Assembly (NCBI GenBank): GCA_004292955.1
Contig: RDXX01000033.1
Span: forward strand, 1-64,000
Direction of reading: 5' to 3'
Length of the DNA: 64,000 nt
Origin: Oscillatoriales cyanobacterium
Lineage (GTDB): Bacteria > Cyanobacteriota > Cyanobacteriia > Cyanobacteriales > Microcoleaceae
The notes under the pieces were generated by a model that was not told the DNA's origin, did no database searches, and was given only the letters and a program-made list of their open reading frames with translations. The translations under genes and the position numbers were made by a program. Numbering within the stretch: the stretch's first letter is position 1; every line of letters starts with the position of its first letter. Of this stretch, positions 1 through 64,000 are shown in pieces.

Positions 1-248
1 GAAAACAACGTAATTTCAACGGCCCACTCTTCAACCCGCGGAGGCGGGTTTTGTCTGTATAGGCGCGAATTCCATTCGCCCGCTCTTCTGGCATTCATTT
101 CACGCCAAAATCAAAGATTATGACGTGAGATGAATTTCCGAGTTAACAGCTAAGGAACGAAAATTTAATAATTTAAACAGCTCCTACAGTCCTCTCTCCT
201 ATACTCTGGGAAGTAAAAGGAGGCAGAGCCTGGTAACAAGCAAGTCGA
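1..248. repeat. Gene-free leader with GC-rich palindromic repeat
   Basis: No gene is seen here. Positions about 30-60 hold a GC-rich unit (CCCGCGGAGGCGGG followed by TTTTGTCTGTATAG) that belongs to the same family as the dense block at 54393-54660. A second short segment near 155-200 (AAGGAACGAAAATTTAATAATTT) resembles the ends of the elements at 28051-28180 and 61961-62077. Confidence 0.6.
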
Positions 249-1526
249 TTAAGTTATTAAATTGCCATTCCTAATCACATCGGCAAGTCCAGCAATCAGT
301 CGCAGATTGTCCGCCCGATCGCGCACGGCGACTCGGAAAAATCGATCGCCCAACTCAGGAAAACTCAAACAATCCCGAATCAAAATCCGGTGTTGTTGCA
401 ACAGACTTTTTTGAATTGCAGCCACCGACACCGACGACTCAACTAACAAGAAATTAGCCGCCCCAGCCATTGGCCGCAAACCGGGTAAATCAGCCAAACC
501 CTCAAACAGCTCTCGCCGAGCCACGGGCAGCCAATCCCAAGTTTGCCGCTCAAAAGCGGTATCTCGCACCATAGCAGCAGCCGCCGCCGCAGCCAAGGCA
601 TTCACAGGCCAAGGATCGCGCAGCAACTGCCAGCGGCGCAGGATGTCGGGATGGGCGATCGCACATCCCATCCGCAGTCCCGGCAGAGAATAGAATTTGG
701 TGAGCGATCGTAAAATCACCAAATTCGGAAATTCCTCAACTAGAGCGATCGAACTTTGCTGCTCTGCTGGCGGTAGAAAGTCCATAAAGGCCTCATCCAC
801 CACCACCATACCCAACTGCTCCAAATAAGGCCGAATCGCCTCCCTACCGAAGAGCAAACCCGTAGGATTGTGAGGGTTGTTTAGCAACAAAGCTCGATCG
901 GCGCCGAGAGCAAGAGGAACCGGGAGAGGGAAAGAAGGAGAGACAAGGGAACCGTTAGAAACCGATAAATCATCGCTTACCAATCCGTTTCCGGTTCCAG
1001 CATCCAACGATTTGAGATCCAACCCAGATGTTCCACCATTCTCAATTACTTGTTTGGGAACAGGCAAGATGCCTGTTCCACAAGAAAATTCATCCCTTGT
1101 GGAATGGGCATCTTGCCCGTTCTTGACAATGGTGCAAGATGTGAGATCCAAAGGACAATCGAGCACCTGCGCGCCGAAAGCCGAAAGAGCTCGCCAGTAA
1201 TCGCCAAAAGCCGGAGTCACCAAATAAGTCGCCTCCAGCTTCGACAAATCCCAAGCCGCCCAAGTCAACAATTCCGCCGATCCATTCCCCGGCAAAATCC
1301 AATCCGGATCAACATTCAATGCCTCACCCAAAGCAGTCCGGAGCTCTCCATAATCCGGGTCTGGGTAAGCCGTGAGACTGCTCAAATGAGCTTGAATCGC
1401 AGCCAGGGCAGACTCAGGAGGGCCCAAAGGACTGATACTGGCAGAAAAATCGAGAATAGCAGAGGGAGGGCAGCCAGCCAATGCGGCTGCCCAAGCTAAA
1501 TTCCCACCGTGTACAGGTCTAATCAA
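249..1526 (-). CDS. cobD: Threonine-phosphate decarboxylase / histidinol-phosphate aminotransferase-like enzyme
   Basis: PLP-dependent fold-type I enzyme. The family member CobD makes (R)-1-aminopropan-2-yl phosphate for the cobalamin nucleotide loop; histidinol-phosphate aminotransferase is the close alternative. Seen: N-terminal PVHGGN, substrate-loop NNPHNPTG at residues 216-223, VVDEAFMDF near 242-250, and PLP lysine K277 in SLTKFYSLPGLRMG. At 425 residues it is about 70-80 longer than usual. The excess lies at about residues 129-207, between the GDYWRALSAFGA block and the NNPHNPTG loop, and is encoded partly by a hairpin repeat (1058-1122) that also occurs in intergenic DNA. The frame stays open, so activity may survive if the insert is surface-exposed. 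No other cobalamin gene is nearby. CobD is more likely than HisC because of the N-terminal sequence, but this is not certain. Confidence 0.8.
   Translation of the reverse strand: MIRPVHGGNLAWAAALAGCPPSAILDFSASISPLGPPESALAAIQAHLSSLTAYPDPDYGELRTALGEALNVDPDWILPGNGSAELLTWAAWDLSKLEATYLVTPAFGDYWRALSAFGAQVLDCPLDLTSCTIVKNGQDAHSTRDEFSCGTGILPVPKQVIENGGTSGLDLKSLDAGTGNGLVSDDLSVSNGSLVSPSFPLPVPLALGADRALLLNNPHNPTGLLFGREAIRPYLEQLGMVVVDEAFMDFLPPAEQQSSIALVEEFPNLVILRSLTKFYSLPGLRMGCAIAHPDILRRWQLLRDPWPVNALAAAAAAAMVRDTAFERQTWDWLPVARRELFEGLADLPGLRPMAGAANFLLVESSVSVAAIQKSLLQQHRILIRDCLSFPELGDRFFRVAVRDRADNLRLIAGLADVIRNGNLIT
1058..1122. repeat. Hairpin repeat inserted in frame in cobD
   Basis: Near-perfect 27-bp inverted repeat (1058-1084 and 1096-1122) around an 11-nt loop, with core GGCAAGATGCC. 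The same core forms the hairpin just after the porin stop codon at 23041-23093 and recurs near 25624-25650, so it is a dispersed element that here lies inside a coding sequence. Confidence 0.85.
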
Positions 1527-1541
1527 GACTCAGTTCACCAA

Positions 1542-1835
1542 TTAAATTTTGGGTTCTTTCGGCGGTGCAACTCTGTCCTTAAACAACTTACCTGCGGAAA
1601 ATGCAGGAACTTTAGTTGCCGGGATTTCCATCTTGTCGCCAGTTTTGGGATTGCGACCCTCCCGGGCCTTGCGTTCCCGCGACTCAAACGAGCCAAAACC
1701 GACCAATGTCACCTTGTCGCCGTCGGAGACAGCTTTCATGATTGCTTCCAAGGCTGCACTCAAAACGGCATCTGCCTGTTTTTTCGTGACACTAGCATTT
1801 TCGGCCACTACATCAACCAATTCACCTTTGTTCAT
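1542..1835 (-). CDS. hup: HU-family DNA-binding protein
   Basis: Small basic nucleoid protein of the HU/IHF family, which dimerises and bends DNA. The 97-residue sequence begins MNKGELVDVVAENA, has the conserved core TLVGFGSFESRERKAREGRN and the arm segment PKTGDKMEIPATKVPAFSAGK; length and motifs are typical of HU. A good Shine-Dalgarno sequence (AAGGAG, 6 nt before ATG) fixes the start. The C-terminal PPKEPKI tail is common in cyanobacterial HU. It lies 15 bp after the cobD start in the same direction, so cobD could be read from the hup promoter. A perfect palindrome at 1988-2005 lies upstream. Confidence 0.96.
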   Translation of the reverse strand: MNKGELVDVVAENASVTKKQADAVLSAALEAIMKAVSDGDKVTLVGFGSFESRERKAREGRNPKTGDKMEIPATKVPAFSAGKLFKDRVAPPKEPKI

Positions 1836-1987
1836 TCAGAACTCCTTCTGGGATTTGCAAAATACGTTAAACAGAGTTCAACTATTAGCTGTGAGTTGTA
1901 ACTGTATTGGAGTTTGGGTTGAGAGCGTTTGGGTTATCCCCTATTACTCCAGCCCGCTTCCCCAATTAAGAACTCCTGCTGAATACT

Positions 1988-2005
1988 AATTACCCTAGGG
2001 TAATT
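1988..2005. promoter_or_regulatory. 18-bp perfect palindrome upstream of hup
   Basis: AATTACCCTAGGGTAATT is its own reverse complement over 18 bp. It lies about 155 bp before the hup start codon in otherwise AT-rich DNA and is not part of a repeat seen elsewhere in the window. It could be an operator, or a small stem in a long leader. Confidence 0.35.
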
Positions 2006-2414
2006 GGTCAGAAAAGGAATTTTTGTTTTTAGTTGCTGAAAACCCGACAGCATCTAATTTTCACTGCATTATTCTAAAGTCTTGCCGACCCTTATGGATC
2101 GGTGGAACCTTTAATTTATATGGATTCGGACAATTTTTAGAATTAATACCTAAATTTAGGTAAAAAAATACCTCTTTGGAGAGAAGATTTCTTGCCTCCG
2201 TGGATTTGAAATTTGAAAATAAGTAAAAATAGCAGGAATAAAATGTCATTTGTCAAGGGTTAAACAAAACTTTTTTTCCTGATTCCTGATTGCTTCTGAG
2301 AGAAAGAAGGTGAATTAAAAGGAATAAAGTCTGAATTGTCAAGGGGAAAAGAAATATTTCTTTTCCTCGAACCTCTTCTCTCTTCCCATTCGTGTCACCA
2401 ATCGCCTAAAAACC

Positions 2415-2766
2415 TTTGTATCTCTATCTCTCGTTTATAGCCGAGGCCCGATCCCCCTAAATCCCCCTTAAGAAGGGGAGTAGGGGTTGACTTTGAGAAG
2501 AATCCTGTCCCTCTCCCCGGATAGTCGTTTGTATCTCTCGTTTATAGCCGAGTCTCGATCCCCCTAAATCCCCCTTAAGAAGGGGAGTAGGGGTTGACTT
2601 TGAGAAGAATCCTGTCCCTCTCCCCGGATAGTCGGGGGACTTGGACGACGCTCTTCTCTCCCGGATAGTCGGGGGAGTTGGACGACGCTCTTCTCTCCCG
2701 GATAGTCGGGGGAGTTGGACGACGCTCTTGTCCCCCCCTTGTTAAGGGGGGTTAGGGGGGATCTAG
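2415..2766. repeat. Nested direct repeats in hup-pilQ gap
   Basis: The 1.04-kb gap (1836-2878) has no convincing gene. Two direct copies of about 110 bp lie back to back (2415-2527 and 2528-2634). A 37-bp unit (CCGGATAGTCGGGGGAGTTG...) then follows three times from 2624, 2661 and 2698, ending in a G/C-run palindrome at 2731-2766. A CCCGATG heptamer runs three times near 2850-2877, just after the pilQ stop. Confidence 0.85.
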
Positions 2767-2878
2767 ACTCGGCAAATCGTCAGACAGCAGACCGGCACGA
2801 CTTTTGACCTTAAGTTGACACCTCTTCCTTCATCCCGATGCCCTCTTTGCCCGATGCCCGATGCCCGATGCCCCATGC

Positions 2879-5329
2879 CTACTGTCTGGGCTGGACGGGT
2901 TGACTGCGCTGCAACAGTTGGCGGGCGTCGGGACTGATGTTGTTTTGGTAGCCAAAGTTCGATCGATCGCTATCATCCAAAATCTGGGGAGTCAGCAATA
3001 CAATCAACTCTGCCCGCTGGTTATCCTTAGTGGTGCTCCTGAACAGCGAACCGATAATCGGCAAATCTCCCAAAATCGGAATCTTGTTTGCTGTAATCCG
3101 TTCTTCGTCGCGGATAATCCCCGAAACAATCAAAGTTTGACCGTCCCGCAGGCGAATTAGCCCCGATTGCAACGATCGCTCGCCCAGCAGCGTTATCTGA
3201 TTGGTGTTCGCGCCCGTGGCCAGATCTCGAGTGGAGCCCGGTGTCCTGATAATCGGGTTCACCCGCAAAGAAACAAAGCCATTATCGTCAACCCGATCGA
3301 TCGCCACCCCCAACTGCAAACCGGCCTTATCTTTCACTGCCGTCGTGGTTGTGGTACTTGTATTTCCCGTGGTCTGCGTTTGCTGAGTGATGTTAGTAAT
3401 TATCTCATCAGTAATATTCACATTCGCCGTTTCTCCTTCTTGAACCACCAGAGTTGGATCGGTGAGGATTTTGGCATTCCGGGTTTCAATAGTTGCCTGC
3501 AACGCCGACAGGAACCTCCTCGGATATTGCAACAGCGGGAACAGGGCGAAAGTCGCACTGCCACCCGGGCCAGGCTCGTAAGTTTCAACCCCAACTCGTC
3601 CGGGGTTACCAGTAATTGCTGTCGGGCGGAGGAACACCCCGCCACTGTTAGGTACGTTGATTAAATTGCCATTCCGATCGTAGGTAGGAGTCCCTGTTAG
3701 AGGCACGTTGATTAAATTGCCCCTCTGATCGTAGATAGGCTCCACGGCTCCTATGGGGTTGGGGACGATCGGCGGAGTCGATCGATTGTTGGGATTGTTG
3801 ACATCACCGACTGTAGCCGGCCGCAAGCCACCAAAATTGAGACTTGCTACTCCGTCCTGATTGACAAAGAAATTGTTATTAATTCCGAAAGAGAAACTGC
3901 TGCTACTTCTGTTGTTTCCCAGCAAGTTGACATCGATCACCTTGACGTTGACAGCCACTTGACGGCGGCGCAAATCTAGCTGAGTCAAGAAAGCTACCGC
4001 AACATCAACTTTGCGCGGATCGCCCACCAAAGTGATCGAATTGAGCCTCGCATCCGCCAGCACCGACAGTCCCCTCAGCAAGAGCGGCCCGTTGCCATCC
4101 TTGGCACCAATTGCCTTAATGTCCGGTTCGCGAATTTCCACATCCCGCGCCGTATTTCCCTGGCCCACGGTTTGAATAGTCACCCGAGTAATGGGGAGTT
4201 GAGTTTCCGCACCTTGAGCGCTCAAAAAGTTAGCTGCATCCGTAGATCTGACTTGATTGAGTCGCAGCGTCCGAACGATAATATTGCGCGAGTCCAGAGG
4301 CAAATTAGAACCGACAAAAATCGTGCGCCCGACGCGGTTGGCTTGCAGCCCGCTGATCCGCAGCACGTAGTTGAAAACATCTTGCACCGACTCATTTTCG
4401 ATGTCCAAGGAAATCTTCGGCCCTTCATCGGCGCCTCCTGCTGCTCCCGGTGCGGCCGCCGGAGCGGCTTGGCCTGGTTGGCCGGGGGCCCCGCCGCCTG
4501 TAAAAGCAATGTTCAATCCCGCAGCCCTGGCCAGCAGAGCTAAAACGTCGCGGACTGGGGCATCGCGCAGCACCAAACGGGGGATGCGTTCTCCCGAACT
4601 TAGTTCAATACTTGCCCCAGCCGGCGCGATGTTAGATACCGCGATATCTCCCAAGGGCGGCGCTACAGCCCGCGGCTGGAAAGACGGAGCTTGATTGTTC
4701 TGAGATTGTATTTCGCTGGGGAGGGGCGGGCGATCGTTCCTAGTAATAGTAACTTCGGGATTTTGCAGCATCACGCCCGGGGTTTGCGACGTGCGGACGG
4801 GGGCCGGCCGGGAAGTTGTTGGGCTCAGCGGCAGTCCTGGAGGTGGCGGAGGTACATTTTGGGCTTGGTTTAGCGAGGGCAATGCAGCCTGTGTTGCTGG
4901 GGCAGACTGCGCCGTTCCGCCCTGTCCGGCAACGCTGAGGACGATGCTTTGGCCTTGTCCGGGCACAAATTGTCCGTTGGGAATTCCGTTGGTTCCTGCC
5001 ACTACAACGCGGATGCTGTTAGCTTCTAGCTGGGTGATTTCTACTGAGGAAATGCCCGGAGCTGGGTTATCTTGCCGGAAGCTGTTGCCTTGGCGCAGGC
5101 GGAGCTGGGTGTTGGTAATCGTGGCTTGGTAGGTATTGCCGCTGTTGATGCCAAAAACTTGCGGGCGATCGCCCTTTTCGGTAGCTAGGACAATATTTAC
5201 GCCATTATTAGCTTGACTTACTTGCACTCCTGTGACTTTAGTCGGCGCTGCCGAGACTGGCGCTTGGGCGAGCATAACTCCGGCAACGCTGCTCAAGAGT
5301 CCTCCACTTAACCGTAGATGCTGTTTCAC
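2879..5329 (-). CDS. pilQ: Type IV pilus secretin PilQ
   Basis: Outer-membrane secretin through which the type IV pilus exits; needed for twitching motility and natural transformation. Order: signal peptide (about 1-28, ending PVSAA), AMIN domain (about 30-140, peptidoglycan/septum targeting), proline-rich linker (about 150-215), STN-like segment (about 230-330, GERIPRLVLRDAPVRDVLAL), N0/N1 secretin repeats (about 335-470), and the C-terminal secretin domain (about 600-790) with GQTLIVSGIIRDEERIT and PILGDLPIIGSLFRS. At 816 residues it fits cyanobacterial PilQ. The start is GTG with a GAGGAG Shine-Dalgarno 6 nt upstream. It is the last gene of the minus-strand pilM-N-O-Q series, but a 410-bp repeat-filled gap separates it from pilO. 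Confidence 0.96.
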   Translation of the reverse strand: MKQHLRLSGGLLSSVAGVMLAQAPVSAAPTKVTGVQVSQANNGVNIVLATEKGDRPQVFGINSGNTYQATITNTQLRLRQGNSFRQDNPAPGISSVEITQLEANSIRVVVAGTNGIPNGQFVPGQGQSIVLSVAGQGGTAQSAPATQAALPSLNQAQNVPPPPPGLPLSPTTSRPAPVRTSQTPGVMLQNPEVTITRNDRPPLPSEIQSQNNQAPSFQPRAVAPPLGDIAVSNIAPAGASIELSSGERIPRLVLRDAPVRDVLALLARAAGLNIAFTGGGAPGQPGQAAPAAAPGAAGGADEGPKISLDIENESVQDVFNYVLRISGLQANRVGRTIFVGSNLPLDSRNIIVRTLRLNQVRSTDAANFLSAQGAETQLPITRVTIQTVGQGNTARDVEIREPDIKAIGAKDGNGPLLLRGLSVLADARLNSITLVGDPRKVDVAVAFLTQLDLRRRQVAVNVKVIDVNLLGNNRSSSSFSFGINNNFFVNQDGVASLNFGGLRPATVGDVNNPNNRSTPPIVPNPIGAVEPIYDQRGNLINVPLTGTPTYDRNGNLINVPNSGGVFLRPTAITGNPGRVGVETYEPGPGGSATFALFPLLQYPRRFLSALQATIETRNAKILTDPTLVVQEGETANVNITDEIITNITQQTQTTGNTSTTTTTAVKDKAGLQLGVAIDRVDDNGFVSLRVNPIIRTPGSTRDLATGANTNQITLLGERSLQSGLIRLRDGQTLIVSGIIRDEERITANKIPILGDLPIIGSLFRSTTKDNQRAELIVLLTPQILDDSDRSNFGYQNNISPDARQLLQRSQPVQPRQ

Positions 5330-5355
5330 GTTCTCTCCTCTACACTTTATTATTT

Positions 5356-5464
5356 ATGGGCATGGGGCATGGGGCATGGGGCATGGGGCATGGGGCATGG
5401 GGCATGGGGCATGGGGCATGGGGCATGGGGCATAGGTTATTGGTTATTAGTTATTGGTTATTGG
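5356..5464. repeat. Heptamer tandem arrays (GCATGGG and GGTTATT)
   Basis: About eleven copies of the 7-bp unit GCATGGG (to about 5432), followed by four copies of a GGTTATT/AGTTATT heptamer. This is the short tandemly repeated repetitive (STRR) class known from filamentous cyanobacteria. It occupies the pilO-pilQ gap; the rest (5465-5739) holds more degenerate ATGCCC units and no convincing gene. Confidence 0.9.
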
Positions 5465-5739
5465 TGAGGGCCTACTAATGTCCAATGCCCAATGCCCCAT
5501 GCCCTGGGAAGGCCGATGCCCACGGAGCCCTATGGGCACATCATCTTACTGAAACGAAGGCTATATCTTCTCGATTCGAGCCTGTGTTTGAAGGAAGAAG
5601 TTAGAATGAATTCGGCAAAAAGCCTAATTTTAGATTGCCATATATTTTTGTTCGCGGCATTCATATTTTGGCGTTCTATCTTCTACCTCCTGCTGAAAAA
5701 GCAACTTTCAAAAAAGAGCTAATATCAGCAATAATACGG

Positions 5740-6540
5740 CTACTTAGCAGCAGGACTTGGAGCCGGAGTTGGCAGTTTTTCTTCTTGCTTTAACGGCAGC
5801 AGCGCGTGCAAGTCAAAAGCCGTTTTAATTTTAGTTTGTGGCTGCTCCACAGGGACTATTCTTCCCTTCAAAAAATCTATTTGCATAGACTGAGTTGATG
5901 TTAGCAATTCAGATTTCAAATTCCTCACTACCAACAGCGACTGCATCAACTCCAAGTTACGCATGAAATTGCGGGTTTGAGCGAAACTGCCTTCAAACTC
6001 TACCTTATATTTTTTGCGTCTGAGCTTGCCAGCCAGGGACGGCCCGAAGGACGTATCGCTGAGAATATCAGGGTCGGGAGCTCCCGGCACGGGTGCTGGT
6101 GCTCCTGCTGGCGGGACATCCGGCTCAAATTTGGTAATTTTAGCCTTGAGGTCGTCCCCTTGCACGCCGGCGTTGATGCGATTAACCAGTTGGTTCATGT
6201 CAAGCAGCAGCGTGTTAGATCCTGCGTCGCTAGCAAACATTGCCGTCACGTTGGCCCGGCGCTGTTTGGCTTCTTCTTGCTTTGCTTGTGCTTCTGACTT
6301 TTTGAGAATTAGAGTTTGCAATTCGACTTGCGTTTTCTTGCTGGCGGCAATTTTTTGTTTAATTTCGTCGCTTTTTTGGAATTCCGGGAGTACGAACTGG
6401 GAGCCGACGTAGCCGGCTATTCCGAGGCCGAGAACCGCGATGCCTATTGCTTGGACTTGGGGTGTCAGCTTAATGCCAAATATTTCCTGAGTCCCTGCTT
6501 CTTCTGCTTGTGCCCCGCTGGGAATAAACTCTGCTGTCAT
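5740..6540 (-). CDS. pilO: Type IV pilus inner-membrane protein PilO
   Basis: Bitopic inner-membrane protein that pairs with PilN in the pilus alignment complex. The 266-residue protein has a short cytoplasmic N terminus, one transmembrane segment at about 31-52 (AIGIAVLGLGIAGYVGSQFV), a coiled-coil (about 55-110, rich in K/E/Q), then a periplasmic ferredoxin-like domain (about 160-235), ending in a proline/alanine tail. Its ATG overlaps the pilN stop by 4 bp (ATGA), so the two are translationally coupled. pilP, which follows pilO in proteobacteria, is absent, as is usual in cyanobacteria. Confidence 0.93.
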   Translation of the reverse strand: MTAEFIPSGAQAEEAGTQEIFGIKLTPQVQAIGIAVLGLGIAGYVGSQFVLPEFQKSDEIKQKIAASKKTQVELQTLILKKSEAQAKQEEAKQRRANVTAMFASDAGSNTLLLDMNQLVNRINAGVQGDDLKAKITKFEPDVPPAGAPAPVPGAPDPDILSDTSFGPSLAGKLRRKKYKVEFEGSFAQTRNFMRNLELMQSLLVVRNLKSELLTSTQSMQIDFLKGRIVPVEQPQTKIKTAFDLHALLPLKQEEKLPTPAPSPAAK

Positions 6541-7454
6541 GGTTTTTTCACCTCTGTTTTTTCTGGTTCTAGCACTCCTTTTTCTTGAAGTGTTTCTATC
6601 CGTATTGCTAGCCCGTCTGCTTGCTTGCTCCGCAGCTCGGGGAGCAACTCGGAGGCGCCAGTCGGGCTGAGCGTTGTTTCAATTTTATATTCCACCACCG
6701 GCCGCAGTTTGGGAAGTTCTGCTGCTGCTGCGTTTGGGTTCCGCACTTGTAATTGCGTGGGGTTGCTTTTTAATGTGGCCGCTACCAGTTTGGTATCGGT
6801 GTTGAGGAAGAAAGGAGAGCGCTGGACTAGAAGCATAAAGTCGTTAACTTGAGCAAAGGTACTGGCTATCCCTGAAATTTGTACTTTTGCCGCCTGTGGC
6901 GGGGCGACTGGGATAGGAGCAGCCACCGGGGTGGGGCTGGCTGGGGATGGACTCGCGCCGGGGGATGGACTCGCGCCGGGGGATGCGGCGGGAGTTGCCG
7001 CGGGCGGAGGGGGTGCTGCTGCAACGGGGGCGGGACTGGGGTCGATTTGCTCGATTTTGGCAATTTGCAGTCCGGCGGGAGTGCGGGCACTCAGGTCTTG
7101 CAGCATCGCCGACCAAGGTTTAATTTGGTCGAATACTCCGGCTAATGCTTTGTATTCGGCGGTAACTTTGTCGGTTTCGGCGTTGATGGCTTTGATGGCG
7201 TTGGCTTGAGTGCTTAACCTTGCCAGTTCTTGTTCGATGTTTGCTTGTTCTGTAGCCAAGCTGCTATTTTGGCTGGTCGCCCACCACCAGGCGCCCATGA
7301 CGGCGGCATTGAGACCCAAGGCAAACAGCCCCGCCCCAATTAGGGGCAGTTGGTCTTTGGCTCCCCCGGAACTTCTTCTAGCTGAGCTTTTGGCTGCTGT
7401 GACTGGTTTGTAGTCGGGGCGATCGTTGAGAAAATTAATATCTAGGCTGTACAT
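6537..7454 (-). CDS. pilN: Type IV pilus inner-membrane protein PilN
   Basis: Partner of PilO and PilM. The N-terminal motif MYSLDINFLNDRP matches the conserved PilN segment that binds PilM in the cytoplasm; a transmembrane helix follows at about 38-60 (PLIGAGLFALGLNAAVMGAW), then a coiled-coil, a periplasmic domain, and between them a low-complexity stretch at about 140-180 built from a repeated PGASPSPGASPSP-type sequence. The 305-residue length exceeds the roughly 200 of proteobacterial PilN, mainly because of this linker. It overlaps pilO by 4 bp. A 458-bp gap filled with GGAAGAA heptamers separates it from pilM. Confidence 0.93.
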   Translation of the reverse strand: MYSLDINFLNDRPDYKPVTAAKSSARRSSGGAKDQLPLIGAGLFALGLNAAVMGAWWWATSQNSSLATEQANIEQELARLSTQANAIKAINAETDKVTAEYKALAGVFDQIKPWSAMLQDLSARTPAGLQIAKIEQIDPSPAPVAAAPPPPAATPAASPGASPSPGASPSPASPTPVAAPIPVAPPQAAKVQISGIASTFAQVNDFMLLVQRSPFFLNTDTKLVAATLKSNPTQLQVRNPNAAAAELPKLRPVVEYKIETTLSPTGASELLPELRSKQADGLAIRIETLQEKGVLEPEKTEVKKP

Positions 7455-7475
7455 GGCTTCACTGGATTTTATAGC

Positions 7476-7813
7476 AGAAGGAAGAAGGAAGAAGGAAGAA
7501 GGAAGAAGGAAGAAGGAAGAAGGAAGAAGGCATGAAAGGCTTGGCTCAAGGTAAAAAGAAGGAAGAAGGAAGAAGGAGGAAATCCTGTGGAAGGTGCAAT
7601 CTGCCGCATGGTTTGAGCAATTAAGAACGTCCCAACCGTCTTGGCTGTTGCTATAGATTTTAATTTGAAATTTTAGATTTTAGACAGAGCGCCAGATTGC
7701 CGGTATAAGTGAAGGATTTATTTAGGGAAGAAAGAAACAACTTTCTGCCTTCTACTGAAGGAAGTGGTTGCTTCTACCTCCGATATTCTACCTTTTACCT
7801 TTTACCTTTTACC
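7476..7813. repeat. Heptamer arrays GGAAGAA and ACCTTTT between pilM and pilN
   Basis: About eight copies of GGAAGAA at 7476-7530, three more at about 7555-7577, and about three copies of ACCTTTT at 7789-7813. No gene is seen in the gap 7455-7912. The GGAAGAA unit also occurs at 26147-26190 and 56633-56667. Confidence 0.9.
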
Positions 7814-7912
7814 TCCAATATTCTACCTTCTGTATCAGGGGGCTTCTTTTTGCGGAAGAAGCTTTTTCCTAAAATTCTCAAATCTGTTTTTCTATTATCT
7901 AAAACTCTTAGG

Positions 7913-9007
7913 TCACATTACCTCCCTGAGTCCTAAACCTAAGGCTACTCCTAAGCCTGCTCGCTGTTCTGGGCTAATTTCTTCGCTGATTTCGAGTCCT
8001 AGGGTTTCGATTGGGTCTACTTGAGATGCCGGCAAGCTTAATCTTTGCATGAAAAATTCGTCAAGTTTGCCGATCGCAGCTCCTGGCCCTGCTAGCAACA
8101 GTTGCGCTACTTCGAGTTCTTCGCTCTGGTTGAGGTAAAAGTCTACTGAACGGCGCAGTTCGTCTGCTAGTTCTCCCAATACTTTAATCATCGCATTGGT
8201 GCCGGGATTGGTGTCTCCCGATGCGCCCATTGTGTCTGTGACTGGTAGGGTCATGCCTTGCAGTTCGCTGGTGTCTCTGGTGGGAGGCAGGTTCATGGCT
8301 TGGTTGAGGGCGGTCTGGATTTGGTAGGTGCCGATCGGGATAGTACGGTTAAATTGCGGTATGCCGTCCACTACTATAGCTAACTCGGTACTGTCAAATT
8401 CTATGTCGGTGAGGACTGCTGCTTCTTGGGAGGAAAATTGTTGCAGTTGGTCTTTGAGGGTGCGGATCAGAGCAAAGCTGGTTACTTCTAACACGTCTAT
8501 ATCCAGTCCGGCTTCTTTGAAGGTTTCGATGTATGTATCGGTAACTTCTCTGCGGGTTGCAACTAATACGACTTGCACTTTTTCTACGCCGTCGTCATCT
8601 ACAAATAGGCCTATTTTTTGATAGTCTACGTCGGCGTCTTCTCTGGGAAACGGCAAGTACAGCCCTGCTTCTGCGTTCATGTAATCCCGGAGTTCTTCTT
8701 CGTTGAGCTCTGCGGGAACTGGAATTAGCCTGATCACGGCTTCGCGGCCGGGAATGGCGGTGGCTACTTTCTTGGCTTTGATTTTGTTTTCAGCCATCAG
8801 GGTGCGTATTAGTTCTGCCATTCCCGGCGGATCGACTATTTGCCCTTCTTGTATGATGTCTTCTGGTACTTCCATTGAGGCTAGGAGACCCAATTTTAAT
8901 GCCTGAGCTTTCTTTTCGATCTGAATGATGTTGATGCGATCTGGGGCTATTTCGATCCCGATTCCAGGCTGGCGTGGGGAAAGTAGACCTTTGAAAAAGT
9001 TAACCAT
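7913..9007 (-). CDS. pilM: Type IV pilus assembly ATPase-like protein PilM
   Basis: Cytoplasmic actin/FtsA-like protein that recruits the N-terminal peptide of PilN and links the pilus motor to the alignment complex. The 364-residue sequence starts with LSPRQPGIGIEIAPDRINIIQ (actin-like phosphate-1 strand), has TAIPGREAVIRLIPVP (about 83-98), EVTSFALIRTL (about 175-185), VLTDIEFDSTELAIVVDG (phosphate-2 region) and LLLAGPGAAIGKLDEFF (about 301-317). Length and order match PilM. It is the first gene of the pilM-N-O-Q series and is read away from the sugar-binding lipoprotein gene across a 391-bp gap. Confidence 0.95.
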   Translation of the reverse strand: MVNFFKGLLSPRQPGIGIEIAPDRINIIQIEKKAQALKLGLLASMEVPEDIIQEGQIVDPPGMAELIRTLMAENKIKAKKVATAIPGREAVIRLIPVPAELNEEELRDYMNAEAGLYLPFPREDADVDYQKIGLFVDDDGVEKVQVVLVATRREVTDTYIETFKEAGLDIDVLEVTSFALIRTLKDQLQQFSSQEAAVLTDIEFDSTELAIVVDGIPQFNRTIPIGTYQIQTALNQAMNLPPTRDTSELQGMTLPVTDTMGASGDTNPGTNAMIKVLGELADELRRSVDFYLNQSEELEVAQLLLAGPGAAIGKLDEFFMQRLSLPASQVDPIETLGLEISEEISPEQRAGLGVALGLGLREVM

Positions 9008-9398
9008 AGGATTGGGTCGTCGGTAATTGGTATTTTTTTATGTTGTACGCTTGCCAGCCTGATTGGGCCGTTGGCTGTTGGAAGATTGGTTTCCAACTCC
9101 CGCCGATACTGCGATCGCTGCGATCTCGGTATCCCGCCTGATTCTGCGCTGCACAGTCTTTGTGGCGCGATCGCCAGTTTCGATTTTATGCTATCCAATT
9201 TACTTGACAATAGCTATTCTGTTGCGAATGTCAACAAATTTAAACTCGATCGACCGAAAACCTGCCGGTTATGCAGCAAAACCGACTCTCTCCCTCCCGG
9301 GCCCGCACACAAAACTCTGGCGCTTGAGCCCAGGAGGGCTTTGGGAGGGCGATGCTTGTTTTCTCCTTAGCTAACCTTGAATCTCAAAATTTATTTCT
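9008..9398. other. Divergent intergenic region, pilM / solute-binding protein
   Basis: No gene is supported here. It should contain promoters for both neighbours. A TTGACA at 9204-9209 and TGTCAA near 9229-9234 form an inverted pair, but no convincing -10 box at standard spacing was found. Confidence 0.4.
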
Positions 9399-10682
9399 AT
9401 GAAACGTAAATCTTGGCAACTGTTCGCTGTGTTTGGGCTGGTGGGGCTGCTGCTGGCTGCGGTGGTAAGTTGCAGCAAGCCGGCTGTTAATTCCCAGGCC
9501 AAGAATGCGGACGCGATCGAGTTTTGGACTATGCAACTGCAACCTCAGTTTACTGAGTATTTCAACAAGACGATCGCCGGTTTTGAAGCGGAAAATCCCG
9601 GAGTGAAGGTGCGCTGGGTGGACGTGCCTTGGTCGGCGATGGAAAGCAAGATTTTGGGGGCTGTGTCGGCGAAAACTGCGCCGGATGTGGTGAACCTGAA
9701 TCCTGATTTTGCTTCGCTGTTGGCGGGGCGCAATGCTTGGCTGGATTTGGACTCTCGGATTTCGCAGCAAGTGCGATCGAGCTATCTGCCAAATATCTGG
9801 AAAGCTAGTGTACTTGAGGGCAAGACTTTTGGCATTCCTTGGTATCTTACAACTCCGGTAACTATTTACAATACGGATTTGTTTAAAAAAGCTGGAATTA
9901 CCAAGCCTCCGGCTACCTATGCCGAGTTGGCAACTGTTGCAAAACAGGTAAAAGAGAAAACTGGTAAGTTTGCTTTTTTTGCGACTTTTGTACCGGAGGA
10001 TTCGGCGGAAGTGTTGCAATCTTTCGTGCAGATGGGTGTGCCTTTGGTGGACGCTCAAGGTAAGGCTGCTTTTAATACAGCTAAGGGCAAAGCTGTTTTT
10101 CAGTATTGGGTTGATTTGTACAAGGGCGGGCTGTTACCGCAGGATGTTTTGGTGCAGGGACACCGCAGGGCGATCGAGCTTTATCAAGCTGGAGAAACTG
10201 CTTTGTTGGGTTCCGGGCCTCAGTTTTTAAAGGCGATCGCCGAGAATGCTCCGAGTATTGGTGCTGTTTCAACTGCTGCGCCTCAAATTACCGGAGAAAC
10301 TGGCAAGAAAACTGTGGCAGTAATGAATTTAGTTATCCCTCGCGATAGCAAGCGGCCTGATGATGCTGTCAAGTTTGCTTTGTACGTAACTAATTCTCAA
10401 AATCAGTTAGCTTTTGCGAAGGCTGCTAATGTTTTGCCTTCCACGATTGAGACTTTGCAGGACGGTTATTTTAAGAGCGTTCCTGCCGATGCTGCTTCGA
10501 GCGATCGAGCTAGGATTATCAGCGCTTCTGGGTTGGACAAAGCCGAGTTGTTGATTCCGCCTCTCAAGGATGTTAAGAAGTTGCAAAAGGCAATTTATGA
10601 CAATTTGCAAGCAGCAATGTTAGGCGAAAAACCAGTAGAGCAAGCTGTCACTGATGCGGCGGCGGCTTGGAATCAAAGGTAG
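9399..10682 (+). CDS. ABC sugar transporter substrate-binding lipoprotein
   Basis: Family 1 extracellular solute-binding protein (MalE/UgpB-like) that delivers a carbohydrate to an ABC permease. Signal: MKRKSWQLF plus hydrophobic core and lipobox VVSC, with lipidated C25. Hallmarks: IEFWTMQLQPQFTEYF, the family segment FEAENPGVKVRWVDVPW (about 63-79), APDVVNLNPDFA, FGIPWYLTTPVTIYNTDLFK (about 145-164), and SIGAVSTAAPQ. At 427 residues it is full length. No permease or ATPase gene is adjacent, so the partners lie elsewhere. A stem-loop terminator follows. The last 28 codons plus about 275 bp of downstream DNA are duplicated at 11741-12101. Confidence 0.92.
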   Translation: MKRKSWQLFAVFGLVGLLLAAVVSCSKPAVNSQAKNADAIEFWTMQLQPQFTEYFNKTIAGFEAENPGVKVRWVDVPWSAMESKILGAVSAKTAPDVVNLNPDFASLLAGRNAWLDLDSRISQQVRSSYLPNIWKASVLEGKTFGIPWYLTTPVTIYNTDLFKKAGITKPPATYAELATVAKQVKEKTGKFAFFATFVPEDSAEVLQSFVQMGVPLVDAQGKAAFNTAKGKAVFQYWVDLYKGGLLPQDVLVQGHRRAIELYQAGETALLGSGPQFLKAIAENAPSIGAVSTAAPQITGETGKKTVAVMNLVIPRDSKRPDDAVKFALYVTNSQNQLAFAKAANVLPSTIETLQDGYFKSVPADAASSDRARIISASGLDKAELLIPPLKDVKKLQKAIYDNLQAAMLGEKPVEQAVTDAAAAWNQR

Positions 10683-10957
10683 TTTTTTATTAAAGCTGGG
10701 GCAACTTTTTTTTTAGTTCGCCCCTTGCTTTTTTTTGCAACTTGACATATCATTAAATAATGGAAATCCGTGTCGCCATATATATAAGTAAATATCAGCA
10801 TTAAAATTATCATCCTAGGTTCGTAGTGAGGACTTTAGTCCTTCTTTAGTACAACTAATATTATCGTTTCCGGTTGTATGGTCAGGTGATTTAACCGCAG
10901 AGAACACAGAGGACACAGAGAGAGAGAATAGAGATCTGAATGCAAGACGATGGTATC
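10595..10957. repeat. Gene-tail repeat, copy 1
   Basis: Runs from inside the 3' end of the solute-binding-protein gene through its terminator to about 10957. Copy 2 is at 11741-12101 (constant offset 1146 bp, a few substitutions). The distal part (from CTAATATTATCG, 10855, to GATCTGAATGCA, about 10943) occurs a third time at 11647-11740, directly joined to copy 2. Confidence 0.9.
10698..10736 (+). terminator. Rho-independent-type terminator of the solute-binding protein gene
   Basis: Stem GGGGC-AACT / AGTT-C-GCCCC around a T-run loop (10698-10724), followed by TTGCTTTTTTTT, 18 bp after the stop codon. An almost identical copy sits at 11844-11882 inside the duplicated tail. Confidence 0.7.
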
Positions 10958-11059
10958 GGATTTGATATAGATTGCTCACGAGAAACCCGTGCGATCGCTC
11001 CTGCATATAAGTTATAATTAAACTAGGTAATAACTCCGACGCTACCGCAGGAGGCAACT

Positions 11060-11503
11060 ATGCAAATTAAAAACAGCAATCCAATGGGAAAAGTTTTTGC
11101 CACTCTGACAATCGTTAATCGAGCCGACCAAATTCGGGCAGAAGATGGGACGATTCTAGAAGACCAAATTCGGTCGATCGTCCTCAAAAACGTATTGGTG
11201 GACACAGGGGCTACTACCTTGTGTCTGCCAAAAGAGGCGATCGCCAAACTGGGACTAAAACTCCTCAAAGAAGTAGACGTAGCAACAGCAATGGGTATTG
11301 GCAAAGCCCGCATTTTTCAAGATGCTAAAATATCAATGTTTGACCGGGAAGGCACTTTCGAGTGCTTGGAGTTACCGGGAGGTAATGATGCACTTTTGGG
11401 TGTCATACCTTTAGAATCATTGGGATTGGAAATAGACTTGCAAAATCAAATCTTGAAACCTTTACCCATCAGTCCGACTGAAACCTATTTAACGATTTTG
11501 TAG
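11060..11503 (+). CDS. Retropepsin-like aspartyl protease-fold protein
   Basis: Small clan-AA protein of 147 residues. The catalytic-type motif VLVDTGATTLCLP (about 49-61, D52-T-G) and the hydrophobic-hydrophobic-glycine segment DALLGVIPLESLGLEID near 115-131 are those of single-domain retropepsin folds that act as dimers. The start is ATG with GGAGG 5 nt upstream. The gene lies between copies of the duplicated tail repeat, so it may have been carried or trapped by recombination. Substrate and role are unknown; such proteins are common in cyanobacteria and often resemble toxin-antitoxin-sized accessory genes, but no partner is adjacent. Confidence 0.8.
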   Translation: MQIKNSNPMGKVFATLTIVNRADQIRAEDGTILEDQIRSIVLKNVLVDTGATTLCLPKEAIAKLGLKLLKEVDVATAMGIGKARIFQDAKISMFDREGTFECLELPGGNDALLGVIPLESLGLEIDLQNQILKPLPISPTETYLTIL

Positions 11504-12304
11504 CGCTAACCCCCATTTTTGAGACGGTTGTGCGTTGACAAGTGCGATCGTTTTTCTCAATTCAGCAATATTGTAGCGTTCGTCAGCGAGGGCCCTAATT
11601 TTCAGGTGGGGAATCAGAAGTGGCTGATGCACCCTACTATTTTATGAAAACTAATATTATCGTTTCGAGTTGTATGGGAATAATTTAACCACAGAGAACA
11701 CAGAGGACACAGAGGGAGAGAATAGAGATCTGAATGCAGGTTATGACAATTTGCAAGCGGCAATGTTAGGTGAAAAACCAGTAGAGGAAGCTGTCACTGA
11801 TGCGGCGGCGGCTTGGAATCAAAGGTAGTTTTTTATTAAAGCTGGGGCAACTTTTTTTTTAGTTCGCCTCTTGCTTTTTTTTGCAACTTGACATATCATT
11901 AAATAATGGAAATCCGTGCCGCCATATATATAGGTCAATATCGGCATTAAAACTATTATCCTAGGTTCGTAGTGAGGACTTTAGTCCTTCTTTAGTAAAA
12001 GTAATATTATCGTTTCGAGTTGTATGGGAATAATTTAACCGCAGAGAACACAGAGGACACAGAGAGAGAATAGAGATTTGAATGGAGGACAATGGTATCG
12101 GCTGAATAAGTAGGGCTAGAAGTTATTCTAGTTGTCAAGGCAAGCCCAAGGGATGAAGAGAAGACTTTAGTTGGTGCATTTAGCTTTTGGGGTTTTCAAG
12201 TCCCAAAAGCCTTTCGACATCAATTATGCAATCGCCCCTCTTGACTTGTCAAGACAGTATCTACAGAATTTTGGAATGGTTTTTGTGAAGCGAGCCCCAA
12301 CCGA
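11504..12304. repeat. Repeat-rich gap holding tail-repeat copies
   Basis: Contains the partial repeat 11647-11740, tail-repeat copy 2 at 11741-12101, and a hairpin GCTTTTGGG/CCCAAAAGC at 12183-12210 that could terminate the minus-strand cupin gene. No intact gene is seen. Confidence 0.8.
11741..11826 (+). pseudogene. Duplicated 3' fragment of the solute-binding protein gene
   Basis: Encodes the last 27 or so residues and the stop of the gene at 9399-10682 (reading YDNLQAAMLGEKPVEEAV), with an E for Q change. It has no start or signal and is joined upstream to an unrelated repeat, so it is a non-functional tail. Confidence 0.9.
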
Positions 12305-13435
12305 CTACCAATTAATATGAGGATATTTCCATTCGTAATAATTGGGAAACACAAAATTAGTAAACGAAACCGAAATACTCACATCCAGGGATTTTACGTG
12401 ATGCCACCAACCCACAGGAATAAAAATAACTTCTCCCGGTTCCAAAATCACCTCAATGATTTTCGCCTCTCTGTAAAGCGGATACTTTTCGTAGTCAGGA
12501 TTTTCGCCGTCAACCTTGCTGAAAACTCCGACATGATTGTAAAGTAGAGGTGTTTGCTGCGGACAAATCAACTTAATTAATTTGCGTCCCGATACCTGTG
12601 CTAAAACTAAGTTAACCGGGTCGTGGTGTAGCGGTGTAATTGTACCTTTCGGGCCAAACCAAAAGAAAATTCTGCCTTTGGTATCGTCGGGAGTCAGATA
12701 TTCTGGGAAAATTTCAAAGTCGTTGAATAGCGGTTTAAATTCCTCTCTTTCCAGAGTTTGGTTGTTAGCAACCATGTAGCAGTCGTTGCTAGGGCCGCCG
12801 TTGACGACCATATCTATATATTCGCGGAACTGAACGGTTTTTTTGTGGTTGTGTATCTTAATTTCGTAATCCGGGTCAGAATTGCGGTTGGCTTGAATTT
12901 CCACCTCTGCATCGCCGTATTTTTCCTGCAAATACTCTGGCGTCCACAACTGTAAGGCTTTCCAGTTGTGCATGATGTTGGTAATAATTACCGGAGTGTT
13001 TTTTGCGTAGTAATTTTCGAGAAAATACTCTCTAGAAAGACTGCTTTTCCGTTCGATTGTGCCAAACTTGGAAGAGAGGGCTGCTAATTGATTGTTGATG
13101 GTTAGTTGCGATTCCAGTTTCTGCAATAACTGTACGTAATGGCTGCCTGCTTGGAAGTACGGATGAGAGGATATGGCTGTAACTTCTGCGGTTGCTATTT
13201 CGGCATCAATGCCTGTATTTATTAGGCCTTGAATGATGTCTGCATCTGGTTGATTTAATAATTTGTTAGCCGCCACCCACTGTTTCAGATTGTCGGGGAC
13301 TTCGGGTTTGCTTGGCGCTGCTGCGAGTAGATTGGGCAAGTTTTGTGTCAGCCATTCTAGATTAACCTGTTGTTCTTCGGTTAGGGTAATCCGCAAAGGG
13401 GGAAGTGTGATGGTTAGGGGTTGGGTGTCAGGCAT
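12305..13435 (-). CDS. Cupin-like (JmjC-related) Fe(II)/2-oxoglutarate oxygenase-type protein
   Basis: The 376-residue protein has a C-terminal Cupin_8/JmjC-like domain (about 135-370). Entry segment REYFLENYYAKNTPVIITN, then FFWFGPKGTITPLHHDPVNL carrying the H-x-D iron ligands (HHDPVN), and the distal histidine in GWWHHVKSLDVSISVSF. These residues predict an Fe(II)- and 2-oxoglutarate-dependent hydroxylase acting on a protein or peptide. The N-terminal 130 residues are a helical region of unknown role with a proline-rich start (TLPPLRITLTEEQQ). It stands alone, 245 bp from the PfkB gene that is read in the same direction. Substrate unknown. Confidence 0.88.
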   Translation of the reverse strand: MPDTQPLTITLPPLRITLTEEQQVNLEWLTQNLPNLLAAAPSKPEVPDNLKQWVAANKLLNQPDADIIQGLINTGIDAEIATAEVTAISSHPYFQAGSHYVQLLQKLESQLTINNQLAALSSKFGTIERKSSLSREYFLENYYAKNTPVIITNIMHNWKALQLWTPEYLQEKYGDAEVEIQANRNSDPDYEIKIHNHKKTVQFREYIDMVVNGGPSNDCYMVANNQTLEREEFKPLFNDFEIFPEYLTPDDTKGRIFFWFGPKGTITPLHHDPVNLVLAQVSGRKLIKLICPQQTPLLYNHVGVFSKVDGENPDYEKYPLYREAKIIEVILEPGEVIFIPVGWWHHVKSLDVSISVSFTNFVFPNYYEWKYPHINW

Positions 13436-13680
13436 GATTGGAGTGTTTTGTTTTGGGGTGGTTTTGTTTTGCTTGAAGTTGCTTAACTAATATAGCAATC
13501 TGGTTGGATTTGTGAATGAGTTGTTTTATAATCTGCGATAATAAACAGGCGAGACGCCTGTTCCACGGGCGCTAATAAAGAGAGAGAGGGTTGCTATCAC
13601 TATTTTAGCTTAATGAGTGTTGGCTGTTTGAGTTTTCTGGGTGCGATCGCTTTTGTCCGGATTTTTTTGTTAATTTTAAG
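13436..13680. repeat. Gap with GAGACGCCTGTTCC repeat
   Basis: Holds a short member of the dispersed AGGCGAGACGCCTGTTCC hairpin family near 13540-13565 and a HIP1 site near 13645. No gene is seen. Confidence 0.5.
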
Positions 13681-14544
13681 TTAAGGTTGCAGATTTTTTA
13701 TCCATTGGCGGGTTCCGAAATATTTGCAGGAATCGGAAGCTGTCTTCGCTGCGGCGCTTAGGGCGTTTGTAAAGTTTTTTTGTAAAATGTAGTGACAGAA
13801 AGCGCCGTGAAAGATGTCGCCGGCGCCTAATGTGTCTGCGGCTTGTATTTGGGGCACTTCTACACTACCAAAACTGCCTTTGCACAAGTATTGGATTGGT
13901 TTTTCGCCGCGTGTGATGGCAATGTTGGGTATTCCGGCTGCTGAGAGATAAGCAAAGACTTGTTCGGAATTGTGACAGTCTGGCGGGTGAAAGTTATCCG
14001 AACACACAGCCCATTCAACGAAGGGCAATATTTTTTCTAATCCGGGTTTCCAACTGCCGCCATCGAGGACGATTGGAATGTTTTTTGATTGGGCGAGTTG
14101 AGCAATTTCTTGGCTGGCTGGGATTTGATGTCCGTCAAACAGTATGATATTAACTGATGTTAAAATATCTCGGTTAATTGCTTGGCTGTCAACCTGGGAT
14201 TTAGTAGCATTCACTGAGATTACTGCCCGATCGCCCGTTGCTTGAGTTACGATAATCGAAGAGACTGGCGGAGAGTGCGATCGCCCTGGCTGCAAATCCA
14301 TTATCCTGACATTGTACTCTGCTAAGTCTGCACGGATTAATTGGGCGATCGCGTGAGTACCGAAAACTCCCGCCAACACCGCCGCATTCCCCAAACCGCT
14401 AAAAGCCACCGCAGCATTTGTCGCCGGCCCGCCCGCAGCAATGGTAGAATCAACAGCAACAACTTTCTGATTTTCCCCCGGAGGCTTGGAGGCTAAATAA
14501 ATTAAATCCAAAGTCGCCAATCCCAAAAACAATCCAGTCTTCAT
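13681..14544 (-). CDS. PfkB-family carbohydrate/nucleoside kinase
   Basis: Ribokinase-fold kinase of 287 residues. Seen: N-terminal FLGLATLDLIY, PfkB signature 1 region AAGGPATNAAVAFSGLG (about 37-53), and signature 2 AADTLGAGDIFHGAFCHYI (about 235-253) with the catalytic aspartate in GAGD. The substrate cannot be read from sequence; ribokinase, 2-keto-3-deoxygluconate or sugar kinases are all possible. It lies 48 bp from rsmI, which is read in the opposite direction. A repeat (GGGCGTCCCGCCCGT) lies in that short divergent gap. Confidence 0.88.
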   Translation of the reverse strand: MKTGLFLGLATLDLIYLASKPPGENQKVVAVDSTIAAGGPATNAAVAFSGLGNAAVLAGVFGTHAIAQLIRADLAEYNVRIMDLQPGRSHSPPVSSIIVTQATGDRAVISVNATKSQVDSQAINRDILTSVNIILFDGHQIPASQEIAQLAQSKNIPIVLDGGSWKPGLEKILPFVEWAVCSDNFHPPDCHNSEQVFAYLSAAGIPNIAITRGEKPIQYLCKGSFGSVEVPQIQAADTLGAGDIFHGAFCHYILQKNFTNALSAAAKTASDSCKYFGTRQWIKNLQP

Positions 14545-14643
14545 AATCTGTCTGATATTTTTTCTTGTGATATTGGTTCTTAAATCTGTGGCATGGGCGT
14601 CCCGCCCGTGTTATATCTGCGGTTAAAAATAAAAAACATCAAA

Positions 14644-15525
14644 ATGCAGCCAAATCCCAATACAGGAACACTGTACATTGTCGGAACGCCGATCGGCAAT
14701 CTCGAAGATATGACATATCGCGCCATCCGAATTTTGCAAACAGCAGACTTCATCGCCGCCGAAGACACGCGCCACACGGGCAAACTTTTACACCACTTTC
14801 AAATAAAAACGCCCCAAATCAGCTATCACGAACATAACCAACACCAGCGACTCCCGGAATTAATCGATAAACTGCTGTTAGGAAAAAGTATCGCCCTCGT
14901 CACCGACGCCGGAATGCCGGGAATTTCCGACCCCGGATACGAATTAGTCAAAGCCTGCGCCGATGCTAATATTAACATTATTCCGATTCCCGGCCCGAGC
15001 GCTTGTATAGTTGGGATAAGTGCATCGGGATTACCTACAGACAGATTTGTGTTTGAAGGATTTTTACCCACCAAAGGTCAAGAACGCCAGCGGAGTTTAG
15101 AAAGTTTGCAAATAGAATCGCGCACTATTATCTTATACGAATCTCCGCACCGATTGCGGCAAACTTTACAAGATTTAGCAAACACCTTGGGAAGCGACAG
15201 ACAGATTGTACTGGCGCGGGAGTTGACTAAAATGCACGAAGAATTTTGGCGCGGTAGTATGGAAAGTGCGATCGAACTTTACACCACACGCGAACCCCAG
15301 GGAGAATTTACTCTAATAATTGGCGGGCTGCAAACAGACGCACCAATTTTTTCAGAAGACGCCATCAAAGCCGAATTGCAAACATTAATCGCAGAAGGCA
15401 TAAGTCGTTCCCAGGCCAGCCGCCAACTCGCGCAACAAACATCCCTCCCCCGCCGCCAAATCTACCAACTAGCCCTCACAATTGGCGACAACGAATCACC
15501 AGAACAACCTTTAGAAGACTTGTGA
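14644..15525 (+). CDS. rsmI: 16S rRNA (cytidine-1402-2'-O)-methyltransferase RsmI
   Basis: SAM-dependent tetrapyrrole-methylase-fold enzyme that 2'-O-methylates C1402 in the decoding centre of the 30S subunit. Diagnostic segments: GTLYIVGTPIGNLEDMTYRA (about 9-28), AAEDTRHTGKLL, SYHEHNQ, LVTDAGMPGISDPGYELV (about 95-112), IPIPGPSA, and FEGFLP. The start is placed at ATG 14644 (293 residues); an in-frame ATG 17 codons upstream is rejected because that extension is read from a dispersed repeat. The gene stands alone in its direction. Confidence 0.95.
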   Translation: MQPNPNTGTLYIVGTPIGNLEDMTYRAIRILQTADFIAAEDTRHTGKLLHHFQIKTPQISYHEHNQHQRLPELIDKLLLGKSIALVTDAGMPGISDPGYELVKACADANINIIPIPGPSACIVGISASGLPTDRFVFEGFLPTKGQERQRSLESLQIESRTIILYESPHRLRQTLQDLANTLGSDRQIVLARELTKMHEEFWRGSMESAIELYTTREPQGEFTLIIGGLQTDAPIFSEDAIKAELQTLIAEGISRSQASRQLAQQTSLPRRQIYQLALTIGDNESPEQPLEDL

Positions 15526-15609
15526 ATAACTCTCTCTTCTCCTTCTCTGCGCCCTCTGCGCCCTCTGCGGTTAAATAAAAAAAGCTAAATAATCACACTA
15601 ATAAATTCT

Positions 15610-16830
15610 ATGGTACGCGGAAACTACGATCGCCAAAAACCCTATTTACGCAACCCCCACATCAACAAACCAATCGCCGAAATCTATGCAGACTTAGACG
15701 CCTTTAGCTGGGAGATATTTGAAGACCAACCCCACCGCTTCGATACAGTCAGTTTCTACGTCTTGCTTCCCCCGCTGTTTTACGAAGGAAAATTCATCAA
15801 AGGGATTTACTTCAGCGAAGGAGTCGAACTGATAAACAAACTATTTCCCCAACTTTCCTCAGTATTTCATTCCTTCACCTATTCCCCCGGAACCTCCTAC
15901 TCCTGGGCACCCGTAGCCGATGCTTACTCAAGTTTATACAAAAATCCGCAGCGAGCCAAGTGGTTTCGCGAAACATATCCCGATCGCGCCAACAAACCAA
16001 TCATACCACTGCAAGACACCGACTTCATCAACGAATACTTAATTTCCCCTCGCAACGTCCCCGCCAAAGACATCGACCTCCTCGCCGTCGCCCGATTTTC
16101 CGAAGAAAAGAACTTGCCGATGATTGCCAAAGCCTTAAAAATTTATCGGCAAAAGTATCCGCAAAAACTCATAAAATTAACAGTTGTCAGCGGTCACGAC
16201 TTTGATGTTAATAACTTGAAAACTCTCGACGAGAACGCATTAAAAGAATTGCACGAAGTTGAAACAATTTTAGGAAATACCTCCGACTACATCAACTTAC
16301 TGCCGCGAGTTGACTACTATCAAGAAATCCCTAACTATTATTCGCGGGCACAAGCATTCGTCCTGGGTTCCCTTCTCGAAGGCAAAAACCGGGGAATTAC
16401 CGAAGCCATGAGTTGCAACGTACCAGTAATTTGTTTTGAAGAATTCAACCAATACGCCCGAGGAAACTCGCCCGTTTTCCCGGAAGGTGCGGGTCTTTAT
16501 TCCAAATTTGACGCGGAATCCTTAGCGGATACGATTCATACAGTATTGCAAAATCAAACTGAATTCAAACCGCGATATCAGTATTTAAAGCATTGCGGTC
16601 GCAAGAACTTTTTCAATACTTGCCTTGACAGTTTTCCCTACTACCAGCATAACATTCCCGACTACAAAACGGGAGCGGGATTTAAGAATTTGTGGCTGGA
16701 TTTGGCCGTGCAGCAAAATTATCAAGTCAGCTTGGATAGTTTTTTGTACGGAGGTTCTCCGCTATCTCACATTCGCGGGACAAATGCGATCGGGCAAAAT
16801 CTTGGTGAATTAACCAAGTTTTTAGGCTAA
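15610..16830 (+). CDS. GT4-type glycosyltransferase
   Basis: Retaining GT-B glycosyltransferase of 406 residues. The C-terminal Rossmann half is recognisable: LLAVARFSEEKNLPMIAKAL (about 158-177), LLPRVDYYQEIPNYYSRAQ, and the donor-binding E-x7-E stretch in SLLEGKNRGITEAMSCNVPV (about 254-273), which contacts the nucleotide sugar. The N-terminal half is less conserved. The acceptor (polysaccharide, lipid or protein) is unknown. It follows rsmI by 84 bp, with a CTCTGCGCCCTCTGCG repeat between them, so it may have its own promoter. Confidence 0.85.
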   Translation: MVRGNYDRQKPYLRNPHINKPIAEIYADLDAFSWEIFEDQPHRFDTVSFYVLLPPLFYEGKFIKGIYFSEGVELINKLFPQLSSVFHSFTYSPGTSYSWAPVADAYSSLYKNPQRAKWFRETYPDRANKPIIPLQDTDFINEYLISPRNVPAKDIDLLAVARFSEEKNLPMIAKALKIYRQKYPQKLIKLTVVSGHDFDVNNLKTLDENALKELHEVETILGNTSDYINLLPRVDYYQEIPNYYSRAQAFVLGSLLEGKNRGITEAMSCNVPVICFEEFNQYARGNSPVFPEGAGLYSKFDAESLADTIHTVLQNQTEFKPRYQYLKHCGRKNFFNTCLDSFPYYQHNIPDYKTGAGFKNLWLDLAVQQNYQVSLDSFLYGGSPLSHIRGTNAIGQNLGELTKFLG

Positions 16831-16913
16831 TTCCCAATTAATATGTAGGGTGCGTCAGTTGGGTTTGTTTGATGATAATCGAGTAAATTAAATCTGACTC
16901 ACCGACTTAAGAT

Positions 16914-16968
16914 GTAATTCTTGATACTAAAATCTAAAATCTAAAATCTAAAATCTAAAATCTAAAAT
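16914..16968 (+). promoter_or_regulatory. NtcA-type site with heptamer array supplying -10 boxes (hpxO promoter)
   Basis: GTA-ATTCTTGA-TAC at 16914-16927 fits the NtcA consensus GTA-N8-TAC. It is followed directly by six copies of the heptamer CTAAAAT (16927-16968), each containing TAAAAT, a match to the TAN3T -10 box. The copy at 16949 starts 21 nt after the site, within the usual NtcA spacing of about 20-24 nt. The hpxO start is 50 bp downstream, with AGGAG before its ATG. Confidence 0.6.
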
Positions 16969-17003
16969 AGTATTAGGATGTCACTCAGCAGGAGAAACAC
17001 AGA

Positions 17004-18164
17004 ATGCACGACTTAAAAGTTGTCATTATCGGTGCCGGAATTGGCGGCTTAACTGCGGGTATCGCCCTCCAACAAGCAGGTTATGAAGTTGCAATTTACG
17101 ATCGCGTAAAAGAACTGCGTCCAGCAGGCGCTGGTATCTCCATGTGGTCGAACGGCGTCAAAGTTCTCAACCGCCTTGGTTTAGGCGAAAAGATGGCGCA
17201 AATTGGCGGAAAAATGGAGCGCATGGAATACCGCACCAAAATCGGTCAACTGCTAAATGACATCGATTTAATGCCACTAATTCAACAAGTCGGTCAGCGT
17301 CCTTATCCGGTGGCGCGCCGCGACTTACAACAAATGTTATTAGCAGCTTTTAAGGGAGAAGTCAAGCTCGATCGCAAATGTATTGCCGTGGAAGAAGATG
17401 CAACCGGAGTAACTGCAATTTTTGAGAACGGAGACAAAGCGCGCGGCGATTTGTTAGTGGCTGCTGACGGCGTTCGCTCAATTTTGCGAACCTATGTATT
17501 GGGCCGCGAAGTACAGCCGAAATACGGCGGTTATATCAATTGGAACGGGCTAGTAGCGGCGGATGAAGCACTAGCGCCGCCAAATACTTGGGCGATTTAT
17601 GTCGGTGACTGCAAGCGCGCCTCATTAATGCCCGTAGCGGGCGATCGATTTTACTTTTTCTTTGATGTTCCGTTACCCACGGGAACTCCCGCCAATCCCG
17701 ACAATTACAAAGCCGAACTTAAAGAACATTTTGCAGGTTGGGCCGAACCAGTGCAATTGTTGATAGAAAGATTCGATCCCGCAGCAGTCGCCCGCCCGGA
17801 AATTCACGACGTAGGCCCGATCGACTCCTACGTTCGCGGTAGAGTTGCTTTGCTGGGAGATTCCGCCCACGCTACCTGCCCGGATTTGGGCCAGGGAGGC
17901 TGTCAAGCCATGGAAGATGGACTCGTACTCAGCAACTACCTCTCGACTACGAATTTAGGCGTAGAATACGCGCTCAAACGCTACGAAACTGAGCGCAAGC
18001 AGCGGGCGAATGCAGTTGTCGAAAAAGCGCGCCAGCGTGCCGAACAAATTCACGGCAAAGATCCGCAGGTGACACAACTTTGGTACGAACAACTGGCTAA
18101 GGAACAGCCAAGTGATGTCACAGATGCGATCGCCAAAGTCATCATGGCAGGGCCCTTGCACTAG
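17004..18164 (+). CDS. hpxO: FAD-dependent urate hydroxylase HpxO
   Basis: Flavoprotein monooxygenase that converts urate to 5-hydroxyisourate with NAD(P)H and O2. The 386-residue protein shows the FAD dinucleotide fold [20 protein letters not shown] (about 6-25), [20 protein letters not shown] (about 41-60, typical of HpxO), the RRDLQQ motif, and the GD motif [19 protein letters not shown] (about 280-298). It heads a same-strand series with hiuH (53 bp apart), the Rieske gene and uraD, which together define the urate-to-allantoin route, so HpxO is favoured over salicylate or other hydroxylases. A putative NtcA promoter precedes it. Confidence 0.93.
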
Positions 18165-18217
18165 CACAATCTTCTAGCGGGAAAATCAATCAAAAATTAG
18201 CATTTAACCTTACAATA

Positions 18218-18580
18218 ATGTCAGGCAAACTTACTACTCACGTTCTCGACACAGCCCGCGGCTGTCCGGCGGCAAATATGTCGATCGCCCTGCAATCAAT
18301 TGACCCCAACTCCGGCGCCAAAATCCTGCTAAAAACTGTAACAACTAATGCTGACGGCCGCACCGCTGCTCCGCTACTATCAGAAAACGAGTTCAAACCG
18401 GGAATTTATGAATTAGTCTTTGCTGTTGGCGAATACTTCGCGCAGTCCGCCGAAAATTTGCCCGATCCGCCTTTTTTAAACAGCGTTCCAATTCAGTTCG
18501 GCATCGCCGACCCAAGCTCACACTATCACGTACCGCTGTTAGTTTCGCCTTGGTCGTACAGCACCTATCGCGGTAGTTGA
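18218..18580 (+). CDS. hiuH: 5-hydroxyisourate hydrolase (transthyretin-like)
   Basis: Hydrolyses 5-hydroxyisourate to OHCU, the second step of urate breakdown. The 120-residue length fits the family. Seen: [17 protein letters not shown] (active-site His in the N-terminal TTHVLD motif), TNADGR near the middle, the [16 protein letters not shown] segment, and the C-terminal signature tetrapeptide YRGS, whose residues close the active site. It follows hpxO by 53 bp on the same strand. A heptamer array begins 5 bp after the stop codon. Confidence 0.95.
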
Positions 18581-18585
18581 TTAAA

Positions 18586-18669
18586 CAGTTGACAGTTGAC
18601 AGTTGACAGTTGACAGTTGACAGTTGACAGTTGACAGTTGACAGTTGACAGTTGACAGTTGACAGTTGA
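18586..18669. repeat. CAGTTGA heptamer array (12 copies)
   Basis: Twelve tandem copies of CAGTTGA, 84 bp, directly after hiuH. In this orientation the 21-bp superperiod contains TGA in every frame. The rest of the 314-bp gap to the Rieske gene (to 18894) contains three ATTACCA units, a GGTGCATCGCC/GCGACGCACC pair and no gene. Confidence 0.95.
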
Positions 18670-18894
18670 GGGCGCAGTGTTTATCGCGGTAGGGTGCATC
18701 GCCCATAGCAGTTCTCAAGAAAGTGAGGTACCCTCTCAAGCTATTACCAATTACCAATTACCAATTTGTCAACTGTACCTCATCTATCTGAGAAAGGCTA
18801 TATATTTGTAAATATCCAAAATTGTTGGAGCGACGCACCATGCTTTAACTAAAGAGGGGAGATGTCAAATAATTAATTTAAAATTAAAAAAACC

Positions 18895-19908
18895 ATGTTA
18901 GTCACAAAACAACCTGTTTTCAAACGCTTCTGGTATCCCGTTATTCCCGTCGCCGAATTGTCAGGCGAACCAAAACCTTTTGTATTATTAGGTCAGCCGA
19001 TCGCACTTTGGCTCGATTCTGAAGGCCAACCCGCAGCAGTAGAAGACCGCTGCTGTCACCGCACTGCTAAACTTTCCCTGGGAAAAGTTGTCAGCGGCAA
19101 CATTTCCTGTGCTTACCACGGCTGGACATTCAACTCGTCAGGAACTTGTGTCAGTGTTCCACAACAGCCAAACGGCTCGATTTCTGGCAACTACAAAGTA
19201 AAATCTTATCAGGCTTGCGATCGCTACGGATACGTTTGGGTTTGTTTGGACGAACCAATCGCCGAGATTCCCAATATTCCCGAAGCAGCAGACCCCAACT
19301 ACCGCCAAATTCACGAATTTTACGAACCTTGGAATTGTGCGGGATTGCGGGTGATGGAAAACGAATTAGATATGGCTCATCCTACTTTTGTACATACCGC
19401 AACTTTCGGCAGCGAAGAGCATCTCACGCCCGATGTGATGGAGTTTACAGAAACAGAATGGGAACTGCATTACCGAAGTGTTTTGGGTGTCGCTAATCCC
19501 GCCGAACAACAGCAAAACTTAAACATAGAGCAAGCTGAAACCGTGCGGACAATAGACGGAATTTGGTTTCTACCGTTTACCGTCAAGCTGCGGATTGCTT
19601 ACCCAAACGGACTCGTTCACATCATCGTCAATACCATGACTCCGATTGACGATGCGACTTCTCAAATGGTGCAGTTTTGCCTCCGGAACGATACCGAAAA
19701 TGAGGCAAAAACCAGCGATATTATTGCCTTCGATCGCGCTGTTACTTTAGAAGACAAGCGGATTTTAGAAACAACAGATTGGGACGTACCGCTCGACATC
19801 GCCCAAGAGCAACATATGCTGACAGATAAGCCGGGAATCATCATCCGCCACAAAATTGCTGCACTTCTAAAAGCCCACGGCGAAGTCGAACAAACTAAAG
19901 TCAGTTGA
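18895..19908 (+). CDS. Rieske 2Fe-2S oxygenase, HpxD-like
   Basis: Rieske non-haem iron oxygenase alpha-subunit type protein, 337 residues. Rieske cluster ligands C53-x-H55 (CCHR) and C72-x2-H75 (CAYHGW). The mononuclear iron site is seen in ENELDMAHPTFVH: D159, H162, H167. In enterobacterial hpx clusters HpxD is a Rieske oxygenase that works with the reductase HpxE on hypoxanthine, beside hpxO. By position this protein may feed purines into the urate route; the assignment is inference, and other aromatic or N-heterocycle oxygenases are possible. No reductase or ferredoxin gene is present here. The last codons and the TGA stop run into a CAGTTGA array. Confidence 0.85.
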   Translation: MLVTKQPVFKRFWYPVIPVAELSGEPKPFVLLGQPIALWLDSEGQPAAVEDRCCHRTAKLSLGKVVSGNISCAYHGWTFNSSGTCVSVPQQPNGSISGNYKVKSYQACDRYGYVWVCLDEPIAEIPNIPEAADPNYRQIHEFYEPWNCAGLRVMENELDMAHPTFVHTATFGSEEHLTPDVMEFTETEWELHYRSVLGVANPAEQQQNLNIEQAETVRTIDGIWFLPFTVKLRIAYPNGLVHIIVNTMTPIDDATSQMVQFCLRNDTENEAKTSDIIAFDRAVTLEDKRILETTDWDVPLDIAQEQHMLTDKPGIIIRHKIAALLKAHGEVEQTKVS

Positions 19909-19996
19909 CAGTTGACAGTTGACAGTTGACAGTTGACAGTTGACAGTTGACAGTTGACAGTTGACAGTTGACAGTTGACAGTTGACAGTTGACAGT
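19902..19996. repeat. CAGTTGA heptamer array (13-14 copies)
   Basis: Begins inside the last codons of the Rieske gene and provides its stop. It is followed by an inverted pair GGTGCGTCGC/GCGACGCACC (about 20006-20063). The gap to uraD has no gene. Confidence 0.95.
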
Positions 19997-20123
19997 TTGT
20001 AGATGTAGGGTGCGTCGCCATCGAAAATCCCTAAAAAAGATCGACAATCTCACAGCGACGCACCTGACCAACTTCTTTGGTAGCAATATTTTTTAGAAAT
20101 GGTATTAATTAATTTAATTAGCA

Positions 20124-20630
20124 ATGCAATACTCTCTCATTGAACTCAACGAAATGAGCCAGGAGACATTTACAGAAGCCTTGGGCGCGATTTTTGAACG
20201 CACTCCCACAGTCGCCCGTTGCACTTGGGACGATCGCCCTTTTGCCTCCACAGCCGACTTGCGCGCTAAAATGGTAACAGTCGTCAATTCCATGACTGGG
20301 GAAGAAAAATTAGCATTAATTCAAGCACACCCGGACTTGGGAAGCAAAGCAAAAATGGCTGTAGCATCGGTTAACGAACAAGCCGGCGCAGGTTTGGATC
20401 GGCTATCTGTCGCAGAGTTCGATCGCTTGCAATCCCTCAACCGATCGTACCGCGAAAAGTTCGGTTTTCCCTTCATTGTGGCGGTGAAAAACCAGACAAA
20501 AACCAGCATTCTTGAAGCATTTGAGCGCCGCCTCAACAATTCCCCAGAAACTGAAATGCAGCAGGCTTTAACAGAAATCTATGAGATTGCGCGGTTTCGC
20601 CTTGAGTCGGCTATTGGGAAAGAGGATTGA
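20124..20630 (+). CDS. uraD: OHCU decarboxylase
   Basis: 2-oxo-4-hydroxy-4-carboxy-5-ureidoimidazoline decarboxylase, giving (S)-allantoin. The 168-residue protein has the family signature QAHPDLGSKA with the catalytic histidine at H69, LNEMSQETFTEALGAIFE at the N terminus, and SYREKFGFPFIVAVKN (about 112-127). All match UraD/HpxQ. It is third in the enzymatic order after hpxO and hiuH. The stop codon TGA is supplied by a dispersed repeat (GGATTGAAGTCCTCACTACG) that begins in the last codons. Confidence 0.95.
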   Translation: MQYSLIELNEMSQETFTEALGAIFERTPTVARCTWDDRPFASTADLRAKMVTVVNSMTGEEKLALIQAHPDLGSKAKMAVASVNEQAGAGLDRLSVAEFDRLQSLNRSYREKFGFPFIVAVKNQTKTSILEAFERRLNNSPETEMQQALTEIYEIARFRLESAIGKED

Positions 20631-20643
20631 AGTCCTCACTACG

Positions 20644-20772
20644 TTAACTGCGGGAAAATGCCCGCAAAAATGCCGTCAGAATTGCTGGCACTGTACCAAT
20701 GCCAAACCACAGCGCAAACAGTGGCACTAAAATGCTACTTTTGGTACAGTATTGAATCCAAGTGAGGCTCAT
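20644..20772 (-). pseudogene. Remnant of an ABC-transporter permease
   Basis: Minus-strand reading frame of 42 residues with the segment ILVPLFALWFGIGTVPAIL, close to the conserved transmembrane block of nitrate/taurine-type permeases (TauC/SsuC/NrtB style), followed by TAFLRAFSR. Both ends of the family are missing, and its ATG overlaps the porin start on the other strand. Probably the residue of a lost uptake system, possibly for a purine or ureide. Short length limits confidence. Confidence 0.5.
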
Positions 20773-23032
20773 GTCTAAATTTTTATATTTCCAAATCCTA
20801 GTGACAGCAACACCCTCACTATTTTGTATTAGCCTGCTGCATTCTCCGGCAAGCTCTGCTGCGGAAGTTTCCTATAATAAAACTCAAGAAATAATAGCCT
20901 CGCCAGGCGACTTACCGCTGGTTGATGCCGCCCAGTCACAAAGTGCGTTAGCGAAGCCCTCGAAGAGGATCGCCCAAATTGAAACAGCGGCAAATCCCGC
21001 ATCAACGCCAGAAACAATCGCTGATGCCAAACCACAAAAGCCAGAAAAAGCCGAGAGTATTTCCCTCACAACAAACAGCGAAAAAATAGCAGAGATTTCT
21101 CAAACCAACGATGTCAACCCGACAAATATAACATCCGAAAAATCCGCTAGATGGCCAGTTGCGCTAGAGCCAAATTCCACAAAAACAAAGCCTGCACAAA
21201 CCCTAGAACTAACTGCCGATATTTCAGCGAAACCAACAACAAACAAAGAATCGGAAGTCGCCGCAACTTCCCAACCAAATAATCTGCAACCGACAGATAC
21301 AGCAACTCAAGAATCCAGCGAATCAAACGTCTTATCAGAATCAATTCAAACCCCAGAAAAACCAGCGCCGACAAACATCACCCAAATCCAAGCAGACAGC
21401 TTAGAAGCAACCAATCCTTCCGCCTCGCCGGAGATGGAACAAGTCACATCAGTTTCTCAACTCAGCGACGTTAAACCCACAGATTGGGCATTTGGCGCGC
21501 TGCAATCATTAGTAGAACGCTACGGCTGCATAGCTGGATATCCCGACGGCACTTATCGCCCAAATCGAGCCATGACTCGCTACGAATTCGCCGCCGGTTT
21601 GAATGCGTGCCTCGATAAAGTTGCTGAGTTGATAACAGCAGGAACCTCGAATTTAGTTAAAAAAGAGGATTTACAGAAACTCCAGAGACTACAAGAAGAA
21701 TTTGCCGCAGAACTAGCAACGCTGCGCGGTAGAATCGATGTATTAGAAGCTCGCACGGCGAATTTAGAATCGAATCAATTCTCAACTACCACAAAACTCA
21801 ATGCGACGGTTTGGTTCAACCTCACCTCAGCATTTCCGACTGGCGATATCACCGCAGAACGCAGCCGCACCGCCCCCGGAAGCCCGTTTGCTGCCCCAAC
21901 TCGCGATGCTAACAATCGACCGACTCGCGTTGAGCGCGGGCAGCCTGAAACTACTTTTAGTTACTATGCTTTCCTGACGCTAAACACTTCGTTTACTGGC
22001 AAAGATTCCCTGGTAACTCAGTTGGTTTTCGGCAACGGCAACTCGCCTGCAAACGAATTAGTTTCGGCGGGCTTTTACAACTCGTGGGGAAGTCCTTTTT
22101 TAGATCAAACTGGTGCGCCAACGGCTAATGCTGTGGGAATTCGCGAGATGTCCTACACGTTTCCCGTCGGAGATAAAGTCCAAGTTGCGATCGGGCCGCG
22201 ATTGAATTATTATCGATATTTTGATGGCAACCGTTTCACATTTTATCTGAAAGGGGCAACGAGTTTTAACTCGAACGGAAGTACACTGTTAAATGCAGTC
22301 GATCGCGGTTCTGGTGCTGTTGTCAGTTGGCAAGTTGCCAAGCCGCTGAAGTTGACGGCTGCTTATATGGCTGAAAATACAGAATTTTTGAATCCTGCTG
22401 TATTTAATACTGCTAGCAATCCCAGGGATGGTTTGTTTAACAGTTCCAACACAATGACAGCGCAGTTGGAATACGCCCCCAGCAATTCTTTCAATCTGCG
22501 GCTGATTTACGCGCGATCGAGCCTCAAACCTTATAATGGATTTATTGGCGGTGCTGTGGGCGAACCGCTGCCTTACGGTTATGCGGATGACGGTTTTGGG
22601 GGAAGAGTTAGAGACTCCGGTGCTGATACTTTTGTGGTTAATTTTGATTGGTTGTTGAGCCGGAATTTTGGTTTGTTCGGGCGGTATTCCTACGGCCAGC
22701 TTGAGGTAAATCCGGTAAATCGCGATCGCTCTGGCGGAGACATTAAAGTACAATCTTTTCAAGTTGGCATTGGATTTCCGGATCTGGGAAAAAAGGGCGC
22801 GCTGGGTGTACTTTCATTTGTGGTTCCCCACGATTATATCTCGGGTCGCAGGTTCTTGCTCTCGGGCGGCGGCAATGGAGGTACTCAGTACGAGGTAGAG
22901 GGTTCGTATTATTACCCGATTACTAATAATATTGCGATCGTTCCGGCATTCTACGCTATCTTTAATGCCAACAATTTTGATAGCAATCCCACCGTGTTTG
23001 TGGGCAATCTTCGCACTCAGTTCAGCTTCTGA
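20771..23032 (+). CDS. SLH-domain OprB-type porin (iron-uptake porin family)
   Basis: Outer-membrane beta-barrel of cyanobacterial type. From ATG 20771 (753 residues; a GTG 3 codons earlier is less likely): signal peptide (about 1-30), a long Ser/Thr/Pro/Gln-rich linker (about 30-225), one SLH domain (about 230-280: KPTDWAFGALQSLVERYG ... GTYRPNRAMTRYEFAAGLN) that binds peptidoglycan-linked polymer, a short coiled-coil (about 295-335), and a carbohydrate-selective-porin barrel to the C-terminal FSF. The family is often annotated as iron uptake porin; in this setting it may admit purines or ureides, which is inference. Seven residues after the stop a hairpin repeat begins. Confidence 0.9.
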   Translation: MSKFLYFQILVTATPSLFCISLLHSPASSAAEVSYNKTQEIIASPGDLPLVDAAQSQSALAKPSKRIAQIETAANPASTPETIADAKPQKPEKAESISLTTNSEKIAEISQTNDVNPTNITSEKSARWPVALEPNSTKTKPAQTLELTADISAKPTTNKESEVAATSQPNNLQPTDTATQESSESNVLSESIQTPEKPAPTNITQIQADSLEATNPSASPEMEQVTSVSQLSDVKPTDWAFGALQSLVERYGCIAGYPDGTYRPNRAMTRYEFAAGLNACLDKVAELITAGTSNLVKKEDLQKLQRLQEEFAAELATLRGRIDVLEARTANLESNQFSTTTKLNATVWFNLTSAFPTGDITAERSRTAPGSPFAAPTRDANNRPTRVERGQPETTFSYYAFLTLNTSFTGKDSLVTQLVFGNGNSPANELVSAGFYNSWGSPFLDQTGAPTANAVGIREMSYTFPVGDKVQVAIGPRLNYYRYFDGNRFTFYLKGATSFNSNGSTLLNAVDRGSGAVVSWQVAKPLKLTAAYMAENTEFLNPAVFNTASNPRDGLFNSSNTMTAQLEYAPSNSFNLRLIYARSSLKPYNGFIGGAVGEPLPYGYADDGFGGRVRDSGADTFVVNFDWLLSRNFGLFGRYSYGQLEVNPVNRDRSGGDIKVQSFQVGIGFPDLGKKGALGVLSFVVPHDYISGRRFLLSGGGNGGTQYEVEGSYYYPITNNIAIVPAFYAIFNANNFDSNPTVFVGNLRTQFSF

Positions 23033-23040
23033 GCGAACAA

Positions 23041-23093
23041 GCAAGATGCCTGTTCCACAAGGAATAAATTTTATGGTGGAACAGGCATCCTGC
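23041..23093. repeat. Hairpin after porin stop, same family as cobD insert
   Basis: Arms 23041-23058 and 23076-23093 match at 17 of 18 positions; core GCAAGATGCCTGTTCCAC. It lies just past the porin stop and may act as a transcript-end hairpin, although it has no T run. Confidence 0.8.
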
Positions 23094-23164
23094 CTGTTAT
23101 TGAGAATGGTTGACAAACCTCTAATGTGCTGTATGATTAATAATGAGTCAGCCAAAGTCATTTA

Positions 23165-23304
23165 ATATCAATTCCGGCTGCATCGGAATTATTAGCTGCC
23201 AAAATGAGGAGACGGCTTGGCCTTTGTCCCTACAATCAATCTGGGGTAGGGACAAAGGCCAAGCCGTCTCCTCTATATCATTCCGGCGCAGCCGGAATTG
23301 ATAT
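23165..23304. repeat. Nested perfect inverted repeat (MITE-like)
   Basis: Inner arms of 28 bp (23206-23233 and 23246-23273) are perfect reverse complements around a 12-nt loop. Outer arms of 16 bp (23165-23180 and 23289-23304, ATATCAATTCCGGCTG) are also perfect. It fills much of the porin-GntR gap, which has no gene. Confidence 0.9.
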
Positions 23305-23390
23305 AACATAACAACCTGAGATATGAGGCTGAATCAACAATCTTTAACAATAGCAAACCAACTCTATTTAAAACTTAAGGACAACTGACT

Positions 23391-24098
23391 TTGGGTCTTT
23401 CATTTCGCGCGATTCGCCGCACTCAATCTCTGCACGAACAGACTTATCAAGCTCTCCGAACTGCTATCCTGTCGGGGGAATTAGTGGCTGGAGAACGCTT
23501 GATCGAAACTCAACTGGCAGATATGCTCAACGTCAGCCGGACTCCGGTGAGAGAGGCTTTGTGCGAACTGCAACGTGAAAATTTAGTTACGGCAGATCCG
23601 CATCACGGATTGCGCGTCGCTACGCTGTCGATCGCAGATGCAGCAGATCTTTATGATTGTCGGATTGCTTTGGAACAGCTATCGGTAGCCGAGACCTGCC
23701 AAAATGCGACACCGGCTCAAGTTCAACAATTGGAAGCGATTGTGTTGCAGGCAGAAAGTACGACATATTTGCGATCGGGCGAATTGACAAATTATCAATT
23801 GCTTTACGCTGACTGCCAATTTCACCGCTTGCTAGCCCAAAGTTCCGGCAATCCTTGGTTAGTAACTTTATTAGATCAGGTATTTGACAAAATGATATTA
23901 GTGCGGCTTCGCACGATGGAATACAATCCCGGAGTATTGGAAATCCGCAGCGAACACCGTCGCATTTTTCAAGCTGTCATCGAACAAAATCCCGTCGCAG
24001 CAGCCGCAGCAATTCAAGAACATTTAATTGCCAGTAAAGCGCGGGTAATTAAAGAAATTCAGGAGATAGAAGGGAAACAGTTGACAGTTGACAGTTGA
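23391..24098 (+). CDS. GntR-family regulator, FadR/FCD subgroup
   Basis: One-component repressor of 235 residues. N-terminal winged helix (about 12-78: ALRTAILSGELVAGERLIET, then LADMLNVSRTPVREALCELQ) and a C-terminal all-helical FCD ligand domain (about 90-225) with the metal/ligand-type pattern D..H....H (FHRLLAQSSGNP; EHRRIF; IQEHL). The start is TTG with AAGGA 8 nt upstream; no better ATG is seen. Position between uraD/porin and puuE makes it the likely local regulator of purine or ureide genes, analogous in role to AllR/HpxR but of a different family. The last seven codons (QLTVDS and stop) are encoded by a CAGTTGA array. Confidence 0.9.
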   Translation: MGLSFRAIRRTQSLHEQTYQALRTAILSGELVAGERLIETQLADMLNVSRTPVREALCELQRENLVTADPHHGLRVATLSIADAADLYDCRIALEQLSVAETCQNATPAQVQQLEAIVLQAESTTYLRSGELTNYQLLYADCQFHRLLAQSSGNPWLVTLLDQVFDKMILVRLRTMEYNPGVLEIRSEHRRIFQAVIEQNPVAAAAAIQEHLIASKARVIKEIQEIEGKQLTVDS

Positions 24099-24604
24099 CA
24101 GTTGACAGTTGACAGTTGACAGTTGACAGTTGTTAATCAAAAAAAACTGAAAACTGATAACTAACAACTGTAGTTCGCGATCGCACTTGCGCCCTCAGAA
24201 AACAGTTGACAGTTGACAGTTGTTAGTTGTTAATCAAAAAAAACTGAAAACTGATAACTAACAACTGTAGTTCGCGATCGCACTTGCGCCCTCACAAACC
24301 CGGTTTCTTACTATATTTCTCGTTCCCGAAGAGCAAAACTCGTAGAAACCGGGTTTCGACGCACCGATGCGTAATCAATGAACAGACAACAGTCAAGTGT
24401 CAACTCTTCTCTAAGCAACCGGGCAAGCTGTCCACTGCCAACTATCAACTGTAAACTATAGCAATCCTAATTGATTTTCTAGATCTCAAAAACCTGAAGA
24501 TCTTACTATACAAGGAGTCGAGGAAGACAAGCGGGCGTTGTTTTGTGAGAATCAGATCGGATTACTATATCAACTGTCAACTATCAACTGTCAACTGTCA
24601 ACTG
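24078..24604. repeat. Repeat-filled gap between GntR gene and puuE
   Basis: About eight CAGTTGA copies at 24078-24132, then a roughly 97-bp direct repeat (from TGTTAATCAAAAAAAACTG near 24131 and again near 24228), an AAACCCGGTTTCT/AGAAACCGGGTTT inverted pair at about 24297-24356, and CAACTGT units in the reverse orientation at about 24570-24604, right before puuE. No gene. Confidence 0.85.
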
Positions 24605-24610
24605 TTATAT

Positions 24611-25534
24611 ATGCCAGTAAATTATCCGCGAGACTTAATCGGTTACGGGCAAAATCCCCCCGATCCTCAATGGCCGGATCGATCGCGCATAGCACTGCAA
24701 TTTGTGATCAATTACGAAGAAGGTGGAGAAACCTGCATCCTGCACGGCGACGGTTCTTCGGAAACATTTCTGTCAGAGATTGTCGGCGCCGAACCCCTAT
24801 CGGGACTGCGCCACATGAATATGGAATCCTGTTACGAATACGGCAGTCGGGCCGGTTTGTGGCGTCTGCATCGGATGTTTACTTCTCGGAAGATACCGGT
24901 GACTGTTTACGGCGTGGCGATGGCGTTAGAAAGGCATCCCGAAGCCGTTGCAGCGATGTTGGAGGCCGATTGGGAAATTGCCAGCCACGGCTACCGCTGG
25001 ATTGATTATAAGTATTTTGGGGAAGAGGCGGAACGGGAACACTTGCACAGGGCGATCGCCATTCACACGCAAGTTACCGGCAGCCGTCCCCTCGGCTGGT
25101 ATACGGGACGCACGAGCCCGCACACCCGCAAGCTAGTAGTGGAAGAAGGCGGTTTTCTCTACGATGCCGACAGCTATGCGGATGACTTGCCTTACTGGGT
25201 GTACGAGTGCGATCGGCCTCACTTGGTAATTCCTTATACCCTTGACAATAACGATATGCGGTTTGCGACGAGTCAGGGGTTTAACTCTGGGGATCAGTTT
25301 TTTGCTTACCTACGCGATGCTTTTGATTTACTCTACGCCGAGGGCGAGATTGCACCCAAAATGATGAGTGTGGGGCTGCACTGCCGCTTGACGGGGAGGC
25401 CTGGGCGGGCGGCAGCTTTGGCGCGTTTTTTGGATTATGTACAGCAGCATGAGAGGGTTTGGATATGTCGCCGCATTGATATTGCCCGACATTGGCATGA
25501 ATATCAAAAACCGATGGTTTCTAAGAAGGACTGA
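24611..25534 (+). CDS. puuE: Allantoinase PuuE (polysaccharide-deacetylase fold)
   Basis: Metal-independent or NodB-fold allantoinase that opens allantoin to allantoate, as in Pseudomonas and as HpxB in Klebsiella. Seen: NYPRDLIGYGQNPPDPQWP at the N terminus (strongly conserved in PuuE), LQFVINYEEGGE, ESCYEYGSRAGLWRLHRMF, DWEIASHGYRW, and GWYTGRTSPHTRKL. The start is set at ATG 24611 (307 residues); an upstream in-frame GTG would add 22 residues translated from a CAACTGT repeat and is rejected. The stop TGA lies inside the repeat unit GGACTGAAGTCC. It follows the GntR gene on the same strand. Confidence 0.94.
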   Translation: MPVNYPRDLIGYGQNPPDPQWPDRSRIALQFVINYEEGGETCILHGDGSSETFLSEIVGAEPLSGLRHMNMESCYEYGSRAGLWRLHRMFTSRKIPVTVYGVAMALERHPEAVAAMLEADWEIASHGYRWIDYKYFGEEAEREHLHRAIAIHTQVTGSRPLGWYTGRTSPHTRKLVVEEGGFLYDADSYADDLPYWVYECDRPHLVIPYTLDNNDMRFATSQGFNSGDQFFAYLRDAFDLLYAEGEIAPKMMSVGLHCRLTGRPGRAAALARFLDYVQQHERVWICRRIDIARHWHEYQKPMVSKKD

Positions 25535-25738
25535 AGTCCTTACTACGAACCTGGGAGGACTGAAGTCCTTACTACGAACCTGGGAGGACTGAAGTCCTGA
25601 CTGCTGACATCTTGCACCCATGTCAAGAACAGGCAAGATGCCTGTTCCACAAAGGGTGAGTTTGATTCTGGGGTGTCTCGCCCGTGGGGTGGGCGTCTCG
25701 CCCGCCCGTAAAAGGCTGATTGCAAATGGTGCAAGATC
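25528..25738. repeat. 29-bp direct repeats plus hairpin units
   Basis: Three copies of a 29-bp unit beginning GGACTGAAGTCC at 25528, 25557 and 25586, followed by GGCAAGATGCCTGTTCC and GGGCGTCTCGCCCG units up to 25710. The first copy supplies the puuE stop. No gene. Confidence 0.9.
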
Positions 25739-26143
25739 TCAGTAGTGCGAAATTGCTTTGTAAGCGGCCCATCCACCGCGATCGGAAATATCTTCCCATT
25801 GGTATTTCTCTACTAACTCGCGAGGGTAGAGGAAAGCGGTTAATACTTCCCCGTCTTCCAAAATCACATCGGATGGATACATATGTGGGGGTTCTCCGGC
25901 TGCAAGCTGTTCAAAGTCTGCGACAGTTAATTCGTACACTTCTCCCGGAATTGATACGCCTCCGGTAGCCACTTCGTAAATTGCAGGATGCCAGCCATTT
26001 TCTGCGGAGTACAAGCGGTAAATCGGACGAGTTTTGGCTTCTCTGATGAACTTTGCTTCTCCCAGGTTGCTGTTGTCCGGCTGACCCCGCAGGGCGGAAC
26101 CGCAAATGAATACTCGTTTGCTTACAATTGGTGTTTGACTCAT
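25739..26143 (-). CDS. Stand-alone allophanate hydrolase C-terminal-domain-like protein
   Basis: The 134-residue protein matches the C-terminal, gamma-glutamylcyclotransferase-like domain of allophanate hydrolase (AtzF): VFICGSALRGQPDNSNL, TRPIYRLYSAENGWHPA, GVSIPGEVYELTVADFEQL, and DISDRGGWAAYKA. The amidase domain that precedes this in AtzF is absent, so this is a separate protein rather than a truncation. In AtzF the domain handles the N-carboxycarbamate product. Here it lies between puuE and allC but on the opposite strand, so a role in the late ureide steps is plausible and unproven. It could share the NtcA-type site at 26465 with allC. Confidence 0.8.
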   Translation of the reverse strand: MSQTPIVSKRVFICGSALRGQPDNSNLGEAKFIREAKTRPIYRLYSAENGWHPAIYEVATGGVSIPGEVYELTVADFEQLAAGEPPHMYPSDVILEDGEVLTAFLYPRELVEKYQWEDISDRGGWAAYKAISHY

Positions 26144-26146
26144 AAG

Positions 26147-26270
26147 TAGAAGGAAGAAGGAAGAAGGAAGAAGGAAGAAGGAAGAACGAAGAAGGAAGGA
26201 GGTAGAAGGTAGGAGGTAGAAGGAAGAAGGCTATAAAGGCTATAAAGGCTATAAAGGCTATAAAGGCTGC
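26147..26270. repeat. GGAAGAA heptamers and GGCTATAAA 9-mers
   Basis: About six GGAAGAA copies, degenerate GGTAGAA units, then five copies of the 9-bp unit GGCTATAAA (about 26231-26270), in the divergent gap between the allophanate-hydrolase-like gene and allC. Confidence 0.9.
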
Positions 26271-26464
26271 GCCAGCGGGTAAACAGAAGACATACAGGCC
26301 AAGATTTTTAGCGATCGGTATTTTACGTTTAATTAGGTGGATTGACTCATATCACCCGATCGATAAAAATGTACTTGTTTCTACAGTTAAATCGCTGCGA
26401 TCGCTTTATGCTGCGTGCTGTATTTTGATTGCAGCAGTTTAAGTGCTACAGCCGATCGCCTGTT

Positions 26465-26478
26465 GTAGGCAAAACTAC
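26465..26478. promoter_or_regulatory. NtcA-type site upstream of allC
   Basis: GTA-GGCAAAAC-TAC fits GTA-N8-TAC, extended to TGT-TGTA...TACA-TT. TACATT at 26508 and TACAAT at 26515 are possible -10 boxes but 29 and 36 nt away, longer than the usual 20-24. The site is 112 bp before the allC ATG and in the divergent gap, so it could serve either gene. Confidence 0.45.
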
Positions 26479-26589
26479 ATTATTTTACAGATTTAACCTG
26501 TCTGGGATACATTCTACAATAATCAGTTAAATGATTAATAATACAAGAGCGATCGCATCATTAAATTTCCCAGAATAGGAGAATGTAAC

Positions 26590-27855
26590 ATGACAGTTAG
26601 GCTAGCACTTTCAGTCAACGGTTCGCGCCTCAACAGCAGCATTGCCCAACTCGCCCAAATCGGCAAACTGCCGGGAGGAGGTGTCAGTCGGGTAGCTTTT
26701 ACCAAAGAAGATTTGCTGGCGCGCAAACTTGTTGAGTCTTGGATGCGAGAAGCAGGGATGACTGTTCGGATTGACGCGGCCGGAAATACAATTGGCAGAT
26801 ATCCCGGATTGCGCGAAGGTGCCGCACTAGCAACCGGTTCTCACATTGATACTGTTCCTACGGGGGGGCATTTCGACGGAGTTTTGGGAGTTTTGGCAGG
26901 AATTGAAGTCGTGCGGGTGTTGCGCGAAAACGGCCTGCGCTTGGAACACGCCATTGAGACGATCGTATTTACCGACGAAGAAAGCACCGTTATCGGCTGC
27001 AAAGCGATGGCGGGAAATACAGTCAACAACCCCGAATATTACCGTCGCAGCGATGGCACTTCCATCCAAACTTGTTTAGCACAAATTGGCGGAGATTGGT
27101 CAAAAATTGCCGAAGCAAAACGCCATCCCAAAGAAATAGCAGCATTTGTGGAATTACACGTCGAACAAGGAGGTGTTTTGGAAAGTACGGGCGACTGCAT
27201 AGGAGTAGTCAAAGGTATTGTCGGACAGTACCGCCTGGGAGTGAGAGTAACGGGCAGCCCCAATCATGCTGGATCGACGCCCATGCACGCCAGAAAGGAT
27301 GCGCTGGTAGCGGCTTCCCAAATGGTACTAGCAGTCAACAAACTGGCAGTAGAAACACCAGGAGAACAAGTGGCAACGGTAGGTTACTTAACTGTGTGGC
27401 CGAATGCTACGAATACTGTGCCGGGAAAAGTCGAGTTTAAAATCGACTTGCGCGATTTGTCTGAAACTAATTTGGAACAGTTGTTAGCTAAAATGAAATT
27501 GGAGTTTCAAGCAATAGCCTCTGCCACCCAAACCGAAATCGAAATAACTCAATTGCTGCACGTACAGCCAACACTAGCAGCACCAAAGATTCAGAATGCA
27601 ATTGTAGAAGTTTGTCAAGAATTAGGGTTTAGTTACAGGCATTTAATTAGCCGGGCCGGACACGACGCCCAAGAAATCGGACGCTTTACCGATATGGGGA
27701 TGATTTTCGTGGCTTCTCGGGGCGGCATCAGCCATGCAGAAGATGAGTATACTTCGCCAGAACAGTGTACTCAGGGGGCGAATGCGCTGCTGCAAACCTT
27801 CCTAAAGCTCGATCGGCTGTATGCTGCTAAGGGCGATCGATTCATGGAGTTGTAA
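26590..27855 (+). CDS. allC: Allantoate amidohydrolase / Zn-dependent M20 hydrolase
   Basis: M20-family binuclear metal amidohydrolase, 421 residues, of the allantoate amidohydrolase/N-carbamoyl-amino-acid hydrolase group. Metal ligands: TGSHIDTVPTGGHFDG (H and D, about 81-96), FTDEES (about 125-130), ELHVEQGG (about 187-194) and the C-terminal GGISHAEDEY. The lid/dimer domain has TGSPNHAGSTPMHARKDA. The start is ATG with AGGAG 8 nt upstream. Following puuE in the pathway order, allantoate is the likeliest substrate, releasing ammonia and CO2 to form ureidoglycine; this is inference, as carbamoylases share all motifs. The last 50 codons occur again at 31209-31362. Confidence 0.88.
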   Translation: MTVRLALSVNGSRLNSSIAQLAQIGKLPGGGVSRVAFTKEDLLARKLVESWMREAGMTVRIDAAGNTIGRYPGLREGAALATGSHIDTVPTGGHFDGVLGVLAGIEVVRVLRENGLRLEHAIETIVFTDEESTVIGCKAMAGNTVNNPEYYRRSDGTSIQTCLAQIGGDWSKIAEAKRHPKEIAAFVELHVEQGGVLESTGDCIGVVKGIVGQYRLGVRVTGSPNHAGSTPMHARKDALVAASQMVLAVNKLAVETPGEQVATVGYLTVWPNATNTVPGKVEFKIDLRDLSETNLEQLLAKMKLEFQAIASATQTEIEITQLLHVQPTLAAPKIQNAIVEVCQELGFSYRHLISRAGHDAQEIGRFTDMGMIFVASRGGISHAEDEYTSPEQCTQGANALLQTFLKLDRLYAAKGDRFMEL

Positions 27856-28178
27856 CGCATCATTAAAACGTGAGAATAAGTGACTGCTGAGAATCTAAAA
27901 AATACGCCAATATTATCCGTTTCGATATTTCCTTTAAATTTGTAGGAGCTCTTACCCCCCGTGCCTACCCTATCTATCGGGTTCTTCACGAGGGGGGAAG
28001 AGCTCCTACAAGAATTATGCAAATGATTTAGGATTGCTATAGGTAAGTCCTAAGGAATGAAAATTAAATAACTTCCACAGGTTTTATACTTCTTGTGGGA
28101 TGGGCGTCCCGCCCGTCCAGAAAGGGTGGGCGAGGTGCCCATCCCACAGACTTGTGTAAATTATTTAATTTGCGATCC

Positions 28179-28283
28179 TAAGCTGTTCTGCATTTAAATT
28201 GAATGTCAAAAAATAATCCCCCTCTTGTGGAGTGGGCCAGAAGAACTCGCCCTGAACATCCAATTTAAATGCGTGACAGCTTA
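28179..28283. repeat. MITE-like element, copy 1 (105 bp)
   Basis: Terminal inverted repeats of about 23 bp: TAAGCTGTTCTGCATTTAAA at the left and the near-complement TTTAAATGCGTGACAGCTTA at the right. Copy 2 is 15 bp further on. No coding capacity. Confidence 0.8.
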
Positions 28284-28298
28284 TTCATAAACCAGTAG

Positions 28299-28400
28299 TA
28301 AGCTGTTCTGCATTTAAATTGCATCTCAAAAAAATCAGACAATGAGTGGGGTGGGCGTCTCGCCCGCCCTGAATATACAATTTAAATGTGCGACAGCTTA
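28299..28400. repeat. MITE-like element, copy 2 (102 bp)
   Basis: Same terminal repeats as copy 1 with a different middle (GTGGGCGTCTCGCCCGCC hairpin). Shared ends with swapped cores fit a mobile or rolling palindromic element. Confidence 0.8.
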
Positions 28401-28534
28401 ACACAAGATGCTAATTTATAATTGCTAATAGGGAACAATTGCAAGTCTGAAGAAGTCGTTAAAAATTGTCTAGAGCAGCTAGCAAAAAAATAGTAATCTA
28501 GATAAGGGTATTGGCCAAGTAATTTTTAGCAACG

Positions 28535-29380
28535 ATGAAATTAAATCGGTCTGGTATTTCTAAATGGTTGACAATCCTATTTGCTAGTATTTTAATCACT
28601 TTCGCCTTGCCTTTGCTGGCTAGGGAGATTCAACTGCCGGGGAGTCGGTGGGTAGAAGTACGGCAAGTTAGGGGAAGCGTAACATATCAAGGCAGACCAG
28701 CAAAAGTGGGCGATCGCCTGACAACAGCCGGCCAGCAAATCTCCACAGGCAAAAACTCTAGCGCGGTTTTAGCGGTAGACACTGGCATCGCTACGATTAA
28801 TCTAGCAGAATTAAGCACCGTCCAAGTTAAAGGTCTGTCCGTTGCTGTCAATGGAGGTAGAGTTACCTTGCTGTCAGTCCCCGCAGGATTGGCAAGAGTT
28901 TCGGCCCGACGCTTGACTAACGCCAATTCGCGCCTAGAAATTAACAGCCCAGCGGGAGTTGTGGGTGTCAGGGGGACTGAGTTCGCCGTGGGTGTTGGCC
29001 CAGAGGGAAAAGCCGCAACTGCCTTATTTGAGGGGAAGGTTGACGCTAGCGCTCAAGGGCAAACTGTGAAGATAGAAAAGGGCTATGCTTCCGTCACTTT
29101 TCCCGGCAATCCTCCCAATCCACCCCAGGCATTCAAAGAAAATCTGAACTATGAATTGATCAGTTTATCAGCCATCAGTCAAGACAAAGTTCGATGCATT
29201 TGTACTGTCGATCCGCTGAATTTAGTGTATTTAAACGGCCAACCCTTAAAGATGGATCGAACAGGTAAAATCGACGAGATAGTGCCGAGACCAGCTAACT
29301 CTGACTACTGGCTAGTTGTTCGCAGTCCGGTGGGAAATGAGGTGTCTTATGAACTCGGTGCTAGTTTACTTAAGAAATAG
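28535..29380 (+). CDS. FecR-domain protein
   Basis: The 281-residue exported protein has an N-terminal signal or anchor segment (about 10-30: WLTILFASILITFALPLLA), then a FecR domain (about 45-170): VTYQGRPAKVGDRLTTAGQQ, the repeated AVLAVDTGIATINLAELSTV, and the signature NSPAGVVGVRGTEFAVGVG. In this context FecR domains bind ligands or polysaccharide in the periplasm rather than controlling a ferric-citrate sigma factor. The stop is 3 bp before the ATG of the CHASE2 cyclase, so the two form an operon; such FecR/CHASE2 pairs are common in cyanobacteria. Confidence 0.92.
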   Translation: MKLNRSGISKWLTILFASILITFALPLLAREIQLPGSRWVEVRQVRGSVTYQGRPAKVGDRLTTAGQQISTGKNSSAVLAVDTGIATINLAELSTVQVKGLSVAVNGGRVTLLSVPAGLARVSARRLTNANSRLEINSPAGVVGVRGTEFAVGVGPEGKAATALFEGKVDASAQGQTVKIEKGYASVTFPGNPPNPPQAFKENLNYELISLSAISQDKVRCICTVDPLNLVYLNGQPLKMDRTGKIDEIVPRPANSDYWLVVRSPVGNEVSYELGASLLKK

Positions 29381-29383
29381 ATA

Positions 29384-31207
29384 ATGACTCAATTAATAAT
29401 CCCTCGTTTGCGAGTTTTTTTTACCCGCAGCCAATCCTTACTGCCGGGGGTTGCTGCTGCTCTTATTTCCTTGGGCGCGTTGCATTTGGGTGGCTGGAAA
29501 CCGCTGGAACAACTGAGTTCTAACAGCCTGTTTCAACTTCGCGAAAGTCGAATTTTACCCAAACCTATTTGGGATAAACGAGTGGTGGTCATTGCCATAG
29601 ACGAAGCAAGTTTAAGAAAGTTGGGGAGATTTCCGTTTTCGCGCGATCGCTACACTCAATTATTACAAGCCCTTTCCCCTGCTAAACCCGCAGTCGTTGG
29701 TTTCGACATTATTTTTGCCGAATCCAGTCCCCAAGATGACCAACTTGCAGACGCTATGAGTGCAACAGGTAATGTAGTGTTAGCCCAGGCTTGGGATGAC
29801 CGAGGAAAACCGCTACCAATTGTACCAACTTTAGAAGCCGCAGCCGCCGATCGAGGTCATATTTTCCATAAGTCAGACACAGATGGGATCGGTCGTCAAG
29901 CCACGCTGTGGCTGCGAGATATTCCCTCCTTAGGAATTGCCATGCTTCACGTTTACAACGCCGACAAGCAACCGCAATCTGGAGGGCTAGAAAAGTTTTT
30001 ATCACCGCCTAATAACGGCAGTCTAGAATTTTACAGTGCAGGGATAAATTGGCCTGGGAAAACGCAATTTATACCGACTTATTCGTTTGCTGATGTTCTG
30101 GAAGGTAAAATTACCAAAGATGCTTTTAAAGACAAATTGGTATTAGTAGGTACGACGGCAACAGGTTTAGATCCCTTGCGGACTCCTTTAAATCAAATTT
30201 CACCCACCAGTGGGATTTACCTTCATGCCGCAGTTATCGATAACTTGCTAAATAACCGACTGCTGCAACCTTTACCTGACTGGACAAGTTGGCTGATATT
30301 ACTTTTAATTGGGCCAATTACTAGCGGAATATTATCGAAATCTGGGCCCAGGGGACGAATTGCGATCGCGATCCTTTTCCCCCTAATCTGGTATGCAGTT
30401 TCTTTCTTATTATTTACGTTTAATTCTCTACTAATGCCGATCGCTGCACCGATTGGTACGATCGTCTTAGCTGGAATTGGACTGCAACTGCGAGAACAAC
30501 AAGAGAAACAACAATTAATGAGCCTATTTGAAAAATACATGGCAAAAGAAACTGCTGAATTAATTTGGCAGCGAAAAGACGAAATCTTTAAAAATGGCGA
30601 ACTGCAACCGCAAGAAATGGTCGCCACCGTTTTATTTATGGATATTCGAGGGTTTACTAGCATTTCCGAGCAACTATCTCCAGATGAATTGATGCCTTGG
30701 CTAAATCTATATTTAAATGCCATGAGTGAGTGTATTATGAATCACGGCGGCGTCATCGATAAATATATTGGTGATGCAATTATGGCAATATTTGGCATTC
30801 CCTTTCCTCATACTAAACCTGAAGAAATTAAACAGGACGCTCAAAATTGTATTGCCGCTTGTTTGGATATGTCAGAACGATTGAAAGAATTAAATCAGCA
30901 ATTTCAAAGGGAAGGAAAGCCAAAAATTGAATTCGGTGTTGGCATTCATACAGGGTCGATTATTGCTGGAACTGTCGGCGGCGGGAATCGATTAAATTTT
31001 TCGGTTTTAGGAGACACTGTGAATATTGCCGCCCGATTAGAACCAATGAATAAAGATATTAAAGAAGACAATCCTTATCGGGTATTAATGACAGAAGAAA
31101 CCTGGGAATTGGTGAGGGATAACTACGAAGCAAAACCAGTTAAAAGTATTCAATTAAGAGGTAGAAAACAAGAAACAAATATTTGCGCGCTTGTTGGCAA
31201 AAAATGA
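29384..31207 (+). CDS. CHASE2-domain class III adenylate/guanylate cyclase
   Basis: Membrane sensor cyclase, 607 residues. One N-terminal membrane segment (about 20-38), an extracytoplasmic CHASE2 domain (about 45-300: VVVIAIDEASLRKLGRFPFS, DIIFAESSPQDDQLADAM, LVLVGTTATGLDPLRTPL), three transmembrane helices (about 302-372), and a class III cyclase domain (about 405-600). Catalytic features: VLFMDIRGFTSISEQL (metal Asp about 419), VIDKYIGDAIMAIFG (second metal Asp about 463), and GDTVNIAARLE with the transition-state Asn/Arg region. It makes a cyclic nucleotide, most likely cAMP, in response to an envelope signal, probably with the FecR partner. The duplicated allC tail begins right after its stop. 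Confidence 0.94.
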   Translation: MTQLIIPRLRVFFTRSQSLLPGVAAALISLGALHLGGWKPLEQLSSNSLFQLRESRILPKPIWDKRVVVIAIDEASLRKLGRFPFSRDRYTQLLQALSPAKPAVVGFDIIFAESSPQDDQLADAMSATGNVVLAQAWDDRGKPLPIVPTLEAAAADRGHIFHKSDTDGIGRQATLWLRDIPSLGIAMLHVYNADKQPQSGGLEKFLSPPNNGSLEFYSAGINWPGKTQFIPTYSFADVLEGKITKDAFKDKLVLVGTTATGLDPLRTPLNQISPTSGIYLHAAVIDNLLNNRLLQPLPDWTSWLILLLIGPITSGILSKSGPRGRIAIAILFPLIWYAVSFLLFTFNSLLMPIAAPIGTIVLAGIGLQLREQQEKQQLMSLFEKYMAKETAELIWQRKDEIFKNGELQPQEMVATVLFMDIRGFTSISEQLSPDELMPWLNLYLNAMSECIMNHGGVIDKYIGDAIMAIFGIPFPHTKPEEIKQDAQNCIAACLDMSERLKELNQQFQREGKPKIEFGVGIHTGSIIAGTVGGGNRLNFSVLGDTVNIAARLEPMNKDIKEDNPYRVLMTEETWELVRDNYEAKPVKSIQLRGRKQETNICALVGKK

Positions 31208-31208
31208 A

Positions 31209-31362
31209 GATGATTTTCGTAGCTTCTCGCGGCGGCATCAGCCATGCAGAAGATGAGTATACTTCGCCCGAACAGTTTACTCAGGGGGCGAATGCGCTGC
31301 TGCAAACCTTCCTAAAGCTCGATCGGCTGTATGCTGTGTATGCTGCTAAGGGCGATCGATAA
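31209..31362 (+). pseudogene. Duplicated 3' fragment of allC
   Basis: Near-identical to 27699-27843, about 48 codons including GGISHAEDEY, with one 9-bp internal duplication (GTATGCTGT) and ending in TAA instead of the FMEL tail. No start codon context; a dead gene tail placed 3.5 kb from its source, directly after the cyclase stop. Confidence 0.9.
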
Positions 31363-31526
31363 TCTGCGTTCAAAGCGATGTATGGTGCGTGACAGCGAAT
31401 AGATTTGTGCGGTAGTATAAGAACTCAGCATTCACGCACCGCAACTTTATATAATAGCAGAGTTTTTTAGCTAAATTGATATTATATCTAGGACTTCGAG
31501 TTACCATATAAAAAATACAAGCCAGC
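31363..31526. other. Short gap before DUF4365 gene
   Basis: Holds an inverted pair GGTGCGTGA/TTCACGCACC (about 31384-31442). No gene and no clear Shine-Dalgarno before the next start. Confidence 0.4.
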
Positions 31527-32024
31527 GTGGATATCAACCAACAAAAAGAACAATTTAGCAACACCTACCTGCAAGCCATCGCCAGCGTTGCAGGCTATTC
31601 TCTTTACAAACCATTTGTAGACGACGATAGCGTAGACTGGGGAATTGCTGCCAAAGGAGGGACAGGTAGCATCCGAGCACCTCGCTTAGAATTGCAGTTA
31701 AAATCGACATCAAGGGATGTTCGAGAAAATAACTCGATTCGCTACCCTCTCAAACTCAAAAACTACGATGACTTGAGAATAGATGACTTCGCCGTACCCC
31801 GAATTTTAGTTGTTGTTTTAATCCCCGAAACAATAGCAAACTGGTTAACTCAGTCAGAAACAGAAACCTGCATGAAGGAATGCGGATATTGGATATCTCT
31901 GCGGGGAATGCCAGAAACACAAAACACCACCGCTGTCACAGTCACTATACCGAGAACTAATCAATTTACAGTCATCGCCCTTCAGTCAATTATGGAGGGG
32001 ATTAGCCAAGGAGTTCAACCATGA
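31527..32024 (+). CDS. DUF4365-domain protein, putative PD-(D/E)XK nuclease
   Basis: The 165-residue protein resembles DUF4365. FSNTYLQAIASVAGYSLYKP is followed by DDDSVDWGIAAKGG and LELQLKSTSRDV; the spacing D...(E)-x-Q-x-K fits the core of PD-(D/E)XK or Mrr/QxK nucleases, a clan to which I recall this domain being assigned. The start is GTG at 31527. It overlaps the next gene by 4 bp, so both are made together. The pair points toward a C5-cytosine methyltransferase gene, suggesting, without proof, the restriction half of a modification system. Confidence 0.75.
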   Translation: MDINQQKEQFSNTYLQAIASVAGYSLYKPFVDDDSVDWGIAAKGGTGSIRAPRLELQLKSTSRDVRENNSIRYPLKLKNYDDLRIDDFAVPRILVVVLIPETIANWLTQSETETCMKECGYWISLRGMPETQNTTAVTVTIPRTNQFTVIALQSIMEGISQGVQP

Positions 32025-32566
32025 AAGTCACAGTCAAAGATAGCGAAACCCTCGAAATAGTCAACCTAAATCAAGTTAGAAATTACCTGCAAATTCACGG
32101 GTGGAATGAAGACAAACCTTTCTTAGAAAATGCCACACTTTGGCACAAACCAGTCGCCGGAGAGGAATTTGAAATATTACTCCCCAACCAACAAAATCTC
32201 GGAGATTATGCTGCCCGAATCCGGGAGATAATCGAAATATTAGAATCCGTAGAAAATCGATCGCAAAGTGAAATTTTAGCAGACTTAATTACCGGGATTC
32301 CCAATACAACTATTCAGGGAGTCGTGATGCAAATTCACACGCCCAACGCCGACCAACTAAGTGGCGAAATTACCTTAGTCGGTGTAATTGCCGATAAATT
32401 ACAGAAAATTAAAACCGAACTTGCAGACAAAGATTATATCCTCGCTATCAAAGCTTATCAAGAACGCTTGCCTTTCGTCTGTACGGGAGATTTGATCAAA
32501 GAAAATCAAACTTTCATTCTCAAAAATCCCCGCAACTTTACTCTAGATAATTTATGGCAAAATTAA
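32021..32566 (+). CDS. Uncharacterised protein coupled to DUF4365
   Basis: I do not recognise the family. The 181-residue soluble protein is acidic, with no signal or membrane segment. Features: KVTVKDSETLEIVNLNQVRN, WHKPVAGEEFEILLPNQQNL, and a helical middle with REIIEILESVENRSQSEIL. The ATG overlaps the DUF4365 stop (ATGA). It ends 9 bp from the end of the convergent methyltransferase gene. By position it could be a specificity or regulatory subunit of a nuclease, but nothing in the sequence proves that. Confidence 0.75.
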   Translation: MKVTVKDSETLEIVNLNQVRNYLQIHGWNEDKPFLENATLWHKPVAGEEFEILLPNQQNLGDYAARIREIIEILESVENRSQSEILADLITGIPNTTIQGVVMQIHTPNADQLSGEITLVGVIADKLQKIKTELADKDYILAIKAYQERLPFVCTGDLIKENQTFILKNPRNFTLDNLWQN

Positions 32567-32575
32567 CAGATAATG

Positions 32576-33607
32576 TTACAGGAGTGAGAGCGCGGGAACT
32601 CTTGGCACCGCCCCTACAGAACAAATATCCGCATAAATCTTTTTCGCCAACATCCTAGCCAAATTCACAGGTACTGCATTCCCAACCATTTTGTAGCCGT
32701 CAGCAATATATTTGTACTTGAAAATAAAGTCATCCGGGAAAGTCTGAACTCGCGCACACTCTCGCACAGAAAGCCGACGGTAAGGCTGAGGCGAATGCGG
32801 GTCAAAAATGCGCTGATCTTTGCCAACTAAAATCATTTTACTAGCTTGAGGGTGCAAAGGCGCGTGTCTGCCGCTGGCCTGAATTGTAAAGGAAGGTTCA
32901 CCCCAACTTCTAACTCGATTCCGCGACATATAAATGCTGGAAAATCCTAAATCTGCACATTCGTGATTCGCGACAGAATCGTGATAATTATCTAATTTAC
33001 CCTTAACTAGAATTGGGGCGATCGCCTGCAAGTCAAAAATCGCATTTTGCAGTGTCAAAACCTCGGTTCCAGGTGCGGGAAACTCAAAACCAAAACCCAG
33101 ATCCTGACGATAACCGATCACAATCACCCTTTGCCTATCTTGGGGAACACCAAAATTTTTAGCATTCACCAACTTGAACGAAACCCGATACCCAAGTTCC
33201 TCAAACTGCGATAATATATAAGTGAAAGCATCCTGATTTCTGGGCGCTAAGATGCCGCTAACATTCTCAGCTAAAAAAAACAAAGGCTGCTTGTCTCGGA
33301 CAATTCTAATATACTCCCAAAAAAGCTGACCCCGAGAATCATCAATTCCCCGTTTCGCGCCCGCCGCACTCCAACTTTGACACGGAGGCCCGCCAATAAT
33401 CCCAATACAGTCAGGAATTTCAGCAGAATTGATTTTTCGGATATCTCTGCGATCTAAAATAGTTTCAGGATGGTTAAACTCGTAGGTATCCCAAATAGTG
33501 CGATCGTACTCATTAGCCCAAACCGGATTAAACCCAGCCCAGCGAAAACCCAAATCCAAGCCACCGCAACCCGAAAACAAAGAAATAATATTCATACTCG
33601 TCAACAT
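32576..33607 (-). CDS. C5-cytosine DNA methyltransferase
   Basis: Type II orphan or restriction-linked m5C methyltransferase, 343 residues. Motif I IISLFSGCGGLDLGFRWAGF (about 8-25), motif IV GGPPCQSWS with catalytic C76, motif VI ENVSGI, motif VIII QDRQRVIVIGYR, a target-recognition segment (about 205-270), and motifs IX-X RRLSVRECARVQTFPDDF and GNAVPVNLA. Start alternatives are 33607 (AAGGAAG upstream) and 33595, where the conserved MNIISLF begins. HIP1-rich cyanobacteria encode methylases for CGATCG and other sites; the target here cannot be read. It is convergent with the DUF4365 pair. Confidence 0.94.
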   Translation of the reverse strand: MLTSMNIISLFSGCGGLDLGFRWAGFNPVWANEYDRTIWDTYEFNHPETILDRRDIRKINSAEIPDCIGIIGGPPCQSWSAAGAKRGIDDSRGQLFWEYIRIVRDKQPLFFLAENVSGILAPRNQDAFTYILSQFEELGYRVSFKLVNAKNFGVPQDRQRVIVIGYRQDLGFGFEFPAPGTEVLTLQNAIFDLQAIAPILVKGKLDNYHDSVANHECADLGFSSIYMSRNRVRSWGEPSFTIQASGRHAPLHPQASKMILVGKDQRIFDPHSPQPYRRLSVRECARVQTFPDDFIFKYKYIADGYKMVGNAVPVNLARMLAKKIYADICSVGAVPRVPALSLL

Positions 33608-33695
33608 CTGTCTCTTTTCTTCCTTCGCGCTATTTGCGTCTTCGCGGTTCGTAAAAAAATCAATTCACAAACAAATATAACACTTATAATCCTCA

Positions 33696-34982
33696 ATGAA
33701 TGCAAACTCCATCCTCAAATCATACCAACACTTCGGCGTCCACCTCGGCCTCGAAAGAATTCACCAACTCCTCGAAAAACTCGACAACCCCCACAAACAA
33801 GTACCCATTATCCACGTTGCCGGCACAAATGGCAAAGGTTCCGTTTGCGCTTATCTCTCATCCGTACTCACGGCGGCAGGTTATCGAGTCGGGCGCTACA
33901 CATCGCCGCACTTAATCGATTGGACAGAAAGAATTTGTATCAACCAAAAACCAATTTCTCCAATAGCATTGCAAGACTGTTTAGAAAAAGTTGTCCGCGC
34001 TGCTGAAGGTAATACGGAAACTCCGACTCAATTTGAAATCATCACCGCCGCAGCTTGGCTGTATTTCGCCGAACAAAAAGCAGATATTGCTGTCATAGAA
34101 ACCGGATTGGGCGGTAGATTAGACGCGACTAATGTTTGCGAAACTCCGCTTGTAAGTGTGATTACTTCTATCAGTCTCGAACACTGGCAAATTCTCGGCC
34201 CGACTGTCGCTGATATTGCTGGGGAAAAAGCGGGAATTATTAAATCAAAGTGTCCGGTAGTTGTCGGAGAATTGCCGGAATCTGCTAGATTAGTAGTAGA
34301 AAAACGCATTCAAGAATTAGACTGTCCGGCAGTTTGGGTAAAACCTGCGCTAGATTTAGGAGACGGATTTGTAGAATATCATCCCCATCCAGAAATCGGC
34401 GCTAATTCGCGTACATCTGCGGTTACAATAAGATATAAATTGCCATTGCTGGGACAAGTTCAATTAATGAATTCGGCGATCGCACTTGCAACTCTCCACA
34501 CCCTGCAAAACCTAGGATGGCAAATCTCCCAAAGTGCGATCGCCAACGGAATCGCTCAAACCCAATGGCCGGGAAGACTTCAGCAGACAACTTGGAACAA
34601 CCGCAACATCCTGATTGACGGCGCGCACAACCCTGCTGCTGCGATCGCCCTGCGTGAATATGTAGACAATCTTACCGCTTCCCCGTCGCCGATTAACTGG
34701 GTAATCGGCATTCTGGCGACGAAAGACTGTGATGATATTTTACAAGCATTACTCAAAAAGGGCGATCGGCTTTATCTCGTTCCCGTACCCGATCAAAACT
34801 CAGCATCCCCCACAGAATTAGCCGCCATTGCTGAAAAAATCTGCCCTGAATTAACTCTCACTCAAGCTTTTCCCGACTTAACAACAGCTTTAGATGCGGC
34901 TGTTACCGACGAAAACCTCACAATCCTGTGCGGTTCACTTTATCTCGTCGGCTATTTTCTGCAACAACAATCTCAAACTTAA
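33696..34982 (+). CDS. folC: Bifunctional folylpolyglutamate/dihydrofolate synthase
   Basis: Adds glutamate to dihydropteroate and to folates, cytoplasmic. The 428-residue protein shows HLGLERIHQLLEKLDNP, the P-loop VAGTNGKGSVCAYLSS (about 41-56), GRYTSPHLIDWTERI, FEIITAAAWLYFAEQKADIA, ETGLGGRLDATNV, and GAHNPAAA in the C-terminal Rossmann domain. All Mur-ligase-family motifs for FolC are present and length is normal. It is divergent from the methyltransferase (88 bp apart) and convergent with the Uma2 gene (5 bp apart). Confidence 0.95.
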   Translation: MNANSILKSYQHFGVHLGLERIHQLLEKLDNPHKQVPIIHVAGTNGKGSVCAYLSSVLTAAGYRVGRYTSPHLIDWTERICINQKPISPIALQDCLEKVVRAAEGNTETPTQFEIITAAAWLYFAEQKADIAVIETGLGGRLDATNVCETPLVSVITSISLEHWQILGPTVADIAGEKAGIIKSKCPVVVGELPESARLVVEKRIQELDCPAVWVKPALDLGDGFVEYHPHPEIGANSRTSAVTIRYKLPLLGQVQLMNSAIALATLHTLQNLGWQISQSAIANGIAQTQWPGRLQQTTWNNRNILIDGAHNPAAAIALREYVDNLTASPSPINWVIGILATKDCDDILQALLKKGDRLYLVPVPDQNSASPTELAAIAEKICPELTLTQAFPDLTTALDAAVTDENLTILCGSLYLVGYFLQQQSQT

Positions 34983-34987
34983 ACGCA

Positions 34988-35563
34988 TCAGGATTGTGTT
35001 TCTTCCTCAGTAAAAATGGGAGGCCATAATTCCGAAACGGGCAATTCCCAACCGGGAAAAAGCTCTGGTACTGTTAAAATATCGCCATTTGCTAAAATAA
35101 TCGGTTCACCAGTCGATCGATAAATTGCCACTGTTTCCTCATCAGGATCGATCAGGATGCCGACAACCGCACCCAGCTCTATAAACTTCAAAACCTTAGT
35201 TTCTATAGCCTTAATGCGATCGCTCTGAGATTTGATCTCAACCACCAAATCCGGGACAAGTTCACCAAAATAACGCGGACTTTGGCGCAAGCGGGCCGCG
35301 CGCACAAACGAAACATCTGGCGCTTTGACGTTGGTATTCGGCATGATGAAACCGCCTGCGGAGTCAAACACTCTCCCCAAGCGGCGTGGATTTATCCAAG
35401 CGAAGAGAAAGGCGATGAGACGGCTACTGATTTCACTGGATACAATGTCTGATGGGCCCATAACTGAAATTTTCCCGTCTTCTAGTTCAATTGTGTAATC
35501 TAAACCCGCTTCGGAAAAAAGGGTCTGAACTTGGTTTAAATCTTTGACTGTCATCGCTGTCAT
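34988..35563 (-). CDS. Uma2-family putative endonuclease
   Basis: DUF820/Uma2 protein of 191 residues, a PD-(D/E)XK fold family strongly expanded in cyanobacteria. Motifs: YTIELEDGKISVMGPSD, SSEISSRLIAFLFAWINP, the core aspartate in VKAPDVSFVRAARL, PDLVVEIKSQSDR with E-x-K, and VGILIDPDEETVAIYR. Full length. The biological role of the family is poorly known. It may be one of many copies in the genome; no linkage to the methyltransferase is implied since folC lies between them. Confidence 0.9.
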   Translation of the reverse strand: MTAMTVKDLNQVQTLFSEAGLDYTIELEDGKISVMGPSDIVSSEISSRLIAFLFAWINPRRLGRVFDSAGGFIMPNTNVKAPDVSFVRAARLRQSPRYFGELVPDLVVEIKSQSDRIKAIETKVLKFIELGAVVGILIDPDEETVAIYRSTGEPIILANGDILTVPELFPGWELPVSELWPPIFTEEETQS

Positions 35564-35699
35564 AAAAGTTTTCTCCCATTATTCAGTTGAATCTTAATTC
35601 TAACATAACTCAGAATTTACAACAAATGAATAATTTAAAAGGCGACAAAACACACAATATAATATATTACAATATAATTATCGAATTAAAATAAACCAA

Positions 35700-35939
35700 A
35701 TGACCACTACATCCAAAAAGGAACCAACCTTGGTAGATGTAATTGAGAAACTGGACAAGCTATCGACAGATGTGGACAAGCTATCGACAGATGTAGATAA
35801 GCTATCGAGGGATTCCGAGAAGTTTAACGATCGCTTTTCTAACTACCAGCAAGCAACTCAGTGGGTAGTACAACTTGCTTTCACTTTAATTGCTAGTGCC
35901 ACTATTACAGTGATTATCACTTCGGTACTGCGGAAATAA
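35700..35939 (+). CDS. Small coiled-coil single-pass membrane protein
   Basis: The 79-residue protein has a coiled-coil built from tandem LSTDVDK heptads (about 18-45), encoded by a 21-bp DNA repeat (AAGCTATCGACAGATGTGGA type, three copies), then a C-terminal transmembrane helix (about 55-76, WVVQLAFTLIASATITVIIT) and a short basic end. It resembles the many small cyanobacterial proteins with DUF4164/coiled-coil-TM layout. Function unknown. The gap to 36090 contains an AGAAACCGGGTTTTTT hairpin repeat. Confidence 0.7.
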   Translation: MTTTSKKEPTLVDVIEKLDKLSTDVDKLSTDVDKLSRDSEKFNDRFSNYQQATQWVVQLAFTLIASATITVIITSVLRK

Positions 35940-35944
35940 TAAAT

Positions 35945-36090
35945 TCAGGGAGAAGTCAGAAACCGGGTTTTTTGACGACAATATTTCGCCACAGCCCTCA
36001 GATAGTGCCAAAAACCCCGTTTCTTTGGCCTTGATGCACATCGCACTTTTCACCTCAATAAGGGCGATTCACGCTCGGGATACCTGCGCT
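35945..36090. repeat. AAACCGGG hairpin repeat and truncation-site repeat
   Basis: GAAACCGGGTTTTTTGAC and its partner AAAACCCCGTTTCTTTGG (35951-36022) make an imperfect stem, the same family as 24297-24356 and 59369-59434. The adjoining repeat (about 36055-36130) runs into the 3' end of the next gene. Confidence 0.7.
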
Positions 36091-39000
36091 TCACGCCCTT
36101 TCGATAGCCTGGAGAAGCAGAAAGGGCGATCGCACGGGATTGTTCAGCGTTCCTCCTTCTGTTAAAATATCTAAACCTTTGCCATTTCCCGAATAATCTG
36201 TCACTTGACCACCCGATGATGCACCGACGCTGATGATATTGTCAAACTGAAGGGATGCTTTGCCTAAAGCTGATATTTCTTGGGGATTATTGCCAGCAGG
36301 AACGACAACAACGATGTGATTTTTGCGAGCGTATTCTAGGGCATTTTCTTCGGCTTCTGTCAGTTCGTAGCGAGAAACTATTTTGCCGCTAACATCAACT
36401 TGAGTTAGTTCAAAACTAATGTTAACAACTGCATTGAGTCGATCGGATTTTTTGGCGTTATCGACAAATTCAATTAAGGATTCTGCCCAACTGTTATTGC
36501 CACTAGCCCTACCTAACCAAATCGGTGCTTCATTGTTAATGCCGTCGATGCCTTTGCTATTATTTTGAGTGGCGGCAATTAAGCCTAAAACATGAGTTCC
36601 TTGTTCGCTGCCTTCACCGGATTGAATTAAGGGATTATCATCATTAGCAATGCGGTCTTTTCCGAGAGTAATGCGGCTGTAGTCTATGTCGAAATTATTG
36701 GCATTAAATCCTGTACTAATAATACCGACTAAGGGTTGAGATGCTTTTGAAAAAGGGAATGAGGTAGTCGTTGTGACTGGATTCGAGCCGATATCTTGTG
36801 GATAATTTGTGGGTTCTGTATTGGTTTTTTCTTGACTATTTGTGGCTATTATGCTGGTTGCATTGGGTGCGACAGGTTGAGTTATCGGAGCAACTTCTTG
36901 AATAGAAATTGCTGGCTGGCTGTTGGTAGAAATTGCTGGTTTAGCTAATTCTGGTATTGCCGTTACTGGCTTGCTATCTGTCGCAATTGATTGATTGACA
37001 GTCGAAAGTTCTTGAGGATAAATATTTGGCTTGCTTTCGTGGACTATCGGCTGAAAAGTTTTACCAGATGCTTGAGTAGAAATTGCTGGTTGTTCATCGG
37101 TTTTAGGGCTGAGAGTAACAGCAGGTTGTGGTTGATTTATCTTGGTTTCTGTCTCAACGGTTGAAATGTTTTTAGGCGCAGGTTGAGGTGCAATTGCTTG
37201 AGATTCGATTTCAACTGATTTCGTTACAGTTTTATCTGAAGCCGGTGCATCTTTTGTGGTAGTAGAAATAGGGGTTGCGATCGCCTCTTTTTCTTCTTTT
37301 ATTGTCAACGGATCGATGACTGTTGGAGATGAAGTCACCGAATCGGTTTTGACAGACTCATTCGGAGTGGAAGTCAGTACGATCGCCAATTTCTCATCTT
37401 CAGCCTTCACCTCAGACACGACAGCCTTGTCTGAAACCGGCAAATCCTTGGTAGAAGTATCGATCGAATCTTCAGCCTTCACCTCAGACACGACCACCTC
37501 AGACACGACAGCCTTGTCTGAAACCGGCAAATCCTTGGTAGAAGTATCGATCGAATCTTCAGCCTTCACCCTCGACACGACAGTCTTGTCTGAAACCGGC
37601 ATATCTTTGGAAGAAGTAGCGATCGAATTGGCGATCGCAGGTTCGTCATCTTCAGTCTTCACTGCTGGCGTTACAGTTGTATCTGAAGTAACAACCTCCG
37701 TTTTCGAGAGAGACTCAGTATTAGTTGGAGAAATTACTTTCTCTTTTGAAACACTTGCGTTATCTGAAATCGGAACATCTAAAACCGAACCAGAATCAGT
37801 ATTTTTGGCAGGTTTTTCATCCTCTTTAGCAGGCTCTACCTTCGGTTCAACATAGGGTTTAGCATAAGCAATCAAAGCCTTACCAATATCAGCTTTACGC
37901 CAATCTTTCTCAGCATTAATCACAGAATCCAAATTCACCGCAGTACCCGTCGCACCCCGCACCTGAAATATCACATCATTGTAATCGCGATCGCTCCCTA
38001 AATCAACCCGCATATCCTCCATTGCAAAAGTCTTGCCACTACCAGTCACATCAGCAATTTGCCCGACATGAAATCCCTCAGCAGGATTCGCCGTCACCAT
38101 TGAAAATAAAGGACGTTTATCCCCTCCAACAACAGGATTATTCAGAACCTCTTGCACAGTTCCATTTGGCACCAACATAACGCCAAACTCATCCCCCGAA
38201 GTCATTGCAAAACTCTTGACTCCCAAATAAGTTCCTTCGTTATAATTCCCTTCAGGTAAATTACCCGTAAATCTCGCACCTTCGCTCAAATCATTAATGA
38301 CTACATGACCTTTTACAGAATTGCTTAATGCCCTTGAAGCCACTTCCTTGATAAATTCTGCTGAACCAGGTACAAACTTCTCCATCCCTTTTAGACTGAC
38401 GATAGCTAATTGACCCTTATACAGTCCGCCGTCAAACAAGAAATCGATACCAACTTGGCCGCTAGAGTCAACAACAAATTTCCCAGATGTAAACGAATTA
38501 TCGGCGACAATCTCAGATTTAGGAGTAGTTTTGCTGAGTTCTTTAGGGGTTTCAACTGCAACAGCTTGACTGTTATCCGCAACTTTTTTGTCCTTGTCTC
38601 CGCTAGTAGTTGTCGAGTTTTGTTTGTTGCTATCTTTGCCAGCTTCATCGATAGTAGCGACTGATTTATCCGCCGTCACTTTATCAGTAGTCGCTGCTTG
38701 AATTATGGCTGGTGATTTTGAAGTCTCAACAGTTTGAGTAGTAGTTGTGGAGTTTTTTTTGTTGCTATCTTTGCCAACTTCATCGATAGTAGCGACTGGT
38801 TTCTCCGCCGTCAATTTATCAGTAGTAGTCGCTGCTTGAATTGTGGCTGGTGATTTTGAAGTCTCAACAGTTTGAGTAGTAGTTGTCGAGTTTTGTTTGT
38901 TGCTATCTTTGCCCGCTTCATCGACACTAGCGACTGGTTTCTCCGCCGTCACTTTATCAGTAGTTGCTGCTTGAATTATGGATTCTTTTGGTTGTGAAAT

Positions 39001-39546
39001 CAGGTTACTGTCAGTGGCCAGTGTTTCCGATTTATTTTCTTTTTCTGCTAACGCATCGATTTTTTTATCAGGGGATATTTCCTTGGCACTCTGATTGTTA
39101 GTCAAAGAGTCAGTTGTTGTCAGACTGTCAGCTTTGATGGCAATTAACGGTGCATCTTTGCTGCTTCCAGTCAGGGTATCCTTGGCATCTATGGCTGACT
39201 GGGAACCGGATAGGGCGTCGCCGCGACTCGTATTGCCACTAACTGACCTGCTTAAGCTGCTATTGAGAGGATTTGGAACAATTAATGAATCATCGGATTT
39301 GTTGCTGATTGACTCGGAAGCAGCATCTTTTGATTTCAGTAAATTAGTCGTAACTAATGGTTTATCGGGTTCGATCGCTATTTTATTGTTGCTGTCAAGC
39401 ATCAAGGAACCTTCGCCGATATTTTGCTTGTTGCTGTTGCTTAAAGGGTTGAGGATAGAATTGTTGGCAGCACTTCCCGGCAAAGTGTCGGCGATTAGAA
39501 CATCTTTCAGCAGAACATTAGTTTGACCTTGATTGATAGTTGTCAT
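36091..39546 (-). CDS. DUF4114 protein with degenerate subtilisin-like domain
   Basis: 1151 residues. About 1-345 is Ser/Thr/Lys-rich with three 45-50-residue repeats (TTDKVTAEKPVASVDEAGKD type). About 350-540 is a DUF4114 domain (EFGVMLVPNGTVQEVLNN, DLGSDRDYNDVIFQV). About 560-930 is a second repeat-rich linker (TKDLPVSDKAVVSEV copies). About 935-1151 is a peptidase S8 fold. All catalytic positions are lost: GIISTGF replaces the D-T-G motif, EQGTHVLGL has Q for the catalytic His, and the Ser region is missing because the frame ends in a repeat at NNPVRSPFLL. Likely secreted or surface-exposed, as such DUF4114 proteins are; non-proteolytic. AGGAG lies 11 nt before ATG. Confidence 0.8.
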   Translation of the reverse strand: MTTINQGQTNVLLKDVLIADTLPGSAANNSILNPLSNSNKQNIGEGSLMLDSNNKIAIEPDKPLVTTNLLKSKDAASESISNKSDDSLIVPNPLNSSLSRSVSGNTSRGDALSGSQSAIDAKDTLTGSSKDAPLIAIKADSLTTTDSLTNNQSAKEISPDKKIDALAEKENKSETLATDSNLISQPKESIIQAATTDKVTAEKPVASVDEAGKDSNKQNSTTTTQTVETSKSPATIQAATTTDKLTAEKPVATIDEVGKDSNKKNSTTTTQTVETSKSPAIIQAATTDKVTADKSVATIDEAGKDSNKQNSTTTSGDKDKKVADNSQAVAVETPKELSKTTPKSEIVADNSFTSGKFVVDSSGQVGIDFLFDGGLYKGQLAIVSLKGMEKFVPGSAEFIKEVASRALSNSVKGHVVINDLSEGARFTGNLPEGNYNEGTYLGVKSFAMTSGDEFGVMLVPNGTVQEVLNNPVVGGDKRPLFSMVTANPAEGFHVGQIADVTGSGKTFAMEDMRVDLGSDRDYNDVIFQVRGATGTAVNLDSVINAEKDWRKADIGKALIAYAKPYVEPKVEPAKEDEKPAKNTDSGSVLDVPISDNASVSKEKVISPTNTESLSKTEVVTSDTTVTPAVKTEDDEPAIANSIATSSKDMPVSDKTVVSRVKAEDSIDTSTKDLPVSDKAVVSEVVVSEVKAEDSIDTSTKDLPVSDKAVVSEVKAEDEKLAIVLTSTPNESVKTDSVTSSPTVIDPLTIKEEKEAIATPISTTTKDAPASDKTVTKSVEIESQAIAPQPAPKNISTVETETKINQPQPAVTLSPKTDEQPAISTQASGKTFQPIVHESKPNIYPQELSTVNQSIATDSKPVTAIPELAKPAISTNSQPAISIQEVAPITQPVAPNATSIIATNSQEKTNTEPTNYPQDIGSNPVTTTTSFPFSKASQPLVGIISTGFNANNFDIDYSRITLGKDRIANDDNPLIQSGEGSEQGTHVLGLIAATQNNSKGIDGINNEAPIWLGRASGNNSWAESLIEFVDNAKKSDRLNAVVNISFELTQVDVSGKIVSRYELTEAEENALEYARKNHIVVVVPAGNNPQEISALGKASLQFDNIISVGASSGGQVTDYSGNGKGLDILTEGGTLNNPVRSPFLLLQAIERA

Positions 39547-39897
39547 TGAGATTATACTCCTAATCTTGGATTAAATGAAAATTGATATAATGAAATCAAA
39601 CGATCGCCCAAACGTTGAATTGGCTTCTCTACTCTAATTACGGAAGCAGCCCCAAGTTTTTACGCAAATCTCAAAACTGCTTTTTCACACGAAAGTGCGA
39701 TCGCCCACTCAACCCTAATTACGAAACCACCTCAAACTTTTTACGCAAATCTCAAAACTTTTTTCCCAAACCCCCTCAAACGTAAAGTTTTGTAACAATC
39801 TCCCCACAAATGCGTAAAAAATTGCGACTCTACCGAAAAACAACATAGAAATGCCCCAAGACTGCACAAGAATCCCCAGAGGAGTGAGGAGATTGAG
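39547..39897. promoter_or_regulatory. Control region with three TTTTTACGCA motifs
   Basis: Divergent gap between the DUF4114 gene and the sigma-factor cassette. A 22-bp segment starting TTTTTACGCAAATCTC is present twice with the same sequence (39657-39678 and 39738-39759), and its first 10 bp occur inverted at 39811-39820. The motifs lie 78-240 bp before the sigma-factor start and look like operator sites. A GAGGAG Shine-Dalgarno lies 6 nt before the sigma ATG. Confidence 0.5.
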
Positions 39898-40524
39898 ATG
39901 GAGGACGAAATTGATTTACAACTCAAACAGCTAGCCGTCGAAGCTCAACAGCACCCAGCCCTTAGCCTTGAGCGACAGAAAGCATTAACCAAACTGAGAA
40001 ACGCAATTTGGCTATCGGGCAAGCTTGCTTATCCCCAAAAAAGGTCATGGTCTCCTAATATTTACGAAGACCTTTATAACGAAGCACTTCTAAAAACAAT
40101 TGAGTATATTTGTCTAAAAATTGACAAATACGATCCAGAAAGACCACTGATGGCCCCGGTCAATCACATATTGAAGTTGAGATTCAAAGATGCTGTTAAG
40201 CGATATATGAAAGAAAAAAATAGAACACGCGAACTACCTTCCTTAAACGACCTAGATAATTACCAGTCACCACAATCACCATTGTCCGAAGAGGCTACAA
40301 TGCTGCGTGAATTGATCGAAGAAGATCCAGATGGCCATTTTAGAAGAGTGTCACTTAGATGTCGCCCGGATATTTCTTGGCAAGTTATAGCTTTAGCTAA
40401 ATTGGATGGTGAAACATTGGATAGTATGTCTCAAAGGTTTGGAGTTTCTATTTCAGGTATCGACAGTTTTTTTAATCGAAACCTGCGGAGATTTGGTGAT
40501 GATTTTCGTAATAAATTACAGTAA
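39898..40524 (+). CDS. Sigma-70-family (ECF-like) sigma factor
   Basis: The 208-residue protein has a region 2-like half (about 30-105: YEDLYNEALLKTIEYICLKI, DPERPLMAPVNHILKLRFKD) and a region 4 helix-turn-helix (about 160-200: ALAKLDGETLDSMSQRFGVS followed by ISGIDSFFNRNLRRF). No typical anti-sigma gene is adjacent. The next genes (DUF1822 26 bp away, then the CHAT protein) are on the same strand, and this order recurs, to my knowledge, in other filamentous cyanobacteria. It may transcribe its own cassette in response to stress. The extended N terminus differs from standard ECF factors. Confidence 0.85.
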   Translation: MEDEIDLQLKQLAVEAQQHPALSLERQKALTKLRNAIWLSGKLAYPQKRSWSPNIYEDLYNEALLKTIEYICLKIDKYDPERPLMAPVNHILKLRFKDAVKRYMKEKNRTRELPSLNDLDNYQSPQSPLSEEATMLRELIEEDPDGHFRRVSLRCRPDISWQVIALAKLDGETLDSMSQRFGVSISGIDSFFNRNLRRFGDDFRNKLQ

Positions 40525-40550
40525 CAATTAAGCGACAACCACAGAAACTA

Positions 40551-41465
40551 ATGATGAGTAAAATGATCGAACCAATAACTTTCACCGTACCGCTATCCTT
40601 TGAAGCCCATGACATCGCTCAACAGTGCGCTCAAAAATCCCTGCCGACAAAATTCAAACAAGTTTATCTCAATACCCTAGCAGTGTATGCAGTAGATTCT
40701 TACCTACGCTGCATGGGATTTGAAACTAACTTGGCTCATAGCGAAAGTCGCGATTCACTCATGCTCAAATTTGTAGATGTCGCCGATTTAGATATCGTCG
40801 GCGTTGGCAAAATTGAATGTCGTCCCGTATTGCCCGATTCCCAAACTTGTAACATTCCCTCCGATGCTTGGGAAAATCGCATCGGTTACGTTGCTGTACA
40901 ATTAAATCAATCTTTGAAAGAAGCAACGCTACTAGGATTTACTAAAACTTCTGCAATGAGAGAAGTACCGCTCACTCAACTGCAATCCCTAGAATATTTT
41001 CTTGCCTACATGAATCGAATTCAACAACTGAATCCAGTTAATTTAATGAACTGGTTTGAGAATGTTTTTGATACGGGATGGCAAGTAATTGATGAGCTAT
41101 TAAATCCCGAACAACTGGAGTGGCATTTTAGAAGTACGAACGCATTACCTATCGAGAGGGGTTATAAAATTGATTTGGGAATGCAGCTAGCACAACAGTC
41201 TGTAACACTTGCAGTCATGCTGGCACCAGAACCAGGTTCCGAAGTGGATATCCAAGTGCAAGTGTATCCGATGGGAAATCAAACTTGTTTGCCAGAAGGG
41301 TTAAAATTGATAGTGATGGATGAGTCAGAAGAGGTAGTTCTTGAGGCAACATCCAGAGATGATGACAACTTTATTCAGTTGGAATTTAGTTCTGAATTAA
41401 GAGAATTATTTGGCGTTACTGTGGCACTCGGAGAAGCTAGCGTGACGAAACATTTTCATTGGTAA
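40551..41465 (+). CDS. DUF1822-family protein
   Basis: Cyanobacteria-specific family of unknown function. The 304-residue protein has the typical start TFTVPLSFEAHDIAQQCAQK, YLNTLAVYAVDSYLRCMG, and the tail LELEF-like FIQLEFSSELRELFGVTVAL. It is soluble, with no signal or membrane segment. The C-terminal 90 residues (about 215-300) form a beta-rich portion that, in related proteins, resembles a carbohydrate- or ligand-binding fold; this is weak inference. It lies between a sigma factor and a CHAT-protease gene, so it may be an anti-sigma-like or sensor component. Confidence 0.88.
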   Translation: MMSKMIEPITFTVPLSFEAHDIAQQCAQKSLPTKFKQVYLNTLAVYAVDSYLRCMGFETNLAHSESRDSLMLKFVDVADLDIVGVGKIECRPVLPDSQTCNIPSDAWENRIGYVAVQLNQSLKEATLLGFTKTSAMREVPLTQLQSLEYFLAYMNRIQQLNPVNLMNWFENVFDTGWQVIDELLNPEQLEWHFRSTNALPIERGYKIDLGMQLAQQSVTLAVMLAPEPGSEVDIQVQVYPMGNQTCLPEGLKLIVMDESEEVVLEATSRDDDNFIQLEFSSELRELFGVTVALGEASVTKHFHW

Positions 41466-41561
41466 TCTGCCACGCATTTGTCATTCCCAGCTAGCACCTG
41501 GGAACGAAAGCAACAACTCAAGTATTGACTGCTAACCTATTGAAAATTTCACTTGGATTTT

Positions 41562-44486
41562 ATGTCATCATTAACCTTTCAAAACTTGCGCGGTCAAAAT
41601 CTCCAAGGTCGTTCTTTCAAAGGTCAAGATCTGACTAATACTGATTTCTCTTATGCAGATATCCGAGGTGCAGATTTTAGCGGAGCAACTCTCGATGGTG
41701 CTAACTTCAGTCACGCTCGCTGCGGATTAATAGTGCGATCGCAAATCAAAATATTCATAATTGTAGCACTGATATCAGCAATGTCAGGAACGGCTGCTGT
41801 AACTGCTATCAGTCAGACATTCAGATCTCTATTTGCCAAAAATATTGGGTACTCCAGTTTGATTGTAACAGCAATCATCTTATTACTGAATACTGTTCTT
41901 TTGGCTCTCACGATTCGCCAAGGAATACAAAAAGCTTTGGGGTCTTTAGCTATGGCGGCTGCAATCTTTGTACCTTGCATTGCTGTTTTAAGTGCGATCT
42001 CGAACGATAAACACCCGATACTGGCTTGGCTGAGAGGTTTTAGACCTGGGAGCTTAACTGGGGCGTTGGCTGGTGAACCGAATACCAACGATATTCCGTT
42101 TTTAATTGTAAGTTTGATCGGGGCTGTGGCTGCGACTACGATCGCAGTTGTAACTTTGCCTTTAGCTGTGGCTTTGGCTGAGGTTGTATTGGGCAGAATA
42201 GTGGCAGTTTTAGCTGTATTTGAAGCTCTGGCAATAAGTGCGATCGCCACCGGAATTATTATCAATAATTCAACCCGGTATTTAAAAGCATCTGTGTTAA
42301 TTAATACTAGATTAGCTGACAACACGAACAATAAATGTTATGATTTTTTAGACCAATGTGTCGCAAATTCTTCCAATCCACCTATAGTTATTGCGATTAT
42401 CATTATAGCGGTAATTTTAGCTGTAGCTTTGGTCTCATTGGGAACTTATATTGGCAACAGAGTTTTAGCTGAAGATGATAAATATGCCGTAATTCACCAA
42501 TTAGCTAATGCGATTGCAGCGGCAGGCAGTACCAGCTTTCGGGGTGCTAATTTAGCCAATATTAATTTTAGTTACGCTCTTCTCAAAAACACTGATTTTA
42601 GATCTGCTAATATTTATCGTGCAATGTGGCACAAAAGCTCAAGAATTGAGTGGGCAAGAGTCGGCGAGACAATATTAATTGATCCCGCAGTTAGAGATTT
42701 GCTAGTGACCGGCAACGGCTATAATAAATCATATCAAGGCATGGATTTGAGAGGAGCAAACTTGATAGGTGTAGACCTCGGCTACGCCAAACTTCAAACA
42801 GCAGACCTCAGTCAAGCGACTTTAGAAGCTGCTAATTTAGAGTATGCAATTTTTAGTCAAGTTCAGGCGATCGGCACTGATTTCAGTAATGCGAGAATGA
42901 CTGGTGCTTGCGGTTTAGGAACCTGGAATATTGACAGCACTACGAAACTAGAATGGGTAGATTGTCGGTGGGTTTACTTGCTAGAAGAACCGAAACCTGG
43001 CACTGACGATCGCGAACGCCGTCCCCACAGTGAAAAATCTCAATTTGAGATCGGAGAATTTACCAGTTTTTTTCAAGAGGTAGTCAATACAGTTGACTTA
43101 ATTTTCCGTAACGGTGTTGATTGGAAAGCCTTCTACCAATCTTTCCAAAAAGTTCAGGACGATCTCAAAGGTACAGAACTAAAAATTCAGAGTATTGAAA
43201 ATAAAGGCAATGGCGTTGTTGTCATCAAGGTTAGCGTACCTCCTGATACAGACAAAGAGAAGATTGAGACTGATTTCAATGGTTTCTACCAAAAAATGCT
43301 AGAATTAGCAAGAGTAAAAAATCCAATAATTCAAGAGTTCCCAGAACAGCAAAGATACTTGCTATCAGTAGTAGAGAAGATAGTAAAACCACTTTCAGAA
43401 CAGGTAGTTGTCTTAAACTTAGATCGTGGTGACTTGAACCAAGGCTTTGCCGTCAGCGCTGATATTTACTGTGACGGACACCGTTTGCCAATCCAAATAG
43501 AAGGCAATTTGCCACCACAAGCCAAAATTTTAAAACGCTATCAACAGTGGGAAGAAATGTATAACATTAAAAACCAGAACAGCCGGATCAAAGGCAAAGA
43601 AGGTCAAGTCACTAACTTTTCTATAAAGAAGCTAACAACGTTAGCTGAGGATGTGGAAGCGGAAGTAAATAATTGGCTGAATTCAGCACCGTTTAACCCG
43701 ATCGAGCAAAAATTGCACGACAATTTAAACTTTGATGATGAGGTGCGGGTGATTGTGCAAACTGAAGATGCCTTTCTGCGAAAACTTCCCTGGCATCGGT
43801 GGAAGTTTTTTGAAGTTGATTGCCAACAAGCAGAAGTCGCTTTAAGTCGCACAGTATCTAATAGGGTAAAGAAATTAGTCCTACCAAGAAGTAAAGTGAG
43901 AATCTTAGCAATTTTGGGTGACGATACAGGAATTAATATCGATGAAGACAAACAGGTGTTAGAGAATTTGTCAGACACAGAAATCATGTTTTTGCTCAAA
44001 CCAACTCGCGAGGAATGTGAGGAATGTCTCAGAGATAAAATAGGCTGGGACATTCTCTGTTTTTCCGGTCACAGTTACAGCGAAGTAGATGGCAGCACTG
44101 GGGCAATTTATATTAATAAAACAGATAAGTTAACTGTCGAAGAACTCAGGATTTCCTTGAAAATAGCCATTGAACGTGGTTTGGAGATAGCAATTTTTAA
44201 TTCTTGCGATGGCTTGGGATTGGGGAAACAGTTAGCTGACTTAGATATCCCTCAAATTATCGTGATGCGGGAACCTGTGCTAGATGCGATCGCCCAGGAG
44301 TTTTTGAGGCATTTTCTGAAAGCTTTTGCTGGTGGCGATTCTTTGTATGTTTCTGTGCGATCGGCGCGAGAAAAGTTGAAACAAAAATGGGATAAGCAAT
44401 TTCCCGGTGCTAGTTGGTTGCCTGCTATTTGCCAGAATCAATCTGAGTATCCCAAGAAATGGGGAGATTTTCAAGGGAATTGTTAG
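41562..44486 (+). CDS. Membrane pentapeptide-repeat protein with C-terminal CHAT protease domain
   Basis: From ATG 41562, 974 residues (a TTG three codons earlier is possible). Order: pentapeptide repeats (about 5-50), about six transmembrane helices (about 55-285), a second pentapeptide array (about 320-440), a linker with helical character (about 470-640), and a CHAT caspase-like domain (about 690-965). Catalytic dyad: H837 in LCFSGHSYSEV and C882 in IFNSCDGLG. CHAT proteases cleave after signal sensing; the membrane anchor and pentapeptide coils suggest envelope or complex sensing. It forms a same-strand cassette with the sigma factor, DUF1822 and the pilin-like gene, which is a candidate substrate. 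The activating signal is unknown. Confidence 0.9.
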   Translation: MSSLTFQNLRGQNLQGRSFKGQDLTNTDFSYADIRGADFSGATLDGANFSHARCGLIVRSQIKIFIIVALISAMSGTAAVTAISQTFRSLFAKNIGYSSLIVTAIILLLNTVLLALTIRQGIQKALGSLAMAAAIFVPCIAVLSAISNDKHPILAWLRGFRPGSLTGALAGEPNTNDIPFLIVSLIGAVAATTIAVVTLPLAVALAEVVLGRIVAVLAVFEALAISAIATGIIINNSTRYLKASVLINTRLADNTNNKCYDFLDQCVANSSNPPIVIAIIIIAVILAVALVSLGTYIGNRVLAEDDKYAVIHQLANAIAAAGSTSFRGANLANINFSYALLKNTDFRSANIYRAMWHKSSRIEWARVGETILIDPAVRDLLVTGNGYNKSYQGMDLRGANLIGVDLGYAKLQTADLSQATLEAANLEYAIFSQVQAIGTDFSNARMTGACGLGTWNIDSTTKLEWVDCRWVYLLEEPKPGTDDRERRPHSEKSQFEIGEFTSFFQEVVNTVDLIFRNGVDWKAFYQSFQKVQDDLKGTELKIQSIENKGNGVVVIKVSVPPDTDKEKIETDFNGFYQKMLELARVKNPIIQEFPEQQRYLLSVVEKIVKPLSEQVVVLNLDRGDLNQGFAVSADIYCDGHRLPIQIEGNLPPQAKILKRYQQWEEMYNIKNQNSRIKGKEGQVTNFSIKKLTTLAEDVEAEVNNWLNSAPFNPIEQKLHDNLNFDDEVRVIVQTEDAFLRKLPWHRWKFFEVDCQQAEVALSRTVSNRVKKLVLPRSKVRILAILGDDTGINIDEDKQVLENLSDTEIMFLLKPTREECEECLRDKIGWDILCFSGHSYSEVDGSTGAIYINKTDKLTVEELRISLKIAIERGLEIAIFNSCDGLGLGKQLADLDIPQIIVMREPVLDAIAQEFLRHFLKAFAGGDSLYVSVRSAREKLKQKWDKQFPGASWLPAICQNQSEYPKKWGDFQGNC

Positions 44487-44528
44487 CGGTATATTGAGTA
44501 AATTTAGTTTTTGTTTGAGGTGTTAATT

Positions 44529-45251
44529 ATGTCGGCATTTGTCTGCAATTTTGTGCAACATATCCACACATCGCTTTTAAAACTCCGTTTTGCAGGCGAG
44601 GGCAAGTCACTTCTACAAAGGCAAAGAATATACTTAAATACCGGATTGTATATCAGTTACCAGAAGTGCGATTCCCTGCGGTACAAGCTATGCATGGGTG
44701 CAGGATGTACCAACGCTTCCCAGGGCTTCACTTTAATTGAGTTGCTGGTTGTCATTTTTATTATTGGGATTTTATCTGCGATCGCCCTCCCTACCTTCTT
44801 CAGGTTAATCGGTAAAGCTAAAGAAAGTGAAGCCACACAATATATTAGCTATTTGAACAAACACCAAACGGCGCAATATTACGAAGCAACGGGATTTACC
44901 AACTCTTTCGGATCGCTTTCATTTTCCCAAGATCCAACAGCAACTTCTGCTGCTGCTATTTTGAAAGGTTTTGGCTTTTCTGTGCGAGAAAGCAAGAATT
45001 ATTTGTATGGTATCAAAGTTGCGACTCACAATGGCTATCCAATTGCAGCTCAAGTAGCTGTGTCTAAAAATTTAGGTGTGCGATCTTATTTTGGAATTAT
45101 CTACGCCCACGATAATAATATCTTAGTTCCGTGCGGCCCGGTTGCTGTTGATTTGAGTTTGGCTTCTCCGGTGCTTAAACAAGTACAGATGGTGACACAA
45201 TTTCTAGCCACTCCTGAGATTTATTGTCCTTATCCTAGTTTCATAAAATAG
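44529..45251 (+). CDS. Type IV pilin-like G/H-family protein
   Basis: Prepilin-type protein. The cleavage motif and helix ASQGFTLIELLVVIFIIG are followed by LSAIALPTFFRLIGKAKESE, the G/H-type domain with TAQYYEATGF, and a conserved Cys pair toward the end. The start at ATG 44529 has a GAGG 8 nt upstream but gives a 66-residue leader; ATG 44694 gives a normal 11-residue leader (MGAGCTNASQG) but lacks a clear ribosome site. It starts 42 bp after the CHAT gene on the same strand and is followed by a strong terminator, so it is the last gene of the cassette. It could be a minor pilin, a surface sensor or a protease target. Confidence 0.8.
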   Translation: MSAFVCNFVQHIHTSLLKLRFAGEGKSLLQRQRIYLNTGLYISYQKCDSLRYKLCMGAGCTNASQGFTLIELLVVIFIIGILSAIALPTFFRLIGKAKESEATQYISYLNKHQTAQYYEATGFTNSFGSLSFSQDPTATSAAAILKGFGFSVRESKNYLYGIKVATHNGYPIAAQVAVSKNLGVRSYFGIIYAHDNNILVPCGPVAVDLSLASPVLKQVQMVTQFLATPEIYCPYPSFIK

Positions 45252-45253
45252 TG

Positions 45254-45280
45254 CTACATTTAGTAAATGTAGTTTTTGTT
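45254..45280 (+). terminator. Intrinsic terminator of the sigma-CHAT-pilin cassette
   Basis: Perfect 8-bp stem CTACATTT / AAATGTAG with a 3-nt loop (45254-45272) followed by TTTTTGTT, 3 bp after the pilin-like stop. This marks the end of the transcription unit. Confidence 0.85.
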
Positions 45281-45533
45281 AGCTAGTACCCAAATATAAC
45301 TGGAGTTGAGACTAAGTCGTAGGTTGCGTCAGTCGGGGTTTTTTCGATTATCATCAAGTAGATGCAATAGATCTCTTGCAAAAATACAAAGCACCCCACC
45401 CCAACCCTCCCCTTGGTAAGGGGAGGGGGTAAGATTATTCTTGTTTCCCCCTCCGGGAGGGGGGACTTGCGGGGGGTAAATTTGACGAGAGCAAGAGTTC
45501 TAATCTGAGGCACCCTACTTTAATCAATCAAAC
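45281..45533. repeat. GTAGGGTGCGTC and G/C-run repeats
   Basis: Short dispersed repeats (AGGTTGCGTCAGTC near 45320, CCCCACCCCAACCCTCCCC/GGGGAGGGGG near 45394-45428). No gene is seen. Confidence 0.5.
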
Positions 45534-46412
45534 ATGAAAAATCTCGAACAATTAAGCGAAATTGCCCAGGCCGCCGCTTGGGGTGCCGCAGATATTTTAC
45601 AATCCTATTATCGCCCTGATGCTAATACTCCCAACCTGGACATTCAAGAACAAAAAGACGGCCCAGTTACCGCCGCTGATGTCGCTGTCAATTCTTACAT
45701 TCTCGATGAATTGCAGTCGGTTTTAGGGAATGCAGAATTTGGCTACCTGAGCGAAGAAACTTACAAATCTTATTTAGAAAGTTGTGGCAAAGTTCCTTTA
45801 CCTCAATCTTGGGTTTGGATTATTGACCCTTTGGATGGAACGCGCGATTTTATTGACAAGACTGGTGAATTTGCGGTTCATATTGCTTTAGCTTTCGAGG
45901 GAAAACCGATGTTAGCGGTTGTGGCTTGGCCGTCCAAGCAAAAGATTTATTATGCCATCCGCGATGCTGGTGCTTTTGGGGAAAGTCGCGGGGGTTGTGC
46001 GGTGAAATTGCAGGTTTCTGCGCGAAATATAGTGGCAGATTTATCTATAGTAACCAGTCGCAGTCACAGGGACGATCGGCTAAATCGACTATTGCACAAA
46101 TTTCCCTGCCAAAATCAACTGGCTGTGGGTAGCATCGGCTGCAAGATTGCGACGATTGTCGAACAAAAAGCTGATGTTTATATTGCTCTTTCGGGGAAGT
46201 CGGCGCCGAAGGATTGGGATTTGGCGGCGCCGGAATTGATTTTGACGGAGGCGGGCGGGCGATTTACTCGTTTTGATGGTTCTGCTTTGCAATATAACCG
46301 GGGAGATGTCAGTCAGTGGGGGGGGTTGTTGGCGAGTAACGGTTGCTGTCACGATGCTTTGTGCAGGGATGCTGAGGGGATTTTGGCTGAGATTGATTCG
46401 GGTTTGCGGTAA
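45534..46412 (+). CDS. cysQ: 3'(2'),5'-bisphosphate nucleotidase / inositol monophosphatase family
   Basis: Mg-dependent, lithium-sensitive phosphatase that removes PAP made during sulfate assimilation. The 292-residue protein shows GPVTAADVAVNSYI (motif with metal-binding Asp), YLSEET (metal Glu), WIIDPLDGTRDFIDKTGEFA (the DPLDGT signature, about 101-120), and the second signature WDLAAPELILTEAGG (about 222-236). It is the usual cyanobacterial CysQ length. Inositol monophosphatase is the alternative; the FIDKTGEFAVHIAL context favours CysQ. It stands alone after a repeat-filled gap. Confidence 0.9.
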   Translation: MKNLEQLSEIAQAAAWGAADILQSYYRPDANTPNLDIQEQKDGPVTAADVAVNSYILDELQSVLGNAEFGYLSEETYKSYLESCGKVPLPQSWVWIIDPLDGTRDFIDKTGEFAVHIALAFEGKPMLAVVAWPSKQKIYYAIRDAGAFGESRGGCAVKLQVSARNIVADLSIVTSRSHRDDRLNRLLHKFPCQNQLAVGSIGCKIATIVEQKADVYIALSGKSAPKDWDLAAPELILTEAGGRFTRFDGSALQYNRGDVSQWGGLLASNGCCHDALCRDAEGILAEIDSGLR

Positions 46413-46424
46413 TCAGGTTGGTTT

Positions 46425-46490
46425 GTAGTGAGGAATGGGAGTCCTCTGATTTTATGCGGACTGAAGTCCTCACTACGAACCTGTTTTTTC
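46425..46490. repeat. Hairpin of the GGACTGAAGTCC family
   Basis: GGTTTGTAGTGAGGA and its partner TCCTCACTACGAACC form an imperfect stem around a short centre, 13 bp after the cysQ stop. Same family as 25528-25598, 10828-10850 and 11974-11996. Confidence 0.75.
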
Positions 46491-46517
46491 ATTGCACCTC
46501 ACCTTACTTAGCCTAAT

Positions 46518-46739
46518 TTATGTATCAATTACCACGTTTAAATCCTCTGTACAATGGCACTTACATTTGAAAAATATTTGTGGTAAGCGCAACTCGCATT
46601 CATCGCAGTAATTGTACTTAAGTATTTTCTCGCTCTTTATCGGTAGTTTAATTAACCAGATCTTTTTAAAGAAAACTTTATATAGCTCGGATAAAAAAAC
46701 TGTTATGGTAGCTACAACAGATGAGAAATAACCGAATTT
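46518..46739 (-). other. Open frame with Cys-rich end, no usual start
   Basis: 74 stop-free codons on the minus strand of the 435-bp cysQ-RTX gap. It reads a hydrophobic stretch (YFSSVVATITVFLSELY) then KYNYCDECELRLPQIFFKCK and CHC near the end, giving a C-x2-C plus C-x-C-x-C pattern. No ATG, GTG or TTG start is usable at its head, so it may be a remnant or a frame-shifted small gene. I do not recognise a family. Confidence 0.3.
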
Positions 46740-46847
46740 TTACGCAGAAATCCCGTGTCTGTGTAAATCAAAATTGATAGACAGTTTCGCACGCAAGTTA
46801 CGAAACAGGGGAATTGTTGTCTTTTTTTAACCCCAAATAGGTGTATT

Positions 46848-49800
46848 ATGTCAAATTTAAATTTTCCAGTTTCTGTAAGGGCGATCGCCTTTATCGACAC
46901 AAGAGTACAAGATTATCAAAGTTTGGTGGCTGGGGTAACACCGGGTACGGAAGTTGTGGTGTTAGATGGGAACGAGGATGCGATCGCACAAATTACTCAA
47001 ATCTTAGCCCTTCGTACCAATATTGACAGCATTCACATCGTTTCTCACGGTGCTCCGGGTAGCCTGCAAGTGGGCGATGGTAGCTTGAATGCAGATAATT
47101 TGGAAGCTTATTCGGAACAATTGCAGCAGTGGCGGAGTGCTTTTACAGACAGTGCGGATATTCTGATTTACGGTTGCAATGTGGCATCTGGGCCTCGCGT
47201 TTGTCCGAAAGTCCGCCGGGGATTTAAATCCCCGTCTCATAGCGAAAGTCGGTTGAAACCGACTGGGAATAATTCATTTATTCAGTCATCTTTAGATGAC
47301 TTGCGCTATGAGACGGGGAATTCATTCCCCGGCGGTACCGGGGAACAAGCGAGAGATTTAGATGTAGATTTAGAAATAGATGGTTTCGCATTCATCCAGC
47401 GCATCGCCCAACTCACAAATACCAATGTTGCAGCTTCCAAAAACCTCACGGGAAGCGCGGCAAAAGGCGGCGACTGGGAACTCGAAGCAACAACCGGAGA
47501 AATTAACACACCGCTGGTATTTCGGGAAGATGCGATCGCAAATTACAGTCATATCCTATCCAGTTTTGGTAATGCGACTAATTTTCCAATGACATCAGAT
47601 CCGTTTGTTCCTTCAGTAGATTATAACGGTGACGGTATCTTCGACTTAGTAGTAGGTGGCGGAGTTTTCTTAGCCAATGGAAATGGCAGTTTTAAACAGC
47701 CCATCAGCTTTAGCGGAGGCCCGTCAAGACTTGGCAACTTTAATGCCGACACAATATTAGACTTAGCAACAGCAAATCCAGTCTTTTCTGGCACTGTCTC
47801 AATTAGGCAGGGAAACGGCACTGGTGGCTTTGGTGCGCCCATAAACTCAAATGTAGGGAACACTCCCCTATCTATTGCTATTGGTAACTTTAATGCCGAC
47901 ACCTTCCCCGATTTGGCTGTGGTAAATGGTAACCCTCAAGGTGGTGGAAGCGTCTCAATTTTGTTAGGGAATGGCACTGGTGGCTTTGCCCCTGCCACCA
48001 GCTTCGGTGTCGGAGGAATTCCCGCTTCAGTTGCTGTGGGAAACTTTAACGCCGATAACTTTCTTGACTTAGCAGTCGGGAACAGTCTTTCTAATAATGT
48101 CTCAATTCTCTTAGGAAATGGCACTGGCGGTTTTAGTAGCGCCACTAACTTTAGTACGGGGCAATTTCCCAATTCCATTATTGTGGCCGACTTTAACGTA
48201 GATGGCAACCTCGATATAGCAACAGCCAACAACGGTTCTAACAACGTCTCAATTCTCTTAGGGAATGGCACTGGAGGTTTTAGTACCACCACTAATTTCA
48301 CAGCCGGAACAAAGTCCAATTCCGTCACAGCGGCAGATTTAAACGGCGACGGCAAACTCGATTTAGCCGTATCGAACTCTGGCGCTACCAACCTATCAAT
48401 TTTACTGGGAAATGGCACTGGAGGATTTAGTTCGCCGATCGACTTTGCATTGATAGGGCAAAACCCTGGGAGGGTAACAGTAAACGATTTTAACAACGAT
48501 TCCCTACCCGACTTGGCAGTAATGGTAACAAACGGAGGTTCTAACAATGTTTCAATCCTGCTAAATACACCAAACACAGTTAATTTCGGTGCGGCAACCT
48601 ACAGCGGTACAGAAGGAACAACAGACACAGTAGTAAATATTCCCGTTACCCTCAGTGGCGGCACTCCCTTGAGTGATGTAGTTGTACCAATTGCAATTAA
48701 CCCCAGCAGCACAGCCACCCAAAATTCTGACTACACTATTGCCCCTACCTCGATTACATTCCCCGCAGGTGCAACAGGTGCGGCACTCACCAAGAATATT
48801 GCACTTACGATCAAACCCGACAACATCGCAGAAAACGCCGAAACCGCAATTCTCAACTTTGGCACAATTACCGGAGGCGTTGCGGGTACAACCAAACAAA
48901 CCACACTAACTATTGCAGCTAACGGTACTGTTTCCTATGCGGTTGCTGCGGGTATTGCGAGCATTCCCGAAGGCGATAGCGGCACAAAACCTCTGACTTT
49001 CACTGTGACTCGCAGCGGTAGCACTGGCGGGGCAAGTAGCGTCAATTATACGATCGCCGGAACTGCTACCAACGTCAGCGACTACAACAATATCGGTGGC
49101 ACTTCTGCTCCAACGGGTATCGCAGGCACGATTAATTTTACAGCCGGTGAAACATCAAAAACGATTACTCTCGATGTGTTAGGCGACACCATCGTTGAAC
49201 CCGACGAAACAATTATCGTCACCCTATCAAATCCCGCCGGCGCGGGCGTAACACCAACAATTACGACTGCTACCGCCACCACAACGATCGCCAATGATGA
49301 CAAAGTTGGCGTTACTGTTAATCCAATTACCGGATTAACTACGACTGAACTCGGCGGTAAAGCTACTTTCACAGTCAAACTCAATTCTCAACCGAGTGCT
49401 AACGTTACTTTCGGCTTAAGCAGTTCCAATGTTGCCGAAGGAACTGTTTCGACTAATAGCTTAACTTTCACTCCCGCCAACTACAATCAACCGCAAACAG
49501 TAACGGTGACTGGCGTTGACGATTTGGTAGCTGATGGAAATGTAGTTTACAAAATTATCACGGCGGCGGCTGTCAGCACCGATCTTAATTACAACAATCT
49601 CAAGCCTGATGATGTCACCGTCACCAACAGTGACAATGAAACTCCGGGAATTACGGTGAATCCGACGGCGGGATTAACTACGGGCGAAGATGGCAGCAAG
49701 GCTAACTTTTCGGTGGTGCTGAATACTAAACCAACGGCTAATGTAATTATTGGTTTGAACAGTTCTAATGTGGCAGAGGGAAGTGTTTCGACTAATAGTT

Positions 49801-52800
49801 TAACTTTCACTCCGGCTAACTGGGATACAGCGCAACCGGTGACAGTAACTGGGGTAGACGATAGTATTGTTGACGGCGATATTGACTACAAAGTTATCAC
49901 GGCGGCTACTGTTAGTACAGATCCGAATTACAGCAACAAAGATGTATCGGATGTTGGTATTACCAATAAGGACAATGATACGGCTGGTGTTTCTATTAGT
50001 GTTGCCGAAACAACTGCTACAGAAGGCGGGGCTAATGGCAGTTACACTGCGGTGCTGAAATCGCAGCCGATCGCCCCTGTCACTCTCACTCTCACCACAG
50101 GTAGTCAGATTGAGCCGATCGCGCCTATCACTTTCACATCCGTTAATTGGAATGTATCTCAACCAGTTACGGTGAAAGCTGTTGATGATGCGATCGTGGA
50201 AGGGGCGCACAGCGGGAATATCACTCACAGTGTGACTAGCGGTGATGTTAAGTATAACGGGATTGTGGTTGGTGGGGTGGTTGTGGCGATTACGGATAAC
50301 GACATTGCACCAAAGCCACCAGTAGTCGTCGATCCGATAGTCGTCGTCGAGCCAAAGCCACCAGTAGTCGTCGATCCAGTAGTCGTCGTCGAGCCAAAGC
50401 CACCAGTAGTCGTCGATCCAGTAGTCGTCGTCGAGCCAAAGCCACCAGTAGTCGTCGATCCAGTAGTCGTGGTCGATCCAGTAGTCGTCAATCCGCCAGT
50501 CACTACAGGAACAGGTGGCACAAACAGACCGATCGTCATACCGAGATCTAATGAAACTATCTTGGGATTACCGATAACTGGCGATCGACCTTTGGGTATT
50601 CCCACGGTAAGTTTTTCCCAAGCTACTTACAAAGTCAATGAAAGTTTCACAGGAATTGTTCAGGCACAAATTACTCTCACTCGCACTGGAACTCTAGGGG
50701 ATCTAAACAGCAGTTCCACGGTGTTCTTAGAACCTCCTACAGGTTCAGCGACTTTCAGAACAGATTGGAACTTTTCCCCCATCCCCAATGCCCCTCCTTT
50801 TCTCATCTTTAACCCAGGCGAAAATAGCAAAACTTTCACAATTGACATCTTACCGGATGGTATAGCTGAGGGAACAGAAGAAATCGCGTTTCGGATCGCT
50901 AATAATGCTTTTAATGCCAGTATTGGTACTCAAAGCTCTGCCACAGTGCAAATTTCGGATGCTGCAATTTTCACCGACACGAACGTTCCGATATCTCCTA
51001 AGCGCTTGAATTCAGCTATCTGGGGAGACTACAACAATGACGGCAAACTGGATATCCTCGGAAACAACCAAATCTACAAAAACACCGAACTCCTCGATAA
51101 CAACAATCAAAGGTCTAGCGAATATGGCTTTAGCGAAAGTAATCGAATAGACTTGTCAGGTGATTTCTCAGCATGGGGAGATTACAACAATGATGGGCGC
51201 CTGGATTTCTCGGTCGGCCAGAATCGTGGCAGCAACAATGAAAGCAGAGACATCTACAGCAACAACTTTGCCAAGAGAGCAACGCTACCTGATGTTTACG
51301 GGTTCCGTTCCTACGTGACTTCGGCAGATTATAACAATGATGGTCGTCTGGATATCTTGCAAACAGCCAACGATAGTTGGCGGGATGATAATAACAAGCT
51401 CTATCGCAACTCCGGCTCTGTCAACGGTCAAGACAACTTTAGCTTTGAGCAACAGAGCACGACTGGACTACCATCCAGTAGAGGTTTCGCTGCTTGGGGC
51501 GACTATGACAACGACGGTAAACTTGATGTTCTGCTCAATGTGCCGGATTCCAGCGGCAGAACAACTGCCAAACTCTACCGCAACTCGGGCAATTCCAATT
51601 CCGTTTTTAATGGTTTTTTTAATGGTTTTACAGACACTGGCGTAATATTTCCTGGTTTTAGTAACGTTGATCAAATCGCTTGGGGAGACTACGACAATGA
51701 TGGCAAACTGGATATCCTAGTCAGTGGTTCCGATAGTTCATTCCAGCAATCGCAGTCCATCACCAAAGTCTTCCGCAACGCAACCAGTACCAGGGAGCCA
51801 AACAGATTTGATGACATAGGTGTAAAAATACCTGGTCGGGTTAATTCTCTATCTCAAAATCCTTGGGGAGACTACGACAATGACGGCAAACTGGATATCC
51901 TAGTCAATGTCAGTGTTTTGACTCAGCTAGATGCGGGAAGTTCACAAAAAGTAGTCACCAAAGTCTATCGCAACAACACAGGCAGACCTTTTAACCCAAA
52001 TGACCCAAATGGCTTTATTGACCCAAATAGCTTTACTGGTCAAAATAGCTTTATCGACAGTGGCGTAGAAATCGGCAGTGTCGTATCGCCTCCTGGTGGT
52101 CAAGCTTATTCCAATGCAGCTTGGGGAGACTACGACAAGGATGGAAAATTGGATATCCTGGTCGCTAGTAATTCAATAAAGGAACTCAACAACCCAGCAG
52201 GAGATGTCTTCTCTACCAAAATCTTCCGCAACAACACTCCTAAAGCGAACACTCCTCCCACCGCACCCACAGGGCTGACGGCTGCAGCTTCGGGCCCAGA
52301 AGTTACCTTCAACTGGAATAAAGCGAGTGATGCTCAAACTCCTCCTAATGGTTTAAGCTACAACCTTCGAGTTGGCACTAAGCAAGGGGGCGCAGAGATT
52401 CTTTCCCCGATGTCTTTGAACGATGGAACTCGGCAACTCGTGGGGTTGGGGAATGTCAATCAAAACACCCGATGGCAACTCAAAAACTTGCCCCGAGGGA
52501 AATATTTCTGGAGCGTGCAAGCAATTGACACAGCTTGGGCCGGTTCGCCTTTTGCCAAAGAAGGCAGTTTTACGATCGACAACCGCCCGCCAGAAGAGAA
52601 GATTCGTTTAAGTGGCAGGTACACTGAGCTTAACCAACCCATCAAAGATGTATACATTGACCCTGATACCAATCTCTATGGCGACCAGATTTCCTACCAG
52701 TTAACTCTACCTGATGGCAGTCCTTTATCTAATAGTGATCCAAACACTAATTGGCTAGGAATTGAATCCAGACCCTGGGAAAACACCATCATATTTACCG

Positions 52801-54389
52801 GCACCCCTCCAAGTGATGGGAAACCCTTCGAGGTGAAGTTAATAGCTACAGACTCTTACGGTGCCAGTAGCGAACAGACTTTCAAGGTGACAACAAAAGA
52901 CGGTCGCTGGGTTATTGACGGCTACATCTCCGGCGCAACTGTCTTCCTAGATGCCAACAAAAACGGCATCAAAGACACCAACGAACCATCCACAATTACC
53001 GATACAGGCGGCAAATTCGATCTCAACATCCCCTTCGAGATATTCGACACGAACAAAAACGGAGAAATCGACCCATCAGAAGGCAATTTAGTTGCGATCG
53101 GAGGCACTGACACCGCCACCGGATTACCCCTAGAAACACCAGTCACCGCACCACCAGATTCCACAGTTGTCACACTCCTAACTAGCTTAGTCGCCGACTT
53201 AATCGACAAGGGAATTGCACCCGAAGCCGCCCAATCTTTAGTCAAAGCCGCCCTTTCCCTCCCCGCTGAAGTTGACCTGACTAGCTTAGATCCAATCCTA
53301 GCTACCAACAACAACCAGCCTGGGGGAGTCCAAGTCTTAGCAGCAATGGTGAAAGTCCAAAACACCATCACTCAAACTGCCGCTTTGATTGACGGTGCAT
53401 CCAGTGCAGCTACTAAGGATCTTGTCAAAGCTGTTGTGGGTTCAATGGGCGATAAAATTCAAGGCGGTGCTATCTTAAACCTCAGCAATCCAGCCGCCTT
53501 AGAACCAATAATTCTGCAATCCGCTGCTAAAATCCAGCAGATTGACCCCAGTTTCAACATTCAAAAAGTCACCTCTATTACCTCGCAAGCTGCGACAGTA
53601 ATGGCAACAGCAAATCAGCGCATTGATGCCGCCGTCACCAACCCAACAGCAACATCAATTCCCCAAGCCGTTGCCCGCGTCCAACAAGTATCCTTGGGCG
53701 CAACTACTCAAGACTTCAAAGCAGTTGGTGCCGGAAGCAAGCCAATTTCCCAGTTAGTTACTGACAATACTGGTGCTGCTTTAGATAGCAAAATTCAAGC
53801 AGTAACATTGCCTGCTGGGATTGCAACTCCTATAGTCACCGGCGACGCCGATTTGGGCAGCAATTCTGGTCAAATCAACGGCACAAATGGCGATGACATC
53901 CTCACTGGCACCACCGGAAATGATGTAATCAACGGCCGACAAGGCAACGATCTCCTAGACGGTGGCCTTGGGGATGACACTCTTTACGGAGGCAAAGGTA
54001 GCGATACTTTGCTGGGTGCTAGCGGTAATGATGTCTTGTTTGGCGGCCGCGGTGCTGATATCTTAAACGGCGATGATGGTAATGATATCTTGTTTGGCGG
54101 CAAGGGAGATGATTTGCTGACGGGCGGCTTAGGAAATGATACTTTGACTGGAGGAAAGGGAGTCGATAAATTCCTAATCTCCACCAATTCTGGGACTGAT
54201 ACTATTACCGATTTTGAATTTGGTAAAGACTTCTTAGTATTGGGTAACGGGCTGACTTTCTCGCAATTGGCGATCAGTCAAGATAGCGGTTTAACATTAA
54301 TTCGGTTTGCCCAAACTGGAGAGATTTTGGCTTCTATCAGCGGAGTTTCTCCTGGGAGTATTGCCGCAGGGAGTTTCGGATTGATTTAA
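46848..54389 (+). CDS. Giant DUF4347/FG-GAP/Calx-beta/RTX exoprotein
   Basis: 2513 residues. DUF4347 (about 8-180, DSIHIVSHGAPGSLQVG, ILIYGCNVASG) with a repeat insert at about 116-175; FG-GAP/VCBS units (about 230-570, LLGNGTGGF copies); Calx-beta units (about 580-1130); a Pro/Val linker of 14-residue KPPVVVDPVVVVEP repeats (about 1155-1218); a further Calx-beta; a second FG-GAP set (about 1385-1800, WGDYDNDGKLDIL copies); cadherin/SdrD-like domain; a helical region; and C-terminal RTX nonapeptides GGxGxDxLx (about 2345-2455) that bind calcium. It lacks an N-terminal signal, as in type I secretion substrates. Probably a surface adhesin or S-layer-like protein. No secretion genes are nearby. 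Confidence 0.92.
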   Translation: MSNLNFPVSVRAIAFIDTRVQDYQSLVAGVTPGTEVVVLDGNEDAIAQITQILALRTNIDSIHIVSHGAPGSLQVGDGSLNADNLEAYSEQLQQWRSAFTDSADILIYGCNVASGPRVCPKVRRGFKSPSHSESRLKPTGNNSFIQSSLDDLRYETGNSFPGGTGEQARDLDVDLEIDGFAFIQRIAQLTNTNVAASKNLTGSAAKGGDWELEATTGEINTPLVFREDAIANYSHILSSFGNATNFPMTSDPFVPSVDYNGDGIFDLVVGGGVFLANGNGSFKQPISFSGGPSRLGNFNADTILDLATANPVFSGTVSIRQGNGTGGFGAPINSNVGNTPLSIAIGNFNADTFPDLAVVNGNPQGGGSVSILLGNGTGGFAPATSFGVGGIPASVAVGNFNADNFLDLAVGNSLSNNVSILLGNGTGGFSSATNFSTGQFPNSIIVADFNVDGNLDIATANNGSNNVSILLGNGTGGFSTTTNFTAGTKSNSVTAADLNGDGKLDLAVSNSGATNLSILLGNGTGGFSSPIDFALIGQNPGRVTVNDFNNDSLPDLAVMVTNGGSNNVSILLNTPNTVNFGAATYSGTEGTTDTVVNIPVTLSGGTPLSDVVVPIAINPSSTATQNSDYTIAPTSITFPAGATGAALTKNIALTIKPDNIAENAETAILNFGTITGGVAGTTKQTTLTIAANGTVSYAVAAGIASIPEGDSGTKPLTFTVTRSGSTGGASSVNYTIAGTATNVSDYNNIGGTSAPTGIAGTINFTAGETSKTITLDVLGDTIVEPDETIIVTLSNPAGAGVTPTITTATATTTIANDDKVGVTVNPITGLTTTELGGKATFTVKLNSQPSANVTFGLSSSNVAEGTVSTNSLTFTPANYNQPQTVTVTGVDDLVADGNVVYKIITAAAVSTDLNYNNLKPDDVTVTNSDNETPGITVNPTAGLTTGEDGSKANFSVVLNTKPTANVIIGLNSSNVAEGSVSTNSLTFTPANWDTAQPVTVTGVDDSIVDGDIDYKVITAATVSTDPNYSNKDVSDVGITNKDNDTAGVSISVAETTATEGGANGSYTAVLKSQPIAPVTLTLTTGSQIEPIAPITFTSVNWNVSQPVTVKAVDDAIVEGAHSGNITHSVTSGDVKYNGIVVGGVVVAITDNDIAPKPPVVVDPIVVVEPKPPVVVDPVVVVEPKPPVVVDPVVVVEPKPPVVVDPVVVVDPVVVNPPVTTGTGGTNRPIVIPRSNETILGLPITGDRPLGIPTVSFSQATYKVNESFTGIVQAQITLTRTGTLGDLNSSSTVFLEPPTGSATFRTDWNFSPIPNAPPFLIFNPGENSKTFTIDILPDGIAEGTEEIAFRIANNAFNASIGTQSSATVQISDAAIFTDTNVPISPKRLNSAIWGDYNNDGKLDILGNNQIYKNTELLDNNNQRSSEYGFSESNRIDLSGDFSAWGDYNNDGRLDFSVGQNRGSNNESRDIYSNNFAKRATLPDVYGFRSYVTSADYNNDGRLDILQTANDSWRDDNNKLYRNSGSVNGQDNFSFEQQSTTGLPSSRGFAAWGDYDNDGKLDVLLNVPDSSGRTTAKLYRNSGNSNSVFNGFFNGFTDTGVIFPGFSNVDQIAWGDYDNDGKLDILVSGSDSSFQQSQSITKVFRNATSTREPNRFDDIGVKIPGRVNSLSQNPWGDYDNDGKLDILVNVSVLTQLDAGSSQKVVTKVYRNNTGRPFNPNDPNGFIDPNSFTGQNSFIDSGVEIGSVVSPPGGQAYSNAAWGDYDKDGKLDILVASNSIKELNNPAGDVFSTKIFRNNTPKANTPPTAPTGLTAAASGPEVTFNWNKASDAQTPPNGLSYNLRVGTKQGGAEILSPMSLNDGTRQLVGLGNVNQNTRWQLKNLPRGKYFWSVQAIDTAWAGSPFAKEGSFTIDNRPPEEKIRLSGRYTELNQPIKDVYIDPDTNLYGDQISYQLTLPDGSPLSNSDPNTNWLGIESRPWENTIIFTGTPPSDGKPFEVKLIATDSYGASSEQTFKVTTKDGRWVIDGYISGATVFLDANKNGIKDTNEPSTITDTGGKFDLNIPFEIFDTNKNGEIDPSEGNLVAIGGTDTATGLPLETPVTAPPDSTVVTLLTSLVADLIDKGIAPEAAQSLVKAALSLPAEVDLTSLDPILATNNNQPGGVQVLAAMVKVQNTITQTAALIDGASSAATKDLVKAVVGSMGDKIQGGAILNLSNPAALEPIILQSAAKIQQIDPSFNIQKVTSITSQAATVMATANQRIDAAVTNPTATSIPQAVARVQQVSLGATTQDFKAVGAGSKPISQLVTDNTGAALDSKIQAVTLPAGIATPIVTGDADLGSNSGQINGTNGDDILTGTTGNDVINGRQGNDLLDGGLGDDTLYGGKGSDTLLGASGNDVLFGGRGADILNGDDGNDILFGGKGDDLLTGGLGNDTLTGGKGVDKFLISTNSGTDTITDFEFGKDFLVLGNGLTFSQLAISQDSGLTLIRFAQTGEILASISGVSPGSIAAGSFGLI
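47213..47335. repeat. Branched palindromic element inserted in the RTX gene
   Basis: Arms of 32 bp (47213-47244 and 47304-47335) are near-perfect reverse complements with core CCCCGTCTCATAGCG. Between them are two small hairpins, AGTCGGTT/AACCGACT (47246-47263) and TCATCTTTAGATGA (47286-47299), so the single strand folds as a three-arm cloverleaf. It is translated in frame. Confidence 0.85.
50313..50495. repeat. 42-bp in-frame tandem repeat, Pro/Val linker
   Basis: About four copies of a 42-bp unit (from CCAAAGCCACCAGTAGTCG) encode PKPPVVVDPVVVVE. The period is a multiple of three, so copy number can change without shifting the frame. Confidence 0.9.
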
Positions 54390-54392
54390 CAA

Positions 54393-54660
54393 AAATCGGC
54401 GGTTAAAACCGCCTCTATACAAACAAAACCCCCGGAGGCGGGTTGAAAAAGACCGGGCGGTTGAAACCGCGTCTATACAGACAAAACCTGCCTCCGCAGG
54501 TTGAAGAATAGGCGGTTAAAATTGCGTTTTTTCTTCAGTCCGCGGAGGCGGACATTGTTTGTATAGTCGCGGTTTCAACCGCCGGATTTTGTCTGTGCAG
54601 ACGCGGTTTCAACCGCCGGATTTTGTCTGTGCAGATGCGGTTTCAACCGCCGATTTTTCT
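54393..54660. repeat. Dense inverted repeats between RTX gene and dprA
   Basis: Alternating units GGCGGTTGAAACCGC and GTCTATACAGACAAAACC, repeated five or more times in both orientations, plus CGCGGTTTCAACCGCC copies. No gene. The family also starts the window (30-60). Confidence 0.9.
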
Positions 54661-54671
54661 AACATATCAAA

Positions 54672-55823
54672 TCAACAGCGCTGATATCGCATACCCGGCA
54701 ATTGCGAAACTAATCCCAACAATTCCAACTGCAAAAGAATACCAGAAACCGTCCCCGCTTCCAATCCCGCAGCCTCCACAATTGTATCAAGAGAATTCGG
54801 CCCCGAACCCAGAGCTTTTAACACTACAGCCAACTCCCCATCCAATAGCGGCTCTGGCTTTTCAGGGGTTGGATTTGCCGGAAACAAGGACAACTGCTGC
54901 GCGCTATCCAATTTTGGCATAGCTCCGAGCATTTCTAGCAATCGGTCTTCGCTTAAAAGTCGATCGCTATTGGGGAGAATCGGATGAGCACCTTTACTCA
55001 GCAACTCCAAACATCCAAACGATCGCTCATCATCCAACCTTCCCGTCAAAACATACACATCCCGACAAAACTCATTCGCTTGATAAGCAGTAATTAACGC
55101 CCCCGACTTCTGCGGAGCTTCTATCACAATAGTAGCGCGGCTCAAGCCAGCAATTATCCGATTTCGGCGCGGAAAATTAGTTTTATTCGGTTGAGTGCCC
55201 GCCGGATATTCACTAATTGCCAATCCCTGCTGTAACAGGCGATCGCACAACCGCTCATTTGGCTTAGGATAAACGATATCAACCCCAGTACCAAAAACAG
55301 CCAAAGTCCGGCCTCCCGTCTCCAAACAGCTTGTATGAGCCTCTGTATCAATACCTGCGGCAAATCCCGAAACAACAGTAAAACCATTTTTAGCCAAAGC
55401 CACACTAATTTTACGAGTCCAGCGGCGGCCGTATTCCGAAGGACTGCGAGTGCCAACAATTGCCACCGTCGGCGTAATTCCTTGATTCTCTTTGAGATCG
55501 ACTAAACCGCGATAATACAGCACCGGCGGCGGGCTGGGAATTTCCAATAATAAGCTGGGATAATCCCGATCTGCGGGTGTCCAGAAACAGGGATTGTTAA
55601 TAAGATGTTTCTCAATAAATTCTTCAGGATTGAGTTTAGATCGTTCTTGTACAGTGGTATCAATTACCTGCTTGCCAAACCCTTCTACTCGCATTAAATC
55701 TACTGGTTTCGCCATCCAAGCTTCTGCCAAAGTATTAAAATGTTGGTGCAATCTTTGCAACAAAATCGGCCCTATACCATTAATCTGTGACCATGCTAAC
55801 CAGTAAGCGCGTTCTTCTAGCAA
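54672..55823 (-). CDS. dprA: DNA-processing protein DprA
   Basis: Loads RecA on incoming single-stranded DNA during natural transformation. The 383-residue protein has an N-terminal SAM-like helix-hairpin-helix part (ERAYWLAWSQINGIGPILLQ), the Rossmann-like DprA domain with VAIVGTRSPSEYGRRWT (about 123-139), VVSGFAAGIDTEAHTSCLE (about 150-168), FGTGVDIVYPKPN, FPRRNRIIAGLSRATIVIEA and SGALITAYQANEFCRDVYVL, and a C-terminal winged helix (about 318-383). The start is TTG with GAGGG upstream; no ATG fits. With pilM-Q in the same window, this supports competence. Confidence 0.96.
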   Translation of the reverse strand: MLEERAYWLAWSQINGIGPILLQRLHQHFNTLAEAWMAKPVDLMRVEGFGKQVIDTTVQERSKLNPEEFIEKHLINNPCFWTPADRDYPSLLLEIPSPPPVLYYRGLVDLKENQGITPTVAIVGTRSPSEYGRRWTRKISVALAKNGFTVVSGFAAGIDTEAHTSCLETGGRTLAVFGTGVDIVYPKPNERLCDRLLQQGLAISEYPAGTQPNKTNFPRRNRIIAGLSRATIVIEAPQKSGALITAYQANEFCRDVYVLTGRLDDERSFGCLELLSKGAHPILPNSDRLLSEDRLLEMLGAMPKLDSAQQLSLFPANPTPEKPEPLLDGELAVVLKALGSGPNSLDTIVEAAGLEAGTVSGILLQLELLGLVSQLPGMRYQRC

Positions 55824-55903
55824 CGACTTGCCCTCAATTTATCTGAGAATAATTTTATCATTTTTGGTTGAAACTGCACTATCCATTGCTGTCAACTTAA
55901 AAA

Positions 55904-55973
55904 AGGTACGTTGTTGGGCTTTAGCCCTCTTTAGATTTATAGACAAAGAGGGCTGAAGCCCAACAACGTACCT
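55904..55973. repeat. Long hairpin between dprA and the YdcF gene
   Basis: 29-bp arms (AGGTACGTTGTTGGGCTTTA type) pair with 3 mismatches or fewer around a short centre, and the right arm overlaps the TAG stop of the YdcF-like gene. It may end that transcript; no T run follows. Confidence 0.75.
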
Positions 55974-56625
55974 AAGCTTTCCAATTGACAAAACGGGCAT
56001 AAATATAAGCAATGATTTCCCCAGTCACAGTCCGAAAACCTGCGCTAGATTTCCACCATTCTTGTGAGTTATAATCTTCCGATTCCGCAGCTATAATCCC
56101 GACTTTAATTTCAGGATTCAACACTTCTTTGAAAACCATCCAACTGCGGCGGGCATGAGTGCCAATAGAATAAAGATTGATTGAGTCCACTTTTAGGGCA
56201 GAAGTAGCTAGCCAATCTCGAAGTGCGATCGCAGAAGCAGCAGTGCGGTGTTTCACAACACTCGGTGCGGGTACAGCTACCACTTTGTTCTTATCAAATC
56301 CTAGCGCAATACAAGTCGCGGCGGTCAGTTCAGCATAATTTTTATATTGGGCGAGATAGTGGCCCTTACTTACCGGAAGCCCGGTTGTCACCAATTTCCG
56401 GTATCCGCCTTTGTTGAATTCTGCGATCGCACTTTCGACTGCATAATCCGGCAACCAGCCTTCCACAACCAGTATATCTGCTTTAATCGGCGCATTTACC
56501 GCCAAAAATGGATGAATATTTGTGATAATTAAGACCATTGTAATGATTAAACCTGCGATCGCAATTACCCAACCTTCCCAGGTAATTGCCCACATCTCTC
56601 GGCGGCGGATCAGACGAATTTTCAT
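55972..56625 (-). CDS. YdcF/DUF218-family membrane protein
   Basis: ElyC/SanA/YdcF family, 217 residues. One N-terminal transmembrane helix (about 15-36, WVIAIAGLIITMVLIITNIH) and a DUF218 domain (about 48-205): ADILVVEGWLPDYAVESAIA, GGYRKLVTTGLP, VKHRTAASAIALRDWL, and SIGTHARRSW. The family is linked to envelope polysaccharide or peptidoglycan processing in other bacteria, but the enzyme reaction is not known. Start ATG is clear. It is read toward dprA with a hairpin between them. Confidence 0.85.
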   Translation of the reverse strand: MKIRLIRRREMWAITWEGWVIAIAGLIITMVLIITNIHPFLAVNAPIKADILVVEGWLPDYAVESAIAEFNKGGYRKLVTTGLPVSKGHYLAQYKNYAELTAATCIALGFDKNKVVAVPAPSVVKHRTAASAIALRDWLATSALKVDSINLYSIGTHARRSWMVFKEVLNPEIKVGIIAAESEDYNSQEWWKSSAGFRTVTGEIIAYIYARFVNWKA

Positions 56626-56632
56626 TTTATAG

Positions 56633-56780
56633 CAGAAGGAAGAAGGAAGAAGGAAGAAGGAAGAAGCAACAATACCAATGGTTTCAGGAAGAGGGAAATA
56701 GTGAGACAGTGAGAAAGTTATAAAATTGCCTTATGCCCTATTCCCTATGCCCTATGCCCTATTCCCTATTCCCCATTCCC
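56633..56780. repeat. GGAAGAA and CCCTATG/CCCTATT heptamers
   Basis: About five GGAAGAA copies at 56633-56667 and about six CCCTATG/CCCTATT copies at 56731-56780 in the gap between the YdcF and DUF2301 genes. No gene. Confidence 0.9.
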
Positions 56781-56783
56781 AAA

Positions 56784-57431
56784 TTATTTGTGTTTGAGAT
56801 ACTCAAAAACGCTCTTATCGCCGATATCCTGGGGGATAGGTTGAAAAAACTTGCGGACAGCAAAAATGATGAACAATATCGCCCAAAGTCCCAGCAGCAA
56901 CTGTTCATTTTCCGGTGTCAAGAAGCCAAAAATATGTCCTAAAAGTAATAGCGGAACTCCCGGAGTCAAAAACTTAGTTTCTAGGCGGTTAAAGCAGAAA
57001 GCTTCTTTAAAAAAGATGCCATTCAAGGCAGCAAAAGTAAAGCCAATTCCCCACAAAGTCGCTGGATGTTCGTACACCGCCAAAGCCAAAGGTTCGCTAC
57101 TTTGTAAAGCGACAAACAGTGCTGCCGCGCCGCCGATCGCCCAAAACATCTGTAACGTGCGATGCAGCGCAATCATGTAAATGTGAATAGTTGCCAAACT
57201 AACGCCTAAAGCTATCCAGAAACACGCAAAAACAGGCGTTACAGCTTGAATTGCCATTGGGTTGTCGCCCTGTTGCAACACCAGAGTAGCACCCACCGCC
57301 AAACACAGCGCCGCCACCCCCAATCCGGCGCGGTAGATCAACACTCCAGTGCGATCGCTTTCGGTAATCGTAAACTCGCCGAATTGCCCTTGATAGACTG
57401 CCGATTCATCAGGCGATTTCAGTAATTGCAT
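56784..57431 (-). CDS. DUF2301 integral membrane protein
   Basis: Cyanobacterial/plastid family of unknown function. The 215-residue protein has a hydrophilic start (QGQFGEFTITESDRTGVLIY), then seven hydrophobic segments (about 35-55, 63-83, 87-105, 110-125, 130-150, 158-172, 176-195) with signatures YRAGLGVAALCLAVG, FKEAFCFNRLETKFLTPG and HIFGF. An upstream GTG one codon earlier is possible, but the AGGAGG spacing (8 nt) supports ATG 57431. It is divergent from the calcium-binding-domain gene. Confidence 0.9.
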   Translation of the reverse strand: MQLLKSPDESAVYQGQFGEFTITESDRTGVLIYRAGLGVAALCLAVGATLVLQQGDNPMAIQAVTPVFACFWIALGVSLATIHIYMIALHRTLQMFWAIGGAAALFVALQSSEPLALAVYEHPATLWGIGFTFAALNGIFFKEAFCFNRLETKFLTPGVPLLLLGHIFGFLTPENEQLLLGLWAILFIIFAVRKFFQPIPQDIGDKSVFEYLKHK

Positions 57432-57515
57432 CACAGCTTCCTCCTATTTGTCAGACACGAATGTACTTCTACCAAGATATACTTTATTGATAAACCGATA
57501 CAGCGAGACCGAGCG

Positions 57516-58178
57516 ATGCCCAAATTTAACAAACCTAAAGTTAACCAGCCTAAAGTTAACAAGTCTCAAGTTGACGATCGCCCAAATCAAAGCAAATCCC
57601 TTCCTTCAGAATCCGAACTTCCTTTAGTTCAGCTTGATGAAACCATTGTAGCAGGTAGAAGACCGAAACCGCTAAACGACTTGCAGCGCTTGCTTGCTGA
57701 ATTACCAGAATTAGGAGGCACTTTCAAGCCAGAAATCTTCGCCGATCTCGATGAAAACAACCCATTTAATGGCGGTCAATTTGAAAGTAAGATTAGAAGA
57801 ATCCTGGGAAACAAAAAAATCAATGCCGATCTTAAAAATACAATCAAATATTTAGACTACCTCAAGCAAAATTTTCAAGTTCCGTGCCATGTTACTGGCA
57901 TAGAAGAGTTTGAATGGGAAGAAGAGTATCTTATGGGTTTTGGCACTAAAAAAGAATATGCAAGGCTCAAAAAAACTCAACCTTCTTATACTGATAAATT
58001 CACAATTCATCGGTTGGAAGATTTTTCTATTCAGGAAGACGGCATATTTGTGGAAGTTCAGCGCGTTGGCGATCGCAAAAAGTTTATGTTGCGTTTAGCA
58101 GAGTTAGAATCAGTTGATGATATCCCCCCAAACAATCATTTATTACATGATTATGCCGTGTGGTGGATTAATTATTAA
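57516..58178 (+). CDS. Calcium-binding-domain protein
   Basis: The 220-residue protein starts with a lysine/asparagine/proline-rich tail (KFNKPKVNQPKVNKSQVDD, about 1-40). The C-terminal 100 residues (about 120-220) resemble the small Calcium_bind family: YLKQNFQVPCHVTGIEEFEW, FSIQEDGIFVEVQRVGDRKK, and the ending LLHDYAVWWINY. The start is placed at ATG 57516 because residues encoded upstream from 57426 overlap the divergent DUF2301 gene and look random. Role unknown. Confidence 0.7.
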   Translation: MPKFNKPKVNQPKVNKSQVDDRPNQSKSLPSESELPLVQLDETIVAGRRPKPLNDLQRLLAELPELGGTFKPEIFADLDENNPFNGGQFESKIRRILGNKKINADLKNTIKYLDYLKQNFQVPCHVTGIEEFEWEEEYLMGFGTKKEYARLKKTQPSYTDKFTIHRLEDFSIQEDGIFVEVQRVGDRKKFMLRLAELESVDDIPPNNHLLHDYAVWWINY

Positions 58179-58181
58179 GGA

Positions 58182-58357
58182 AGAGGGAGATTGGGAGATT
58201 GGGAGAGGGGGAAAAATCTTCCTTCTCCCCTCTTCCCTCTTCCCTCTGAAAACTGTCAACTGTCCCAGGTCAACTGTCAACTCTTCCTTCTTCCCTCTTC
58301 CCTCTGAAAACTGTCCCAGGTCAACTGTCCCAGGTCAACTGTCAACTCTTCCTTCTT
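58182..58357. repeat. GGGAGATT and CAACTGTC/CCCAGGT units
   Basis: Degenerate GGAAGAGG, CTTCCCTC and CAACTGTCAACTC units; the last resemble the reverse of the CAGTTGA heptamer with a CCCAGGT variant. No gene. Confidence 0.75.
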
Positions 58358-58359
58358 AA

Positions 58360-59115
58360 TTAGATTGAAGTAGCAAAGTGCGATCGCTCGACTTTTGCCA
58401 AAGCTTCAACTAAACTGCGAACAGCAGCAATCATCGCCACTTCGCTGTTAAGTTGGCTGACAGCAGAACCGACGCCAACACCCGCAGCGCCAGCGCCAAT
58501 AGCCAGCGGTGCAGTGACGCTGGAGATGCCCGAAGCGCAGAGTACGGGGACTTGTACGGCGCGGGAAATTTCAAAGGCTGCGGCCAAAGTAGGCGCTGCT
58601 TTTTCAATCAATCCCAAAGTTCCGGCGTGAATTGGTTGGGCGCTAGTACCGCCTTCGGTTTGGATGATGTTAGCGCCAGCTTTGACTAATTCGGTTGCTA
58701 ACTGTACTTGTTTGTCCAGTGTCAAAATGTGGGGAACTGTTACAGAAAGAGTGATGTTCCCAAATAGCGATCGCGTTTGGCGAGTCAACTCCAAAACTTC
58801 CTCAGCTTCAAAGCGGCGCCCTACGGCGTAGAAAGCATCAAAGTTGCCAATTTCAATCAAATCAGCGCCAGCTTCTACCGCAGCTACAAACTTTTCTGGT
58901 TCCACAGCCGACACACAAATTGGCAAATTTGTCAACTGTTTTGCCATCAATACCAAATCGCGATCGCAAGCAATATCGACAAAGGAAGCGCCACCGAGAT
59001 CCGCTGCTTTGACAACAGCCGCAACGTTAGCCGCATCAAAATTATTTAAACCGCTGATAATTTTCAGGGCGCGGCCTTGCTCAAATGCGCGCTGCAATTT
59101 AGGAGTTACACTCAT
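58360..59115 (-). CDS. ycf23: Ycf23/DUF561 TIM-barrel protein
   Basis: Conserved in cyanobacteria and some plastids. The 251-residue protein has a TIM-barrel pattern: RALKIISGLNNFDAANVAAV, ADLGGASFVDIACDRDL (about 37-53), PICVSAVEPEKFVAAVEAGA, TLSVTVPHIL, IIQTEGGTSAQP (about 139-150), VPVLCASGISSVTAPLAIGA, and GVGVGSAVSQLN. Function unknown; the fold suggests phosphate-ester or thiamine/indole-type chemistry, which is inference only. It stands alone. Confidence 0.92.
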   Translation of the reverse strand: MSVTPKLQRAFEQGRALKIISGLNNFDAANVAAVVKAADLGGASFVDIACDRDLVLMAKQLTNLPICVSAVEPEKFVAAVEAGADLIEIGNFDAFYAVGRRFEAEEVLELTRQTRSLFGNITLSVTVPHILTLDKQVQLATELVKAGANIIQTEGGTSAQPIHAGTLGLIEKAAPTLAAAFEISRAVQVPVLCASGISSVTAPLAIGAGAAGVGVGSAVSQLNSEVAMIAAVRSLVEALAKVERSHFATSI

Positions 59116-59239
59116 AGTTAGCCTTCCAACTCAGAAAATTTGTTAGACTCATTTTGACACGAATTAGAACTATTTTTGATTTTTAATTCTTAATTTTTAT
59201 AGGACTGATACCAATTTTTTATGAGGGTGCATAGAATCT

Positions 59240-59434
59240 GATCCCCCCTAACCCCCCTGGTGGGAGGGGGGGACAAGAGTTACTCAAAGTCCCCCTTCTT
59301 AAGGGGGATTTAGGGGGATCGGGATATGTGCAACGACCCATTAAATTGGTATGACGCACTCCTTGTTTAGAAACCGGGTTTTTTTACGAAAAGACGGATT
59401 TTAGACCGCAGATTAGGTAAAAAACCCGGTTTCT
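59240..59434. repeat. GATCCCCC palindrome and AAACCGGGTTT hairpin
   Basis: GATCCCCCCTAACCCCCC to GGGGGATTTAGGGGGATC (59240-59320) and the AGAAACCGGGTTTTTTTAC / GTAAAAAACCCGGTTTCT hairpin (59369-59387 and 59417-59434). The gap 59116-59458 has no gene. Confidence 0.85.
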
Positions 59435-59458
59435 GGGTGCCGATGCGTAAGTTTTGTT

Positions 59459-59989
59459 TTAATTATTTCCCGGCTGTCGAAACTTGTGCACATCTTTGAT
59501 AACTTGTACCCAGCCGTCAGAGAGAGATTCCAAAATACGATCGCCCTTTTCCTTCGTCGCCACCGTCGCATCGCCCAACACACCGCTATCAGTCAACTCT
59601 CGCGTCAGCCAAACAAAAGGCAAGCTACCTTCCATACTCAGCAAACTGTCAGCAGGCAAATCCCTCGGATACTCGCAAACTGCTCGCTCCATTTTCACCT
59701 GTTCGGGCAAAATTGACAACATCAAACTCGTTTCGGCATCTCCCGCGTGAATTCCCAATTCTAACTCTTTCGCCGTGAGTAATTGGGCCGCCACATTCGG
59801 CACCCGCCAGACAAACAGCGGAAACACTGAAAAATCCTGATATTTCTGATGAATATCCCGCACTGCAATTTCCATTACCTGCGGCTGTCCGCCGTGGGCA
59901 TTCATCAATACTAATTTCCGAAATCCTGCCCGGTAAATACTGTCAGCAATTTCGCCAATTGCGGCTAAAAGTGTCTGAGCGCCGATCAT
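59459..59989 (-). pseudogene. Truncated creatininase-family amidohydrolase
   Basis: Only the C-terminal two-thirds remain. AQTLLAAIGEIADSIYRAGF, LMNAHGG (metal His), and HAGDAETSLMLSI (metal Glu) match creatininase/creatinine amidohydrolase-like proteins, about 177 residues from the ATG at 59989. The usual N-terminal segment (about 80-100 residues, with the GSTEQHG-type metal site) is absent. The frame stays open upstream for 67 codons, but those residues are the antisense reading of a PAS-domain fragment. The break is near 59985-59993. Confidence 0.85.
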
Positions 59990-60293
59990 AGAAGAACGTT
60001 TGAGCGTCGCCATCAAAGGCTCGGGCATAGCAAGCTGGGATCTAGACGTGCGAACAAATCGAGTAATTTGGTCGGCGAACCATTTCAGGATTTTCGGCTG
60101 CGAACCGACACCGGGCGGCGAAACTACGATCGCAGTGTGGAAAAAGTTCGTGCATCCAGACGACTTAAAACAAGTCTTGCAGGCAGTCAAAACGGCTCGG
60201 GAAACGCGATCGCTCTACTCGATCGACTACCGAATCGTGCGCGCAGACACGGCCAAAATCCGCTGGTTGAGCGTGTTAGGGACTCGCGGACAA
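59988..60293 (+). pseudogene. Broken hybrid histidine kinase, PAS-domain end
   Basis: Reading EERLSVAIKGSGIASWDLDV, then NHFRIFGCEPTPG, FVHPDDLKQVLQAV and SIDYRIVRADTAKIRWLSV, this is a PAS fold with the usual W-D start and HPDD motif (about 95 residues). It is cut by an insertion sequence at about 60294. The upstream boundary with the creatininase fragment is also abrupt. The matching receiver end is at 61588-61816. Confidence 0.85.
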
Positions 60294-60305
60294 ATAAAAT
60301 ACCAG

Positions 60306-61034
60306 TCAAAATGGGATAATCGTGATATCCCATTTTGGTAAAGTTTCAGAACGTTGCCATGAGGGCAAATACTGTTTTAACTCATGAGGTAAGACTTTTA
60401 CGCCTTTCTCATAAGTTGTCTCAATTAAGTTTACAATGGGATTAATTCCTTTCCATGTCATGCTAGATGCCCAGTGTACGGCAGTTTCAACTGAATCTAA
60501 AATAGCACCATTCCAATAGTGTTCAAGTGCCGCCCAGCAGCGTTCAATTGGGTTATACTTACTATGATATGGTGGATAGTAAATTAGTCGGATTCTTAAG
60601 CCAATTGCCTGAGATAACTCGATGATGCGTTTGATGAATTGTGTGCGATTGCTTCTGATTGCCGGACCACCATCAAGGTCAATCACTAATTCTTCGAGTT
60701 CGGTGTAATCAGATTGATTATTGTGCCACCAATCTGTTAGACAATCAACAATAAAATCTGTAGTTTCAGCGGACTGTCCCATATAAATCGATAGTTGATC
60801 ACTTTGAGTGTTAAGAATGCCAAAGGGGACTAATACAGCTTGCCACTCGGTATCATGATCGTCAGCCGATTTCGGTTCGATGGTTCTGGCTTTACCTCCC
60901 CGTGACAGGTTGCCAATTTTTACTTTCGCTTTGGTATCAATTGATATTCGCAGAGACTTGACATCTAGATTGGAGGCTTGATTCTCCTTCAATACATTCT
61001 CAAAAATCGCATCAGTTTCGGGAATTTTTTTCAA
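60306..61034 (-). CDS. ISAzo13-type transposase, C-terminal frame
   Basis: DDE-type transposase half. LVIDLDGGPAIRSNR (metal Asp), RLIYYPPYHSKYNPIERCWA (the Glu of DDE in PIER), and the C-terminal SMTWKGINPIVNLIETTYEK are characteristic of ISAzo13 (IS630-related) elements. It has no ATG; it starts at TTG 61034 or, more likely, is reached by a -1 shift from the preceding frame at the A-run 61051-61060, where KTQKTKPLKKIPETD becomes continuous. The last stop is just inside the left end of the IS. Confidence 0.85.
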   Translation of the reverse strand: MKKIPETDAIFENVLKENQASNLDVKSLRISIDTKAKVKIGNLSRGGKARTIEPKSADDHDTEWQAVLVPFGILNTQSDQLSIYMGQSAETTDFIVDCLTDWWHNNQSDYTELEELVIDLDGGPAIRSNRTQFIKRIIELSQAIGLRIRLIYYPPYHSKYNPIERCWAALEHYWNGAILDSVETAVHWASSMTWKGINPIVNLIETTYEKGVKVLPHELKQYLPSWQRSETLPKWDITIIPF

Positions 61035-61513
61035 GGGCTTGGTTTTTTGTGTTTTTTTAGGCGATACCCCATTCGATTTAAAATCGCGCCAATTGTCTGA
61101 CGAGAAGGTAATTGCTCACTGTCGTAGTTCTTCTGACTCACTAATGCCGCTCGTACCGCCATGGCCGTGATCCGGGCATACAAAAATGTCGATTGAAACT
61201 TGGGGTCTGCCTGGGACTCTGGATCTACTAAAGAACGAATATCGGCTTCTAAGTTGGGCAGCAAAATTTCACTTTTATGTCGCCCTCGTGCCCGGTAATT
61301 ATCCACACAAATCAACCCGGTTTGTCGTTCATGTAAGCCTAGTTGAACACTGTCTCGGTTCCACCCCATAAATGTTTCTACTTTGCGGGCCCAAGCATTA
61401 AAGTAGTCTTCAGCCACTTTTGCCATAAAGTCTCGACGGCGATAGCCTGTCAGTTTTTTTGCCGCATCTTTGAATGTTAATTTCACTGGCTCACTCAAGA
61501 TCATTTCTAGCAT
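61031..61513 (-). CDS. ISAzo13-type transposase, N-terminal frame
   Basis: 160 residues with a helix-turn-helix-like start (LTFKDAAKKLTGYRRRDFMA), DNYRARGRHKSEIL, and ILNRMGYRLKKHKKPSP. The frame stops at 61031, overlapping the C-terminal frame by 4 bp. The slippery CCTAAAAAAAC at 61051-61061 (minus strand) could shift ribosomes -1 and give one full-length transposase of about 400 residues; otherwise the element is a simple frameshift remnant. Confidence 0.8.
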   Translation of the reverse strand: MLEMILSEPVKLTFKDAAKKLTGYRRRDFMAKVAEDYFNAWARKVETFMGWNRDSVQLGLHERQTGLICVDNYRARGRHKSEILLPNLEADIRSLVDPESQADPKFQSTFLYARITAMAVRAALVSQKNYDSEQLPSRQTIGAILNRMGYRLKKHKKPSP

Positions 61514-61587
61514 CCCAATTACAGAAGTAACAACCGCTTATGTCAGATTTTTTGTTTCCTACTCTTCTAGGATAACTGGGGTTATAT

Positions 61588-61816
61588 TTAATCGCAAGCC
61601 CCTTATATGTTGCTGCGGCAGGTGCGGGCTCTGCCGCCGGAGCAAGGCGGATTGGTTCCCGCGATCGCCCTTACCGCCTATGCTGGAGAAATTGACTACC
61701 AGCAAGCCCTGACTGCGGGGTTCCAGCGGCACATTTGTAAGCCTTTAGATCCAGACAAGTTGGTGCAGGCGATGTTGGATGTGTTCGTGGAGCGATCGGG
61801 CAAAAACATTTTTTAA
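61588..61816 (+). pseudogene. Broken hybrid histidine kinase, receiver-domain end
   Basis: MLLRQVRALPPEQGG, VPAIALTAYAGEIDYQQALT and HICKPLDPDKLVQAM are the C-terminal half of a response-regulator receiver domain, with the conserved K in CKPLDP. Together with the PAS fragment at 59988 these are the two ends of one kinase whose transmitter centre has been lost. It is followed by an AAGAAG run and repeats. Confidence 0.85.
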
Positions 61817-61860
61817 TTTAAACTATTTTTTGCTGCTAAAAATCTTTATTTAACGAACCG

Positions 61861-62100
61861 CAAAGGCGCGAAGAACGCGAAGGAAAAAGAAGAAGAAGAA
61901 GAAGAAGAAGAAACAAATAAAATAGTTTTGTAGTAATGACTTTAGTCCTCTCTCGGTCTGAGGAGCGAAAATTAAATAATTTACACATATTTGTGGGATG
62001 GGCGTCCCGCCCGTCAAGAAAGGACAAGAATCATAAAATTGTAAGTTATTTAATTCTCATTCCTGAGGACTAAAGTCCTCACCACGAACCAATTGATTGC
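61861..62100. repeat. AAG-triplet run and palindromic element
   Basis: An AGAAGAAGAAG run (about 61887-61912) and a palindromic element (61961-62077) with ends GAGGAGCGAAAATTAAATAA and TTATTTAATTCTCATTCCT around a GGGATGGGCGTCCCGCCC core, same family as 28051-28180. No gene. Confidence 0.8.
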
Positions 62101-62113
62101 CGATCGTATCCAA

Positions 62114-62142
62114 TAAAAAAACCTCACAGATGGAGGTTTTTT
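62114..62142. terminator. Bidirectional terminator
   Basis: AAAAAACCTC-ACAGATG-GAGGTTTTTT: a 10-bp stem flanked by A and T runs on either strand. It lies between the kinase remnant and the convergent WGxxGxxG gene, and would end transcripts from both sides. Confidence 0.85.
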
Positions 62143-62219
62143 GATGATTGTTGGCGCTATTCGGACAGGTTAAAACATCCTGTCCCTGCATCATGCCCAC
62201 AGCCCGTTATACCCTAGTA

Positions 62220-62540
62220 TTAGCGGTAATCTGTACGAACTGCTGGATCGCGATCGCCAGTTGTAGTGGTATAGCGGACATTTTCTTCGCGTTTGCGGGG
62301 CATTAAACCGAGCAAACCGGACAAGCCGAGCAAGCCCAACCATCCCCAATCAAAATCGCGATCGTTCTCAGCACTGTAGACACCAGAGCGAGGAGTAGTA
62401 GTGGTAGTGGTAGTATCTCTGCTGTTAGTACCCGGAGTTGTATTTGTCTGAGCCGAAGCAGGCAAGTTAGCTGGCACAATGGCTAGACCAGCAGCGATAA
62501 TACCTGCACCGATTGCTTTGGATAAGTCAGAACGTTTCAT
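62220..62540 (-). CDS. WGxxGxxG-family exported protein
   Basis: Small cyanobacterial secreted or membrane protein, 106 residues. Signal-like start KAIGAGIIAAGLAIVPANLP with cleavage after SAQ (about 31), a Thr-rich stretch (RDTTTTTTTPRSGVY), and the name-giving motif in DFDWGWLGLLGLSGLLGL (about 63-80), followed by PRKREE, like a C-terminal sorting or anchor segment. Function unknown. It stands alone behind the terminator at 62114. Confidence 0.9.
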   Translation of the reverse strand: MKRSDLSKAIGAGIIAAGLAIVPANLPASAQTNTTPGTNSRDTTTTTTTPRSGVYSAENDRDFDWGWLGLLGLSGLLGLMPRKREENVRYTTTTGDRDPAVRTDYR

Positions 62541-62917
62541 AATTCAAATGCTCTCTGTTGGCAAAAATCTTTAACTATCATCACTATATCGATCGCCTTT
62601 CAAAGTTAAATCCACCTGTAGCAGTAAAGATTGATTAACTCCAGCTATTACTACAGATTGATATCAAATTTTTAGTGGTCATACGAAATTAAACATAGCT
62701 CGCAAAGCCCAAAACGTCACTTCGAGGGGTGTATCTCATATCGTTTCCGGCCGCATCGGTATTGTTCAAACAGTCAACCGTCAACCGTCAACCGTCAACC
62801 GTCAACCGTCAACCGTCAACCGTCAAAAATCATACAGACAATGTACTGTTGACAAAAAAAGGTAAACTCAGATATTGCACAGACAACAAAAGCTCGATCG
62901 ACGGAGATTAAAACAAA
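62541..62917. repeat. Gap with CGTCAAC heptamer array
   Basis: About seven to eight copies of CGTCAAC (62773-62826) upstream of ccmP; otherwise AT-rich, with a TTTCCGGCCGCATCGG unit near 62742 related to the 23165-23304 element. No gene. Confidence 0.8.
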
Positions 62918-63562
62918 TTGGGAATAGAGCTACGCAGCTACGTATTTCTAGACAACTTGCAGCCACAGCACGCAGCATACATAGGCACTGTCGCCGCCGG
63001 ATTCTTGCCACTGCCGGGGGATGCGTCGCTGTGGATAGAAATCTCCCCTGGCATCGAAATTAACCGAATTACCGATGTCGCCCTCAAATCAGCCTCCGTG
63101 CGCCCTGGAGTGCAGATAGTCGAGCGCCTGTACGGCTTGCTGGAAGTACACTCGGGCCAGCAGGGCGAAACCAGGGCCGCAGGCAAAGCAATTCTAGAAT
63201 TCATCGGAGTTCGTAGAGAAGAATGTATCAAACCGCGAGTCATTTCCAGTCAAATTATTCGCAACATCGACCCCCACCAAACGCAATTAATCAACCGCAG
63301 CAGGCGCGGACAGTTGCTGCTGGCGGGACAAACGCTTTACGTCTTAGAAGTAGAACCGGCCGCCTATGCAGCGCTGGCAGCCAATGAAGCAGAAAAAGGT
63401 GCATCTATTAACATCTTAGAAGTTCAGGCTGTCGGTAGTTTCGGACGGCTTTACCTCGGCGGAGCAGAACGAGATATTATAGCAGGTTCCCAGGCAGCAA
63501 TTGCGGCGGTGGAAAGCGTATCTGGTCGCGAAAATCCAGCAATTTTTGGTCGCAAGGAATAG
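62918..63562 (+). CDS. ccmP: Carboxysome shell protein CcmP (tandem BMC-domain)
   Basis: BMC-T protein that assembles as stacked trimers and forms a gated pore in the beta-carboxysome shell. The 214-residue protein has two BMC modules (about 1-100 and 105-210). Segments strongly conserved in Ccm[49 protein letters not shown] [32 protein letters not shown], and [20 protein letters not shown]. The start is TTG at 62918 (GGAG 11 nt upstream); the family starts M-G-[IV]-E-L-R-S. No other ccm gene is in view. Confidence 0.96.
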
Positions 63563-63582
63563 GGGTTATAGGAGATGCAATT

Positions 63583-64000
63583 ATGGCAAATACACAGCAT
63601 TTAGCGCTGCTAAAAAAAGGTGCAGTTACTTGGATTGAATGGAGAAATCTCAACCCAAACCTCGAACCGGATCTCAGCGAAGCTAACCTCGCTGAAGCAA
63701 ATTTTAGAGGTGCGTATCTTGGGCGGTGTAACCTTTTTAAAACAGACTTGTTTAAGGCTAAATTAATTACAGCAAACCTTGCTGAATCTAATCTCAGTTT
63801 AGCAAATCTTGCTGGAGCACAACTCCTCGATACTAAATTAGTTAAAGCTAATTTAACGGGAGCAAATCTCCGAGCGGCAGACCTCCGGGGGGCAGATTTG
63901 AGCGGGGCTAATTTAATTGGGGCGGACATCAGTGGTGCGATTCTCCAACAAACCGATTTAGGAGATGCGAATTTAATCGGGGCGGCAATGTTTCGAGTTA
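63583..64000 (+). CDS. Pentapeptide-repeat protein (5' part, runs off the window)
   Basis: ATG at 63583, open to the end of the window (139 codons seen, no stop). After WIEWRNLNPNLEPDL come regular A(D/N)LxX repeats: ANLAEANFRGAYLGRCNLF, then ANLAESNLSLANLAGAQL and RAADLRGADLSGANLIGADI. Pentapeptide repeats fold as a right-handed beta-helix. Domains beyond 64000 cannot be seen. It is 20 bp after ccmP on the same strand and may be co-transcribed, though no functional link is known. Confidence 0.9.
   Translation, partial: MANTQHLALLKKGAVTWIEWRNLNPNLEPDLSEANLAEANFRGAYLGRCNLFKTDLFKAKLITANLAESNLSLANLAGAQLLDTKLVKANLTGANLRAADLRGADLSGANLIGADISGAILQQTDLGDANLIGAAMFRV

Follow-up and report, generated by a model that had tools for sequence, protein, structure and literature searches.

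Cyanobacteria possess many caspase-like CHAT proteases, and in the literature searched neither a substrate nor an output was found for those of the EACC2 type. The sigma/DUF1822/EACC2-caspase neighbourhood is already published (Kaur et al., eLife 2021, PMC8195603), EACC2-caspase modules being described there near ECF sigma and DUF1822 genes. Section 9 of that paper does not propose DUF1822 as a bridge or a substrate. In type III-E CRISPR, the N-domain of Csx30 binds CASP-sigma, whereas its C-domain touches the CHAT protease and undergoes cleavage, according to the parts of PMC10028731 dealing with this protein. The DegS-RseA-sigmaE envelope stress relay, in which a membrane-associated protease acts on an anti-sigma factor, is also named in those parts.

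The window analysed here, a 64,000-nucleotide stretch of contig RDXX01000033.1 from an Oscillatoriales cyanobacterium, carries on its + strand an ECF-type sigma gene (39898..40524), a DUF1822 gene (40551..41465), a membrane EACC2-CHAT protease gene (41562..44486), a pilin-like gene (44529..45251) and a terminator, in this order, with repeats upstream. All four ORFs were confirmed, as were the short gaps given in the initial annotation, i.e. 26 bp (40524/40551), 96 bp (41465/41562) and 42 bp (44486/44529) with ATG starts assumed. Promoters or terminators separating the genes had been named as an argument against a joint cassette; a consensus scan for both gave 22 promoter-like sites for 15.2 expected and no convincing internal break. 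In the source genome, all six DUF1822 genes found stand directly before an EACC2-CHAT gene and five of them follow a sigma-like gene, so the linkage is not due to chance. The conserved linkage predicted initially extends to many genomes for sigma, DUF1822 and EACC2-CHAT, and DUF1822 is carried by 121 of the 130 sampled genomes of the order.

The cassette resembles the published EACC2-caspase system by its EACC2 plus CHAT-type caspase module, by the adjoining ECF sigma gene and by the adjoining DUF1822 gene (PF08852, E 7e-66); multi-TM variable parts are also mentioned in the passages of PMC8195603 devoted to that system. There, the constant module is N-terminal, whereas here it starts at residue 615 of 977, after a pentapeptide/6-TM/pentapeptide part. 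Moreover, a pilin gene here follows the protease gene, and DUF1822, labelled a TPR protein in those passages, is predicted here to combine an alpha/beta and an Ig-like domain. New in this member are thus the C-terminal position of the constant module and the added, linked pilin gene. New for the family is that DUF1822, as judged from sequence comparison, has two separable domains, the sigma factor going with N and EACC2-CHAT with C. The initial annotation was right on the linkage, the catalytic dyad and the DUF1822 partnership, and overlooked both the published association and the two-domain organization. We consider it somewhat probable that the locus encodes a protease-adaptor-sigma relay, in which the membrane CHAT protease would control the sigma factor through the two-domain DUF1822.

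That annotation had already pointed to the TPR-CHAT partner of type III-E CRISPR, and this parallel proves apt. Both systems include a CHAT protease, an ECF-like sigma factor and an intermediate protein, whose N-part serves the sigma factor and C-part the protease in the published accounts of Csx30, and would do so here. TPR-CHAT acts under Cas7-11 in those accounts, whereas EACC2-CHAT comes here with a membrane sensor; a TPR-CHAT protease is absent from the window, yet present at other DUF1822 loci, and the searches made brought out no likeness between DUF1822 and Csx30. By analogy, the cassette may work like Csx29-Csx30-CASP-sigma, homology not being claimed. CalpL, CalpT and CalpS of type III CRISPR are a protease, an anti-sigma substrate and an ECF sigma factor encoded by three genes, the protease being a Lon-SAVED protein, and at the level of a general description the cassette is likened to this three-gene protease/anti-sigma/sigma plan. 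DegS and RseA belong to protease and anti-sigma families that differ from those of the cassette.

The first gene (208 aa) has no Pfam match and matches TIGR02937 at E 1.8e-4, under that model's cut-off; 27 of 58 aligned sequences match the same model at E 0.01 or better. Its AF2 model (pLDDT 85.6, pTM 0.51) has CnrH, sigma-E and SigW among its best Foldseek matches, every E value being above 0.03. On these profile and structure predictions, the protein is a diverged ECF sigma factor. NF041236 (CASP-sigma type) is matched at 1e-5 by one of the 58 sequences, as are generic ECF models. Weighing against the relay, the short and long sigma families could not be tied together (hhalign probability 28%).

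The DUF1822 protein (304 aa) is modelled by AF2 (pLDDT 90) as an alpha/beta N-domain (about residues 11-160, 40581..41030, + strand), the proposed sigma-binding half, followed by an Ig-like beta-sandwich C-domain (about residues 201-304, 41151..41462, + strand), the proposed EACC2-CHAT-binding half. Eight N-only proteins taken as a profile align to it over the N-domain only. The label of TPR protein was rejected on this two-domain fold, no TPR model appearing in the Pfam scan and no TPR in the AF2 model. Homology with Csx30 found no support from sequence or fold searches: the DUF1822 profile gave no convincing match to PDB chains, those of Csx30 being absent from the matches listed, which does not speak against homology, and the fold search, filled by Ig-like domains and barely probing the N-domain, revealed no Csx30 likeness.

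Across genomes, the two domains also occur apart. The counts cover DUF1822 genes fetched through PF08852, with loci L041-L120, fetched through EACC2-CHAT, left out; 40 C-half and 22 N-half regions were fetched as partial loci, some picked by eye, from somewhat longer lists, one of them itself truncated, their neighbours not yet seen. Gene 12227 of L282, cut by the locus end, was dropped, those of L258, L259, L262 and L264 were moved from N-only to two-domain because the profile comparison spans both domains, and short C-only ORFs (e.g. L217, L232, L236), which may be degraded genes, were kept. A sigma gene accompanies 20/25 N-only, 6/42 C-only (three being fusions) and 68/73 two-domain genes, and EACC2-CHAT 1/25, 31/42 and 49/73, respectively; before these changes, N-only genes numbered 30, with sigma for 25 and EACC2-CHAT for 5. 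With one gene per 60%-identity cluster, sigma and EACC2-CHAT are found for 16 and 1 of 21 N-only, 6 and 28 of 37 C-only, and 53 and 39 of 56 two-domain genes (Fisher P for N-only vs C-only after clustering, 1e-5 and 2e-7). Counting against the relay, the operon lacks EACC2-CHAT for 24/73 two-domain and 11/42 C-only genes, and three C-only genes (L219, L230, L246) have a separate upstream sigma. Sigma is fused to DUF1822-C without the N-domain in L212 and L213, probably a single event within one genus, in L242, and perhaps in L224, where the Pfam sigma70_r2 match (E 0.0056) is under the cut-off. EACC2-CHAT is fused to DUF1822-C in L206 and its 75%-identical relative P0001, as well as in L227 together with a STAND NTPase. 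Other proteases may occupy the operon: TPR-CHAT accompanies 11/25 N-only and 0/42 C-only genes (Pfam-checked at L186, L251 and L267, also in L155), and trypsin-like proteins stand beside sigma-DUF1822 in L172, L174 and L175. That TPR-CHAT accompanies 12/73 two-domain genes as well counts against the relay.

Divergence was compared over a set that took in L041-L120 too, one alignment placing DUF1822-C on CHAT not being used. The partial correlations for short-sigma and long-sigma loci, respectively, are 0.55 and 0.67 for sigma-N, 0.38 and 0.59 for C-EACC2, and 0.00 and -0.20 for sigma-C. Between N and C, on one polypeptide, they reach just 0.23 and 0.15, and the within-protein control EACC2-CHAT gives 0.63 and 0.59. 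Speaking against a clean pairing, sigma in short-sigma loci covaries also with EACC2-CHAT taken as a whole (0.34), and in long-sigma loci so do N with CHAT (0.44) and sigma with EACC2 (0.27). As covariation tracks the arrangement of the locus (sigma, N, C, EACC2, CHAT), linkage with recombination inside DUF1822 could explain part of it. In the comparison of loci, the sigma factor keeps company and diverges jointly with the predicted N-domain, and the EACC2-CHAT protease with the predicted C-domain.

The protease (974 aa from ATG, with a TTG upstream at 41553) matches pentapeptide repeats (E 2.5e-26) and CHAT (E 1.6e-8) in Pfam, with no TPR match in that scan. About six transmembrane helices (41742..42470, + strand; TM-like stretches from residue 56 to 306 by hydropathy) lie between two pentapeptide-repeat arrays, a fusion to the protease that had been read correctly, and the EACC2-CHAT module is C-terminal (43395..44483, + strand). 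Also read correctly was the dyad, intact in the CHAT module, of His837 (codon 44070..44072, + strand) and Cys882 (44205..44207, + strand) in ATG numbering, i.e. His840/Cys885 from TTG. This module is 32-43% identical to five paralogous modules over its whole length, and 31 of 171 full-length EACC2-CHAT modules start after residue 250. Its alpha+beta part is equated with the EACC2 of PMC8195603 from its position and its CHASE2 partners. Within two genes after N-terminal EACC2-CHAT genes of 600-900 aa, an HMM built from L007 detects an ORF of one family in 52/111 cases, a family which we take to be DUF928-like.

The last gene has, according to Pfam matches above cut-off, a prepilin N-methylation motif (N_methyl PF07963, E 8.6e-9) and a Pilin_GH domain (PF16734, E 7e-8). 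Its start may be as late as 44694, about 207 bp after the protease gene; most of the similarity with other loci sets in near GFTLIEL. Such a gene is linked to 9 of 27 proteases of the window subtype vs 1 of 162 other EACC2-CHAT genes, the lone case (L208) being a gene truncated where its contig ends. The nine are the window with its close relatives L041, L055, L058, L201 and L204, and the more distant L050, L051 and L110. The pilin as constant fourth member was hence rejected as a general rule, and the co-occurrence of sigma, CHAT and pilin genes expected initially stands for sigma, DUF1822 and CHAT, the pilin joining them with this protease subtype only.

The separate occurrence of the modules, their fusions and the covariation suggest that DUF1822 is the bridge, and hence the likeliest substrate, which agrees with the earlier view of DUF1822 as partner of both sigma and protease. 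In the proposed relay, DUF1822-N would hold the ECF sigma factor, as anti-sigma or tether, and DUF1822-C would dock on EACC2, the membrane CHAT protease thereby checking the sigma factor via DUF1822. The sensor here would be the pentapeptide/6-TM/pentapeptide membrane module, probably with the pilin-like envelope protein, CHASE2 taking this place in many relatives. On firing, CHAT would cut DUF1822, the stretch joining the two domains being the most likely place, and the freed sigma would drive transcription of its own cassette and of other genes. Sequence comparison and analogy are what suggest this binding and cleavage.

According to a reading that follows the published proposal, the EACC2-caspase senses and self-processes, sigma and DUF1822 form a late transcriptional step, and DUF1822 is an uncleaved scaffold. 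Section 9 of PMC8195603 indeed proposes autopeptidase activation with the ECF sigma as ultimate step, and the STAND and TRADD-like fusions and a kinase part (seen by eye) fit such conflict systems. Yet it leaves unexplained why DUF1822-N tracks sigma, why DUF1822-C tracks EACC2 and why other proteases take the third position, and no PADLOC model matches any of the four proteins at E 0.01; we hold it to be doubtful. Rather improbable is DUF1822 as a positive adaptor, i.e. a sigma co-activator or chaperone, the protease cleaving its complex with sigma and thereby ending or redirecting the response. The sigma-DUF1822-C fusions join permanently what a pure anti-sigma should release, which is odd unless they are cleaved, but the analogy with Csx30, the one pointer to inhibition rather than activation, goes the other way.

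If the pilin-like protein or a pilus were the protease substrate and sigma merely expressed the cassette, the subtype-specific pilin linkage and the 8-bp overlap of the protease and pilin ORFs in L050 and L051 would be accounted for. The bulk of a type IV pilin-like protein would nevertheless lie outside and CHAT inside, and for 18 of the 27 same-subtype proteases, some of them near contig ends, no pilin gene lies on the same strand at a distance of up to 3 kb. This makes it very unlikely, and the pilin is more likely an input partner than a substrate. Neither this option of the initial annotation nor its suggestion that the protease may cut the sigma factor gained support from the analysis. 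That the genes are neighbours without joint function is scarcely credible in view of the six out of six DUF1822 loci of the genome, the many-genome pattern, the fusions and the covariation, and nothing was found in its favour.

The relay would give the widespread EACC2-CHAT family a candidate output (sigma) and a candidate substrate (DUF1822, between its domains), and the domain of unknown function DUF1822 a working role. The protease-frees-sigma logic of type III-E CRISPR would extend beyond CRISPR, to systems that sense at the membrane and can exchange their protease. More tentatively, and with the balance tilting slightly against it, DUF1822 could serve cyanobacteria generally as a swappable adaptor between proteases and sigma factors, with a sigma-holding N-domain and exchangeable tails (Ig-like for EACC2-CHAT, short for giant TPR-CHAT). 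If so, multicellular cyanobacteria have a family of "caspase frees sigma" pathways outside CRISPR, often gated at the membrane and in many cases several to a genome. These would share the logic of the type III-E output arm and might represent the type of independent module that gave rise to it.

The repeated motifs noticed before the first gene correspond to two 81-nt direct repeats (39604..39765, + strand), 73% alike, upstream of the sigma gene, a block kept before sigma in five related loci; their 26-nt core has no other occurrence in the genome. Inside them, TTTTTACGCA faces TGCGTAAAAA as an inverted repeat, the latter within a conserved promoter-like core, CGTAAAGTTTTGTAACA..ATGCGTAAAA (39781..39819, + strand). 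This AAC-N16-CGT core is a putative ECF promoter. Its role as a specific target of this sigma was weakened: the genus carries the same core at one further site, also in G011, G019 and G009, genomes in which nothing matches the window protease at E 1e-60, and therefore the core is not specific to this sigma. It is also absent from most other sigma-DUF1822 loci, GTAAC-N15..19-CGT being present in 6/79 short-sigma and 0/60 long-sigma upstream regions (control, 6/1334). The terminator annotated after the last gene, which the consensus scan does not list, is an intrinsic one (45253..45278, + strand), a hairpin at 45253-45273 followed by a T-run (-7.2 kcal/mol, z -2.2, with 7 of 200 shuffles folding equally well).

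The sigma/DUF1822/CHAT/pilin cassette of the window is real, conserved and of a published kind (PMC8195603), in a new architecture. As the initial annotation had it, four plus-strand genes follow one another at short gaps (26, 96 and 42 bp): an ECF-type sigma gene (39898-40524), a DUF1822 gene (40551-41465, Pfam), a protease gene with pentapeptide repeats and CHAT (41562-44486, Pfam) and a type IV pilin-like gene (44529-45251, Pfam). The claimed terminator lies after the last gene (45253-45278, plus strand) and is absent from the list of a consensus scan; the repeated motifs before the first gene are a pair of 81-nt direct repeats. The literature searched, with most subscription journals and bioRxiv outside its scope, held no further description of a DUF1822/EACC2/CHAT-sigma association beyond PMC8195603. 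Divergent from the sigma gene, a 1151-aa DUF4114 protein is encoded on the minus strand (36091-39546); by eye, its C-terminal stretch resembles an incomplete subtilisin-type protease, with none in the Pfam listing.

The sigma gene has no Pfam match and scores 1.8e-4 against the NCBIfam ECF-sigma superfamily model, below the model cut-off; 27 of the 58 sequences in its alignment match that model. In Foldseek, its AF2 model (pLDDT 85.6, pTM 0.51) has CnrH and sigma-E as top matches and SigW in sixth place, all with E-values above 0.03. From sequence and modelled fold, it is accepted as a diverged ECF sigma factor. In line with the reported membrane helices, the two pentapeptide arrays of the protease are separated by some six TM-like stretches; the protein ends with the EACC2-CHAT module, in which the His and Cys of the proposed pair align with five paralogues. 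Both dyad motifs are kept in 161/171 full-length modules under a strict pattern, GH and NSC being still visible in six of the ten missed. The protein seems to have arisen by joining EACC2-CHAT to a pentapeptide/TM/pentapeptide protein, and the latter also stands alone in the same genome (loci L013 and L015). At L013 (910-3498), it is followed by a second small gene having an 'LNIG.I.G.VTN' stretch in common with its C-terminus.

Gene order around DUF1822 across genomes bears out the linkage to sigma and EACC2-CHAT. In the window's genome (7.29 Mb, 163 contigs), an EACC2-CHAT gene directly follows DUF1822 in six of six loci and a sigma-like gene precedes it in five, the exception (L011) having the C-half alone and no sigma. 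The EACC2-CHAT module is N-terminal in five of these loci, followed by parts named by eye as CHASE2 (three loci), TM-TPR and a kinase; the window is the C-terminal exception. CHAT islands are seen at L202, L045, L048, L206 and L050: on contig C72 of genome G010, some 16 kb contain five EACC2-CHAT genes among DUF1822 and sigma genes, and L050 has three pentapeptide-TM-CHAT genes in tandem. Each of 20 genomes (1.8-2.2 Mb) of family f15 has one weak PF08852 match; these and L200 (8108-11275) encode a protein, in most cases near 1000 aa in length, with a DUF1822-N-like domain at its start (E 1e-5 to 1e-11). In L200, the next gene is a 192-aa ORF to which the long-sigma HMM matches.

Type III-E CRISPR provides a model for an intermediate protein between sigma and a CHAT protease. 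According to PMC10028731, the N-domain of Csx30 binds CASP-sigma and its C-domain contacts the CHAT protease Csx29, which cuts it. By analogy, the likeliest scheme is that DUF1822 would hold sigma off, tethered to the protease; a sensor would activate CHAT, which would cut DUF1822 and so set sigma free. What comparison shows is the linkage, the predicted two-domain structure, the dissociation, the fusions and the covariation.

Dissociation was followed in loci fetched via PF08852, plus the window, with our own HMMs for each DUF1822 half, for a short and a long family of sigma, and for three protease types (EACC2-CHAT, TPR-CHAT and trypsin). No relationship between the two sigma families was established; the long one shows Pfam sigma70 region 4 in L007. 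Before counting, four divergent two-domain genes were moved out of the N-only class and one cut gene was dropped. The halves dissociate along with their partners. N-only genes (n = 25) come with sigma in 20 cases, EACC2-CHAT in 1 and TPR-CHAT in 11; C-only genes (n = 42) with sigma in 6 (3 being fusions), EACC2-CHAT in 31 and TPR-CHAT in none; two-domain genes (n = 73) with sigma in 68, EACC2-CHAT in 49, TPR-CHAT in 12 and trypsin in 3. When each 60% cluster is represented by a single gene, the same counts are 16, 1 and 8 of 21 N-only genes, 6, 28 and 0 of 37 C-only genes, and 53, 39, 6 and 1 of 56 two-domain genes.

A profile of eight N-only proteins aligns to DUF1822 in the N-domain only. 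N-only proteins terminate in a short tail, which by eye is helical and recurrently finishes in an LAExLLEKLAEIW-like sequence. C-only proteins carry other N-terminal parts, such as NB-ARC/NACHT STAND (L211, L214, L237), a TRADD-like part (L228) or a long sigma (L212 and L213, of one genus, and L242). In these last three, sigma is fused to DUF1822-C without DUF1822-N; the absence of the N-domain where sigma is covalently attached is as predicted by a sigma-holding role of N. EACC2-CHAT and DUF1822-C share a single chain in L206 and P0001, 75% identical and probably one event, and in L227 with nSTAND1 between them.

Covariation was assessed by partial correlations of pairwise divergence in loci with adjacent sigma and EACC2-CHAT (50 short-sigma loci, 35 without near-duplicates; 39 long-sigma loci, 25 kept). 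Values for short- and long-sigma loci, respectively, are high for sigma-N (0.55, 0.67) and C-EACC2 (0.38, 0.59); those for sigma-C (0.00, -0.20) and N-EACC2 (0.00, -0.25) lie at or below zero. N-C, inside one polypeptide, reaches 0.23 and 0.15, below sigma-N. Against a clean chain stand, in long-sigma loci, N-CHAT (0.44) and sigma-EACC2 (0.27) and, in short-sigma loci, sigma versus EACC2-CHAT taken as one module (0.34). As gene order alone would lead one to expect a similar chain, covariation backs a bridge mainly through the low N-C value. Overall, the new evidence makes DUF1822, formerly unknown, the protein that probably connects the sigma factor with a caspase-like protease.

Other proteases also adjoin sigma-DUF1822: TPR-CHAT in L155, L186, L251 and L267, and trypsin-like proteins in L172, L174 and L175. 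A same-strand TPR-CHAT within 2.5 kb accompanies 14/29 N-only genes (class before the four genes were moved) versus 9/111 others. Further neighbours are a chloride channel (L157), a TPS protein (L188) and a histidine kinase (L256).

The suggested association with pilin genes holds for window-type proteases and does not extend to the rest: a same-strand GFTLIEL-type ORF lies within 3 kb of 9/27 distinct window-type proteases versus 1/162 other EACC2-CHAT genes (Fisher 6e-8, overstated since close relatives make up six of the nine). Taken from its first start codon, the pilin ORF of L050 and L051 shares 8 bp with the protease gene. Because pilin and protease are both membrane or envelope proteins, we infer that the pilin is a partner in sensing. 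Among 111 genes for a 600-900 aa protease with EACC2-CHAT at the N-terminus, 52 are followed by the gene of a conserved protein (e.g. L007 5299-6021) that we take to be DUF928-like and, by eye, exported; it may correspond to the pilin that accompanies the window's protease type.

The core of the window's upstream repeats is unique in the genome, and upstream of the sigma gene the window shares a conserved promoter core with five related loci, which fits self-regulation. The promoter core also has a second site in the genus, so it may serve another regulator. There, several genomes have the core (TAAAGTTTTGTAACA-N-AAATGCGTAAAAACT) again, placed between convergent genes. One case, G000:C136:4982-5010, on the minus strand at about 1410-1530 of locus L293, was aligned with L294, L298, L299, L300, L304, L305 and L309. 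Rfam gives no match to this site in L293, L309 or L299. By eye, a GC-rich hairpin and a T-run follow within about 100 nt, making the recurring core and hairpin a candidate small RNA gene.
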